From Merdimmobilis hominis (GTDB taxonomy: Bacteria > Bacillota > Clostridia > Oscillospirales > Ruminococcaceae): 44,992 bases of DNA. The stretch lies in contig NZ_LT629939.1 in the NCBI RefSeq assembly GCF_900104615.1, positions 175,251 through 220,242 of the forward strand, in the 5' to 3' direction. Below the pieces are notes generated by a model. The model was not told the origin of the DNA and did not search any database. It worked only from the letters and a program-made list of their open reading frames with translations. Both the position numbers and the translations under genes were made by a program. Every line of letters begins with the position of its first letter. Position 1 is the first letter of the stretch. Below, in pieces: positions 1 through 44,992 of the stretch.

Positions 1-108
1 GGGTGCCCGCCGTTACAAGGGACGCAGAGTGTTTGCTCATGTGGCAAAAAATTGGGTGGTACCGCGGAAGAATGGCCTTTCGTCCCTTTGTGGACGGAGG
101 GCTTTTTT
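1..108 (+). promoter_or_regulatory. T-box riboswitch, 3' part (pheST leader)
   Basis: The window opens inside a T-box leader. The conserved T-box core appears at about 50-70 (TGGGTGGTACCGCGG), followed at once by a terminator hairpin, a U run and then pheS. T-box leaders sense uncharged tRNA by pairing with its 3' end, which stabilises an antiterminator that includes this core and opens the downstream operon. The neighbouring gene implies tRNA-Phe as the ligand. The specifier loop lies upstream of the window, so the specificity is inferred from context only. Confidence 0.93.
75..108 (+). terminator. T-box regulated terminator
   Basis: An 11-bp stem (GCCTTTCGTCC at 75-85 with GGACGGAGGGC at 92-102, including two G-U-type pairs) is followed by six T residues. 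It lies directly after the T-box core, the usual place for the competing terminator of the switch. Confidence 0.9.
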
Positions 109-167
109 ATTTCCCCCGCCCCATGGAAAGCCAGTCATTTTCCCATATTAATCAAGAGGTGAAACAA

Positions 168-1187
168 ATGAAAGCAGCTTTGGAAGCGATTCGAGAAAAA
201 GCACGCAAAGAGCTATCTGAGATTGCCGACACCAAGGCGCTGGACGCCCTGCGGGTCCAGTACCTGGGCAAAAAAGGCGAGCTGACTGCCATCTTAAAGC
301 AGATGGGCAGCCTCTCCGCCGAGGAACGCCCGGTGATCGGCCAGCTGGCCAATGAAGTCCGCGCCCAGATTGAGCAGGATTTGGAGGACAAGCTCGCCTC
401 CCTGAAAACCGCCATGCTCAACCGCCGGTTGGAGGAGGAGAAACTGGACGTTACCATCCCCGGCAAACGGCAGGCGATGGGCAGCCAGCACCCCCTCTCC
501 ATCGTCCTGGACGAGCTCAAGGAGATCTTCCTGGGCATGGGGTTCAGCGTGGTCAAAGGGCCCGAGGTGGAGCTGGATTACTACAACTTTGAAGCCCTGA
601 ACCTCCCCAAAAACCATCCCGCCCGGGATACCCAAGACACCTTCTACATCAACGAAAACATCCTGCTGCGGACCCAAACCTCCCCGGTGCAGATCCGCAC
701 CATGGAACAGCAGAAGCCCCCCATCCGCATTATCGCCCCCGGCCGGGTCTACCGCTCCGACGCGGTGGATGCCACCCACTCCCCCCTCTTCCATCAGATC
801 GAGGGCCTTGTGGTGGACAAAGGCATCACCATGGCCGATCTGAAAGGCACCCTGGAGACCTTTGTCAAAGCCCTGTACGGCGAGGATTCGGTGGTCCGGT
901 TCCGGCCCCATCACTTCCCCTTTACCGAGCCCTCCGCCGAGATGGACGTCATGTGCTTCAACTGCCAGGGCAAGGGCTGCCGCCTGTGCAAAGGCGAGGG
1001 CTGGATCGAGATCCTGGGCTGCGGCATGGTCCATCCCAAGGTGCTGCAAAACTGCGGCATCGACCCGGAGGTCTACAGCGGCTTTGCCTTTGGCATGGGC
1101 CTGGAGCGCATCGTCATGCGGCGGTACAACATCGACGACCTGCGCCTATTCTACGAAAACGACCTGAGATTCTTAAACCAGTTTTAA
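168..1187 (+). CDS. pheS: Phenylalanine-tRNA ligase alpha subunit
   Basis: Catalytic subunit of the cytoplasmic alpha2-beta2 synthetase that charges tRNA-Phe. The 339-residue product has an N-terminal coiled-coil tRNA-binding arm (about residues 1-85) and a class II synthetase core. Motif 2 contains GRVYRSD (about residue 190) and motif 3 is [11 protein letters not shown] (305-315). A Cys-rich loop, [12 protein letters not shown], lies between them and is common in bacterial PheS. The reading frame stays open to position 3, but the start is placed at ATG 168 because AGAGGTG lies just upstream and the encoded MKAAL start matches the family; the upstream stretch is T-box RNA. pheT follows after 18 nt, so the two form an operon. 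Confidence 0.97.
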
Positions 1188-1205
1188 TTCGAGGAGGCAT
1201 AAACA

Positions 1206-3593
1206 ATGAACTTATCCCAAAAATGGCTGCTTGATTATGTGGATGTTTCAGAGGTGGAGCCCCACGAATTCGCCGAGGCCATGACTATGTCCGGTTCCAA
1301 GGTGGAGGGCTACTGCCGTGAGGGCGCCGACATCACCGGTGTGGTGGTCGGCGAGATCCTTTCGGTGGTGAAACACCCCAACGCCGATTCCCTGGTCATC
1401 TGCCAGGTCAACATCGGCGAGGCCGAGCCGGTGCAGATTGTCACCGGCGCCACCAACGTCTTTGCCGGCGCTTATGTGCCGGTGGCCACCAACGGCTCTC
1501 ACCTGCCCGGCGACAAAGTCATCAAAAAAGGCAAGCTGCGGGGCGAGGTCAGCAACGGCATGCTCTGCTCCCTGTCGGAGCTGGGCCTGACCGTCCACGA
1601 TTTCCCCTATGCCATTGAAGACGGCATCTTCATCCTGGGGGACGACTGCGAAAAAACCCCTGGCATGGATATCCACGAGGCCATCGGCCTTGACGACCTG
1701 TGCACCGAGTTTGAGATCACCTCCAACCGCCCCGACTGCCTGTCGGTCACCGGCCTGGCCCGGGAAGCGGCGGTCACCTTCCAAAAAGAGCTCCATCTCC
1801 CCGAGCCCAAGGTGGAGAAGGAGACCGGCGACATCCGGGAACACCTGTCCATTGAGGTGCAGAACCCAGAGCTCTGCCCCCGGTACATCGGCCGGATGGT
1901 CAAAAATGTCAAGATTGGGCCCTCCCCCCGCTGGATGCGGGAACGGCTTCGTGCCTGTGGTGTCCGCCCCATCAACAACATCGTGGACATCACCAACTAT
2001 GTGATGCTGGAATACGGCCAGCCCATGCACGCCTTCGACTTCAAATATGTCAAAGGCGGCAAAATCATCGTCCGGACCGCCCGGGAGGATGAGACTTCCT
2101 TCATGACCTTGGACGGGGTGACCCGCACCCTCTCCCCGGAGATGCTGACCATCTGCGACGCCGAGGGTCCCACCGCTGTGGCCGGCGTCATGGGCGGCGA
2201 GTTCAGCTCCATTATGGAGGACACCGACACCATCCTCTTTGAATCCGCCTGCTTCAACGGCCCCTCGGTCCGGCTGACTGCCAAAAAGCTGGGGATGCGC
2301 ACCGAAGCTTCCGGCCGGTATGAAAAGGGCTTGGACCCCGCCACCTGCCTGCCTGCCGTCCAGCGGGCCTGCCAGCTGGTGGAACTGCTGGGCGCCGGCG
2401 AAGTGGTCGGCGGCATGATCGACGTGGACAACAGCCCCAAAGAGAAGATCGTCCTCCCCTTGGAAGCCGACTGGATCAACCGGTTCCTGGGCATTGACCT
2501 TCCCGCTGAGGAGATGAAAACCATCCTCTCCCGCCTGGGCTTCGGCATCGAAGGCGATCAGGTAGTGGTTCCCTCCTACCGGGCCGACGTGCGTTGCAAA
2601 GCCGATGTGGCCGAGGAGATCGCCCGGATCTACGGTTACAACAACATCCCCACCACCTCCCTGCGGGGCTCCTGCGAAGGCAAGCTGACCCCTCGCCAGA
2701 AGATGGAACGCCGGGTCAACAACATTATGTTGGCCCAGGGGTACAGCGAGATTATGACCTATTCCTTCATCAGCCCCAAATACTACGACAAGATCGGCCT
2801 GCCCGCAGACAGTGCTCTGCGCAAATCAGTGGTCATCTCCAACCCCTTGGGGGAGGATACCAGCGTCATGCGCACCACCACCCTGCCCTCCATGCTGGAA
2901 ATCCTGTCCAAAAACTACGCCAACCGCAACATGGCCGCCGCCCTCTATGAGATCGGCGCTGAGTACATCCCCCAGGGGGAGAACGAGCTTCCCATTGAGA
3001 CCGACCACCTGACCCTGGGCCTTTACGGGGACAAGGCGGACTTCTATGCCATCAAGGGCGCTGTGGAAGCTCTGCTGGACTACCTGAATATTCAAGATGT
3101 CGATGTAGAAGCGGATTCCACCAACCCCACCTTCCACCCTGGCCGCTGCGCGGTCATCACCGCAGGCGGCGAAGAACTGGGTGTGGTGGGAGAAGTCCAT
3201 CCCTTGGTTGCGGAAAACTACGAAATCGGCACCCGGGTATACCTGGCTAAGCTCTCCATGGATGCTCTCTTTGCCCACACCCCTGCTGACAAGGAGTACA
3301 AGGCTCTGCCCAAATACCCTGCTTCCCAGCGGGACATCGCCCTCCTCTGCGATGAGGAGTTGCCTGTCCTCACCATGGAAAAGGCCATCTCCTCTGCTGT
3401 CGGCTCCCTCCTGGAAAAGGTGGAGCTGTTTGACGTCTACCGCGGGGCGCAGATCCCCGACCACAAGAAGAGCGTGGCCTTCAATCTGGTGCTGCGCAGC
3501 GCCGACCACACTTTGACCGTTGAAGAAGCCGATGCCGCAGTCAAACGAGCGCTAAAAGCCCTTTCCGCCCTGAACGTGACCCTGCGCAGCTAA
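1206..3593 (+). CDS. pheT: Phenylalanine-tRNA ligase beta subunit
   Basis: Beta subunit of the heterotetrameric PheRS, which provides tRNA recognition and editing of misacylated Tyr-tRNA-Phe. At 795 residues it has the normal bacterial length. An N-terminal EMAP/OB-type tRNA-binding domain (about residues 40-150), a B3/B4 editing region with the EITSNRPDCLS segment, a B5 region, the inactive synthetase-like core and a C-terminal FDX-ACB anticodon-binding domain (roughly the last 95 residues, ALPKYPASQRDIAL onward) can be followed in order. GAGGAGG lies 7-8 nt before ATG 1206. It is cotranscribed with pheS and ends at a hairpin terminator. Confidence 0.97.
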   Translation: MNLSQKWLLDYVDVSEVEPHEFAEAMTMSGSKVEGYCREGADITGVVVGEILSVVKHPNADSLVICQVNIGEAEPVQIVTGATNVFAGAYVPVATNGSHLPGDKVIKKGKLRGEVSNGMLCSLSELGLTVHDFPYAIEDGIFILGDDCEKTPGMDIHEAIGLDDLCTEFEITSNRPDCLSVTGLAREAAVTFQKELHLPEPKVEKETGDIREHLSIEVQNPELCPRYIGRMVKNVKIGPSPRWMRERLRACGVRPINNIVDITNYVMLEYGQPMHAFDFKYVKGGKIIVRTAREDETSFMTLDGVTRTLSPEMLTICDAEGPTAVAGVMGGEFSSIMEDTDTILFESACFNGPSVRLTAKKLGMRTEASGRYEKGLDPATCLPAVQRACQLVELLGAGEVVGGMIDVDNSPKEKIVLPLEADWINRFLGIDLPAEEMKTILSRLGFGIEGDQVVVPSYRADVRCKADVAEEIARIYGYNNIPTTSLRGSCEGKLTPRQKMERRVNNIMLAQGYSEIMTYSFISPKYYDKIGLPADSALRKSVVISNPLGEDTSVMRTTTLPSMLEILSKNYANRNMAAALYEIGAEYIPQGENELPIETDHLTLGLYGDKADFYAIKGAVEALLDYLNIQDVDVEADSTNPTFHPGRCAVITAGGEELGVVGEVHPLVAENYEIGTRVYLAKLSMDALFAHTPADKEYKALPKYPASQRDIALLCDEELPVLTMEKAISSAVGSLLEKVELFDVYRGAQIPDHKKSVAFNLVLRSADHTLTVEEADAAVKRALKALSALNVTLRS

Positions 3594-3630
3594 TTTCCCA
3601 GCAGTTTTTACACAATCTGTATTTTTTAAA

Positions 3631-3670
3631 ACAGGCGGCCCTATCTTTCGGTGGGTTCGCCTGTTTTTTT
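3631..3670 (+). terminator. Terminator after pheST
   Basis: ACAGGCG at 3631-3637 pairs with CGCCTGT at 3658-3664, with further partial pairing inside, followed by a run of seven T (3664-3670). Confidence 0.88.
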
Positions 3671-3774
3671 GCGTGAGAGCCATCCAATTCCGTGATTTTA
3701 ACAGCATCTTATTGCGGCCGGGGGTTGATAATTTCCCCATTTTGGTGTATCCTTGTAAATAAGAGGTGATGTAT

Positions 3775-4020
3775 ATGCAGGAACCAACCATATCCTTTTC
3801 CATCCATGAGGACCGGGAAAAAGAGGTCAAACAAATTCTGACTACTGTTTATGATGCGTTGCGTCAAAAAGGGTACAACCCTATCAACCAGATTGTAGGG
3901 TACATCCTTTCCGAAGATCCTACCTACATCACAACCTACAACAACGCCCGCAGCCTGATCCGCCGGGTTGACCGGGATGAACTGCTTCAGTTGTTGGTAA
4001 AATCCTATTTGAATGATTAA
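3775..4020 (+). CDS. IreB family regulatory phosphoprotein (UPF0297)
   Basis: Small (81 residues) cytoplasmic protein of the UPF0297/YrzL/IreB family. The family signature is clear: [20 protein letters not shown], then SEDPTYIT and [19 protein letters not shown]. In Enterococcus, IreB is a substrate of the Ser/Thr kinase IreK and acts negatively on cephalosporin resistance (established for that species only). The start is placed at ATG 3775, 8 nt after AGAGG; the earlier GTG 3766 and ATG 3769 sit on the ribosome-binding site. In many Firmicutes this gene is followed by ruvX and yrzB. Here it stands alone between two terminators. Confidence 0.93.
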
Positions 4021-4027
4021 CACCGTG

Positions 4028-4059
4028 GGCGGCCGCAGCTGCGGCCGCCTTTATTTTTT
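4028..4059 (+). terminator. Terminator after ireB-like gene
   Basis: A perfect 9-bp stem (GGCGGCCGC at 4028-4036 with GCGGCCGCC at 4041-4049, loop AGCT) is followed by a T-rich tract. Confidence 0.9.
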
Positions 4060-4078
4060 ATCCGCCAGGGGAAGCCGG

Positions 4079-4107
4079 TTTACTTCCCTGGTAAGTTGTG
4101 GTATAAT
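4079..4107 (+). promoter_or_regulatory. Sigma-A-type promoter of structured leader
   Basis: TTTACT (4079-4084), 17-nt spacer, TATAAT (4102-4107). Transcription would start near 4114, about 170 nt before the next start codon, giving an unusually long leader. Confidence 0.7.
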
Positions 4108-4132
4108 AACCACAGCAAAGTTGTGTCATTCG

Positions 4133-4186
4133 AAGAATTGCTTGCAGGGCGAGGCCCTTTGCGGCATATGCTGCACCGCAATTCTT
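4133..4186 (+). ncRNA. Candidate structured leader RNA (three-way junction)
   Basis: A closed fold can be drawn by eye. P1 is nine perfect pairs (AAGAATTGC 4133-4141 with GCAATTCTT 4178-4186). Inside are P2 (AGGGC 4146-4150, loop GAG, GCCCT 4154-4158) and P3 (TGCGGC 4160-4165, loop ATAT, GCTGCA 4170-4175, one G-U pair). Outer segments CCAC..AAAG (4110-4120) and CTTTGTGG (4201-4208) could add a closing helix. It lies in the long leader of the unknown gene at 4288. I do not recognise it as a known RNA class; it may be cis-acting or a separate small RNA. There is no obvious terminator between it and the gene. Confidence 0.4.
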
Positions 4187-4287
4187 ACAGCTTGTACAGA
4201 CTTTGTGGCATACTAATTTCGATCCGCTTTATGTTTGCTTTATCGAATTTGCGATAGAAGTCTTATTACATCCACAGGAGGTACACT

Positions 4288-4596
4288 ATGGCAGAAAACA
4301 CCACACCCGCAGAAAAGGATTTTTTATACTATAAAGGCAAGCCCCTGGTTCGCAACGGAAACACCATCTATTACGGCCATCCCGCCGATAAATATGTGGC
4401 GCTCCTCCAGGTGCAGAGCACCCGGCAGCAGGGGGAATTGGAGCTTTCTGACAAGATCACTGTTCAGATTCTTTCTACCAATACCGAGCTGAGCCTTAAA
4501 AACCGCATTCTGAAAAAAACTGAGAAAAACGGCCTGTACAACGCCTTGAACATCGCCTCCATCTGGCTGGAGCGGGCGCTGCAGGAAACCAAATAA
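4288..4596 (+). CDS. Conserved-looking small hypothetical protein
   Basis: A 102-residue soluble protein with no signal peptide or membrane segment. I do not recognise the family. The N-terminal half holds a Tyr/Gly-rich segment (KDFLYYKGKPLVR, then IYYGHP) that looks like beta strands; the C-terminal half (KIT VQILSTNTEL, then an amphipathic helical tail) looks mixed alpha/beta. The start is well supported by AGGAGG 8 nt upstream of ATG 4288. It has its own promoter (4079-4107), a long structured leader and a downstream terminator, so it is a single-gene transcript. Codon use matches its neighbours. Confidence 0.8.
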   Translation: MAENTTPAEKDFLYYKGKPLVRNGNTIYYGHPADKYVALLQVQSTRQQGELELSDKITVQILSTNTELSLKNRILKKTEKNGLYNALNIASIWLERALQETK

Positions 4597-4615
4597 GCAC
4601 AATCACTTGGAAAAG

Positions 4616-4649
4616 CGGTCCGGCATGCAACATTGCCTGGCCGTTTTTT
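4616..4649 (+). terminator. Terminator after 4288 gene
   Basis: CGGTCCGGCA (4616-4625) pairs imperfectly with TGCCTGGCCG (4634-4643), with one G-U pair and one mismatch, followed by six T. Confidence 0.75.
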
Positions 4650-4674
4650 GCGTTAGAAAGGCGGTGTTTCCCCC

Positions 4675-5517
4675 ATGTTGCTCTGCCCTGTCTGCGGCAA
4701 TCAGCTGGAACAAAAAGACGGCTCTTACCGCTGCATCAAAGGCCATTGTTTTGATATTTCCTCCACTGGGTATGTCAACCTGCTCCTCTCCGGCGGCAAG
4801 GCGTCCGGCGTTCACGGAGACAGCAAGGAGATGGTCCGCGCCCGGCAGGATTTTCTCTCCAAGGGCTACTACTCCTTCCTGAGCGAGGAAGTCAACCGTA
4901 TTGCCCTGGGGTTTCTAAAGGGTTCCCCTGCCCCTGTTGTCGCGGATGTAGGGTGCGGCGAAGGGTACTATACCGGCAGCCTCTGCACTTTTTTGCGGGA
5001 CCACCGGGTAGAGGCCCAGGTCTACGGCTTTGACATTGCAAAATACGCCCTTCAATTGGCGGCCAAGCGGTGCCGCCAGGTGACCTATGCTGTAGCCAGC
5101 CTCTCCAAAATCCCGCTGCCCTCCCATTCGGTGGACCTGCTGGTGGACATCTTCGCCCCTTACAGCAACACCGAGTTTAATCGGGTAGTGCGAACCGGCG
5201 GCCACATCATCACCGCTGTCCCCGCCGAGCAGCATCTCTTCGGCCTCAAAAAGACGCTGTATGAATCCCCTTATGAAAATGTCGTCAAGCCCTATGACCT
5301 AGAAGGGTTTGAGCCGGTGGAGATCCGCCGCATCCGGCGGGATGCCCAGCTGAATTCTCAAGATGACATCTTTAATCTCTTTATGATGACCCCTTATTAC
5401 TGGAAAACCTCCCGGGAGGCGGTAGAGCGGCTGAAGCGCCTGGACAAACTAGACACCGCCATGGAGTTTGCCATCATCACCTACCAAAAAGTCCACGACC
5501 GGACGGAGGCCAAATGA
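4675..5517 (+). CDS. RlmA-like 23S rRNA (guanine-N1)-methyltransferase
   Basis: SAM-dependent methyltransferase of the RlmA(I/II) (RrmA/TlrB) family, which methylates N1 of a guanine (G745 or G748) in 23S rRNA. At 280 residues it has the family length. The N-terminal zinc finger is intact (C4, C7, C20, H24), followed by the family segment GYVNLL and later DSKEMVRARQDFL. The SAM-binding motif I is VADVGCGEGYY. The start at ATG 4675 has AAAGGCGG 10 nt upstream. It heads a three-gene operon: its TGA overlaps the next ATG by 4 nt. Which guanine is modified cannot be told from sequence; RlmA(II)-type members can affect macrolide susceptibility. Confidence 0.92.
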   Translation: MLLCPVCGNQLEQKDGSYRCIKGHCFDISSTGYVNLLLSGGKASGVHGDSKEMVRARQDFLSKGYYSFLSEEVNRIALGFLKGSPAPVVADVGCGEGYYTGSLCTFLRDHRVEAQVYGFDIAKYALQLAAKRCRQVTYAVASLSKIPLPSHSVDLLVDIFAPYSNTEFNRVVRTGGHIITAVPAEQHLFGLKKTLYESPYENVVKPYDLEGFEPVEIRRIRRDAQLNSQDDIFNLFMMTPYYWKTSREAVERLKRLDKLDTAMEFAIITYQKVHDRTEAK

Positions 5518-6128
5518 AACTGATTTATAAAGGCGTATTCCAAGATGAGAGCCAGCTCCCCCAAGTGGAACTGCCGGAAGGAGCCGTCCCCTTTGAGGAG
5601 CCGGACGACCCGGCGGAACTCTCCCGCCAGGCCGCAAAGTTTGCCATCTTCCCCCTGGGGTTTGGCGCAGGGGTGTATCTCCTGCGGCGGATACTCCTGC
5701 CCGGCATTACCCTGATGGAGCTGATTCACCCCATTGGGATCCTTCTCGCCCTGCTGGCGATCCTCCCCCATGAACTCCTCCATGCCGTCTGTTTCCCCAG
5801 GGATGCACAGGTGGAGCTTTTCATCTCTCCCCGCAATTTGATGGCCTTTGTCACCAGCACCGCCCCCATGAGCCGCGGCCGCTTCCTCTTTATGAGCCTG
5901 CTTCCCAACCTGGTATTCGGGGCCCTGCCTATGGTGCTGTGGATCTTTCTGCCCGACACCTTTTGGGGCAATGCCATAGGAGCCCTGGGCTTTTACTCCG
6001 CTATGATGGGGGTGGGCGACTACCTCAACGTTTACAATGCTGCGACCCAGATGCCCAAAGACGCTTTGACCCGACTATCCGGGTTCCACTCCTATTGGTA
6101 CTGGCCCAATGAAAAGAGGGAGGGATAG
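5514..6128 (+). CDS. DUF3267 membrane zinc-metallopeptidase-like protein
   Basis: A 204-residue integral membrane protein of the DUF3267 type. It carries the zincin signature HELLH (H86-H90) at the end of a hydrophobic segment, with further membrane segments at about residues 42-60, 65-84, 120-145 and 150-170. A conserved-looking NVYNA segment follows in the C-terminal part and may supply a third ligand. The family is of unknown substrate; a role as an intramembrane or membrane-proximal protease is inferred from the HExxH motif only. The ATG overlaps the rlmA-like stop (ATGA), and the P-loop gene starts 2 nt after its stop, so translation is probably coupled. Confidence 0.82.
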   Translation: MKLIYKGVFQDESQLPQVELPEGAVPFEEPDDPAELSRQAAKFAIFPLGFGAGVYLLRRILLPGITLMELIHPIGILLALLAILPHELLHAVCFPRDAQVELFISPRNLMAFVTSTAPMSRGRFLFMSLLPNLVFGALPMVLWIFLPDTFWGNAIGALGFYSAMMGVGDYLNVYNAATQMPKDALTRLSGFHSYWYWPNEKREG

Positions 6129-6130
6129 AA

Positions 6131-6658
6131 ATGGTTCTCTTGTTGGCTGGCAGCACCCACACCGGCAAAACCTTCTGGGCACAGCGGCTGATGGAGCAAT
6201 ACCGCTTCCCCTATCTGTCCATTGACCATCTAAAAATGGGGCTGATCCGCGCCGGCCTCTGTCCTCTGACCCCGGAAAGCCCAGATGAGGAGCTGACCGC
6301 CTTCCTCTGGCCTATTGTGCGGGAGATGGTCAAAACCTGCATCGAAAATGGGCAGAACCTCATTGTGGAAGGCTGTTACATCCCTTTTGACTTTGCCGCG
6401 TCTTTCCCACCGGAATATCGGAAGGAGATTCGCTACCTCTGTCTTATTTTCAGCGAAGGATACCTCAACCGGCACTTTGATGAAATCCTCGCCCACGAAA
6501 ATGCAGTGGAACAGCGGATCAATCCCTGCTCCTGCACCTCACAGCAGCTGTTGTCCGAAAACCGCTCCAACCTGGAGCGCTGTATTGCCTACGGCTGCCC
6601 TTACCAGCTCATTGACGAAGAATATCCCAGCCAGCTGGTATTTTCCCCGCCGCTGTAG
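6131..6658 (+). CDS. Small P-loop NTPase / kinase-like protein
   Basis: A 175-residue soluble protein with an N-terminal Walker A motif, GSTHTGKT (residues 7-14), then a segment LSIDHLKMGL typical of adenylate-kinase-like and 2-phosphoglycerate-kinase-like P-loop folds, where an Asp follows strand 2. A hydrophobic strand ending in VEGCYIP may be the Walker B equivalent (LIVEG). No lid or substrate motif lets me name the substrate. GAGGG lies 6-7 nt before ATG 6131. It is the last gene of the operon, followed by a terminator whose loop holds the next promoter's -35 box. Confidence 0.78.
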   Translation: MVLLLAGSTHTGKTFWAQRLMEQYRFPYLSIDHLKMGLIRAGLCPLTPESPDEELTAFLWPIVREMVKTCIENGQNLIVEGCYIPFDFAASFPPEYRKEIRYLCLIFSEGYLNRHFDEILAHENAVEQRINPCSCTSQQLLSENRSNLERCIAYGCPYQLIDEEYPSQLVFSPPL

Positions 6659-6685
6659 CAATGGACACAGCGGTTTCATAGAATG

Positions 6686-6712
6686 AAAAGAGACCTTGAC
6701 AGGTCTCTTTTT
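6686..6712 (+). terminator. Terminator after P-loop gene
   Basis: AAAAGAGACCT (6686-6696) pairs perfectly with AGGTCTCTTTT (6701-6711) around a TGAC loop; the 3' arm runs into a T-rich tract. The loop coincides with the -35 box of the following promoter. Confidence 0.85.
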
Positions 6713-6724
6713 CTCTGCTAATAT
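6696..6724 (+). promoter_or_regulatory. Promoter of marR-MATE operon
   Basis: TTGACA (6696-6701), exact 17-nt spacer, TAATAT (6719-6724). This near-consensus sigma-A promoter begins inside the terminator hairpin of the preceding operon. Confidence 0.88.
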
Positions 6725-6732
6725 AGTTAAGC

Positions 6733-6748
6733 AATTATAATTATAATT
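6733..6748. promoter_or_regulatory. Candidate MarR operator
   Basis: A perfect 16-bp palindrome, AATTATAATTATAATT, lies at the expected transcription start, between the -10 box and the ribosome-binding site of marR. MarR proteins typically bind AT-rich palindromes of this size in their own promoter. Binding would block initiation, giving autoregulation of the operon (inference). Confidence 0.65.
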
Positions 6749-6770
6749 TTAAAACCATTTGGAGGATTCT

Positions 6771-7220
6771 ATGGATCTGCGGCAAAAAATGGACCGGTTC
6801 TACCTGGACTTGGTGCTCAATGAACTGCGGCTTGCCAACTCCAGCCAGTTGGGACACCTTACTTACAACAGCATTCTTTACTTGGATATTATTGCCTACC
6901 AGGAGAATTGCACTGTCACCTACATTGCGGATACCCTGCATGTGGCCAAGTCCGCTGTTACCTTAAAAGTAAAAGAACTGGAAAAGCTAGGTTTGGTGGA
7001 AAAGGTACAGAGCCCCACTGACAAACGGGTGTTCTACTTATCGGTCAACCAGCAGTTGTTAGAACAATACAAAGCATACGACCAGGTATTCTATAGGGCT
7101 CTTGGCGAAGTGGAAGAGAGCTATACCGATGAGCAGAAAAAACTTCTGTGCGATATGCTGGATACCATCCACCGCCGTTTTCAGGAAGAAGCACCCCATG
7201 AGAAAGGAAGGCACTCGTAA
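6771..7220 (+). CDS. MarR family transcriptional regulator
   Basis: A 149-residue winged-helix regulator. The order is an N-terminal dimerisation helix, a helix-turn-helix (about VTYIADTLHVAKSAVTLKVKEL, residues 47-68), the wing with the family signature PTDKRVFYL, and two long C-terminal helices for dimerisation. GGAGG lies 6 nt before ATG 6771. The MATE gene begins 6 nt after its stop. Adjacent MarR-MATE pairs usually are drug- or metabolite-responsive efflux operons repressed by the MarR protein; the ligand is not predictable. A palindrome at 6733-6748 is the likely operator. Confidence 0.93.
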   Translation: MDLRQKMDRFYLDLVLNELRLANSSQLGHLTYNSILYLDIIAYQENCTVTYIADTLHVAKSAVTLKVKELEKLGLVEKVQSPTDKRVFYLSVNQQLLEQYKAYDQVFYRALGEVEESYTDEQKKLLCDMLDTIHRRFQEEAPHEKGRHS

Positions 7221-7226
7221 CGACTT

Positions 7227-8552
7227 ATGAATCATTTGGCACACAATATAACACCAGGTTTTTTGCTGCGCTTTACCCTGCCCAGCATTGTCATGATGGT
7301 GTTCAACGCATTTTATACCATTGTGGACGGTGGCTTCGTCTCCAATTTTGTGGGGACCGGCGCCTTATCCGCAGTCAACATCGTCTACCCCACACAATCC
7401 CTGACCTTGGCCATCGGCATTATGCTGGCCACAGGCGGCAGCGCCGTCTGCGCCCGGCAGATGGGCCAAGGGGATGACCAGGGTGCAAAGCACAGCTTTT
7501 CCCTGTTGCTCTTCTGTGGTGCGGCCATCGGTTTGCTGATGGCTGTGGTTGGAACTGTCTTTGCCGGCCCAATCGTCCGGCTGCTGGGCTCCAACGACGC
7601 CATTTTCCAGTACTGCTACGACTATATGTTCTATCTAAGCCTCTTTGTCCCCTTTGCCATATTGCAGGTGATGTTCCAGTTTTTCTTCACCACCGCAGGA
7701 AGACCGGGTTTGGGCCTGGCCGCCACATTGCTGGGCGGCGTGGCCAACATCGTCTTTGACTATATCCTCATTGTGCCAGCAAACCTGGGCATCAAAGGGG
7801 CGGCCATCGCCACTGGCATCGGCTTTGTCCTGCCGTCGGTGATGGGGCTCCTCTATTTCTCCTTCAACCGGAAAGGGCACCTTTGCCTGGTCAAACCGGT
7901 GTTAAACCTGCAAATTTTGGGGGAATCCTGTATAAACGGCTCATCGGAGATGGTCAGCAACCTGGCCACCGCCATCACCACCCTGCTGTTCAACTTGGTG
8001 ATGATGAATCTCCTTGGGGAGGACGGCGTTGCCGCCATTACCATCATCTTTTATGCCCAATTCCTGTTCACCGCCGTCTTCTTCGGGTTTACCTCTGGGG
8101 TTGCACCACTGGTCAGCTTCAACTACGGGGCGGAAAATCACACCCGGCTGCAAAAGCTGTACCGCCTCAGCCTTATCTTTGTAGGCATTTGTTCGGCCCT
8201 AGCCTTTGGGGGCTCCCTGCTGCTCAAAGGCACTGTTATCCGGGCATTTGCCAAACCCGGAACTGCGGTATACGCCCTGGCCGAGGAAGGCATGACCTTG
8301 TTTGCCATCGGGTTCCTCTTCATGGGGTTCAACATCTTTGTATCCGGGTTCTTCACCGCCCTCTCCAACGGCAGGGTTTCTGCCATTCTTTCCTTCCTGC
8401 GGACGCTGGTCTTCATTGTGGCGGCAATTTTACTGCTCCCCCTCCTGTTGGGGATCAACGGGGTTTGGCTCTCCATCCCGTTTGCAGAATTGCTGGCCGC
8501 CGGCGTGTCCGCCTTTTATCTGGCAAAGCTGAAACCAAATTACAACTACTAA
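7227..8552 (+). CDS. MATE family efflux transporter
   Basis: A 441-residue polytopic membrane protein with the 12-helix pattern of the MATE (NorM/DinF/MepA) superfamily. The opening segment (LRFTLPSIVMMVFNAFY, then VDGGFVS) and the second-half repeat (GSSEMVSNLATAI) are typical of MepA-like members in Clostridia. Such pumps exchange cationic drugs or metabolites for Na+ or H+. It lies 6 nt downstream of marR, and its start at ATG 7227 has only a weak ribosome-binding site, so translational coupling to marR is likely. A strong terminator follows. Confidence 0.93.
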   Translation: MNHLAHNITPGFLLRFTLPSIVMMVFNAFYTIVDGGFVSNFVGTGALSAVNIVYPTQSLTLAIGIMLATGGSAVCARQMGQGDDQGAKHSFSLLLFCGAAIGLLMAVVGTVFAGPIVRLLGSNDAIFQYCYDYMFYLSLFVPFAILQVMFQFFFTTAGRPGLGLAATLLGGVANIVFDYILIVPANLGIKGAAIATGIGFVLPSVMGLLYFSFNRKGHLCLVKPVLNLQILGESCINGSSEMVSNLATAITTLLFNLVMMNLLGEDGVAAITIIFYAQFLFTAVFFGFTSGVAPLVSFNYGAENHTRLQKLYRLSLIFVGICSALAFGGSLLLKGTVIRAFAKPGTAVYALAEEGMTLFAIGFLFMGFNIFVSGFFTALSNGRVSAILSFLRTLVFIVAAILLLPLLLGINGVWLSIPFAELLAAGVSAFYLAKLKPNYNY

Positions 8553-8555
8553 CCC

Positions 8556-8590
8556 AAACAGCCGGCCCCTTAATGGAGGCCGGCTGTTTT
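8556..8590 (+). terminator. Terminator after MATE gene
   Basis: AAACAGCCGGCC (8556-8567) pairs with GGCCGGCTGTTT (8578-8589). It lies between convergent genes and could work in both directions. Confidence 0.9.
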
Positions 8591-8625
8591 ATCGCTTGTC
8601 CGGATACAAATAACGATGTGGCTGT

Positions 8626-9750
8626 TTACTTAGAGCGGAAATACATGTACAGCTGGCATTTGATCATGCCATTGTACAGCTTGCGGCGCTTGTCCGCCGG
8701 GCGGCCAAAGATCTCCTCAAAATTCTCATGGGGGCTGATGATGTAAAAGCTCAGATATTTGCGCTGCTGGAACACCCGGCCCATAGTACGGTAAATCTCC
8801 TCAGCCTGCTGGATCTCTAGCATTCTTTCCCCATAGGGCGGGTTGGCAAAGATGATCGCCCGCTCATCCTCAATCTGGAACCGGTCGATCCCTTGGCAGG
8901 ACGTTTTCACCCGGCCTGCCACCCCAGCTTGATAGGCATTCTCTTGGCTCAGGGCCACTGCCTCTGGGTCGATATCATAGCCGAAAGCGCGGAACTTCCC
9001 ATCCCGGCGGATGCGGGCGTTTGCCTCCTTGCGCTGGGCGGTCCATATCTCCTTTGAGAAACAATCCCACTGTTCGGCGGAAAACCGGCGGCGCATCCCT
9101 GGCGCAATGTTCAGGGCATGAAAAGCCGACTCAATCAAAAAGGTGCCGGAGCCGCAGAAGGGGTCATACACCACATCGTCCTGCCGCACCCTGGCCAGAT
9201 CGATGATGCCGGCAGCCAGAGTCTCCTTGATAGGAGCCGCGTTGGAGGTCTTCCGGTATCCCCGTTTGTGGAGGCCCACTCCAGAGGTATCCAAAAAGAT
9301 GCAGACATTGTCCTTGTGGATGGAAAACTGAATTTGGTGAACCGGGCCGGTCTCTTCAAACCAGCTCTGGTGGTACACCTGTTCCATCCGGCGCACAGCA
9401 GCCTTTTTGATGATGGATTGGCAGTCCGGGATGCTGTGGAGCTGGGAACCCAAGGACCAGCCCTTCACCGGGAAAGCATCTGCCCGGCCGATAAACGCTT
9501 CAAAGGGGAGCTGTACTGTCTGGTCGAACAGCTCGGTGAAGCTTCTTGCCTGAAAGGAGCCCAGCTGGATCAGAACCCGTTCGGCGGTGCGCAGGCAAAT
9601 ATTGGCTTTGGCCACCATGGCTTCATCCCCTTGGAAGGTGACTTTGCCGTCGGTGACCTGGACATTTTCTCCGCCCATCCGCTTAACTTCGCCGGAGAGG
9701 ACACTCTCCAGCCCAAAGAGGCAGGGACAGCTTATCGTCAAAAGAGACAT
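8626..9750 (-). CDS. THUMP-domain RNA N2-guanine methyltransferase (RlmL-N-like)
   Basis: A 374-residue class I SAM-dependent methyltransferase of the COG0116 type (RlmL N-terminal half, YpsC), which makes N2-methylguanosine in 23S rRNA. The N-terminal half is the ferredoxin-like plus THUMP RNA-binding region. The catalytic domain begins near GYRKTSNAAPIKETLAA, with SAM motif DPFCGSGTF and the N2-guanine/adenine-type catalytic motif NPPYGER. The start is set at ATG 9750 because GATGAGG lies 8 nt upstream and MSLLTISCP aligns with the family start; the frame stays open a further 16 codons. A TATAAT-type -10 box lies upstream (about 9804-9809, minus strand). Single-gene unit. Confidence 0.9.
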   Translation of the reverse strand: MSLLTISCPCLFGLESVLSGEVKRMGGENVQVTDGKVTFQGDEAMVAKANICLRTAERVLIQLGSFQARSFTELFDQTVQLPFEAFIGRADAFPVKGWSLGSQLHSIPDCQSIIKKAAVRRMEQVYHQSWFEETGPVHQIQFSIHKDNVCIFLDTSGVGLHKRGYRKTSNAAPIKETLAAGIIDLARVRQDDVVYDPFCGSGTFLIESAFHALNIAPGMRRRFSAEQWDCFSKEIWTAQRKEANARIRRDGKFRAFGYDIDPEAVALSQENAYQAGVAGRVKTSCQGIDRFQIEDERAIIFANPPYGERMLEIQQAEEIYRTMGRVFQQRKYLSFYIISPHENFEEIFGRPADKRRKLYNGMIKCQLYMYFRSK

Positions 9751-10007
9751 GGATTTTTCCTCATCTTTCTCACTTGATGCAGCGCAAGGCTTCTGCAACT
9801 ATTATAGCATAATCTCCCCCAAAACCCAACGGCAAAATGCAGCAGGCCGGCCCTGCGGCACCCCAAACGTTGCGCCAACCGATTCCCGTGTGTTATAATC
9901 GCCTTGATAAAAGGCAGACGCCCCCCTTCTGTGCTGCCTGAACTCTGAATAAAATCCAATTGCGTCCCGTTCGAAGCAACAAGCCAGCGGTGAGGAGGTG
10001 CAGGAAA

Positions 10008-10793
10008 ATGGGTTTTTTTACGAGGGAATCCCCTGTGGAAAAGGGGTGGCGCAGGCTGCTGATAGAGGAGCGGAGGTTCCTTCAGAAGCGGTTGGAGAAA
10101 AAGTCCCCGCTTTTCCAGGAAAAACTGAAGGAGAAAGTTCCCCCAAAATTGCAGTCCACTTTGGATACCGCCTTTTCCAAAGCCTTTGCCCTCATTTTTG
10201 AAAAGGGCACGGGCCTAGTGGAAAAGACCTATTCCCGGCAAAAGCTGGAACAGGAATACCAGGTGCGCCAGTACGCCCTAAAAATCAAGCAGGATTCCAA
10301 ATCCCTGCGGTCTTTTTCAAAAACTGTGCGGAATACCAGTGCCAAAAACACCCTTCTTTCCGGAGCATCGGGAATAGGAATGGGCGCCCTGGGAATCGGA
10401 CTTCCAGATATTCCCATCTTCACCGGCATGCTTCTGAAAAACCTCTATGAAATTGCCCTCCACTTCGGGTATGGGTACGAAGCCAAAGAAGAACGGTATT
10501 TCATCTTGCTGCTGATCCAGGGCGCAGTATCCAACGGGGAGACCCTTCTTGAAACCGACCAGAAGCTGAACCAGTTTATCCACGACGGGAAACTTCCCGA
10601 TGGATATGAGGAGAAAAAACAGATAGAGGCGGCCGCCAAGGCTCTGTCCAAAGAGCTGCTGTATCTTAAGTTCCTTCAAGGGGTTCCCCTTGTTGGGGCT
10701 GTCGGCGGCGTCTACGACGCCGTTTATATGAAACAGATCGCCGCATATGCAGGTATCAAATACCGGCGCAGGTATCTACAGGGGAGAAAATAA
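10008..10793 (+). CDS. EcsC family protein
   Basis: A 261-residue protein with the EcsC-family central core: a glycine-rich hydrophobic stretch (SGASGIGMGALGIGLPDIP, residues about 121-139) followed by MLLKNLYEIALHFGYGY and the KEERYFILLLI segment. The ends are basic and helical. In Bacillus, EcsC is encoded with the EcsAB ABC transporter, but its biochemical role is not established. Here no ecsA or ecsB is adjacent. The start is ATG 10008, 9 nt after GGAGG; 16 upstream in-frame codons are probably leader. A TATAAT at 9894-9899 is the likely -10 box. Confidence 0.88.
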   Translation: MGFFTRESPVEKGWRRLLIEERRFLQKRLEKKSPLFQEKLKEKVPPKLQSTLDTAFSKAFALIFEKGTGLVEKTYSRQKLEQEYQVRQYALKIKQDSKSLRSFSKTVRNTSAKNTLLSGASGIGMGALGIGLPDIPIFTGMLLKNLYEIALHFGYGYEAKEERYFILLLIQGAVSNGETLLETDQKLNQFIHDGKLPDGYEEKKQIEAAAKALSKELLYLKFLQGVPLVGAVGGVYDAVYMKQIAAYAGIKYRRRYLQGRK

Positions 10794-10910
10794 AAGCCTA
10801 TCCGTCCATTGGCCCGCAGATGTTCCCCTGCCTTGCCAAACCTCATTCAGCGATCCCACAGATCACAAAAACCCTCCCGGGGTGAAACTGCCTGCGCCCC
10901 GAAACCGACA

Positions 10911-10938
10911 AAAAGCCCCTGGAAATCCAGGGGCTTTT
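10911..10938. terminator. Bidirectional terminator (ecsC / degV)
   Basis: AAAAGCCCCTGG (10911-10922) pairs perfectly with CCAGGGGCTTTT (10927-10938). It gives a U tract on either strand between two convergent genes. Confidence 0.9.
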
Positions 10939-10961
10939 ATCAAGCGCTTCGTTGAGTGAAC

Positions 10962-11819
10962 CTAATCCAACAGCTGGATTCCAACCCCCAACAGGCCGGG
11001 ACCCACATGAACGCCCAAGGCCGGGCCCAAATCGCTTTCAATCAGCTGGACGCGGCCAGGCAGATGGGGCAAAAGCTCCTCCTTGATGGCGGCGGCTTCC
11101 TCCTTGGCAGAAGCGTTGACAATTGCCACATTGTACCGCTTGCCTTCTGCGGCAAACCTCCACGCCATCTCCATCACCCTGTGAATCGATTGTTTGCGGC
11201 CCATTGCTTTGGAAACTACATAATAAACTCCGTCCTCATTACAGGAGATGATGGGCTTTAACCCCAGGGCATTGCCCACCAGGGAGGCCACCAGCCCGAT
11301 CCTCCCGCCCTTTTGCAGGTATTCTAACGTGGCGAGGCAGAAAAACACCTTGGATTTTTCCAGGGAACCGTCAATGGTGGCTTTCAGGGCCTCCCACTCC
11401 ATCCCCTGCTCCAGGCACTGGCCTGCTAAAATTGCAGTGAACCCACTGCCTATGGCGATGTTCTTGGTGTCCACCACATGGATATCCAGACCTTCATACT
11501 CCTGGGCGATCAGCTGGACCAGGTTATAAGTCCCGCTGAGTCCGCTGGAAAGGGTTACCGCCAGCACCTTTTCATACCCATCCGCCTTGATTTGATCCAG
11601 GCAGTCAGTCACCTGTCCGCCGCTGGGCAGGGATGTCTTGGGGATCTCCTGGGGGAGCCTTTGATACACCTCCTCAGAGGAGATTTCCACCCCATCCAGG
11701 TATTCCCCTTGTTCATAGAGGATCCGCAGGGGAAGCAGGTACATCCCGTACCGTTTTCTCCACTCCTCTGGCACATCACAGCCGGAATCCACCACTATAG
11801 CAATTTTTTGCTGGTTCAT
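10962..11819 (-). CDS. DegV family fatty-acid-binding protein
   Basis: A 285-residue DegV/FakB-type protein. It opens with IAIVVDSGCDVP, continues with the PLRI strand, and has the SSGLSGTYN motif that in FakB proteins contacts the fatty-acid carboxylate. In Staphylococcus, FakB presents fatty acids to the kinase FakA for phosphorylation; no fakA is seen here. Lysine- and lipid-binding residues cannot be checked further by eye. The start is ATG 11819, preceded by AGGAGG; a GTG 9 nt earlier overlaps that site. It follows the DUF1836 gene by 18 nt and is probably cotranscribed. Confidence 0.93.
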   Translation of the reverse strand: MNQQKIAIVVDSGCDVPEEWRKRYGMYLLPLRILYEQGEYLDGVEISSEEVYQRLPQEIPKTSLPSGGQVTDCLDQIKADGYEKVLAVTLSSGLSGTYNLVQLIAQEYEGLDIHVVDTKNIAIGSGFTAILAGQCLEQGMEWEALKATIDGSLEKSKVFFCLATLEYLQKGGRIGLVASLVGNALGLKPIISCNEDGVYYVVSKAMGRKQSIHRVMEMAWRFAAEGKRYNVAIVNASAKEEAAAIKEELLPHLPGRVQLIESDLGPALGVHVGPGLLGVGIQLLD

Positions 11820-11837
11820 CTCTGTCACCTCCTGGGA

Positions 11838-12359
11838 TCATTGTCTTAAGGTATACTCCAATTCCAGCATTTTTTCCGCCATCCGTTTGCTGGCAAAGGC
11901 CCGCGCCGCCATCCGCAGCGCCAGGACTTCAGTGCCTGCGGGACACTCGCCCTCCGGTGGTTGGAACAACGCCGACAGTTCCCTCTCCTGCTCTTGACAA
12001 AAGAGGTTATAGGCCTGTTTGGGCCCCACCTTCTCCGCCAGCCAGACGATGCCGTCCCGCACTTCCGGGATGGTGAGCACCTGCTTCAAAATGGTGATGG
12101 CCACCAAATAGGCCAGGTGTTCCCGCCCGTATTTTTTCTTATCCGGTTTGGGGATCAATTTGAGCTTTACATAGTTGTTGATCATCGCCGGGGTGAGGAT
12201 TTTTTCCCCCTCCGGGAAGACCGGCTCCAGGTAGTGTTCCAGGATGGTGATTACCTGGTCCATATATAACCCCAGGTTTGGCAGTTCCTCCCAGCGGGGA
12301 AGATGTACCTCCCGCAGCGATTCCTGCCATTCCTGCAAATCTTGATCCATGCCCTCCAC
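11838..12359 (-). CDS. DUF1836 domain-containing protein
   Basis: A DUF1836 protein of about 173 residues. The family's central segment is visible: LPNLGLYMDQVITILEHYL, then ILTPAMINNYVKLKLI and KYGREHLAYLVAITILKQVL. This looks like a MerR-like helical DNA-binding fold, so a transcription-factor role is plausible but not proven. GTG 12359 is preferred as start because GGAGG lies 7 nt before it; ATG 12350 is the alternative, with a site too close. degV follows 18 nt downstream. Linked DUF1836-degV pairs are common in Clostridia, to my knowledge. Confidence 0.88.
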   Translation of the reverse strand: MEGMDQDLQEWQESLREVHLPRWEELPNLGLYMDQVITILEHYLEPVFPEGEKILTPAMINNYVKLKLIPKPDKKKYGREHLAYLVAITILKQVLTIPEVRDGIVWLAEKVGPKQAYNLFCQEQERELSALFQPPEGECPAGTEVLALRMAARAFASKRMAEKMLELEYTLRQ

Positions 12360-12491
12360 AGATTCACCTCCCCATACATCCAACTTTTTCCTCTATTATA
12401 TCAGAATATCTTAGATTCTTCAATATGGTTCCTAGAACTAGATTATCTTTTTAAATGCGATTTGTTGTCGAAAACAGCCACGATTTGACGC

Positions 12492-12524
12492 AAAAAAGGC
12501 CGGGGACTGTCACTGTCCCCGGCC
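12492..12524 (-). terminator. Terminator after hpf
   Basis: GGCCGGGGAC (12498-12507) pairs with GTCCCCGGCC (12515-12524). On the minus strand it is followed by six U (A run at 12492-12497). Confidence 0.92.
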
Positions 12525-12556
12525 ACATAAATGCTGCCGTATGCCCATCGGGAATT

Positions 12557-13081
12557 TTAATCCCCAAGCGGTTCGATAAGGCCATAGTTGCCGTCTTTGC
12601 GTTTGTAGACAACGTTGATTTCCCCATCCTCGCTGTTGCGGAACATATAGAATTCGTGCTCCAAAAGGTTCATTTGAAGAATCGCTTCTTCCACTGCCAT
12701 AGGTTTGACAGGGAACCGTTTGGTTTTGACCAGATGGTATTCCTCCGGCTCGGTGGGTTCATCGTGATAGATGGGGTCAAAGGCGGAAACCCGCAGCTTC
12801 TGCCCCAGTTTATTTTTATTCTTGACAATTTGTTTGACCAGGGCATCTACCACCAAATCCAGGGAATCCAGCCGGTCACCGGTTGTTTTCTCGGCCCGGA
12901 AGAACATCCCTTTGGATTGAACGGTCACCTCAACGGTTTCCCGCTCATGTTCGTTTGTGACGGTAACCTGGGCGCTGGCATCCTCATCAAAGAAGCGATC
13001 CAATTTGGACAGCTTCTTTTCCACCCGTTCTTTGAAGGAGTCTCGAATGATTGTCTTTCTTCCGCTGATGGTAATGTTCAT
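12557..13081 (-). CDS. hpf: Ribosome hibernation promoting factor, long form
   Basis: A 174-residue long-form HPF. The N-terminal beta-alpha-beta-beta-beta-alpha domain (MNITISGRKT to about residue 98) binds the 30S decoding region. After a linker, the C-terminal domain (VKTKRFPVKPMAVEEAILQM, about 116-174) dimerises and joins two 70S ribosomes into 100S particles. The start is ATG 13081 with AAGGGG upstream. A sigma-A-like promoter sits at 13152-13180 and a strong terminator follows, so it is a single-gene unit. Confidence 0.96.
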   Translation of the reverse strand: MNITISGRKTIIRDSFKERVEKKLSKLDRFFDEDASAQVTVTNEHERETVEVTVQSKGMFFRAEKTTGDRLDSLDLVVDALVKQIVKNKNKLGQKLRVSAFDPIYHDEPTEPEEYHLVKTKRFPVKPMAVEEAILQMNLLEHEFYMFRNSEDGEINVVYKRKDGNYGLIEPLGD

Positions 13082-13151
13082 AGATTCAACCCCTTTACTG
13101 GAAAATCTTATCGAAGGGAAATTGTGCAATCCCTCCATAAGTTCTACACAC

Positions 13152-13180
13152 AGTATAACACGAATTATATAAAATTACAA
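13152..13180 (-). promoter_or_regulatory. Promoter of hpf
   Basis: On the minus strand, TTGTAA (13175-13180), 17-nt spacer, TATACT (13152-13157), about 65 nt before the expected ribosome-binding site. Confidence 0.72.
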
Positions 13181-13188
13181 GGTAAAAA

Positions 13189-14355
13189 TCACATTTTGGA
13201 GAATACAATCTTCCCATCCACCAAAACCAGCTTCGGCTTGGCCGTGAGGCTCAAGGGGTCGCAGTCGAAAAAGGCCAGGTCGGCATCCTTCCCCACCTGG
13301 ATAGACCCCACCCGGCTGTCCACCCCGGCTTGGCGGGCGGGCACGATGGTCACTGCGGCGAGGGCCTTATCATAATCCATCCCCTCCCGGACAGCGAGGC
13401 CGGCGCTGATCCCCAAAAACTGGATGGGCAGCTCCGGGTGGTCGGTGCAGATGGACACCTCCACCCCGTTTTGAGAGAGGATGGCCGGGTTGGCCAAACT
13501 GGCGTGGACCAATTCCGGTTTGCAGCGGGAACCGATCAGCGGCCCGCAGATGGCGCTGGCCTTCTCTTCCCCCAGGATGTCCGCGGCCAGGTGCCCCTCG
13601 GTGCAGTGGACAAGGACCGGGGCCAGGCCAAATTCCTTGGAAAAACGCAGGGCTGTGAAGATATCGTCAGCCCGGTGGGCGTGGATGTGAGCCTTGATCT
13701 CCCCTGCCAGCAGCGGAAGAAGGGCCTCGCACTTGGCGTCAAAATCCGGTTCGTCGGCGTCCTCATCCTCCTGGGCGGCCTCCAAATCCTCTCCATACCG
13801 CTGGGCCTTGTGGAGCTCTTCCCGGATTAAGGCGGCGGTGGCCATCCGGGTATTGGGGGTTTGGTTCTTGTCGTTGTATACCGTCTTGGGATTCTCCCCC
13901 AAAGCAAACTTCATGGCCACCGGCTCCCGGATCACCATGTCGTCCACCCGGCGGCCAAAGGTTTTCATAGCGCAGAACTGCCCTGCGATGGGGTTGGCAC
14001 TCCCCGGGCCGGTGACCACCGTCGTAATACCCTGTTCCAGCGCCTCCTGGAAACAGCGGTCCATGGGGTTGACGGCGTCAATGGCCCGCAGGTGGGGGGT
14101 CACCGGGTCAGTCTCCTCGTTGCCGTCGTCCCCCTCAAACCCCAGGCCGTCTGCAAACATGCCGATGTGGCAGTGGCCGTCCACAAAGCCGGGGTAGGCA
14201 GTGAGGCCGCAAAGGTCCAGCACTTCTTCCCCCTCATCTGGATTGGGGGCGGGCATAGGGCCGAAAGCGGCGATCTTTTGATCGAGGATGCGGATATATC
14301 CATTGTCAATCCGGGGGGATTCCACCGGAACAAGGGCGGCATTGATCAGTAGCAT
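13189..14355 (-). CDS. Metal-dependent amidohydrolase
   Basis: A 388-residue amidohydrolase-superfamily enzyme of the imidazolonepropionase/dihydroorotase-like fold. It shows the beta-sandwich start, the first metal motif GFVDGHCHIG, later metal-ligand candidates HIHAHRADD and LVHCTEGH, and the catalytic-Asp region CTDHPELP, ending with the usual PKLVLVDGKIVF strand. An acidic insertion (DLEAAQEDEDADEPDFD) occurs near residue 195. The substrate is not evident; relatives are annotated only as amidohydrolases. GGAGA lies before ATG 14355. It follows the yabR terminator and has no clear terminator of its own before the hpf promoter. Confidence 0.88.
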   Translation of the reverse strand: MLLINAALVPVESPRIDNGYIRILDQKIAAFGPMPAPNPDEGEEVLDLCGLTAYPGFVDGHCHIGMFADGLGFEGDDGNEETDPVTPHLRAIDAVNPMDRCFQEALEQGITTVVTGPGSANPIAGQFCAMKTFGRRVDDMVIREPVAMKFALGENPKTVYNDKNQTPNTRMATAALIREELHKAQRYGEDLEAAQEDEDADEPDFDAKCEALLPLLAGEIKAHIHAHRADDIFTALRFSKEFGLAPVLVHCTEGHLAADILGEEKASAICGPLIGSRCKPELVHASLANPAILSQNGVEVSICTDHPELPIQFLGISAGLAVREGMDYDKALAAVTIVPARQAGVDSRVGSIQVGKDADLAFFDCDPLSLTAKPKLVLVDGKIVFSKM

Positions 14356-14381
14356 GGTAATCTCCTTCCACAGCTGAAATG

Positions 14382-14408
14382 AAAAAAGGAGTGCCGGGTG
14401 GGCACTCC
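14382..14408 (-). terminator. Terminator after yabR-like gene
   Basis: GGAGTGCC (14388-14395) pairs with GGCACTCC (14401-14408); on the minus strand it is followed by a U run (A's at 14382-14387). Confidence 0.9.
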
Positions 14409-14418
14409 AGAAAAGAAC

Positions 14419-14853
14419 TTATTTGGATGGGCCTTTGCGGCCGGAACCCCGCTGTTTGACATCCATGTACTTCTTCAGATCGGACATTTTATCATCGCTT
14501 GTCTGCTTGAATTTTGCCATCATATCTTCAAAAGAAAGATTCTCATTGGAACGCTTGGGGGCCCACTCAAAACTATCCGACCCGGGGCCGGATCTTCTGG
14601 GCGGCGGTGCAGGGCGATCCTGCGCTTTTTTAATGGAGAGGCTGACCTTGCCATCCTCCGAAATGCTGAGGATTTTCACCTTGACCATTTGGTTCTCCTG
14701 GATGAAATCCTTGATCTCTTTGACATAGGTGGCCGCCACCTCGGAGATGTGAACCATGCCAGTCTTCCCGCCGGGGAGTTCCACAAACGCCCCGAACTTG
14801 GTGATGCCGGTTACTTTGCCCTCCACAATATTTCCTACCGCAAGCTGCTGCAT
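14419..14853 (-). CDS. yabR: S1 RNA-binding domain protein (YabR-like)
   Basis: A 144-residue protein with one S1/OB-fold domain at residues about 1-77 (VGNIVEGKVTGITKFGAFVEL, then GMVHISEVA and VKVKILSISEDGKVSLSIKKA), followed by a disordered Pro/Arg-rich linker and a C-terminal MMAKFKQTSDDKMSDLK segment also seen in YabR-type proteins. It probably binds RNA. AAGGAGG lies 11 nt before ATG 14853. It is the last gene of the yabP-yabQ-divIC-yabR cluster, the order known from Bacillus subtilis, and has a terminator downstream. Confidence 0.92.
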   Translation of the reverse strand: MQQLAVGNIVEGKVTGITKFGAFVELPGGKTGMVHISEVAATYVKEIKDFIQENQMVKVKILSISEDGKVSLSIKKAQDRPAPPPRRSGPGSDSFEWAPKRSNENLSFEDMMAKFKQTSDDKMSDLKKYMDVKQRGSGRKGPSK

Positions 14854-14904
14854 AGATGGAAAAGTCCTCCTTATATTATTGTCCCGAAACCTTTGCGCCG
14901 GGGG

Positions 14905-15195
14905 TTAACCTCCGGAGACATCCACAAGGATTCGCTCATTGGGATAGGAAAAATCCAACTTATCCCGCGCGACCCGTTCGATATAATCTTCGTTGTTGCC
15001 TTCGGCCAGCAGGCGTTCAATTTCCTTGTTGTCAATCTCCTGCTGGGTGCATTTATCCTCCAGCTCTTTGATTTCCCGTTGTCTCTTCGCAATTTCCACC
15101 TGAAGGCCAACCATGGCAAACACCGCATAACAAGTAAACCCAACCACCAACAAGCGGAAAAAGGGATTGGCTCGTTTTTTCTGTGCCTTGCTCAC
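14905..15195 (-). CDS. divIC: Septum formation initiator (FtsB/DivIC family)
   Basis: A 96-residue bitopic membrane protein: short basic cytoplasmic N-terminus, one membrane helix (FFRLLVVGFTCYAVFAMVGL, residues about 12-31), a coiled coil (about 32-70) and a short extracytoplasmic tail with EDYIERVARDKLDFSYPNE, the family signature. Members form the FtsL/DivIB (FtsQ) complex at the division septum. The start is GTG 15195, which overlaps the yabQ stop by 4 nt and has GGAGGCG 8 nt upstream. In spore formers this gene lies between yabQ and yabR, as here. Confidence 0.92.
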   Translation of the reverse strand: MSKAQKKRANPFFRLLVVGFTCYAVFAMVGLQVEIAKRQREIKELEDKCTQQEIDNKEIERLLAEGNNEDYIERVARDKLDFSYPNERILVDVSGG

Positions 15196-15719
15196 TGGCT
15201 GTCGCCTCCTTTAACAATCCTTGTTTTTCTCCCAGGTATCTTTATAAGATTATACAATAAAAGCCTCTGTTGTTTCAAGCGCATTTTCCCATTCGCCGAA
15301 ATTTTTTTGGCCCTTGCCTCCACTTTTTTGCCCGCGCGGCTCAAAATCCGGTACAACCGCTTTCCCACAAAGATAAATGGGGCCAGCAGGAGCCGGAGAA
15401 GCCGGTAAACAAAGTCAATGACCGTGTGGGCGGCTTTCATCACCACTTCCCCGATGGTGAAGTAGTAAAGCACCCAGCCAATGACCTCCCCCACCAGCAC
15501 AAACAGCCGGATCTGCCCGCTGACTGTGGTCATCAAGTAGAAAAAAGTAGCTCCCGCACAGATGAGCAGATAGGCAAAATCCTGAGCCGCAATCACAGGG
15601 GCTGGCTGCGGCAGGGCGATGCGCAGGATTCGGAAGACGTCATACACTGCGGCCAAGCCGGCACCCAACAGACAAGATAGCAAAAACGCCATCGTCTGGA
15701 AGGAAACACTGATCTCCAT
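15192..15719 (-). CDS. yabQ: Spore cortex biosynthesis protein YabQ
   Basis: A 175-residue membrane protein of the YabQ family with about four membrane segments in the first 120 residues (FLLSCLLGAGLAAVYDVFRI, then three more) and a very basic tail rich in Lys and Arg. In Bacillus subtilis YabQ is made in the mother cell under sigma-E, sits in the forespore outer membrane and is needed for cortex formation. GGGAGGGG lies before ATG 15719. It lies 11 nt after yabP and overlaps divIC by 4 nt. Confidence 0.92.
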   Translation of the reverse strand: MEISVSFQTMAFLLSCLLGAGLAAVYDVFRILRIALPQPAPVIAAQDFAYLLICAGATFFYLMTTVSGQIRLFVLVGEVIGWVLYYFTIGEVVMKAAHTVIDFVYRLLRLLLAPFIFVGKRLYRILSRAGKKVEARAKKISANGKMRLKQQRLLLYNLIKIPGRKTRIVKGGDSQ

Positions 15720-15730
15720 TTTTCCCCTCC

Positions 15731-16012
15731 CTAGCGGAACATGCGGGCAAATAGGCCGCCCCGGTACGGCTGGTTGTCGTTGTAGGTCATCCCGGTGACC
15801 TCTCCTTCCAAGGTGAGTTCCCCAGTGTCCACGTCGATCTTATTGATGTGCAGGCCGGAACCGTGAACCACAAGTTCTCCTGTGTCTGTATAGACTATCA
15901 CAGTTTCCTCATCAAAACTGTCGATATCGGTGACCCCGGTGATGGAAAGATTCCTGCGGTCTTCCAAAATAATGGTATGCGGCCCTTTCGGCGCCTTTTT
16001 ATCCTCTGGCAT
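15731..16012 (-). CDS. yabP: Sporulation protein YabP
   Basis: A 93-residue YabP/YqfC-family protein with the characteristic beta-rich core: HTIILEDRRNLSITGVTDIDSFDEETV, about residues 11-37 in two pieces, then LHINKIDVDTGELTLEGEV. The family acts in sporulation; in Bacillus subtilis yabP is mother-cell expressed with yabQ. The start is ATG 16012 after GGGGGG; the frame is open five codons further. A sigma-E-like promoter lies 30 nt upstream. It is the first gene of the yabPQ-divIC-yabR operon. Confidence 0.93.
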   Translation of the reverse strand: MPEDKKAPKGPHTIILEDRRNLSITGVTDIDSFDEETVIVYTDTGELVVHGSGLHINKIDVDTGELTLEGEVTGMTYNDNQPYRGGLFARMFR

Positions 16013-16041
16013 GGTGATTCCCCCCATTTACAAGCTGGTTC

Positions 16042-16070
16042 ATTGTATGCGTTTTTTTCCCATCTTATGA
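16042..16070 (-). promoter_or_regulatory. Sigma-E-type sporulation promoter of yabP
   Basis: On the minus strand, TCATAAG (16064-16070), 14-nt spacer, CATACAAT (16042-16049). The -10 is an exact match to the Bacillus sigma-E consensus CATACAnT, and the spacing is right. It lies 30 nt before the yabP start. Confidence 0.8.
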
Positions 16071-16196
16071 GCCATTCCGCCGACAAGATGGCCCTATGCC
16101 GGAAGATGATAACCAGAGGTTTCACAAATGATCCCCTCGGATTTTGTCTATTTCCACATAAATAATTTTTATTATTGATTAAAATTATCCATTATG

Positions 16197-16225
16197 TTGT
16201 ATTTTTTGTCTTAAACTCGTATAAT
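16197..16225 (+). promoter_or_regulatory. Promoter of surface protein gene
   Basis: TTGTAT (16197-16202), 17-nt spacer, TATAAT (16220-16225), followed by AAGGATG and an ATG at 16259. The promoter shows that transcription is aimed at the signal-peptide fragment. Confidence 0.75.
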
Positions 16226-16258
16226 AAAACAAAAATAGACAACAAGGATGTGTACATC

Positions 16259-16339
16259 ATGAAAAGAATCTTGACCATGCTTCTCGCATTTGCCCTCCTA
16301 CACAAAACACCGATGCCGCATCGTATCAAAATTTGGTGA
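16259..16339 (+). pseudogene. Out-of-frame signal-peptide fragment of the next gene
   Basis: ATG 16259 has a ribosome-binding site (AAGGA) and opens a 26-codon frame, MKRILTMLLAFALLHKTPM and so on, ending at TGA 16337. The first 14 residues are the basic and hydrophobic parts of a signal peptide. From about 16300 the neighbouring frame reads TQNTDAASYQNLVTRSGD, which looks like the start of the mature secreted protein. The two are joined by a shift that is not a multiple of three near 16296-16306, and the end of the hydrophobic core and the cleavage site seem to be missing. This may be a real mutation or a sequencing/assembly error. Confidence 0.7.
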
Positions 16340-17475
16340 CCCGCTCCGGCGACCCCATGGATGACTTTAACTGGCCTGCCGCCCAGGATCAGACTTTTTG
16401 CAGCTTGCCCTCCGCTAGTACAGTGGGGTCAGTCCTCTATCAAATTCGCGGGGCGCAGACTTTAGAAGTGGCTGTGTACAGCCGCAAAGGCACCTTTTCT
16501 ACCTACAGCGAAGAATTGGATGCTTATACACTGGGCTATTTCGCAGCTGCCAACCCATCCCTAGCCCGCAAAGAAATGCGGCTCAGCCCTTCCACCGGAG
16601 GGGTTTATATCCAGATGGAGGACGGCCTTGCCCGGTTGACCGGTGTCCAAGGTGGAAAGGCGTTCCTCCCCACCGCCGAACGGCCAGAAGACCTCATCCC
16701 CTATGGCCTGCAGGTTTATGCGGGCAAAAGCCAAGGGAACCTGCGGCTGCTCACCCCCACCCGCAAAAAGGACAAGGAAGCCCAGTTCTCTCGCCCAGGT
16801 ACCATCTTGCAGTATTATGACGTGTTTTCTTATACTCTTCCCGCCGATTGTGACTATGTCAAGCTGGTGCTGCGGGATTACACCAGCTTCCCCATGGAAA
16901 ACGGCGCTGTACAGGCAAACAATGTGAAAAATCCCCTTCGGCTGGCAAATGCGGTTTTTACTGGAGAAAGGATCTCGGTGGGGCCGCCAGCGGAGGAACC
17001 TAGCAGCTCCATCCCATCTTCCTCCACCCCTCCTTCCAGCAGTTCAGGGAGCAACAGCACTCCTCATGGCGGCAGTGGCGGCGAAGAGGAAGACCCAGAT
17101 TTGGAAAAACCGCCCAAAAAGGACAACGGTTCTTCTAGCGAAAAGGGGAAGGAGATCGCTTCCTCCTCATCCAGTTCCTCTTCCAAGACAGCTGGTGCCA
17201 AGGTGTCTAGCAGTTCCCCGAAAGCCGTTGTAAAGGCCTCTTCCCCTTCCACTAGCTCCTCCCGAAGTTCTTCCAAAACCGGGAGTTCCCCCGCTGCTGC
17301 GCCAGCTGCCACCCAACAGATTATCCTGGAAGAAGAGGCGTCCGCCCCGTCCCGGTCGGGTTTCTACTTGGCGGCGGCTGTCTACCTCTCCGCAGCTGCG
17401 GCGGGGCTCCTCCTCTTCTGGGAGAAAAAATCCCGCTCCACAGGGGAAGAAAAAGATTCGGACAACCCCTCCTGA
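16333..17475 (+). CDS. Ser-rich, membrane-anchored surface protein (5' end frameshifted)
   Basis: A 380-residue open frame from TTG 16333. It has an extracytoplasmic N-terminal domain of about 215 residues, not recognised, with Tyr- and Leu-rich strands (QVYAGKSQGNLRLLTPT, DCDYVKLVLRDYTSFP) that suggest beta sheets. Next comes a low-complexity Ser/Pro/Lys linker (about 218-325), then one membrane helix (FYLAAAVYLSAAAAGLLLFW) and a short charged tail, so the C-terminus anchors it. TTG 16333 has no good ribosome-binding site; the true start is most likely ATG 16259 in another frame, so expression as read here is doubtful. Terminator downstream. Confidence 0.72.
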   Translation: MVTRSGDPMDDFNWPAAQDQTFCSLPSASTVGSVLYQIRGAQTLEVAVYSRKGTFSTYSEELDAYTLGYFAAANPSLARKEMRLSPSTGGVYIQMEDGLARLTGVQGGKAFLPTAERPEDLIPYGLQVYAGKSQGNLRLLTPTRKKDKEAQFSRPGTILQYYDVFSYTLPADCDYVKLVLRDYTSFPMENGAVQANNVKNPLRLANAVFTGERISVGPPAEEPSSSIPSSSTPPSSSSGSNSTPHGGSGGEEEDPDLEKPPKKDNGSSSEKGKEIASSSSSSSSKTAGAKVSSSSPKAVVKASSPSTSSSRSSSKTGSSPAAAPAATQQIILEEEASAPSRSGFYLAAAVYLSAAAAGLLLFWEKKSRSTGEEKDSDNPS

Positions 17476-17483
17476 CAAAGAGA

Positions 17484-17511
17484 AAGCCTCCCAAAATAGG
17501 GAGGCTTTTTT
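17484..17511. terminator. Terminator after surface protein gene
   Basis: AAGCCTCCC (17484-17492) pairs with GGGAGGCTT (17499-17507), followed by T's. It lies between convergent genes; the minus-strand U tract is weaker. Confidence 0.88.
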
Positions 17512-17527
17512 GCATGTGAGTGGACAA

Positions 17528-18655
17528 TTACCGGCCGAATACCTCGGCAATTTTGGGCATTAGTTCGCTGCTGGGGATGTGCTGAGGACACACATTCTCA
17601 CAGCGTCTGCACTTGCGGCAATCAATGGCAGAGACTTCCGGGGTAGCGGTGGCATACAGCGTTTTGGCCCTCTCCATAGTGGACTGGCTGGTTGCGTTGT
17701 AGGCTTGGTAAATAGCGGGGATATTTAGGCCAAAGGGGCAGGGCATGCAATAGCTGCACCGGGTGCAGGGCACCAGGATAGAGGAATCGTAGACCTCTTT
17801 GGCATGGGCCAGCATAGCGACCTCTTTTTCGCTGAGCATGCCGACACTGGAGCGGGACGCATAGGTGAGGTTATCCTCCACCTGCTGCATCTCCCCCATA
17901 CCGCTGAGCAGCAAAGAGACCTCAGGCTGGTTCCACAGGTAATCCAGAGCCCATTCCACTGGGGATTTTTCGGGGGAGAGGGCATTTTTCAGCGCATCAG
18001 AAGGTGCGGCCAGAGCCCCGCCAAGCAGCGGCTCCATAATCACTACGCCCAGCCCTTTGCCGGCGGCATAGTGGAGGCCTTCCAGCCCAGCCTGGTAGTC
18101 GGTGTTGATGTAATTGAACTGAATCTGGCAGAAATCCCACTGGTCAAAGCTGTCCACAATGGTTTTAAACAACTCCAAGTCGTCGTGGAAGGAGAACCCC
18201 ATAAACCGGATTTTCCCGGCGTCCCGGGCCTTTTTCATCTTATCCAGCAGGTTGAACTTTTTCACCGTCTCCCATTTCTTTTTGTCCAAGGCGTGCAGGA
18301 GGTAAAAGTCCACATGGTCGGTGTTCAGCTTTTGCAGCTGCTCGTCCAGGATGCGGTCGAAATCCCCTTCCGCCTCAATCAGGACAACAGGGCTCTTGGT
18401 GGCTAAATACACCTTTTCCCGGTAGCCATCGGCCAAGGCTTTTCCCACCAGGGTTTCACTGGTCCGGCCGTGGTAAGGGTAAGCGGTATCCACATAGTTG
18501 ACGCCGCTGTCAATGGCGTGACGGATCAGCCGGATGGCTTCTTTTTCATCAATATTGGCACTCAGAGGGACTCCGTCGGTGGTGGGCAGACGCATGGTGC
18601 CAAATCCCAGGGCGGAAATTTCAACCCCGGTATTTCCAAATTTGCGGTAATTCAT
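17528..18655 (-). CDS. Aldo/keto reductase with C-terminal Fe-S domain
   Basis: A 375-residue two-part enzyme of COG1453. Residues about 1-270 form the AKR barrel: GFGTMRLP, the catalytic-Asp/Tyr region VDTAYPYHGRTSE, the Lys in YLATKSPV and the His in DFYLLHALD. The C-terminal part holds two Cys motifs, CTRCSYCMPCP and CRKCRRCENVCP, of 4Fe-4S type. Such proteins are thought to couple ferredoxin-like electron transfer to carbonyl reduction in anaerobes; the substrate is unknown. AAGGGTG lies upstream of ATG 18655. Single gene. Confidence 0.93.
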   Translation of the reverse strand: MNYRKFGNTGVEISALGFGTMRLPTTDGVPLSANIDEKEAIRLIRHAIDSGVNYVDTAYPYHGRTSETLVGKALADGYREKVYLATKSPVVLIEAEGDFDRILDEQLQKLNTDHVDFYLLHALDKKKWETVKKFNLLDKMKKARDAGKIRFMGFSFHDDLELFKTIVDSFDQWDFCQIQFNYINTDYQAGLEGLHYAAGKGLGVVIMEPLLGGALAAPSDALKNALSPEKSPVEWALDYLWNQPEVSLLLSGMGEMQQVEDNLTYASRSSVGMLSEKEVAMLAHAKEVYDSSILVPCTRCSYCMPCPFGLNIPAIYQAYNATSQSTMERAKTLYATATPEVSAIDCRKCRRCENVCPQHIPSSELMPKIAEVFGR

Positions 18656-18836
18656 AAACTGTCACCCTTCTTTCCTGTTTCTACAACTGCTTTCCTGGCC
18701 CCATCCGGCGATGGAAAGGGCTTAGATATATAGATAAAGGACAATATGCCTCCTTTATTTTACTCCTAAACGAAAAGTTTGACAAGTGTAATTTTCCAGC
18801 CAGTTCCGCCACAGGATTGCCCCTTCCGGAGAAAGA

Positions 18837-18863
18837 GAAAAGCCCCCGCTGTGGCGGAGGGCT
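18837..18863 (-). terminator. Terminator after M20 peptidase gene
   Basis: On the minus strand AGCCCTCCGC pairs with GCGGGGGCT with one bulged base, followed by a short U run and more pyrimidines. Confidence 0.75.
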
Positions 18864-18899
18864 CTTCCCTGTTGAATCAGAATTGGAAGTAGAATGGGG

Positions 18900-20075
18900 T
18901 TATTGATTGTTTTTTAGCCACTGGATGGCTGCATTGGCGTAGACCGCCGAGCCGATGGGGAACGCGCTTTCGTCGAACAGGACATTGGGGTTATGGGCGG
19001 GGAACACCTTCTCCGGGTCGGAGGGCATGGCGCCCAGGCGCAGGAAGATGCCGGGGACCTTTTCGGTGACCAGGGAGAAATCCTCCGATCCCATACCGCC
19101 GGGAAGCTCCTGGACTTTGTCCTCGCCCAGCAGGTCGCGGGTGTAGCCGACGATCTCATCCATCAAGTCGTTGTCATTCTCCAAGGGGGCGACGCCAAAG
19201 GGGTATTCCACCTCGCAGTCGCAGCGGAACGCCGACGCCACCGCTTTGGCTACCTCCACCAGGCGCTGTTTCATAAAAGTGCGGACCTTGCTGGATTTGG
19301 TTCGGATGGTGCCCATGATCATCGCCTCATCGGGAATGACATTCTCCTTGAGCCCGCTCTGGAAGGCGCCGATAGTCATAGTGGCGGTGTCCGCCGCGTC
19401 GATTTCCCGAGCCAGAATTTCCTGGAGGGCGATGACGATGTGGGAGCCGGCGGTGATGGGGTCAATGGCGGTGTGGGGGTTGGCCCCATGGCCGCCTTTT
19501 CCTTTGACGGTGATGACAAATTTATCCGCCGAGCCGTGGGAGCCGCCTTTGGTAAAGCCCACAAATCCGGCTGGCTGGGTGACGCTGCTGATATGGATAG
19601 CCACAGCTGCGTCCACATGGGGATTTTCCAGCACGCCGGCATCAATCATCGCTTTGGCGCCGGCAAGAATTTCCTCCGCAGGCTGGAACATCAATTTAAC
19701 AGTGCCGCACAACTCGTTTTCCCGGTCTTTGAGGAGTTTTGCTGCACCCAGCAACATGGCAGCATGGGTGTCATGGCCGCAGGTATGGGCAGCTTCCGGA
19801 TTCTGGGAGGCAAAGGGCAGGCCGCTTTTTTCCGGCATGCGCAGGGCGTCGGTATCGGCTCTGAGAAGGATGGTCTTGCCTGGCTTGCCCACCGTGGCTA
19901 CAACGCCGCTCTTGCAGATTTCCTTGGGTTCATATCCCATTTCGGTCAGGCGGTCCATGATATATCGAGTCGTCTGGGGCAGATCATTCCCCAGCTCTGG
20001 GTTCTGATGGATCGTCCGTCTGTCCTTGACGATAGTCTCTTCGATTGCTTTTGCGCTTTTCAGCAGGTCATTCAT
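18900..20075 (-). CDS. M20D family amidohydrolase / metallopeptidase
   Basis: A 391-residue M20D enzyme resembling hippurate hydrolase and IAA-amino-acid hydrolase (AbgA/YxeP type), which removes N-acyl groups from amino acids. Visible motifs are HQNPELGNDLPQT near the N-terminus, the metal motif HTCGHDTHAAM, FQPAEEILAGA with the catalytic Glu, a lid domain (about 180-290) and GMGSEDFS with a C-terminal metal ligand. AAAGGCGG lies upstream of ATG 20075. Cytoplasmic, with no signal peptide. Physiological substrate not predictable from sequence. Confidence 0.92.
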   Translation of the reverse strand: MNDLLKSAKAIEETIVKDRRTIHQNPELGNDLPQTTRYIMDRLTEMGYEPKEICKSGVVATVGKPGKTILLRADTDALRMPEKSGLPFASQNPEAAHTCGHDTHAAMLLGAAKLLKDRENELCGTVKLMFQPAEEILAGAKAMIDAGVLENPHVDAAVAIHISSVTQPAGFVGFTKGGSHGSADKFVITVKGKGGHGANPHTAIDPITAGSHIVIALQEILAREIDAADTATMTIGAFQSGLKENVIPDEAMIMGTIRTKSSKVRTFMKQRLVEVAKAVASAFRCDCEVEYPFGVAPLENDNDLMDEIVGYTRDLLGEDKVQELPGGMGSEDFSLVTEKVPGIFLRLGAMPSDPEKVFPAHNPNVLFDESAFPIGSAVYANAAIQWLKNNQ

Positions 20076-20403
20076 TGGATTTCCGCCTTTCAGTCGTTGT
20101 GACTCTGTAATTCAGTGATCTCTCACTGTTTTACAGTTTAAAGCTTTTAATGGCTAAAGTCAAGAGATTCCCCCACCTCTTCAAATCTTTTGGATATTGT
20201 CCCAGAAAACCCTGTATTTCCACCATGGTTTCTGGTCTTTTCCTCCAAACAAGCCCGGTATTCCAGCTTTTTGGGGGATTCCCTTCCCGATCTTTCCTTT
20301 GTCATGAGGCGCGTCTATCTGCTACAATGGGGGCAGTGTGTGGCCCACGATAAGGTTCCCTCCCTGTGGGCCGCCAAGATTTTTTCAAAAGGAGTGCCCC
20401 TTT
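20076..20403. other. Intergenic region between divergent M20 and GH18 genes
   Basis: About 330 nt without a supported gene. It must hold both divergent promoters. A TACAAT (about 20320-20325) is a possible -10 box for the GH18 gene and GGAG before 20404 is its ribosome-binding site. I see no clear palindrome, terminator or riboswitch here. Confidence 0.5.
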
Positions 20404-21798
20404 GTGGAAGTAAAAAACAAACACAAACCTTATTTGCTGCTTGCGGCGGGAATCACCTTGGCTGTCCTGCTCATCACTGGGGGTTTTTCCCTGTACCGAA
20501 GCTTTTTGCCGGGGGAAGCCCCTTCCTCCAGCGCCTCCCAAGAAGAGTCATCGGAAAGCGAGAACCAAGAAAGCCTGGAGGAAGAATCCTCCTCTCAGGT
20601 AACCTCCCCTGCCCCTGGACAAGCCTCTGTGTGGGATTCCGCCGCCACCTACCAAAAGGGGGATCGAGTCCTCTACGGCGGCGTTCTTTACCAGGCCAAA
20701 TGGTGGAATACAGGCGAACAGCCTGGCAAAGGGGATGGCAACCCCTGGGAAACGGTGGAAAGTCCAAGCTCCACTCCAATGCCCCCTTCCAGTTCCAGTG
20801 CAGCCCCTCCCTCCTCCTCGGCACCAGCATCCTCCTCCAGCGCGTCTTCTTCTTCCCTTCCCCCTGCCGGCTCCCCTTCGGTTGGCACACAAGGGTTTAA
20901 AGTAGTGGCTTATTATCCCTCCTGGAAGCCTAGCAGCATGGAAAAAATCCAGCACGACGTGGTGACCCACCTGATCTATGCTTTCGCCATCCCCACCAAG
21001 GAGGGGACCCTTCTCCCTTTGGAAAATGCCTATGCTGCCCAATCCCTCATCGAGGCCGCCCATCAAAAGGGGAACAAGGTCCTTCTGGGGGTGGGGGGCT
21101 GGAGTTACCAGGGCAACACCCTCCAATCGGTGTTTGAACAGGCCACCGCCACCGACGAAAAGCTCTACCGGCTAGGGGATGCCATCCTGACCATGTGCGA
21201 CCAATACGGCTTCGACGGGGTGGACATGGACTGGGAACATCCCAACGTCTCAAATGGCAGCTCCAAACGGTATGAAAAACTGATGCTCTATTTAAGCGAG
21301 AAGCTCCACGCCAAGGGCAAGCTGCTGACTGCGGCGGTGCTGGGCGGCGTCTCCCCCGAGGGTACCGTCTACCGGGACGCCACCCTCGCCCACACCGATA
21401 AGGTGCTTTCCTGCGTGGACTGGATCAATGTCATGGCCTATGATGGCGGCGACGGGGAGCGGCATTCCAGCTACTCCCTCGCTGTGGCCAGCGCCACCTA
21501 TTGGAAGGAGACCAGGGGTGTGCCCGCCAACAAGGTAGTACTGGGGATGCCCTTCTATGGCCGTCCTTCCTGGGCCACTTACAGCGCCATCCTGGCCGCC
21601 GACCCAGATGCCTATGGGAAGGATGTCACCACCATTAACGGGGTGGAAGTCCATTACAACGGGATTCCCACCATCCAAGACAAAACCTATTACGCAAAAA
21701 AACACCTGGGCGGGGTGATGGTCTGGGAGGTGACCCAGGACACCGCCGACCGGGAGAAGAGCCTGCTCACCGCCATTGGGGAGGCGTTGACCTGGTGA
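20404..21798 (+). CDS. Membrane-anchored GH18 glycosidase with a chitin-binding-type module
   Basis: A 464-residue surface enzyme. It starts with a basic end and one membrane helix (YLLLAAGITLAVLLITGG, residues about 9-26), then an acidic/Ser stretch, then a CBM5/12-type module (about 76-118, with the spaced Trp/Tyr pattern of YQKGDRVLYGG, YQAKWW and PWETV). A Ser/Pro linker follows. The GH18 barrel runs from about 162 to the end with the catalytic motif DGVDMDWE (D271, D274, D276, E278 all present). Likely substrate is chitin or a GlcNAc polymer such as peptidoglycan. GTG 20404 is chosen as start because AAGGAG lies about 9 nt before; the frame is open further upstream. Confidence 0.9.
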   Translation: MEVKNKHKPYLLLAAGITLAVLLITGGFSLYRSFLPGEAPSSSASQEESSESENQESLEEESSSQVTSPAPGQASVWDSAATYQKGDRVLYGGVLYQAKWWNTGEQPGKGDGNPWETVESPSSTPMPPSSSSAAPPSSSAPASSSSASSSSLPPAGSPSVGTQGFKVVAYYPSWKPSSMEKIQHDVVTHLIYAFAIPTKEGTLLPLENAYAAQSLIEAAHQKGNKVLLGVGGWSYQGNTLQSVFEQATATDEKLYRLGDAILTMCDQYGFDGVDMDWEHPNVSNGSSKRYEKLMLYLSEKLHAKGKLLTAAVLGGVSPEGTVYRDATLAHTDKVLSCVDWINVMAYDGGDGERHSSYSLAVASATYWKETRGVPANKVVLGMPFYGRPSWATYSAILAADPDAYGKDVTTINGVEVHYNGIPTIQDKTYYAKKHLGGVMVWEVTQDTADREKSLLTAIGEALTW

Positions 21799-21810
21799 TT
21801 TTCTGCCTGG

Positions 21811-21839
21811 TTGACAACTTCTCCCTTTTGGAGTATTCT
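21811..21839 (+). promoter_or_regulatory. Promoter of thiamine transporter operon
   Basis: TTGACA (21811-21816), 17-nt spacer, TATTCT (21834-21839), just upstream of the TPP riboswitch. Confidence 0.85.
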
Positions 21840-21857
21840 AGTCTCGACAATAAAACC

Positions 21858-21941
21858 GCAAGGGGTGCTGATTTTCGGCTGAGAGCGGGCTTATGGCCTG
21901 TAACCCTGAACCTGATCCGGATAATGCCGGCGGAGGGATGC
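21858..21941 (+). promoter_or_regulatory. TPP riboswitch (THI element)
   Basis: The conserved THI-box parts are in order: GGGGTGC, GGCTGAGAG, ACCCTGAACCTGATCCGGAT, AATGCCGGCGGAGGGA. Closing pairs GCA (21858-21860) and TGC (21939-21941) end the P1 helix. High thiamine pyrophosphate should favour the terminator hairpin at 21986-22019 and switch off the downstream transporter. A further GC-rich hairpin (about 21951-21973) lies between them. Confidence 0.96.
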
Positions 21942-21985
21942 TGCACAATGCTGTGGGGGCCTGCCCCCAACAGATGCTGTATGAT

Positions 21986-22019
21986 AAGACCGCTTGGCTT
22001 TCCGGCTGGGCGGTCTTTT
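21986..22019 (+). terminator. TPP-regulated terminator
   Basis: AAGACCGC (21986-21993) pairs with GCGGTCTT (22010-22017) and is followed by T's. It lies between the TPP aptamer and the first gene. Confidence 0.88.
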
Positions 22020-22048
22020 GATTGTACAGCAAAAAGGAGCGAGATTTT

Positions 22049-22348
22049 ATGCCAAACGCAAGCGTAGCTATCCAAGTTGTTCCCAAAGTCATGGACGACG
22101 CCGAGACCATCCGCATTGTGGATGAGGTCATCGCCTACATCAAATCCACCGGCCTCACCACCTTTGTCGGCCCCTTTGAGACCGCCATTGAGGGGGACTA
22201 CGACCAATTGATGGAGATCGTCAAAAACTGCCAGCTCATCGCCGCCAAGGCGGGCGCCCCCGCGGTCAGCACCTATGTGCGGATCTCCTACCGGCCGGAA
22301 GGCGGTGTGTTGACCATTGACCAAAAAGTCACCAAGCACCATCAATAA
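22049..22348 (+). CDS. Thiamine-binding protein, MTH1187/YkoF family
   Basis: A 99-residue ferredoxin-fold protein of the MTH1187/YkoF-type thiamine-binding family (PF01910). It shows ASVAIQVVPK, the central GLTTFVGPFETAIEGDYDQL and a C-terminal beta strand (STYVRISYRP). Family members bind thiamine or its pyrimidine and are often fused or linked to ABC transporters. It follows the TPP riboswitch and overlaps the permease frame. AAGGAG lies 9-10 nt before ATG 22049. Cytoplasmic; probably a carrier or sensor for the imported pyrimidine. Confidence 0.9.
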   Translation: MPNASVAIQVVPKVMDDAETIRIVDEVIAYIKSTGLTTFVGPFETAIEGDYDQLMEIVKNCQLIAAKAGAPAVSTYVRISYRPEGGVLTIDQKVTKHHQ

Positions 22349-23099
22349 GGCCGCTCCCGGAGTGCTGATCGCCCTTCTTTTGGCCGTGTGGCAGGGGCTG
22401 TCCAGCCTGGGAGTGGTCCCCAAGTACATGCTGCCCTCCCCCGCTGATGTGGTCAAGGCCTTTTTTGCCGATTTTCCCCTTCTGGTCAGCCACTCCAAGA
22501 CCACCCTGGCCGAGGCCGCCCTCGGTCTCTCCTGCGCCATCTTCCTGGCCTTTGTGGTCGCCTTCTTTATGGACCGCTACTCCCTGCTGCGGCGAGCGGT
22601 TTATCCCCTCTTAGTGGTGAGCCAGACGGTTCCCACCGTTGCCATCGCCCCCCTGCTCATCCTTTGGCTGGGGTATGGCATCGCCCCCAAGGTGGTGCTC
22701 ATTGTCATCACCTGCTTTTTCCCCATGGCCATCGGATTGCTGGAGGGGTTTTCCTCCGCCGATCCGGACACCATCAACCTGATGCGGGCTATGGGCAGCA
22801 CCCAGAACCAGATTTTCCGGTACGTCAAGTTCCCCTCTGCCCTGCGGCAGTTCTTTGCCAGCCTGAAAATCGCCGCCTCCTACTCGGTGGTGGGGGCGGT
22901 CATCTCCGAATGGCTGGGCGGCATGGAGGGCCTGGGGGTCTACATGACCCGGGTCAAAAAATCCTATTCCTTTGACAAAATGTTCGCGGTGATCTTTTTG
23001 ATCTCCGCCATCAGCCTTCTGCTGATGAAGGCCATCGACCTGCTGCAAAAGAAGGCCACGCCTTGGGACAACCTGCGCCAGCAGGAACAAGAATTATAA
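22317..23099 (+). CDS. thiX: ABC transporter permease for thiamine precursor (ThiX-like)
   Basis: A permease of about 260 residues with five to six membrane segments of the NitT/TauT type (SsuC/ThiX). The EAA-type loop lies near GLLEGFSSADPDTINLMRAMGS, then PSALRQFFASLKIAASYSVVGAV. It is predicted to form the membrane channel for hydroxymethylpyrimidine or formylaminopyrimidine uptake. The start is uncertain: TTG 22317 is used, with GGAAGGCGG 11-12 nt upstream, overlapping the previous gene by 32 nt; a later in-frame start (GTG near 22361) would remove part of the N-terminus. Confidence 0.9.
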   Translation: MTKKSPSTINKAAPGVLIALLLAVWQGLSSLGVVPKYMLPSPADVVKAFFADFPLLVSHSKTTLAEAALGLSCAIFLAFVVAFFMDRYSLLRRAVYPLLVVSQTVPTVAIAPLLILWLGYGIAPKVVLIVITCFFPMAIGLLEGFSSADPDTINLMRAMGSTQNQIFRYVKFPSALRQFFASLKIAASYSVVGAVISEWLGGMEGLGVYMTRVKKSYSFDKMFAVIFLISAISLLLMKAIDLLQKKATPWDNLRQQEQEL

Positions 23100-23111
23100 G
23101 GAGAATTGTAT

Positions 23112-24116
23112 ATGAAACGGATACTTGCAGCCATCCTTGCGGCTGGGCTGGCCCTTTCCCTCACCGCCTGCGGCGGGAACGGCAATTCCAGTTCCTCCGG
23201 CGAGGGGGAATCCCTCAAAGAGATCACCTTCTGCCTGGATTGGACCCCCAACACCAACCACACCGGCCTCTACGCCGCCCAGGCCCTGGGCTATTATGAG
23301 GAAGCCGGCCTGAAGGTGGAGTTTGTCCAGCCCCCGGAAGATGGAGCTCCCGCCCTGGTGGCCTCGGGCAAAGCCCAGTTCGGCATCAACGCCCAGGACA
23401 CTATCGCCCCCGCCCTCATCGGCGACGCCGCCCTGCCGGTCACCGCAGTGGCGGCCATTGTCCAGCACAACACCAGCGGCATCCTCACCCTGAGCGGAAA
23501 AGGGGTTGACCGTCCCAAAGGGCTGGAAGGCCGCACCTACGCCACCTGGCAGAACCCAGTGGAACAGGCCATGATGCGGTACTGCGTGGAAAAAGACGGC
23601 GGGGATTTCTCCAAGGTCAACCTGGTGCCCAGCACCCCCACGGATGTCCTCACCAGCTTGCAGACCAACGTGGACTCCATCTGGGTGTTCTACGGCTGGG
23701 ATGGCATCGCCGCGGAAGTGAAGGGCATCGATATGGATTACTGGGCATTTTCCGACATTGAGCCCACCTTTGACTACTACACCCCAGTGATCCTGGCGAA
23801 CAACGCCTTCCTCCAAGAGGACCCCGAGACGGCAAAAGCGTTCCTGGCCGCCACCCGCAAAGGGTATGAATACGCCATCGCCAACCCCAGGGAAGCTGCC
23901 GACTTCCTGCTGGCAGCCAGCCCAGAGCTGGACAAAGATCTGGTTTACGCCAGCCAGGAATACCTCTCCGCCCAGTATCAGGCGGACGCGGAAGCTTGGG
24001 GGGTCATCGACCCCGCCCGCTGGGACGGCTTCTATCAGTGGCTGTGGGACAACCAGCTGCTGGAGGAGGAAATCCCCGCCGGAACTGGGTACTCCAACGA
24101 CTACCTTCCCCAGTAG
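23112..24116 (+). CDS. thiY: Substrate-binding lipoprotein, NMT1/THI5-like (ThiY)
   Basis: A 334-residue exported lipoprotein with signal peptide MKRILAAILAAGLALSLTAC and a lipobox (LTAC, Cys about residue 20). The mature part is the NMT1/THI5-like fold: ITFCLDWTPNTNHTGLYAAQ, then EAGLKVEFVQPPEDGAPALVA split by the usual loops. Family members bind pyrimidine precursors of thiamine such as N-formyl-4-amino-5-aminomethyl-2-methylpyrimidine. AAGGAG lies before ATG 23112. Position in a TPP-controlled operon supports the precursor role; the exact ligand is inferred. Confidence 0.92.
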   Translation: MKRILAAILAAGLALSLTACGGNGNSSSSGEGESLKEITFCLDWTPNTNHTGLYAAQALGYYEEAGLKVEFVQPPEDGAPALVASGKAQFGINAQDTIAPALIGDAALPVTAVAAIVQHNTSGILTLSGKGVDRPKGLEGRTYATWQNPVEQAMMRYCVEKDGGDFSKVNLVPSTPTDVLTSLQTNVDSIWVFYGWDGIAAEVKGIDMDYWAFSDIEPTFDYYTPVILANNAFLQEDPETAKAFLAATRKGYEYAIANPREAADFLLAASPELDKDLVYASQEYLSAQYQADAEAWGVIDPARWDGFYQWLWDNQLLEEEIPAGTGYSNDYLPQ

Positions 24117-24119
24117 CCC

Positions 24120-24866
24120 ATGAGCAAGCTTGTCGTGGAGCATGTCTCCAAATCCTTTGACGGCGTCCCCATCCTAGAGGATGTCTCCCTCCGTCTGGAA
24201 GAGGGGGAACTGGTCTGCCTGCTGGGGGTGAGCGGCGCGGGCAAGACAACCTTGTTCAACATCATCTCCGGTCTGATGGAGCCGGAAGAGGGCAAGGTCT
24301 ATCTCTCCGGCGAGGAGATCACCGGCAAGGCGGGAAAGATCAGCTATATGCTGCAAAAAGACCTTCTCCTCCCCTACCAGACGGTGCTGGGCAATGTGGC
24401 CCTGCCCCTCCTCATCCGCGGGGTGAAAAAAGAGGAGGCCTACGCCGAAGCCGCCCGCCACTTTGGGGAATTCGGCCTGGCGGGGACGGAACACCGGTAC
24501 CCCAGCCAGCTCTCCGGCGGGATGCGGCAGCGGGCCGCCCTCCTTCGAACCTATCTCTTTTCCCAGAACGTGGCCCTTCTGGACGAGCCGTTCAGCGCCC
24601 TGGACACCATCACCAAAGGGGCCATCCACACCTGGTATCTGGAGGTGATGGAGCGCATCCGCCTCTCCACCTTGTTCATCACCCATGACATCGACGAGGC
24701 GATCCTCCTCTCCGACCGCATTTACATCTTATCCGGCAAGCCGGGGCGGATTGTGGCGGAGCTGGCCATTCGGGAGCCCAAGCCCCGCAGCGCTCAGTTT
24801 CCACTCACCGGGGAATTCCTTCAATATAAACGGGAGATTATCCGGCTGCTGGAACTGCCACACTAA
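24120..24866 (+). CDS. thiZ: ABC transporter ATP-binding protein (ThiZ)
   Basis: A 248-residue ATPase of the NitT/TauT/ThiZ type with all core motifs: Walker A GVSGAGKTT, Q-loop, signature LSGGMRQRAAL, Walker B VALLDEPFSALD and the His switch FITHDIDEA. It powers uptake through the permease just upstream. The start at ATG 24120 follows the thiY stop by 3 nt, with no strong ribosome-binding site, suggesting coupled translation. It is the last gene of the TPP-riboswitch operon. Confidence 0.94.
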   Translation: MSKLVVEHVSKSFDGVPILEDVSLRLEEGELVCLLGVSGAGKTTLFNIISGLMEPEEGKVYLSGEEITGKAGKISYMLQKDLLLPYQTVLGNVALPLLIRGVKKEEAYAEAARHFGEFGLAGTEHRYPSQLSGGMRQRAALLRTYLFSQNVALLDEPFSALDTITKGAIHTWYLEVMERIRLSTLFITHDIDEAILLSDRIYILSGKPGRIVAELAIREPKPRSAQFPLTGEFLQYKREIIRLLELPH

Positions 24867-24967
24867 GAAAAAATCCAGGAATCTTGAAAATATTTTTTGT
24901 TGTGACACCGTTCGACAAAATATCCCTTGACGGCCCCTTTATACTGAAAGGGTTAGGAGGGATTGGT

Positions 24968-25120
24968 ATGCCTAAGGAACAGCAGCTGGAAAACTACCGG
25001 GAGACCTTGCGGGAACTGGAGGCAATGCCCCCTTCCCCACACCGCGATTGGCTGGTTTCACTGGTCCGGGAGCAGATCGAAGCGCTGGAAAAATCCGAGA
25101 AATTCCCGGTCCACCTGTAA
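24968..25120 (+). CDS. Small hypothetical protein (50 residues)
   Basis: A short, charged, helical protein: an amphipathic helix, then a Pro/Ser turn (MPPSPHRDWL) and a second helix ending in a short tail, suggesting a helical hairpin. The start is ATG 24968 with GGAGGG 7 nt upstream, a strong site; the preceding in-frame codons are probably leader. I do not recognise a family. It stands alone between thiZ and a terminator. Good ribosome-binding site and uniform codon use are the only evidence that it is real. Confidence 0.65.
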   Translation: MPKEQQLENYRETLRELEAMPPSPHRDWLVSLVREQIEALEKSEKFPVHL

Positions 25121-25152
25121 GATCCCCGATCCCTTCCCGCTGCAAAGCGATG

Positions 25153-25192
25153 AAAAATCCCGGCGAACCCAATTGGGCTCGCCGGGATTTTT
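25153..25192. terminator. Bidirectional terminator
   Basis: AAAAATCCCGGCGA (25153-25166) pairs with the mirror sequence ending GCCGGGATTTTT (to 25192), with an inner CCCAATTGGG stem. It serves the small gene (+) and the MATE gene (-). Confidence 0.92.
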
Positions 25193-25200
25193 CATGATTT

Positions 25201-26547
25201 TTATTCCACCTGGAACTGCTTCCACCGCCCCATTTTCAGATAGATAAGCCCAAAGATCAGCGAGGTGGAGGATGCCAGCGGCGCAGCCAGCCCAATGCCG
25301 CTGAGGCTTCCCGGAATGTATCGGCTTAGGAAATAAGCGAGGGGCACACGAACCATTAACGTGGAAAAAAGGCCATTTGCCATCGAGAACACCGTGCGCC
25401 CACAGCCATTGAAAAAGCCGTTCATGCAGAATACAAAGGCCACCAGCAGATAGTCGATGGAGAAGGTTCGCATATATGCAATTCCGGCGGCAGTTACCTG
25501 CGGGTCCGCTTTGAAGATGTGCAGCACCGACTGCGGGGCCAGCTGTACCCACAAAAAGAAGAGGAACCCGCATCCCAAGGCCATGGAAATGGCGATAAGC
25601 AGGGATTTTTTTGCCCGATCCGGTTGTCCGGCCCCCATGTTTTGGGCTGTGAGGGCGGAAATCGCCCCGGAAAATGCCGTAGCGGGCAGCATGGCGAAGT
25701 TGGTGAACTTGCCGGCAATGCCCACCGCTGCCGAGGTGATCACCCCCAACGAGTTGACAATGGCCGCGATGAACAAAAAGGACACGCTGACCATCGATTC
25801 CTGCAAGGAAACCGGCAGACCAATTTTCAGCAGTTTCAATGCCTTATCCTTGTACATGTGGAAGCTTTGCAGCTTAAAGTCAAAGATAAAATCCCGCCGG
25901 GTCAGGTAGAGGATGGCCAAGCACATGCTCACCGCCTGGGAGAGGATGGTGGCCAGCGCCGCGCCGGCTGGGCCCATCCCCATGCCGCCGACCATAAGAA
26001 GATCCAGGGCAATGTTGGTCAGGCAGGCGATGGAGATAAAGAGGAGAGGACTTTTAGAGTCCCCTAGCCCCCGCAGCATGGCGCTGATGGCGTTGTAGCC
26101 AAAGATAAACAGGATGCCGCAGGAGGCAATCCGCACATAGGAGAGGGCCTGTTCGAAGGCCTCCGGCGGGGTTTGCAGCAGCGATAAAACCCAAGGGGCA
26201 CACAAAAACATCACTGCCGTGAAACCCACCCCCGCCGCAGCGAACATGGTCAGCATGGTGCTGATGGTCTCCTTGGTGTCTTTTTCCAGTTTGGCGCCGA
26301 AATATTGGGCGATCAGAATGGTGCCGCCCATGGTGAGGCCGGATACCATGCTGGTGACAATCTGCATCACTTGGCTGCCCACCGACACCGCTGAAATACC
26401 CGCCGAATTGGCAAACCATCCCACCACCGCCATATCCACCGCGCCGTACAGCGCCTGGACAAAGTTGGCGATCAGATAAGGGATGGCAAAGGTGATCAGC
26501 CGGCGGCCGATGCTGCCCTCGGTCAAATTGCTGCTGTTGTTCTCCAC
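25201..26547 (-). CDS. MATE family efflux transporter (MepA-like)
   Basis: A 448-residue twelve-helix MATE transporter. The first helix region (ITFAIPYLIANFVQALYGAVD) and MAVVGWFANSAGISAVSVG are typical of MepA-type pumps in Clostridia, and the second half repeats the pattern (GLPVSLQESMVSVSFLFIA). GTG 26547 is preferred as start because AAAGGCGG lies 7 nt before it; the frame runs open another 82 codons through the leader, which encodes nothing recognisable. The leader has a strong promoter and a hairpin terminator before the gene, so expression is probably controlled by attenuation (see separate entries). Confidence 0.92.
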   Translation of the reverse strand: MENNSSNLTEGSIGRRLITFAIPYLIANFVQALYGAVDMAVVGWFANSAGISAVSVGSQVMQIVTSMVSGLTMGGTILIAQYFGAKLEKDTKETISTMLTMFAAAGVGFTAVMFLCAPWVLSLLQTPPEAFEQALSYVRIASCGILFIFGYNAISAMLRGLGDSKSPLLFISIACLTNIALDLLMVGGMGMGPAGAALATILSQAVSMCLAILYLTRRDFIFDFKLQSFHMYKDKALKLLKIGLPVSLQESMVSVSFLFIAAIVNSLGVITSAAVGIAGKFTNFAMLPATAFSGAISALTAQNMGAGQPDRAKKSLLIAISMALGCGFLFFLWVQLAPQSVLHIFKADPQVTAAGIAYMRTFSIDYLLVAFVFCMNGFFNGCGRTVFSMANGLFSTLMVRVPLAYFLSRYIPGSLSGIGLAAPLASSTSLIFGLIYLKMGRWKQFQVE

Positions 26548-26611
26548 AGGGAGCCCGCCTTTCTTCCATACAATCTTTTGGGAGGGAAGCATGGCATTTG
26601 AAGCTATCCAC

Positions 26612-26703
26612 ACAAAAAAAGCTGGATAAGAATCAACCGCGGTCGATCTCTTATCCAGCACAAATCCGTCTGCTATCGCATGAGGACTCCTACCCTCCGA
26701 GTG
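26612..26703 (-). promoter_or_regulatory. Candidate riboswitch leader of MATE gene (possibly guanidine-IV / mepA type)
   Basis: About 90 nt of leader between the promoter and a hairpin terminator. The minus-strand RNA carries GGAGGGTAGGAGTCCTC (a stem GAGG/CCTC with loop GTAGGAGT), then TGCGATAGCA (a three-pair stem with loop GATA), then GACGGA, then the terminator stem. A compact aptamer followed by a U-tract hairpin before a MATE gene is the context of the guanidine-IV (mepA) switch. I cannot check the consensus, so the class is inference; attenuation itself is better supported. Confidence 0.5.
26614..26659 (-). terminator. Leader terminator / attenuator of MATE gene
   Basis: GCTGGATAAGA (26621-26631) is a perfect 11-bp inverse of TCTTATCCAGC (26649-26659). 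On the minus strand the hairpin is followed by seven U (A's 26614-26620). It lies about 45-110 nt downstream of the promoter and 67 nt before the MATE start codon. Confidence 0.87.
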
Positions 26704-26709
26704 AAATTC

Positions 26710-26739
26710 AGTATACCATTTTTCGCCGGGAATTGTCAA
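26710..26739 (-). promoter_or_regulatory. Promoter of MATE gene leader
   Basis: On the minus strand, TTGACA (26734-26739), 18-nt spacer, TATACT (26710-26715). Transcription would begin near 26703. Confidence 0.82.
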
Positions 26740-26782
26740 GGAACAGAGAGTTTCTCCTTCCGACAACCTTATAGAAAAAGCG

Positions 26783-26811
26783 TTGCGGCACATGCTCCAT
26801 TGTGGTATTAT
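26783..26811 (+). promoter_or_regulatory. Promoter of nucleotidyltransferase-domain gene
   Basis: TTGCGG (26783-26788), 17-nt spacer, TATTAT (26806-26811), about 37 nt before the GTG start. It diverges from the MATE promoter. Confidence 0.7.
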
Positions 26812-26847
26812 TTCATCTATATCATTCTATGGGCTGGAGGGCTTTTT

Positions 26848-27261
26848 GTGGAAAAATTGTTACAGGATATCAAACAATGGGCGCAAAATCACCCAAAAAT
26901 TGAGGGGGTTATTCTCGTTGGGTCTTGTGCGCGGGGCGATCACAAAGATGATTCTGACATCGACCTAGTCCTCCTCACCCCCAGCAAGGAGGATTTTCTT
27001 CAAAACCAGGCATTCACAGAGCAGTTTGGGACTGTAGCACGCCGCCAGACCGAGTATTATGGGGCCTGCACCTCCATCCGCGTGTGGTATGAAGGCGGGC
27101 CGGAAGTGGAGTTTGGCCTTGTAGAACCGTCGTGGATCGCCCGCCCTTTGGATGCGGGGACAATGCAGGTATTACAGGGAGGGTATCGGGTGATTTTGGA
27201 TAAAAAGCAGCGGTTTCCATCTTGTGTTCCCCCACCCTATACAAGTCCCTTCAACAAATAG
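26848..27261 (+). CDS. Nucleotidyltransferase-domain protein
   Basis: A 137-residue protein of the Pol-beta/MNT-like nucleotidyltransferase superfamily. The signature GSCARGDHKDDSDIDLVL (residues 25-42) carries the GSxxRG motif and both acidic residues of DxD (D37, D39); a third acidic strand, EVEFGLVE, follows near residue 95. Proteins of this size may be antitoxin-type (MNT) or aminoglycoside-nucleotidyltransferase-like; there is no HEPN partner beside it, so neither is supported. GTG 26848 has GGAGG 7 nt upstream. Single-gene transcript with a perfect-palindrome terminator overlapping its stop codon. Confidence 0.85.
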   Translation: MEKLLQDIKQWAQNHPKIEGVILVGSCARGDHKDDSDIDLVLLTPSKEDFLQNQAFTEQFGTVARRQTEYYGACTSIRVWYEGGPEVEFGLVEPSWIARPLDAGTMQVLQGGYRVILDKKQRFPSCVPPPYTSPFNK

Positions 27262-27294
27262 AAGGATGCCGTTAACGGCATCCTTCTATTTGTT
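27253..27294. terminator. 42-bp perfect palindrome, bidirectional terminator
   Basis: Both halves, 27253-27273 and 27274-27294, are exact reverse complements with the centre GTTAAC, and each begins with AACAAATAG or its inverse. It overlaps the stop codon of the plus-strand gene and lies 18 nt before the end of the minus-strand M20 gene. T-rich ends give a weak U tract on each strand. Confidence 0.8.
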
Positions 27295-27311
27295 GCCTTA
27301 TTCTGCCAATA

Positions 27312-28553
27312 CTACCGGTTCAGCTTGAGGACGGTGTCCGCAACCACATCAACTGCGCGGGCCAAATCCTCGTATTTGCTGGATTCCTCCGGCGAATGGC
27401 TCACCCCGTTTTTGCTGGGGATGAAGACCATCACCGTATCCATCTCTTCCGAGAGAAGGTGGGTGTCATGGGTTGCGCCGCTGAGCATCCGCTGGCAGCT
27501 GTACCCAGCAGCCTTGCAGGATTCTTCCAACAGATCCAGGAGTTCTGGGCTCATGGCGCCGGGCAGAATGTTGACCAGCTGTTCCACTGTGTAGCTCACC
27601 CCAGTTTCTTGGGAGACCTCCTCCAGTTTTTCCTTCATCTTGGCAACCACATGGTCGATTTTCTCCTTCTCGGCCGAACGGCAGTCCAACACCCATTCCA
27701 CTTTGCCTGCAATGGTGTTGAGGGCATTGGGGTACACTTGGAAATAGCCAACCGTCCCCACAGTGCCTCCGCCTTCTTCCCGGGCCCATCCGGGGATGCA
27801 GCTCACCACTTTGGCTGCCGCCTCCACCGCGTCTTTACGCATATTCATAGGGGTGCTTCCCGCGTGGTTGGATTCGCCCACCATTTGCACCCGGTACCGC
27901 TGCAAGCCGGCAATGCAGTCTACAAGGCCCAGCTGGGTTCCAGTGGCGTCCAGCACAGGACCCTGTTCAATATGGATTTCGATAAAGCACTTGACCTTGC
28001 TGGGGTCGATGCGGCAGTCTTCGATCTTATCCGGGTCGAGGCCAAACCGGCGGATGGCCTCATAGATGCTCTCCCCCTCGCTGTCCTTCAGGGATTTGAG
28101 TTCCTCCAACGTCCAGCGGCCCAGCATGGCCTTGCTGCTGACAAAGCACACCCCGTAGACAATGCCCTCCTCGTCGTTGGTGGCCACCACCTCCAAAGGG
28201 TGCTTCAGCCCCACGCCGCTCTCCTTGACCAACCGGGCGATCTCTATGGCAGAGACCACCCCGGCAATGCCATCATAGGCCCCGCCAGACTTCACTGTGT
28301 CATAGTGGGATCCGATGAGGATGGCCGGGGCATCCGGGTCTTCCCCCTCCAGCCGGCCGATGACTGCCCCCGAGTTATCCACCCGCACGGCAAGGCCGAT
28401 CTCCTCCATTTGCTGTTTTAAGTACTCCACGGCCTGCCGCGCTTCCTTGGTAAAGGGAAGCCGGGTGACGCCCTCGCCTGGGGTTGCGGTGAACTCCCGC
28501 AAGGTTTCCAAATGGTTTTGAAGCCGTGCTGTCAACTGAGTCAAATCCTTCAT
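27312..28553 (-). CDS. M20 family Zn-dependent amidase (hydantoinase/carbamoylase type)
   Basis: A 413-residue enzyme of the M20 AllC/carbamoylase group, which hydrolyses N-carbamoyl or allantoate-type amides. Key motifs: GSHYDTVKSGGAYDGIAGV (metal ligands), VATNDEEGIVYGVCFVSSKA (catalytic Glu pair), FIEIHIEQGPVLD, the lid with a HAGSTPMNMRKDA segment and the late metal-ligand region SGATHDTHLLSEEM. Related proteins act on allantoate, ureidoglycine or N-carbamoyl-amino acids; the substrate is not clear here and no purine-degradation genes are adjacent. GGGGAGGAG lies before ATG 28553. Cytoplasmic single gene. Confidence 0.92.
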   Translation of the reverse strand: MKDLTQLTARLQNHLETLREFTATPGEGVTRLPFTKEARQAVEYLKQQMEEIGLAVRVDNSGAVIGRLEGEDPDAPAILIGSHYDTVKSGGAYDGIAGVVSAIEIARLVKESGVGLKHPLEVVATNDEEGIVYGVCFVSSKAMLGRWTLEELKSLKDSEGESIYEAIRRFGLDPDKIEDCRIDPSKVKCFIEIHIEQGPVLDATGTQLGLVDCIAGLQRYRVQMVGESNHAGSTPMNMRKDAVEAAAKVVSCIPGWAREEGGGTVGTVGYFQVYPNALNTIAGKVEWVLDCRSAEKEKIDHVVAKMKEKLEEVSQETGVSYTVEQLVNILPGAMSPELLDLLEESCKAAGYSCQRMLSGATHDTHLLSEEMDTVMVFIPSKNGVSHSPEESSKYEDLARAVDVVADTVLKLNR

Positions 28554-28799
28554 GATCGTATCTCCTCCCCTTTAAAATTGCAGGATTTATTGCCTTAAAT
28601 ATACCATATTTTCTCCCAACAAGCAATCCAAATCAGGCAGATTCCACAAGAATCCGCCAACCTTAGAAATTCCCTTGTTTTCTTTGCCGGACCGCTGTTA
28701 TCTTGTGGGGAAATATGGTAAAATAGAATTTGTATATGTTTGCCCACCCCAGCCGCAGCGCCAAAACTGCGGCCTTCATACAAAAGGAGAACAAAAAAC

Positions 28800-29402
28800 A
28801 TGAGCAAAGTAACCTGGAAACCGGCGGCTCTGATGGCCCCCGTCCCCCCTGCCCTGGTATCCTGTGGCACGGTGGAAGAACCCAACTGCCTGACCATCGC
28901 CTGGACTGGCATCGTGAACACCAACCCGCCCATGACCTACATCTCGGTGCGGCCCACCCGCCATTCTTACCATCTGATTAAGGAATCGGGGGAGTTTGTC
29001 ATCAACCTGACCACCAAGGAGCTGCTCCGGACTGCCGACTGGTGCGGGGCCCGATCCGGCGCCAAATATGATAAATTCAAAGAAAAAGGGCTGACGGCGG
29101 AGCCCGCCACCATTGTCTCCGCCCCGATGATCGCCCAGAGCCCGGTCAGCCTGGAATGCAAAGTCCGCTCGGTGACTCCCCTTGGCACCCACGATATGTT
29201 CCTGGCGGACATTGTGGCAGTCAATGTGGATGAAAAATACATCGACGAAACCGGCAAACTCCGGCTGGAGCAGTGCGGCCTGGTGGCCTATGCCCACGGT
29301 TCCTATTATGCCATCGGCAAAAAGATGGGCTACTTTGGCTATTCGGTGAAGAAACACGTCTCCCGCAGCAAGCTGCCCCCCAAAACCGGGAGAAAGAAAT
29401 AA
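28800..29402 (+). CDS. Flavin reductase family protein
   Basis: A 200-residue FMN-binding split-barrel protein of the flavin-reductase-like family. The opening (LMAPVPPALVSCGTVEEPNCLTIAW, split by the strand turns) and the segment RPTRHSYHLIKESGEFVINL are characteristic. It binds FMN and probably acts as an NAD(P)H:flavin oxidoreductase or flavoredoxin in anaerobic electron transfer. The start is ATG 28800, with AAAGGAG 9-10 nt upstream; 20 earlier codons are leader. The ABC-F gene follows 39 nt downstream, possibly in one transcript, although the functions do not connect. Confidence 0.9.
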   Translation: MSKVTWKPAALMAPVPPALVSCGTVEEPNCLTIAWTGIVNTNPPMTYISVRPTRHSYHLIKESGEFVINLTTKELLRTADWCGARSGAKYDKFKEKGLTAEPATIVSAPMIAQSPVSLECKVRSVTPLGTHDMFLADIVAVNVDEKYIDETGKLRLEQCGLVAYAHGSYYAIGKKMGYFGYSVKKHVSRSKLPPKTGRKK

Positions 29403-29441
29403 CCCTGTCTATTATCACAAGCAAAGGATGAAGAAAACACT

Positions 29442-31040
29442 ATGATCACTGTTTCCAACCTGAGCCTCCAATTTGGCGGGCAGAAGCTGTTCAGCGACGT
29501 CAACCTCAAATTTACCCCCGGCAACTGCTACGGCATCATCGGGGCCAACGGCGCAGGCAAATCCACTTTTTTGAAGATCCTCTCCGGTGCGTTGGAACCC
29601 TCTACCGGCACGGTGGAGATCCCCGCCGCCCAGCGGATGAGCGTCCTCAAACAGGACCATTACGCCTACGATGAGTACAATGTCATCCTCACTGTCATCA
29701 TGGGCAACGAGCGGCTCTACCAAATCATGCAGGAAAAGGACGCCCTCTACGCCAAGGAGGATTTCTCCGATGAGGATGGGGTCCGCGCCTCCGAACTGGA
29801 AGGGGAATTCGCCGAGATGAACGGCTGGGACGCCGAGACCGAGGCCACCCAGATTCTCCAGGGATTGGGCATCGGGACCGATCTCCTCTATGCCCAGATG
29901 TCCAGCCTCACCGGCAGTGAGAAGGTCAAAGTCCTTCTGGCCCAAGCCCTCTTCGGCCACCCGGACATCATCCTGTTGGACGAGCCCACCAACGGCCTGG
30001 ACATTCAATCCATCAACTGGCTGGAAGACTTCCTCCTGGACTTTGAGGGGACAGTCATCGTGGTCTCCCACGACCGCCACTTCCTCAACGCGGTCTGCAC
30101 CCACACGGTGGACATCGACTACAACAAAATCAAGCTCTACGTGGGCAACTACGATTTCTGGTATGAATCCAGCCGGATTATGCAGTCGATGATGCGGGAT
30201 CAGAACAAAAAGCGGGAGGACAAAATCAAGGAGCTGCAAAGCTTCATCGAGCGGTTCTCCGCCAACAAATCCAAATCCAAGCAGGCCACCAGCCGTAAAA
30301 AGCTGCTGGACAAGCTGACCGTGGAGGAGATGCCCGCTTCCAGCCGGCGTTACCCCTATGTGGCCTTCCAGCAGGATCGGGAAGTGGGCAAGGATATCTA
30401 CTTCATGGATCGGGTCTCCAAGACGGTGGACGGGGTTCAGGTGCTGAACAACGTCTCCTTCCGGGTCAACAAGGGGGATAAAATCGCCTTCATCGGCGAG
30501 AACGAGATCGCCCTCACCACCTTGTTCAAAATCATGGCCGGCGAATTGGAACCGGATTCCGGTGAGACCAAATGGGGCGGCACCGTGACCACCTCCTACT
30601 TCCCCCAGGACAACTCCGCCTTCTTTGAGGGGTGCGACCTCTCCATCATGGAATGGCTGGCCCAGTTCTCCACCGACGAACATGAAAGCTACCTGCGGGG
30701 CTTTTTGGGCCGGATGCTCTTCTCTGGGGACGAGGCACTCAAACCGGTCAAGGTCCTCTCCGGCGGCGAGAAGGTGCGCTGCATGCTCTCCCGGATGATG
30801 CTGGCGGGCTCCAACGTCCTTCTTCTGGACCAGCCCACCAACCACCTGGATCTGGAGTCGATCACCGCCCTCAACAACGGGCTCATCGACTTTAAGGGCA
30901 ATGTCCTCTTTACCTCCCATGACCATCAGTTCATCCAGACCATTGCCAACCGAATCATCGAGATAACCCCCGATGGGGTCATTGACCGGATGTCCACCTT
31001 TGACGAATACCTGGAATCCAAAGGACTCGCCCGGCAGTAA
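29442..31040 (+). CDS. ABC-F family ATPase with altered second nucleotide site
   Basis: A 532-residue ABC-F protein with two ATPase domains and no membrane segments; ABC-F proteins act on the ribosome. Domain 1 has Walker A GANGAGKST (34-42), an unusual signature SLTGSEKV (155-162) and Walker B ILLDEPTNGLD. The linker (about 240-300) is basic. Domain 2 has GENEIALTT (352-360) where Walker A is expected, lacking the Lys, but a normal signature LSGGEKV (439-445) and Walker B LLLDQPTNHLD. It resembles the YkpA/YbiT-type housekeeping group rather than antibiotic-resistance ABC-F proteins, though this needs a tree. GATGAAG lies weakly before ATG 29442. Confidence 0.93.
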   Translation: MITVSNLSLQFGGQKLFSDVNLKFTPGNCYGIIGANGAGKSTFLKILSGALEPSTGTVEIPAAQRMSVLKQDHYAYDEYNVILTVIMGNERLYQIMQEKDALYAKEDFSDEDGVRASELEGEFAEMNGWDAETEATQILQGLGIGTDLLYAQMSSLTGSEKVKVLLAQALFGHPDIILLDEPTNGLDIQSINWLEDFLLDFEGTVIVVSHDRHFLNAVCTHTVDIDYNKIKLYVGNYDFWYESSRIMQSMMRDQNKKREDKIKELQSFIERFSANKSKSKQATSRKKLLDKLTVEEMPASSRRYPYVAFQQDREVGKDIYFMDRVSKTVDGVQVLNNVSFRVNKGDKIAFIGENEIALTTLFKIMAGELEPDSGETKWGGTVTTSYFPQDNSAFFEGCDLSIMEWLAQFSTDEHESYLRGFLGRMLFSGDEALKPVKVLSGGEKVRCMLSRMMLAGSNVLLLDQPTNHLDLESITALNNGLIDFKGNVLFTSHDHQFIQTIANRIIEITPDGVIDRMSTFDEYLESKGLARQ

Positions 31041-31066
31041 GGGGAACCACTCAAATCCATCCAAAG

Positions 31067-31100
31067 AAAAAAGGCATCCTCCCATAGGAGGATGCCTTTT
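31067..31100. terminator. Terminator after ABC-F gene
   Basis: AAAAGGCATCCTCC (31067-31080 plus CC) pairs with GGAGGATGCCTTTT (31087-31100). It lies between convergent genes and can act in both directions. Confidence 0.92.
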
Positions 31101-31117
31101 ATTGTGTGAAATGGGTA

Positions 31118-31990
31118 TTATGCAGCTGTGCTGGAGCTGCCTTCGGGAACATCTTCCGGAGCGGAGGCATCGGGAGCGGTGTCGGGATTGGACACATCCC
31201 CTTCAGGGGCAGTGCCGTCTTCCTCACCAGTCAAGGCGGGAACTTCGATGTAAGTATCCAGATCCTCAGGGAACTCGATCTCAAAATCTTGACCGGGATC
31301 CACATAGGTCAGGTCCACTTTAACAGTGGTCTTAACTTCCTGGCCTTCCATCACCATGGTGAACACCATATCGACAGTTTCGGCAGTGATGTAGCCGTCT
31401 TTGTTCACGGTGGCAGTGCCGTTCATCGACTCAAAGTTCATCTCCGTGCCCTCGGGGATGGCGTTCTCACCAGCGGTGCTCATAGCCTGGTCAAAATACT
31501 CTTTCATCTTGTCCTGGCTAATGGTGTAGGTCAGGGTGGTGACGCCGTCGGCCTCGGTCATGGTCAGGTTCTCCAAGTATTCCACGGGGGCAGAATCCAT
31601 GGTCATGCTCTCGGCCTGTTTGGCAATTGCCTCCAAATCCATGGCTTGTTTGACCTTAGTGCCCATGGCATTGGTGTAGTTGTAGCCATCTTTGTAGTAG
31701 ACAGCCATGTCGATGCTCTGGCCCATGACAGTGGTGCCGCCAGTCATCGCCATTTCAAACTTGTCATCAGCTTTCTTCATCTTCATGACCATGTCCATCT
31801 TCATGCCGAGGGACATGCCGCCCATGTCCATGTCGAGGTCCATTGTCATGTTGGCTTGGGTTGAAGTCAGAGCCGCATTCTTGGCAACCGCTTCCGTATA
31901 CACCTCTTCAGCGGTCTTCTTTGTCTGACCGCAAGCGGCAAAGGTCAAAACCATTGCACCGGCAAGGGTCAGCGCCAGAAATTTTTTCAT
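31118..31990 (-). CDS. Secreted Met-rich lipoprotein (DUF6612-like)
   Basis: A 290-residue lipoprotein: signal peptide MKKFLALTLAGAMVLTFAAC with a lipobox (FAAC, Cys at residue 20). The mature part alternates strands as in LppX/LolA-like or DUF6612-type lipoproteins (NMTMDLDMDM, YYKDGYNYTNAMG, TMTEADGVTTLTYTISQ), so a hydrophobic-cavity fold is possible. It contains a Met- and Asp-rich stretch at about residues 48-73 with methionine at nearly every other position. The tail is acidic and Pro/Ser-rich. AAAGGAGG lies before ATG 31990. Function unknown; lipid binding is inference. Confidence 0.85.
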   Translation of the reverse strand: MKKFLALTLAGAMVLTFAACGQTKKTAEEVYTEAVAKNAALTSTQANMTMDLDMDMGGMSLGMKMDMVMKMKKADDKFEMAMTGGTTVMGQSIDMAVYYKDGYNYTNAMGTKVKQAMDLEAIAKQAESMTMDSAPVEYLENLTMTEADGVTTLTYTISQDKMKEYFDQAMSTAGENAIPEGTEMNFESMNGTATVNKDGYITAETVDMVFTMVMEGQEVKTTVKVDLTYVDPGQDFEIEFPEDLDTYIEVPALTGEEDGTAPEGDVSNPDTAPDASAPEDVPEGSSSTAA

Positions 31991-32060
31991 TGGGGTATCC
32001 TCCTTTAGCTCGTATCCATACGATTAAAACTGGCGCACTTTTGTTGCACCGATTTGCTTC

Positions 32061-32089
32061 ATTTTAGCATATTTTTTGCATCATGTCCA
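32061..32089 (-). promoter_or_regulatory. Promoter of Met-rich lipoprotein gene
   Basis: On the minus strand, TGGACA (32084-32089), 17-nt spacer, TAAAAT (32061-32066), about 45 nt before the ribosome-binding site. The rest of the gap 32090-32266 shows no gene. Confidence 0.72.
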
Positions 32090-32266
32090 TTGTCTGTAAA
32101 TCTTCTGTCACTATTTTGGATGTTTTTCACAGAATGGTTAAACAGAATCCGTGTTAAAAGAGAGAACATCCACCCCAAAAACTTTACAAATTTGGTATAT
32201 ATTGGGTTTTTCTTACAAAAAAATCATACGAAGATGCAGCACTATCCCTTGTAGAAGGTCCCCATA

Positions 32267-32300
32267 CAAAAACGCACAGGGAGAATCATCCCCCTGTGCG
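32267..32300 (-). terminator. Terminator after AEC transporter gene
   Basis: CGCACAGGG (32273-32281) pairs with CCCTGTGCG (32292-32300); on the minus strand it is followed by a U run. Confidence 0.88.
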
Positions 32301-32315
32301 GACTTTCCGAACGTG

Positions 32316-33257
32316 TTACAGCAGAATTTGGCTGGCTGCGACCATCAAAGGCATCGACGCGATGCTTAGCATGGTGGAAACGCCGGTCAAACGGGAAGCG
32401 TAATCCGGATTTTTCTCAAACAGCTGGGCGAACATGGCAACCGCCGCGGCCACCGGCGCAAATGCGGCGATGAGAACCACCGTCAGCAGCTCCTTGCCGT
32501 TGGAGACAATGTATGCCAAACCGGTGAACTTGAAAAAGAGAATCAGCAGGAGTGGCAGGGCGATGAGCCTCAAGAAGCAGACCCAATAGACCCGCTTGTC
32601 CGCAAAAATCTCCTTGAGGTTGTTTCCGCCCAGCATCAGGCCCAAGGCAAGCATGGAAACTGCGCCCATCGCCCCAGAATAGGAATTGACCGCACTATCC
32701 AGGGCAGAAGGAAACCGCAGTCCGGTCAAAAACATACCCAGCCCCACCACAATGGCGATAATATTGGAGTTAAAAACGATGTTCTTCACCGAAATGCTGC
32801 GGATGTCTTCGCTCATCACCACCCGGCCGTGGGTCCACAAGAGGATGCTGGAAACCAGCATGTAACCGCAGGAGTAAAAGACCGCTTCCTGCCCCAGAGT
32901 CGCACTGATCAAAGGGATGGTCAGGTTGCCGCAGTTGGTATAGATGAGCGCCGCCCGGTTGGCATTGGAAAAGGCAGTCTTTTTTCGGAAAAAGACAAAC
33001 TGGGCCATCAGGATAAAGAACAGGTGGGCAATCACCGCAAAAAAGGTGACCACCCCCAGAGAAACCAGCTTTTGGGCGTCAAAATCCATCTGGAAGGCAG
33101 CCAGCAATGCGCAGGGCGAGAAGATGTACAAAACCAAAGTTGATAGGGACTTGTTGGCGGAAGAATCCACCAGGTGGGTCTTAGCGGCGAAGATGCCCAC
33201 CAGCATCATCACCAGCATGGACAACACTTGTTTGCCCAGGAGGAGGGAGAGTTCCAC
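32316..33257 (-). CDS. AEC family transporter (auxin efflux carrier-like)
   Basis: A membrane protein of about 313 residues with ten predicted helices in two halves, typical of the AEC (auxin efflux carrier) family of bacterial permeases, which are mostly uncharacterised or linked to malate or amino-acid transport. The first half shows LVGIFAAKTHLVDSSANKSLSTLVLY, in two pieces, and NCGNLTIPLISATLG is the broken-helix region around a conserved Gly/Asn. GTG 33257 is the chosen start because the family's first helix begins there; the ribosome-binding site is weak. A malic enzyme gene nearby (34202-35368) makes malate transport an attractive guess only. Confidence 0.85.
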   Translation of the reverse strand: MELSLLLGKQVLSMLVMMLVGIFAAKTHLVDSSANKSLSTLVLYIFSPCALLAAFQMDFDAQKLVSLGVVTFFAVIAHLFFILMAQFVFFRKKTAFSNANRAALIYTNCGNLTIPLISATLGQEAVFYSCGYMLVSSILLWTHGRVVMSEDIRSISVKNIVFNSNIIAIVVGLGMFLTGLRFPSALDSAVNSYSGAMGAVSMLALGLMLGGNNLKEIFADKRVYWVCFLRLIALPLLLILFFKFTGLAYIVSNGKELLTVVLIAAFAPVAAAVAMFAQLFEKNPDYASRLTGVSTMLSIASMPLMVAASQILL

Positions 33258-33432
33258 GAAATCATCATTCCATTTCTTTATAAGATTGATTGGAAGGGCA
33301 TATTGTATTAGTTTAGCACCATATACCCCAGGATGCAACAAAAAACCTCACAATCTCCTCTGCCCTATCGATGGCAAGTGTGTCAGCCGCTCTTCCATCC
33401 ATATGTCTCGCCCTTGGCTGCACCTCATCGGG

Positions 33433-34017
33433 CTATTTCCTGTTGACGGCGGAGGTGTTTTTCTCCCGCAGATAAGTGGCCTCCAAGTCCGCCAAGTGAA
33501 GCTTTACTGCAATGGGGTATTTCTCAAAAGCCACACTGATGGAGAACCCGCCGGCCTTGGCCGTCTCATCAAACCCGCCCATATGCCAGCGGATGGCCAT
33601 GGCCTCGCTGGTTTTGAGCCGTAGAAAGCGCTCAATCAAGAACACCGATTTTTCCCCATGGCCGTAGGGGAAGCTGTCCTCCACCATATAAAAGGGCTGT
33701 TTTTCCCACTGGCCGGTGGCTTCATTCTTTACGTTGCGGGTGCTCACTTTGTAGAACTGGGCCTTGCACAGGTCATGGAGCAGCCCACAGATGGCAAAGC
33801 TCTCCTCACTGTCCCCTTCTTCAAAGTGTTTCTCCCGCAACACCTCATAGACGTTGACGCTGTGCTGCACCAATCCCCCCTCACAGGCGCAGTGGTATTT
33901 GGTGCTGGCCGGGGCGGTGAAAAAATCGGTTTTCCGCAGCCAGTCCAGCAGTTCTTTGGAACCTTCCCGGGTGATGTGGGCGGTGTAAATTTCCTCAAAG
34001 CGCTCTTGATAATTCAT
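33433..34017 (-). CDS. HD-domain hydrolase
   Basis: A 194-residue HD-superfamily protein, likely a metal-dependent phosphohydrolase. The metal motifs are H in GLVQHSVNVYEVL, then HD in ICGLLHDLCKA, then a later His in GHGEKSVFLIE and IRWHMGGFD. Family members act on nucleotides or RNA ends, or serve as stand-alone nucleotidases; the substrate is not predictable. AAGGAGG lies before ATG 34017. It has no clear partner gene, and the AEC gene 175 nt downstream is a separate unit. Confidence 0.88.
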   Translation of the reverse strand: MNYQERFEEIYTAHITREGSKELLDWLRKTDFFTAPASTKYHCACEGGLVQHSVNVYEVLREKHFEEGDSEESFAICGLLHDLCKAQFYKVSTRNVKNEATGQWEKQPFYMVEDSFPYGHGEKSVFLIERFLRLKTSEAMAIRWHMGGFDETAKAGGFSISVAFEKYPIAVKLHLADLEATYLREKNTSAVNRK

Positions 34018-34158
34018 AGGTCCCTCCTTATAAATGATGGGCTGCCTTGTGCCCTATTGCCATGTGTTTCTAGATGGCCCAACCTGCTCGCGGCGGCCAT
34101 TTTCCTTATTATAGCACAAAATCCTCCCAGACGTAGAGCCAATCCTCCCTGCCTACAT

Positions 34159-34190
34159 AAAAAAGGAGAGTGCCGACTGCACTCTCCTTT
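34159..34190 (-). terminator. Terminator after malic enzyme gene
   Basis: AAAGGAGAGTGC (34162-34173) pairs with GCACTCTCCTTT (34179-34190); on the minus strand a U run follows. Confidence 0.92.
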
Positions 34191-34201
34191 GTGAAAACAA
34201 C

Positions 34202-35368
<1,167 letters not shown>

Positions 35369-35461
35369 TGGTTATTTCCTCCCTTTTCAATCCGCACGTC
35401 CCATAAGATTGGGACCGGCTCTTCTCTGCATCTCTATTGATGAAAGAAATCTTGCATCTAC

Positions 35462-35490
35462 ACTATAGCACTCCGCCCAAAGCAAGTCAA
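35462..35490 (-). promoter_or_regulatory. Promoter of malic enzyme gene
   Basis: On the minus strand, TTGACT (35485-35490), 17-nt spacer, TATAGT (35462-35467), about 75 nt before the ribosome-binding site. Confidence 0.83.
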
Positions 35491-35711
35491 TCACCCCTTG
35501 AAACAAAAATACCGCCCTCTTCTTGTGGGTTATTTTCCATTCTTTCGGGAAACAATGCATGATTTCTTGCATTTGGGTAGAATGAATAAATCCATTATCC
35601 TTTTTCCAGGAAATTGCCTATCCCGCAGGTTCTGGAAGCAGATACACCTGCTGGCTTCGGGGCCAAAATTGACAAGGCAGCACAGCAATAGGGAGGCCCT
35701 GCTCCCCCGAT

Positions 35712-35745
35712 GGTCCCTTTTGTGAGACAATTCGCAAAAGGGACC
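35712..35745. repeat. Isolated hairpin in a 500-nt gene-free stretch
   Basis: GGTCCCTTTTG (35712-35722) and CAAAAGGGACC (35735-35745) are perfect inverse copies, with a 12-nt loop, but neither strand has a U tract after it. Between 35491 and 35882 I find no supportable gene, so this hairpin is unexplained; it could be a protein-binding site, a small-RNA part or a decayed terminator. Confidence 0.5.
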
Positions 35746-35882
35746 CATCTTCATCTAGTAAGTATAGCAGGTTGCAACCTTCTCTCCCGCTTCCAATGCC
35801 CCATCAAAAAGTGTGCTCAAATCCCTGTTTTTCCTGTGGATATGCCATAAATCGGGGGCTTTTTTTGTGTGCTTTGCGACAA

Positions 35883-35911
35883 TTGCATTCCCTCCAAAAA
35901 CGTGCTATACT
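35883..35911 (+). promoter_or_regulatory. Promoter of CCA-enzyme-like gene
   Basis: TTGCAT (35883-35888), 17-nt spacer, TATACT (35906-35911), about 70 nt before GGAGG and the GTG start. Confidence 0.72.
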
Positions 35912-35990
35912 AATTTTTTAACAGTGGTTTTTTTGTTTGTATGAGAATTGATCGCCAGGCATTTTTGACACCGCCTGGGAGGAGGAATCT

Positions 35991-37226
35991 GTGTTGACTT
36001 TGCGTTTGCCTTTGCAGGTAAATCATCTGATAGATCTATTGTCCGGCAGCGGGCATGAAGCCTATGCCGTGGGATGCTGTGTCCGGGACCGGCTGGTAGA
36101 CCTTATCCCTGCGGAGTGGGAAGTCTGCACCGACGCCAGCCTTGCACAGGCCGCTTCCTGTATTCAAAATGAACTGCACATAGAACCCAAACAAGAGCCC
36201 AATTCCCTGATGCTGGTGGTGGATGGCGTTTCCCTGCGGGTGACGACCGCCACCTTCCGGCAGGAATCCTCCAGCTCCAACCCCAAACCGGACCTCTCCG
36301 ACCGGGGGCTGACGGTCAACGCCATCGCCTATCACCCAGTCAAAGGGTTGGTCAACGAGTTTCACGGCCTGGAGGATCTGGAGGGCAAGCTGATCCGCGG
36401 CATCGGCGACCCGGATATCTACTTCCGCCGCAACCCATTCAACATGCTTCAGACGCTGCGCTTTTCCGCCTTGTCCTCCTGCCGGATGGACCGGTCAGTG
36501 GCCTCGTCCATCCACCGGCTGGCCCCTATGCTATCCGACATCCCCGCCGAGAGGGCTTCGGTGGATTTCTGCCGCATCCTCATGTGCAGCAATGCAGCGG
36601 GTACCATCCGCAACTACTTTGATGTGGCGTCGGCCCTAATCCCCAGCCTCGCCGCCCCTTTGGAGCGGGAAGCTAACCTTCCCGCCTTAGTGGCCCGGTC
36701 ACTGGAACACTGCCCGCCGGATCTCACCGTCCGCCTTGCCCTGCTCCTTCTCCCCATTGAGCGGCAAAAGGGGGCTGTCACCGGTGCTTTGGCCAAACAG
36801 GCAGCGTTGGATTTTGCCCTGGATTCCCTGACGGCGGGATACATCGAACAGCTCTGTGGGGCTTATGACACCTTTATCCCCACCTCCCCCACCGAGATGA
36901 AAAAGATGATTGCCCAATATGGCAAGCCTCTGTTCCAGCGGCTGATCCTTTTCAAAAAGGCCCTCATCTACTCGGGGCAAGGGAGCAAGGTGGACAGCAT
37001 TCTCTCCCTGCACCGCTCCAACCTCTTGCTAGGCGACATCCTTCGCACCAACCAGTGCTGCACCTTGCGGGAATTGGCGGTTGGCCAAGAGGATTTAACC
37101 GCCGAAGGGCTCTCCCCCGAGGATGCAAAGCGGATACTTCCCCAGCTTCTGGAACAGGTCTGGGCACAGGATTCCCTCAACACCCGGGAAAAGCTCCTCC
37201 CCTTGGCCAAAAGGCTTGCCCGATAA
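35991..37226 (+). CDS. Degenerate CCA nucleotidyltransferase / poly(A) polymerase-like protein
   Basis: A 411-residue protein with the layout of class II CCA-adding enzymes and bacterial PAP: head domain (1-160), then neck, body and tail helices. The catalytic motifs are altered. The usual GGxVRDxLLG..PxDxDxxT reads GCCVRDRLVDLIPAEWEVCT (28-47), so DxD is ExE. The usual xEVTTFR strand is LRVTTATFR, without the Glu. RRDFTINA reads DRGLTVNA (104-111). The nucleotide-recognition region RFxEDPLRxLRA reads YFRRNPFNMLQT (144-155). The overall fold should hold, but activity is doubtful. GGAGG before GTG 35991 supports the start. It could be an RNA-binding paralogue; the canonical cca is expected elsewhere. 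Confidence 0.85.
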   Translation: MLTLRLPLQVNHLIDLLSGSGHEAYAVGCCVRDRLVDLIPAEWEVCTDASLAQAASCIQNELHIEPKQEPNSLMLVVDGVSLRVTTATFRQESSSSNPKPDLSDRGLTVNAIAYHPVKGLVNEFHGLEDLEGKLIRGIGDPDIYFRRNPFNMLQTLRFSALSSCRMDRSVASSIHRLAPMLSDIPAERASVDFCRILMCSNAAGTIRNYFDVASALIPSLAAPLEREANLPALVARSLEHCPPDLTVRLALLLLPIERQKGAVTGALAKQAALDFALDSLTAGYIEQLCGAYDTFIPTSPTEMKKMIAQYGKPLFQRLILFKKALIYSGQGSKVDSILSLHRSNLLLGDILRTNQCCTLRELAVGQEDLTAEGLSPEDAKRILPQLLEQVWAQDSLNTREKLLPLAKRLAR

Positions 37227-37280
37227 CGGCATATCCGACCCGGCTCCCGCTTATATATGGGAATATGGATGTGATGCACT

Positions 37281-37517
37281 GTGGCACAATGTAAGGGTAA
37301 GGATAAACAGAAGGAACACCCCTCCTCGGTGCTGACGCCGGAACAGCTGGTTACTGCTGCGGTCACCATCGCCCTTGCCACCAGCCAGGGAAAAACCCAG
37401 CAGGAACTGGAAACCTTGATCAATTTGTTCAACTTGGTCAGCGATATCCTGGATGCCATTCTGGCTCAGCGCGCCATTGTCAATAAAACGTTGATCGTCA
37501 CCGAGAACGTGGATTAA
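37281..37517 (+). CDS. Small hypothetical protein
   Basis: A 78-residue soluble protein with a basic N-terminus (QCKGKDKQKEH) and two long helices (LTPEQLVTAAVTIALATSQG and ELETLINLFNLVSDILDAIL). No signal peptide is apparent; the helices could form a coiled-coil dimer. I do not recognise the family, though similar short proteins are common in Clostridia. GTG 37281 is used as start, but its ribosome-binding site is weak. It follows the CCA-like gene by 54 nt and may be cotranscribed. A terminator follows. Confidence 0.65.
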   Translation: MAQCKGKDKQKEHPSSVLTPEQLVTAAVTIALATSQGKTQQELETLINLFNLVSDILDAILAQRAIVNKTLIVTENVD

Positions 37518-37522
37518 ATCTG

Positions 37523-37557
37523 AAAAAAGCAGCTTTGGAATATCCAAAGCTGCTTTT
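37523..37557. terminator. Terminator, convergent genes
   Basis: AAAAGCAGCTTTGGA (37525-37539) and TCCAAAGCTGCTTTT (37543-37557) are perfect 15-nt inverse copies with an ATA loop. Confidence 0.93.
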
Positions 37558-37568
37558 CGTTTTATCCA

Positions 37569-38249
37569 TTATTCTTTGGGACCTCTGGTCTCATGATTCC
37601 CTGGATAGCCGCCGGGGCGGTATCCCCCTTGGTACCCGCCGTAATTCTGATAACCTCCATAACCGCCGAAGCCATCGAAACCGCCATAGGCGGCCTCCCC
37701 ACAGGAGACCGACGGCTTATTGCGGATGGAAAACAGAACAAAGGGGGAGATGAATGGAAACACGATGGAAAGAACCAGCATCAAGGTGATCTGGCCGCGC
37801 ATATAGTCCCGGTAAATCACCGACAAGGCAATATAATACAAAACGGTGGTAGCAAGGCCGATTAAGCTGCTCCACGGGCTGCCGATTATATAGCCCCCCA
37901 TGCCGATGTGCCCGCCTGCCCGCAGGTCACCCAACAGAAAGGCCAACGCACCGGTGGAGCACAGGTTCAGCACCAGCAAAATCCAGCCGAAGTAGGTCTT
38001 TTTGCCGCGTTTGATGTTGATGTCATCAGCAATAGCTCCATACAGATAATTCCGGGCAAAAGGAATCCAGGCCAGCCAGGGACGCTGGTACCCTCGCCGC
38101 TTGGAAATCTTGTAATAGGCGATGGAGCTGAAAATATAGCTGATAATCCAGTAGACCATAAGCACCAAGAAAATCAGAGAAACCACCGCGGCAAGAAATC
38201 CCAGGAGAGCCGCCGCCCCCGATGAGCTATAATAACGATAACCGTACAC
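37569..38249 (-). CDS. Multi-pass membrane protein with Gly/Tyr-rich tail
   Basis: A protein of about 226 residues with four to five membrane segments (about residues 10-40, 75-95, 105-135 and 145-170) and a C-terminal cytoplasmic tail of about 45 residues made of repeats of GGY, GGF and YGG type. The region YKISKRRGYQRPWLAWIPFA followed by NYLYGAIAD is a conserved-looking loop in a family of uncharacterised membrane proteins. GTG 38249 is preferred as start (GGAGG 7 nt before); ATG 38255 is possible but too close. Function unknown; the tail suggests interaction with other proteins or low-complexity assembly (inference). Confidence 0.75.
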   Translation of the reverse strand: MYGYRYYSSSGAAALLGFLAAVVSLIFLVLMVYWIISYIFSSIAYYKISKRRGYQRPWLAWIPFARNYLYGAIADDINIKRGKKTYFGWILLVLNLCSTGALAFLLGDLRAGGHIGMGGYIIGSPWSSLIGLATTVLYYIALSVIYRDYMRGQITLMLVLSIVFPFISPFVLFSIRNKPSVSCGEAAYGGFDGFGGYGGYQNYGGYQGGYRPGGYPGNHETRGPKE

Positions 38250-38458
38250 ATGCATTCCTCCGGTTTCACAGGATGATCCCAATGGGAAAACTTTACATTT
38301 CCCACAAAGTATACTACAATGAATAATATTATTCTACCATGAATAGCAGGAAAATGTATGAAGATTTTCGAAACTTCTTGCCAGAAAACGGACAAGCCCC
38401 TACTGCTAACCACTTTTTCCCATTATTGTGTAGAATCAGCCATCTGAATTCAGCCAAT

Positions 38459-38490
38459 TGATCTGTAAAGATATACCCCTTTACAGATCA
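38459..38490. promoter_or_regulatory. Perfect 12-bp inverted repeat before metH operon
   Basis: TGATCTGTAAAG (38459-38470) and CTTTACAGATCA (38479-38490) are exact inverse copies, separated by ATATACCC. It lies about 75 nt before the metH-activation gene, in a 310-nt gene-free stretch (38250-38563). No U tract follows, so it is not an ordinary terminator. A dimeric regulator's operator or a regulatory RNA hairpin are both possible. I see no S-box, cobalamin or T-box core in this region. Confidence 0.6.
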
Positions 38491-38563
38491 TTACCCGCTC
38501 ACAATAGACTAAATTAAACTATGTTTTGATCATAAACAGGACAATCTGCACAAGGAGGTCACC

Positions 38564-39262
38564 ATGGAGCCTTTTCCCTTCCCCATCCGGCGGGAGGAGA
38601 CCCTGCGCTACCTGGGGTACCAGGGCCAGCCTCTGGAGGACTCCCTTCTGGAAAAACTGAACCTGGCCCGGGAGAGAATCCGCAGGGTGAGCCGCCCTCT
38701 CTACACCTATCGGATATTTCCCCTCAGCCGCACCGAAACCGGGCTTGTTCCCCAAGGGACAAACCTCCTCCTTTCAGGTGAAGACATCGCAAACCACCTG
38801 GCCGGATGTAACCAGGTGGCGCTGATGGCCGCCACCTTGGGGGTTCAGGTGGACAAGGAGATTAAATACCTAGAATTGACCGATATGACCCTTGGCGCTA
38901 TGGCGGATGCTGCCGCAACCGCTGCGGTGGAGGAGCTGTGCGATTGGGTGGAGGTCACTGTCCACCGGGAGGCTAAATGTCACGGTCTATTCGCCACCGG
39001 GCGGTTCAGCCCTGGCTATGGAGACCTTCCCATCCTCTTACAGCGGGAATTTACCCGGGCGCTGGACACCCCCAAAACCATCGGCCTCACCGTCAACGGC
39101 TCGGGAATCCTCCTGCCCCGCAAATCAGTGACCGCCATCCTGGGGTTATCGTCAGAACCTATCGCCGCCGCAGGCCGGAGCTGTACCTCCTGCCCAAACT
39201 GGGAAAGCTGTCCATACCGAAAAGGGGGGACTTTTTGTGAACCGGACAAAACAACTGTTTAG
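38564..39262 (+). CDS. Cobalamin-dependent methionine synthase activation-domain protein
   Basis: A 232-residue stand-alone MetH activation (AdoMet-binding) domain. The segment LADAAATAAVEEL (as DAAATAAVEEL) and RFSPGYGDLPI are hallmarks of this domain, in which SAM reactivates oxidised cobalamin. The C-terminus has a Cys cluster, CTSCPNWESC plus a later Cys, that is absent from E. coli MetH and may bind a metal or Fe-S cluster. AGGAGG lies before ATG 38564. It overlaps metH by 26 nt, so the activation domain is encoded as a separate, coupled gene. Confidence 0.88.
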   Translation: MEPFPFPIRREETLRYLGYQGQPLEDSLLEKLNLARERIRRVSRPLYTYRIFPLSRTETGLVPQGTNLLLSGEDIANHLAGCNQVALMAATLGVQVDKEIKYLELTDMTLGAMADAAATAAVEELCDWVEVTVHREAKCHGLFATGRFSPGYGDLPILLQREFTRALDTPKTIGLTVNGSGILLPRKSVTAILGLSSEPIAAAGRSCTSCPNWESCPYRKGGTFCEPDKTTV

Positions 39263-41600
39263 CCAGCCCCTCCTGCTGGACGGGGCCATGGGAACTATGC
39301 TCCTCAAACACGGGCTGAATACGGGAGAACGACCAGAGCTTCTCTGCCTCACCGCCCCCGATGCCATCGAGCAGATCCACCGGGATTACTTCGCTGCTGG
39401 AGCCCAGGTGGTGTACACCAACACCTTTGGGGCCAGCGGCTTAAAACTCCAAGGGAGTGGCCATACCCCAGATCAAGTTATCCCAGCGGCAGTGGCCATC
39501 GCCCGCAAAGCGGCCGCAGACTTTGGCGGTCTGGTGGCGCTGGACATCGGCCCCCTGGGGGAACTGCTGGAGCCCATGGGGACCCTCCCCTTTGAGGCAG
39601 CCTATGGGCAGTTTCGGGAACAGATATTGGCCGGCGCATCCGGGGCGGATCTCATCGTCATTGAGACGATGACCGACCTCCAGGAGATGCGGGCGGCCCT
39701 GCTGGCCGCCAAGGAGAACTCCCCCCTGCCTGTGTTCTGCTCCATGTCCTTTGACGAGGGGGGGCGCACCTTCACCGGCTGCGATGTCCGGGCCATGGCC
39801 CTCACCTTGGAGGGGATGGGCGCAGATGCCATCGGCATCAACTGCTCCCTGGGGCCCTTTGAAATCTACCCCATCGCCCAGGAGCTGGCCCAGTGGACCA
39901 ACCTTCCCTTGCTGATCAAAGCCAACGCCGGCCTCCCAGCGGTGGAAAACGGCGAGACGGTCTATAAAATCGGGCCGGAGGAATACGCTCGGGGGATGGC
40001 CCGGTTCCTGGATCTGGGTGCCTCCATTCTGGGGGGCTGCTGCGGCACCGATCCCCGATATATCGCCGCCCTGAGGGAAGCAGTCGCAGGCAGGAGCCCC
40101 GCTTCCCGCCAAAAAGTGATCCGCTCTGCGGTCTGCTCCCCCTCCCAGGTGGTGGAGCTGGACCGCGCCCGGATTGTCGGGGAGCGGATCAATCCCACCG
40201 GCAAACCGGCAATGAAACAGGCCCTGTTGGATGGGGATTCCAGCTACCTGGCCCGCCAGGGTATCCAGCAGGCAGAGGCCGGCGCCCACCTTTTGGACGT
40301 CAATGTAGGGCTCCCGGGCCTCGACGAAGCAGCGGCGATGAAACAGGCGGTCAAGGCCCTCCAAGAGGTGCTGGACCTGCCCTTGGTGCTCGACTCCTCC
40401 TCTCCCGCCGCTCTGGAGGCCGCCCTGCGGGTGTACTGCGGCCGCGCTGTAATCAATTCGGTCAGCGGAAAAGAGGAGTCAATGGCGCAGGTTTTCCCTC
40501 TGGCCCGCAAATACGGCGCCATGGTCATCGGCCTCACTTTGGATGAAAACGGGATTCCATCCTCGGCCCGGGAACGCCTTGCCGTGGCCAAAAAAATCCG
40601 GGACCGCGCCCTGTCCTACGGCATCCCGGAAGAGCGGCTGCTCATCGACTGCCTGACCCTCACCGTCAGCTCCGGGCAGCACAATGCCACCGAAACCTTG
40701 GAAGCGGCCGCCCTGGTCAAACGGGAGCTGGGGCTGAAAACCATCCTGGGCGTCTCCAACATCTCCTTTGGCCTTCCGGCACGGGAAGCCCTCAACCAGG
40801 CCTTTCTCTCCATGGCGCTGGGCCGCGGGCTGGATATTGCCATCCTCAACCCCAACAACAAGGGGATGATGGACGCCTTTTTCGCTTCTGCCACCCTCAC
40901 CGGGCAGGATACATCCTGTGCCGCATTCCTCTCCCGATTTGCCGGGGAGTCGGAAACGAAGCCCCTCCCCTCGGGCCAGGACATGGAGATCGGTCACGCC
41001 ATCGCCCGAGGGCTTAGAGCACAGGCCAGGGAAGCCTGCCTTCGCCTACTCTCTTCCCTGCCCCCTATGGAGATCGTCAACCGCCATTTAATCCCCGTTC
41101 TGGACCAGGTGGGCAGAGATTATGAGGAGGGGCGCATCTTCCTCCCCCAGCTGATCCAGTCGGCAGAGGCGGCCAAATCCGCCTTTGAACTCCTCAAAGA
41201 AACCCTGGCCAAAAAGGGGCCTCAAACCCATTCCAAGGGCGCCATCCTTCTGGCCACAGTGGAGGGGGACATCCACGACATCGGCAAGAACATCGTCAAG
41301 GTAGTGTTGGAAAACTACGGCTACACCATCCTTGACCTAGGAAAAGATGTCCCCCCCGCCGCAGTGGTGCAGGCTGCTAAGGAGCGGGACATCCGGTTGG
41401 TGGGCCTCTCCGCTCTGATGACCACAACCGTCCCCAGCATGGAGAAGACCATCCGCCTGCTGCGGCAGGAGCTCCCCCAGTGCAAAGTGATGGTGGGCGG
41501 CGCGGTGCTCACCGCCGAATACGCCAAATCCATCGGCGCAGACTTCTATGCGGCGGATGCCCAGCAGTCGGTGCAGTTCGCCCGGCAGGTACTTGGATAA
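39237..41600 (+). CDS. metH: Cobalamin-dependent methionine synthase, without activation domain
   Basis: A 787-residue enzyme that moves a methyl group from methyltetrahydrofolate to homocysteine. Domains in order: homocysteine-binding barrel (about 1-290, with GAMGTMLL, the zinc Cys in GINCSLGP and GGCCGTDP); pterin-binding barrel (about 305-570, starting RIVGERINPTGKP); B12 cap and Rossmann domains (about 580-787) with the cobalt-His motif DIHDIGKNIV (D678, H680, G683). The fourth, activation domain is missing here and lies in the preceding gene. GTG 39237 is used, with AAGGGGGG upstream inside the overlap. Confidence 0.95.
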   Translation: MNRTKQLFSQPLLLDGAMGTMLLKHGLNTGERPELLCLTAPDAIEQIHRDYFAAGAQVVYTNTFGASGLKLQGSGHTPDQVIPAAVAIARKAAADFGGLVALDIGPLGELLEPMGTLPFEAAYGQFREQILAGASGADLIVIETMTDLQEMRAALLAAKENSPLPVFCSMSFDEGGRTFTGCDVRAMALTLEGMGADAIGINCSLGPFEIYPIAQELAQWTNLPLLIKANAGLPAVENGETVYKIGPEEYARGMARFLDLGASILGGCCGTDPRYIAALREAVAGRSPASRQKVIRSAVCSPSQVVELDRARIVGERINPTGKPAMKQALLDGDSSYLARQGIQQAEAGAHLLDVNVGLPGLDEAAAMKQAVKALQEVLDLPLVLDSSSPAALEAALRVYCGRAVINSVSGKEESMAQVFPLARKYGAMVIGLTLDENGIPSSARERLAVAKKIRDRALSYGIPEERLLIDCLTLTVSSGQHNATETLEAAALVKRELGLKTILGVSNISFGLPAREALNQAFLSMALGRGLDIAILNPNNKGMMDAFFASATLTGQDTSCAAFLSRFAGESETKPLPSGQDMEIGHAIARGLRAQAREACLRLLSSLPPMEIVNRHLIPVLDQVGRDYEEGRIFLPQLIQSAEAAKSAFELLKETLAKKGPQTHSKGAILLATVEGDIHDIGKNIVKVVLENYGYTILDLGKDVPPAAVVQAAKERDIRLVGLSALMTTTVPSMEKTIRLLRQELPQCKVMVGGAVLTAEYAKSIGADFYAADAQQSVQFARQVLG

Positions 41601-41602
41601 AC

Positions 41603-41638
41603 AAAAAGCGCCTTCGGCCTGGGCCGGGGGCGCTTTTT
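41603..41638. terminator. Terminator after metH
   Basis: AAAAAGCGCC (41603-41612) pairs with GGCGCTTTTT (about 41629-41638), with a GC-rich loop that can pair partly as GGCC. Confidence 0.9.
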
Positions 41639-41644
41639 TACTCT

Positions 41645-42097
41645 CTATACAGTGGGATTTTCGCCGGGAGGGGTGGGGGCCAGCTCTAAAATTGACACCG
41701 CATCCCTTTGCGGGTAGGTCTTTAAAAAATCCTCAATTTTCCCGATGTTTTCCGCCCCGGCCGCAGTGATCAAAACTTGGCCATCGGTGCTGATCTCCAC
41801 CCCGGTGATACAGGGGGCGATCTCACTCTCCTGAATCTCCTCCATGATTTTCTCCAGCTGCCCTTCAGAATAAGTCTCCGGCTGAACGGCGGGATCTTGC
41901 ATGGATGGTTCCCAGGGGGTCGATGGGTTTGGGGTGGGCTCAGCCGGATCAGGGGGATTTTCTCCCTGGGCTGGTTCTGAACCAGATACCGGGACAGAGA
42001 CATTCTCACTGCTGGATGGGATTTCCCCGTTCTGGCAGGCAGCCAGCAGGCAGAATGACAGCAGCAGCGCCGCCAAAAACAATCTCTTTTTCTTCAA
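41645..42097 (-). CDS. Small Pro-rich lipoprotein
   Basis: A 150-residue lipoprotein: signal peptide MKKKRLFLAALLLSFCLLAAC with a lipobox (LAAC, Cys at 21), then a Ser/Pro/Glu-rich linker of about 55 residues and a C-terminal part of about 75 residues with possible alpha-beta fold (ITGVEISTDGQVLITAAGAEN and IEDFLKTYP). It is not similar to any family I know. TTG 42097 is the start, with GGAG 6 nt before it. Single gene; function unknown. Confidence 0.75.
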   Translation of the reverse strand: MKKKRLFLAALLLSFCLLAACQNGEIPSSSENVSVPVSGSEPAQGENPPDPAEPTPNPSTPWEPSMQDPAVQPETYSEGQLEKIMEEIQESEIAPCITGVEISTDGQVLITAAGAENIGKIEDFLKTYPQRDAVSILELAPTPPGENPTV

Positions 42098-42132
42098 AGT
42101 GTTCTCCTTCTTTCCAAACTAGAATCGAATCG

Positions 42133-42681
42133 CTACAAGGCCGCGCCCAGCGCCTTCGCCTGATCGAGGAACCCTGTGGTTTTGATATCCCCCTTGTCCC
42201 AGACACCGTCCGCCAGGATCATGCCCCGGTCGGTCCATTTCATGTACTCCACCATCAGCTCATAAGTGGCCCGGGCGCCGTCAAATTTGTAGGGCACCCC
42301 GGCGGCAGTCATCAGCAGGACGCTCTCCTGAATGTGCAGGCTGCTGGTGCGCTCCTGCCGGCCATAGGGGTAGAAGCGGTCCAGCACCGCACGCACCTGG
42401 GCATTGAGGTCGAAAAAATAGAGGGGCGAAGTGATGACCAAAACGTCCGCCTGTTCCAATAGAGGGTAAGCTTCCTGCATCCGGTCCTTCTGAACGCAGG
42501 GCGCGCCGGTCTTCCAGCACCCGCCGCAGGCCATGCACCCGGCGATGCCGCCTTTGCCCGCGTCAAAGTATGTGACGGTGTGGCCAGCCGACTCCGCGCC
42601 TTCGGCAAACGCCTTAGCCAACAGATGGCTGTTGCCTTCCTTGCGGGGGCTGCCCAGCAAAATCAATACATTTTTCCCCAT
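42133..42681 (-). CDS. Flavodoxin-fold / iron-sulfur flavoprotein-like reductase
   Basis: A 182-residue flavodoxin-fold protein of the NAD(P)H-dependent FMN reductase type. The FMN phosphate loop is LGSPRKEGNSHLLAKA and the second FMN loop is ITSPLYFFDLNAQVRAVLDR. A Cys cluster CMACGGCWKTGAPC (C-x2-C-x2-C-x5-C) matches the iron-sulfur flavoprotein (Isf)-type pattern, so a 4Fe-4S centre is possible. Roles in such families include electron transfer and quinone or nitro reduction. ATG 42681 follows AGGGAGG; the promoter's -35 overlaps the iorB stop codon. Confidence 0.88.
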   Translation of the reverse strand: MGKNVLILLGSPRKEGNSHLLAKAFAEGAESAGHTVTYFDAGKGGIAGCMACGGCWKTGAPCVQKDRMQEAYPLLEQADVLVITSPLYFFDLNAQVRAVLDRFYPYGRQERTSSLHIQESVLLMTAAGVPYKFDGARATYELMVEYMKWTDRGMILADGVWDKGDIKTTGFLDQAKALGAAL

Positions 42682-42745
42682 GATAATTCCTCCCTGCTTT
42701 CGGCAAATAGAAATAATATAGATAAATATATATTCTTCTATTTTG

Positions 42746-42774
42746 AGTATAGCAAATTTTACCGGTACCGTCAA
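42746..42774 (-). promoter_or_regulatory. Promoter of flavodoxin-type gene
   Basis: On the minus strand, TTGACG (42769-42774), 17-nt spacer, TATACT (42746-42751). The -35 box overlaps the last codons of the iorB-like gene. Confidence 0.82.
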
Positions 42775-43199
42775 TCCCCCATCCTTTCACAGGCTGACAG
42801 CATCTGTTCCCATGTCTCTTGGGGCGAAGCAGGCAGCGGCTGGGCCTTCACTGGAAGCTCTTCCAACACAGGGTAATTCACCCGCCCGGCGCTGACAGCC
42901 GCAGGGTTTTCCCGATTTTCTCCCAAGAAAAAGGTTCCTCCCTCCTTGAGGAAAGGGAGGTTTCGCACCCCTTCCAACTGCTCCAAGGCGATGAGGCAAT
43001 CGGCTTCCCCCAACCGGATTGGAGCAAAACAAGGCTTCTCCCCTGCCCGGAGAATCCAGCGGCACCCGCCGCCAATGTGGGACGGGCCCTCCCGTTGGAG
43101 GGTGGCCGCATACCCGCATTTCTCCAGCAGCAGGGCTAGGCCCTTTGCCCAAATGTCTATGGGCTGTACTCCACAGAGGACGATCACCCAATGTTTCAT
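42771..43199 (-). CDS. Divergent IorB-like (2-oxoacid oxidoreductase gamma-domain) protein
   Basis: A 142-residue protein placed as the beta subunit of indolepyruvate:ferredoxin oxidoreductase by its position (4-nt overlap with the IorA-like gene) and a residual pattern. The family start GVGGQGVL reads VLCGVQPIDIWAKGL, and the segment SQRGG, usual in IorB, reads SHIGGG. It is about 50 residues shorter than typical IorB. Later strands (DCLIALEQLEG, GGTFFLGENREN) still match the Rossmann-like gamma domain. It is intact and in frame, so probably not a pseudogene. The start is ATG 43199 with AAGGGGG upstream. Function uncertain. Confidence 0.65.
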   Translation of the reverse strand: MKHWVIVLCGVQPIDIWAKGLALLLEKCGYAATLQREGPSHIGGGCRWILRAGEKPCFAPIRLGEADCLIALEQLEGVRNLPFLKEGGTFFLGENRENPAAVSAGRVNYPVLEELPVKAQPLPASPQETWEQMLSACERMGD

Positions 43200-44746
43200 G
43201 CTTTTTCCCCCTTTTGGATAGCTTTTACCGGGCAGATTTCCCCGCAGAGGCCGCATCCGGCACAGCAGTTTGGATCAATGGCGGACTTGTGCTCTGGGAA
43301 AGAGATGGCCGGGCACCCCATCCGCAGGCATTGGCGGCAGCCGGTACAGAGCTCCCGGTCCACCCGATGGGCCGGAAGGCTTTCCTCCTTGGCAGCACAG
43401 CTTCCGTGAAGGATGAGCACCGACCCCGGCCGGGCCATACAGCTGCGCACCCCATCCCGGATCTGGGATAAACTGTGGGAGTCTGCCTCCACAATGGGGA
43501 TATCCATCGCCCTTGCCACCTGTTGGGGGGTGAGCTGGGCGGGCTGGGCAGCATCTTCCAATACCACCGCAAAAATCCGGCTGGAGGAAAAATCCCCAAG
43601 CTGGGCAAAGCTGCACCCCTCCCACCCTTGTGCGGTGAGAAGAGCCGCAGTTTTTCCCGCCTTCCCCGGCCGGGAGGCGGCAAACCCCATGGCCAGGGCA
43701 AGGGGCGAACCGGCGCCGCAGCCGTCCACCCCTTTCATCAGCAGGCCAGCCCCCAAGCTGAGGCAGCCGCTTTCCACAAACACAGAGGCTTTTTCCTTTT
43801 TTAAGGTGTAAAGCACCCCGCGCCAGGGGCATCCCGGGCAGAGCTGGGGCGGCCGGGCGGGCAGATCCGGGGAAATGGTCTCTTCGGGCGCCCAGGGGAG
43901 GCCGGGTTCCACTGGGATTCCCGCCTCGGCCAGGATGGGGGCGAGGTACCGGCCTTTTTCCAGGAGGTAAAGATGCTCCACCGATTGGGAGAACCGGCGG
44001 ATCTCCTCCAGGTTTACCGGCCAGCCCATCCCCAGCTGGAGGACTGCGAGACGCTCCATCTGAGGGACGCTGTGGGCCATTCCGCCGGTGACGATCAGGC
44101 CGGTCTCCCCCTCCCCTTTTCTAGTGACACAAGGGGAAACTTCCAGCCAGGAGAGCAGCGCCTTCCGCCGTTCTGCCAACTGTATTTTCTGTTTTTCCGC
44201 CCCGGGAAGCCGGACAAACCGGCCGCTCTCCCGCTGGTAATCCAGGAGAGAGGCGCTCTGCCCTTGTGGAAACTCCACCATGCTGGCGGCATCCAGCAGC
44301 CATGGGCCCACTTCGGCCAGCACCGGCGCGGCGATCTTCCCGGAGAGGGCAAAGCCTTCCCCCAGGAGACTGGCGCAGTCCTGGGGCACAGCGGGGGTCA
44401 ACAAGGGGAGCTCCAGCTGCTGCGCCAAAGGACGCAGGTCTGCGGGCGGCGCATCCTCTTGCCCCACCAAAAGAAAGAGGATCCCTCCACCACAGCCCAG
44501 ATCGCTGATCCGGCTCAAAACGCCGGCGGAGGACGCCGACAAAACGCAGAGAGCCCTCGCTCCGGCGATAGATGTGCCAAAGGCCCGGTCAATGGCCTCC
44601 TCAGGGCGGGAGCAACCGGGTTCCTCAAGCAAATCCAAAAGGGAGGCAGTCTCCTGACGCCTCTCCCCAAAAACAAAACACACCTGGCCCTTCGCTGCTT
44701 GGGCGAGAGCTTCCCGCCCGGATTTCCATTCTTTCACCGAGATCAT
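43196..44746 (-). CDS. Divergent IorA-like indolepyruvate:ferredoxin oxidoreductase alpha subunit
   Basis: A 516-residue homologue of IorA, normally a TPP enzyme that converts indolepyruvate and other aryl pyruvates to acyl-CoA with reduced ferredoxin. The C-terminal dicluster ferredoxin domain is intact (C467, C470, C473, C478; C495, C498, C501, C505), and CPGCPWRG (303-310) matches the family's CPGCPHR except His-to-Trp. The TPP core does not match: GDIGCYTLG is ESGCLSLGA (325-333), the GDST motif is AQGWE (372-376) and the DN..T part is EDAAQPAQ (397-404). The pyrimidine-domain start is also atypical, and the protein is about 80 residues short. ATG 44746 (GTG 44737 possible) follows mnmM by 5 nt. 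Confidence 0.78.
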   Translation of the reverse strand: MISVKEWKSGREALAQAAKGQVCFVFGERRQETASLLDLLEEPGCSRPEEAIDRAFGTSIAGARALCVLSASSAGVLSRISDLGCGGGILFLLVGQEDAPPADLRPLAQQLELPLLTPAVPQDCASLLGEGFALSGKIAAPVLAEVGPWLLDAASMVEFPQGQSASLLDYQRESGRFVRLPGAEKQKIQLAERRKALLSWLEVSPCVTRKGEGETGLIVTGGMAHSVPQMERLAVLQLGMGWPVNLEEIRRFSQSVEHLYLLEKGRYLAPILAEAGIPVEPGLPWAPEETISPDLPARPPQLCPGCPWRGVLYTLKKEKASVFVESGCLSLGAGLLMKGVDGCGAGSPLALAMGFAASRPGKAGKTAALLTAQGWEGCSFAQLGDFSSSRIFAVVLEDAAQPAQLTPQQVARAMDIPIVEADSHSLSQIRDGVRSCMARPGSVLILHGSCAAKEESLPAHRVDRELCTGCRQCLRMGCPAISFPEHKSAIDPNCCAGCGLCGEICPVKAIQKGEKA

Positions 44747-44751
44747 CCCCC

Positions 44752-44992
44752 TTATTTCTTGCGCTGTATGGCCACCAAAAACGGGGCGGAGGGCTGGTTG
44801 AGCAGCCGGTAGAAAAAGCTGTCAAACCGCCTGCTGTCCAGGCCCGCGGCAAGCCTCTGAACCAGCTCCCCCTCCAAGGCGCCCTCCCCATGGCCGGGGT
44901 AAACTGCCACCACCAGGACGCCGCCCGGTTTGAGCATCTCAGTCGCTGTCTGGATGGCGGAAAGGCTGGTCTCATGGCGGGGGGGCACCGCC
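44752..44992 (-). CDS. mnmM: tRNA methyltransferase MnmM (YtqB), C-terminal part
   Basis: The 3' end of a gene that starts beyond the window. The last about 80 residues match YtqB/MnmM: RHETSLSAIQTATEML, then LKPGGVLVVAVYPGHGEG and a final FLVAIQRK. MnmM in Bacillus subtilis methylates the wobble uridine of some tRNAs (mnm5s2U34) using SAM. It ends 5 nt before the IorA-like gene and is probably its operon partner, though function gives no link. Confidence 0.88.
   Translation of the reverse strand, partial: AVPPRHETSLSAIQTATEMLKPGGVLVVAVYPGHGEGALEGELVQRLAAGLDSRRFDSFFYRLLNQPSAPFLVAIQRKK

Follow-up and report, generated by a model that had tools for sequence, protein, structure and literature searches.

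The guanidine-IV riboswitch and its Gd4v variant consist, according to passages of the published descriptions, of two hairpins that are joined by a pseudoknot and carry highly conserved loop nucleotides (PMC7736828, PMC9788692, PMC11611296); in guanidine-IV, hairpin 1 forms the pseudoknot with the terminator hairpin (PMC7736828, PMC9788692). In the same passages, the most common gene of guanidine-IV is sugE/Gdx, over half of the Gd4v representatives precede a transaminase gene (PRK07324), and MATE genes are reported for both (PMC7736828, PMC9788692). Gd4v is described as enriched in gut samples, as carrying a hairpin atop its terminator and, by proposal, as an ON-switch (parts of PMC9788692). 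In the HMP-PP riboswitch (thiS motif), a very small aptamer is located nearly wholly inside the intrinsic terminator stem (passages of PMC6478431). The leader analysed here, upstream of a MATE efflux transporter gene of Merdimmobilis hominis, shares this compact arrangement with HMP-PP, from which it differs by its efflux-type transporter genes and by the lack of a threshold match in Rfam 15, a collection that may not hold HMP-PP. With guanidine-IV and Gd4v, it has in common the putative layout of a transcriptional ON-switch with a terminator and MATE genes among those controlled; in contrast to the two pseudoknotted hairpins with conserved loops in the passages on these classes, it has a single hairpin with a conserved internal loop. 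The leader is a conserved RNA switch for pump genes that is coupled to a terminator and has no match in Rfam 15; very probably it is a riboswitch.

The window, i.e. the whole stretch of DNA analysed, comprises 44,992 nt of M. hominis contig NZ_LT629939.1 (assembly GCF_900104615.1, positions 175,251-220,242), and all elements of the locus lie on its minus strand. A sequence scan locates a sigma-70-type promoter at 26710-26739: TTGACA (26739-26734) and TATACT (26715-26710) are separated by an 18-nt spacer, agree with the consensus in 11 of 12 bases and are complemented by a TG before the -10 element. At most ~10 nt past the promoter follows CUCGGAGGGUAG, then a stem, GUGCUGGAUAAGA, a second stem and UCUUAUCCAGC-U7, behind which the MATE gene is located (25201-26547; TIGR00797, 223.8 bits at a cut-off of 147.4; PF01554). 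The leader thus measures ~155 nt from the presumable transcription start near 26702 to the proposed GTG start codon at 26547. In its 11-bp terminator, GCTGGATAAGA (26659-26649) pairs with TCTTATCCAGC (26631-26621), followed by seven T (26620-26614). The first-pass annotation of this DNA had pointed out the strong promoter, the RNA of ~155 nt, the perfect terminator with seven U and the MATE gene, all of which are confirmed. The transporter is not of the MepA type: its score against the MepA model is 41.8 bits at a cut-off of 850. The terminator was missed by an automated scan, apparently because its loop exceeds the 3-8 nt allowed. The folding energy of the leader, -36.1 kcal/mol, lies well below the mean of dinucleotide shuffles (-23.2 kcal/mol; z -4.0) and is equalled by none of 200 shuffles. 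The leader is single-copy in its genome, yet the genome has 29 MatE-domain matches (~15 genes by manual grouping). Adjoining the leader, a divergent gene on the plus strand (26824-27258) encodes a nucleotidyltransferase domain, which additionally has a match to streptomycin adenylyltransferase (PF04439, 37.6 bits).

Homologous leaders were retrieved through the MATE protein, by sequence patterns and by two RNA models, R1 (three rows, one of them the window) and R2 (30 rows). Among 13 loci related by MATE protein, L010 and L011, the latter from a Marvinbryantia MAG, carry the same leader (62 and 69% protein identity); in the remaining 11 (40-48% identity), it was found neither by reading nor by R2 at E ≤0.1. 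The leaders of the window, L010 and L011 have UCGGAGGGUAG, UGCUGGAUAAGA and UUAUCC in common, and the stem between UCGGAGGGUAG and UGCUGGAUAAGA differs in sequence among the three while its pairing is kept. The MATE reading frame is open across the whole leader in the window (25201-26793, minus strand; an ORF of 530 aa), which was judged incidental; by eye, it is likewise open from an ATG in L010, and it is not open in L011. A pattern search of 396 genomes gave five matches, two of them true leaders (the window and L023, which is identical to L011) and three that look by eye like one coding sequence. In 391 genomes of the class, eight stretches matched, of which six were not leaders; besides the window, L087 was true, a fourth leader that precedes another kind of MATE protein and scores 40.8 bits with R1.

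With R1, 12 of 40 genomes of the L087 family had a match at E ≤0.5, of which nine were accepted and three discarded by eye; in the window's order, 24 of 295 genomes matched at E ≤0.1, with 22 accepted and two dropped. R2 yielded accepted leaders in 13 of 331 class genomes (31 at E ≤0.01, the 18 weaker ones uncounted) and in only four of 329 phylum genomes (17 at E ≤0.01, 13 uncounted). These genome draws overlap, and all except the 40-genome family draw contain the window's own genome. Discarded by eye were L223-L227, L250 and L251, which are devoid of the 5' element or the terminator, as well as L252, a reverse-strand echo of the L232 terminator. The uncounted matches (L277-L293, L297-L309) mostly have E-values above 1e-4 and were mostly left unread (including L277, L281 and L298); L297 was read and rejected as a leader. 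Including the window, 49 leaders are distributed over at least 20 genome families of its phylum (f1, f11, f13, f14, f16, f24, f35, f39, f41, f42, f43, f50, f51, f59, f64, f69, f74, f78, f135 and f165), whereby loci do not count as independent events because some are near relatives (L216/L217/L218/L220; L240/L244; L295/L296). A promoter-like pair is positioned at most 55 nt upstream in 43 of 48 leaders (all but L275, by the same rule as in the window), compared to 2.7 on average and at most 7 of 48 in base-shuffled upstream stretches. In viral contigs (58 and at least 120 pattern-matched stretches), no such leader was seen among the matches listed that passed the T-run filter.

Known RNA families do not account for the motif. 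In a scan of the whole window against Rfam 15 at thresholds, the sole match is a TPP riboswitch elsewhere (21851-21955, plus strand, 70.2 bits); it precedes genes for an ABC permease (22320-23096) and for a binding protein of the NMT1/THI5-like type (23106-24113), which probably form an ordinary operon for the uptake of thiamine precursors. At the window leader, E ≤10 brought up three microRNA families and one plant-virus element, all far under threshold; the leaders of 20 further loci gave no match at E ≤1, and in nine more loci the only overlaps with a leader were in L268 (24.6 bits vs a threshold of 60 and 23.6 vs 97). None of the 30 leaders scanned (the window and 29 others) contains an Rfam 15 family at threshold, a collection that may hold no guanidine-IV model. 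Apart from the guanidine-IV papers, the motif does not appear in the titles and abstracts listed by literature searches on the motif, FMN aptamers and YeeO, which would miss a name confined to a supplement, and it is absent from the text passages seen of the 104-motif, 26-genome and 50-genome papers (PMC2864571, PMC8632094, PMC11109978).

The part common to the leaders is one hairpin (comparison of 32 leaders), which consists of a 4-bp helix PA, a nearly invariant internal loop GGAG/GGAUAA, a short helix P0 (GGY:GCY) and a variable hairpin P1, whose length and terminal loop vary freely. The whole motif, candidate aptamer plus terminator, extends over 26613-26705 in the window and scores 63.6 bits with R2 and 89.3 bits with R1, both of which include the window among their own rows. 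PA is formed by the four bases 5' of GGAGG and the four bases 3' of GGAUAA; in the window, CUC (26699-26701) pairs with GAG (26650-26648), as indicated by covariation and folding. The two strands of the internal loop, the putative ligand site, are GGAG (26695-26698), with 30 or 31 of the 32 leaders agreeing at each position, and GGAUAA (26651-26656), which also belongs to the 5' arm of the terminator; P0 (GGU:GCU) and P1 occupy 26657-26694 by alignment and folding. GGAUAA is identical in 32 of 32 leaders, a count that leans towards conservation because the parser anchor GG[A/C][T/C]AA fixed four of the six bases and the models carry GGATAA. Each base of GGAGG is the same in at least 30 of 32, with changes in L230, L247 and L248. 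The pyrimidines of GGY and GCY (A4 columns 14 and 49; 26692 and 26657 in the window) tend to match, T/T in 14 and C/C in 11 of 32 leaders; they do not pair together, and the tendency perhaps reflects a balance of strength between P0 and the terminator, perhaps shared ancestry.

Covariation is most evident in PA. The usual combination is CAUC:GAUG, and CAC(U)C:GGUG, UGC(N)C:GGCA, UUGC:GCAG and GGU(U)C:GACC occur as well; the window and L010 have ACUC or GCUC opposite GAGA and form three pairs only. When up to one bulged base was allowed, with equal freedom for the shuffles, 124 of 128 pairs were formed in 32 leaders, a value never reached when the 3' strands were reassigned 20,000 times, and 56 of 60 in the 15 distinct combinations (2/20,000). 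Without bulges, the values were 105/128 (0/20,000 as good) and 43/60 (15/20,000). The 10 distinct combinations besides GAUG gave 36/40 pairs (7/20,000 as good), or 19/40 (240/20,000) when only Watson-Crick pairs and no bulge were accepted. At one PA position, AU, CG, GC and UA pairs are all present. The 32 rows of this test were retrieved by R1, which covered only three bases of the 5' strand of PA and contained none of its pairs; L218, whose leader is the same as that of L217, is not among them. In the 30-row alignment A4 (L220 and L244 left out), 80.7% of the cells of PA, P0 and P1 are paired vs 69.9% in shuffles (0/500 as high) and 25-46% in slid registers; the padding of A4 ignores bulges, which should depress this count. 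Cells changed on both sides number 37 vs 15.2 in shuffles (0/500 as high). The homologous leaders support the first-pass reading of a transcription-controlling, riboswitch-like leader before a MATE gene insofar as covariation and the terminator are conserved among them. The two stem-loops it had named (GAGG/CCTC and TGC/GCA) and its GACGGA are not conserved: as text patterns, each is confined to the window among the 32 homologous leaders, and TGC/GCA is the inner portion of a larger stem specific to the window.

The terminator is the second conserved element. Its 5' arm GCUGGAUAAGA (26649-26659) overlaps P0, the internal loop and PA, whereas the 3' arm (26621-26631, from folding and terminator alignment) and the U7 tract (26614-26620) lie outside the hairpin. 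In the A4 rows, 98.7% of the cells of the terminator stem are paired and its third pair is exchanged from C-G to U-A in 10 rows; two-sided changes and pair types do not exceed those of shuffles (131 and 278 of 500). Counts of the terminator arms over 32 leaders include one misparsed row (L232). About half of the 32 leaders have UGARA or a similar sequence at the terminator tip (e.g. GGCUGARAYGCC); the window does not. The hairpin and the terminator exclude each other, because the 3' half of the hairpin, GCYGGAUAAG, is the 5' arm of the terminator. When the nascent window RNA is folded unconstrained at ten sampled lengths, the hairpin deduced by comparison appears at 56, 63, 68 and 73 nt; PA is lost at 77 nt, and the terminator is present at 81-89 nt. 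The unaided minimum-energy fold of the first part contains PA, P0 and an unpaired GGAUAA in 24 of 32 leaders, the other eight missing the full criterion, and full-length leaders form at least seven terminator pairs in 32 of 32. Since the terminator fold of the window lies far below the ON fold in energy (-36.1 vs -24.7 kcal/mol), a switch would need kinetic control.

One downstream ORF per leader, 49 in all, was matched to Pfam and NCBIfam: 46 of them fall into efflux-type families of transporters (40 MatE, five MFS_1 and one SMR in Pfam). The remaining three, which also have no NCBIfam match, should be those of L266, L235 and L272; by eye, a MATE-like frame starts right behind the leader of L266 and breaks early. 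The MATE proteins are diverse, with identities to that of the window down to 17%. Among the MFS genes, two have the Bcr/CflA efflux model as their best match, under its cut-off, and export is putative for the other three because their model matches are weak. The SMR ORF (80 aa) is closest to QAC-type models (68.4 bits; SugE, 35.6 bits), all below cut-offs. Genome G1099 harbours two leaders, which precede a Bcr/CflA-like gene and the SMR gene, respectively. Riboswitches commonly have aptamers in tandem, and aptamer-like tandem copies occur at four loci: in L295 and L296, an aptamer-only match (model positions 4-61 or 4-62, ~24 bits, E 0.003) is situated upstream of a degenerate second copy that carries the terminator, and in L275 and L310, two copies follow each other in series by eye, the second copy of L310 being degenerate. 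On the opposite strand, L295 (1750-1852, +) and L296 (1752-1851, +) contain a SAM riboswitch divergent from the tandem leader.

Computation thus establishes a conserved RNA with covariation in PA and P1, a conserved terminator that overlaps the hairpin, an association with transporters and tandem aptamer-like copies. The leader is likely to belong to a riboswitch class, so far uncatalogued, that works through transcription termination and acts as an ON switch for efflux pumps, in the following manner: The nascent RNA would first fold into one hairpin composed of PA, the GGAG/GGAUAA loop, P0 and P1. The internal loop may bind a ligand, most likely a toxic substance exported by the pumps, and the hairpin would be held in place; GCYGGAUAAG would then be sequestered, and the polymerase would read into the pump gene. 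When no ligand is bound, the 3' arm CUUAUCCRGC may invade and pair with GCYGGAUAAG, resulting in a stop at the U tract. Direct ligand binding by the leader RNA is presumed here, together with the ON polarity and the nature of the ligand. Three hallmarks of riboswitches are found: (i) a covarying, conserved structure in the 5' leader; (ii) an expression platform that excludes the aptamer fold, according to computed folds; and (iii) related genes from several non-homologous families (MATE, MFS and SMR). Counted against this reading are the much greater stability of the terminator fold, the three base pairs of PA in the window, the changes in GGAGG of L230, L247 and L248, the eight of 32 leaders that miss the fold and the occurrence in only four of 329 phylum genomes.

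A bound protein could take the place of the ligand. In protein antiterminator sites, a hairpin with a conserved internal loop shares sequence with the 5' arm of the terminator, and the leader hairpin is built in the same way as, for example, the RAT sites of LicT/BglG; these are bound by proteins and located beside sugar-uptake operons, whereas other genes are found here. In such a mechanism, a toxin-controlled RNA-binding protein on the internal loop would block the terminator, and the free variation of the terminal loop and of P1 length is possible under protein binding. A casual, non-systematic look at the neighbourhoods revealed no common regulator gene beside the leaders, and tandem aptamer-like copies together with several transporter families are judged to be more usual for riboswitches. 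Protein-dependent antitermination is regarded as an unlikely explanation.

Membership in guanidine-IV, proposed in the first-pass annotation as guanidine-IV (mepA), or in Gd4v is considerably less probable. Both are ON-switches acting through a terminator, for Gd4v by proposal, and both may precede MATE genes; gut samples are enriched in Gd4v, whose terminator is topped by a hairpin, according to parts of PMC9788692; an intrinsic terminator with the gene in cis is present here, too. The conserved, pseudoknotted loops of two hairpins in the published descriptions contrast with the variable P1 loop and terminator tip of the leader, whose conserved bases lie in the internal loop of a single hairpin and in the terminator stem. 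Among the 49 immediately downstream ORFs, there is no transaminase gene and no sugE, and the lone SMR gene is QAC-like. A route via SMR genes to genuine guanidine-IV leaders gave four of 69 genomes above the family cut-off, and R2 found nothing in the 11 loci L253-L263. Both classes were rejected on architecture and downstream genes, judged against the published passages; the leader is very probably not guanidine-IV.

Ribosome-mediated attenuation, in which a leader peptide MLDK...YPAFF would be translated through the terminator, was plausible on three sequences, because LDK follows a start codon in the window, L010 and L011, where the distance from GGATAA to TTATCC is a multiple of three; on 32 leaders it is rejected as highly improbable, since this distance spreads over all three frame classes (8, 15 and 9), and TG precedes C(C/T) in just 12 of 32. 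An ordinary terminator without regulation would fit the strength and conservation of the terminator, but it is disfavoured to the same degree because PA covaries: it needs no 5' element, no internal loop and no PA or P1 covariation, and in 43 of 48 leaders the element is placed between a promoter-like sequence and the gene. Two further pairings were dropped, an antiterminator of GGGUAG with UUAUCC of the terminator 3' arm, because PA was found to covary, and a kissing of the P1 loop with the terminator, which, spotted by eye in single sequences, proved inconsistent.

As to the ligand of the proposed riboswitch, aromatic cations, which are typical of QAC and MATE pumps, are as likely as a flavin-like compound, for which a lead is provided by the in-vitro-selected FMN aptamer. 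The latter has an 11-nt binding site, in which A11 is less important, and its internal loop can be read as AGGNUAU/AGAAGG (passages of PMC7756803). The loop of the leader, YGGAUAA/GGAGG, has the same topology and agrees by hand in eight of 10 specified bases of that published reading; it differs from the FMN aptamer, which is artificial, by a G in place of one A of the second strand, a pyrimidine in place of the flanking A and one extra A. The likeness may be due to chance, because the FMN aptamer is one of many known aptamers and its strands alone were checked in print. By this analogy, a natural, widespread ON-riboswitch might contain a counterpart of the FMN-aptamer site, with a flat, flavin-like or other aromatic compound stacking in GGAG/GGAUAA, an idea of low probability; the stacked compound would then induce the pumps by which it is expelled, of the MATE, Bcr/CflA-like and QAC types. 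In parts of a preprint, a human gut member of the Lachnospiraceae forms lumichrome from riboflavin anaerobically, and the E. coli MATE protein YeeO is cited as a flavin exporter (PMC12934955).

If the reading as a riboswitch is right, the leader defines a new class, present in at least 20 genome families, with a small candidate aptamer of ~30-60 nt that would activate pumps of three unrelated superfamilies. Its ligand, if found, would identify a toxin or metabolite naturally encountered by these bacteria and, at the same time, a substrate of pumps that are annotated merely as multidrug transporters.
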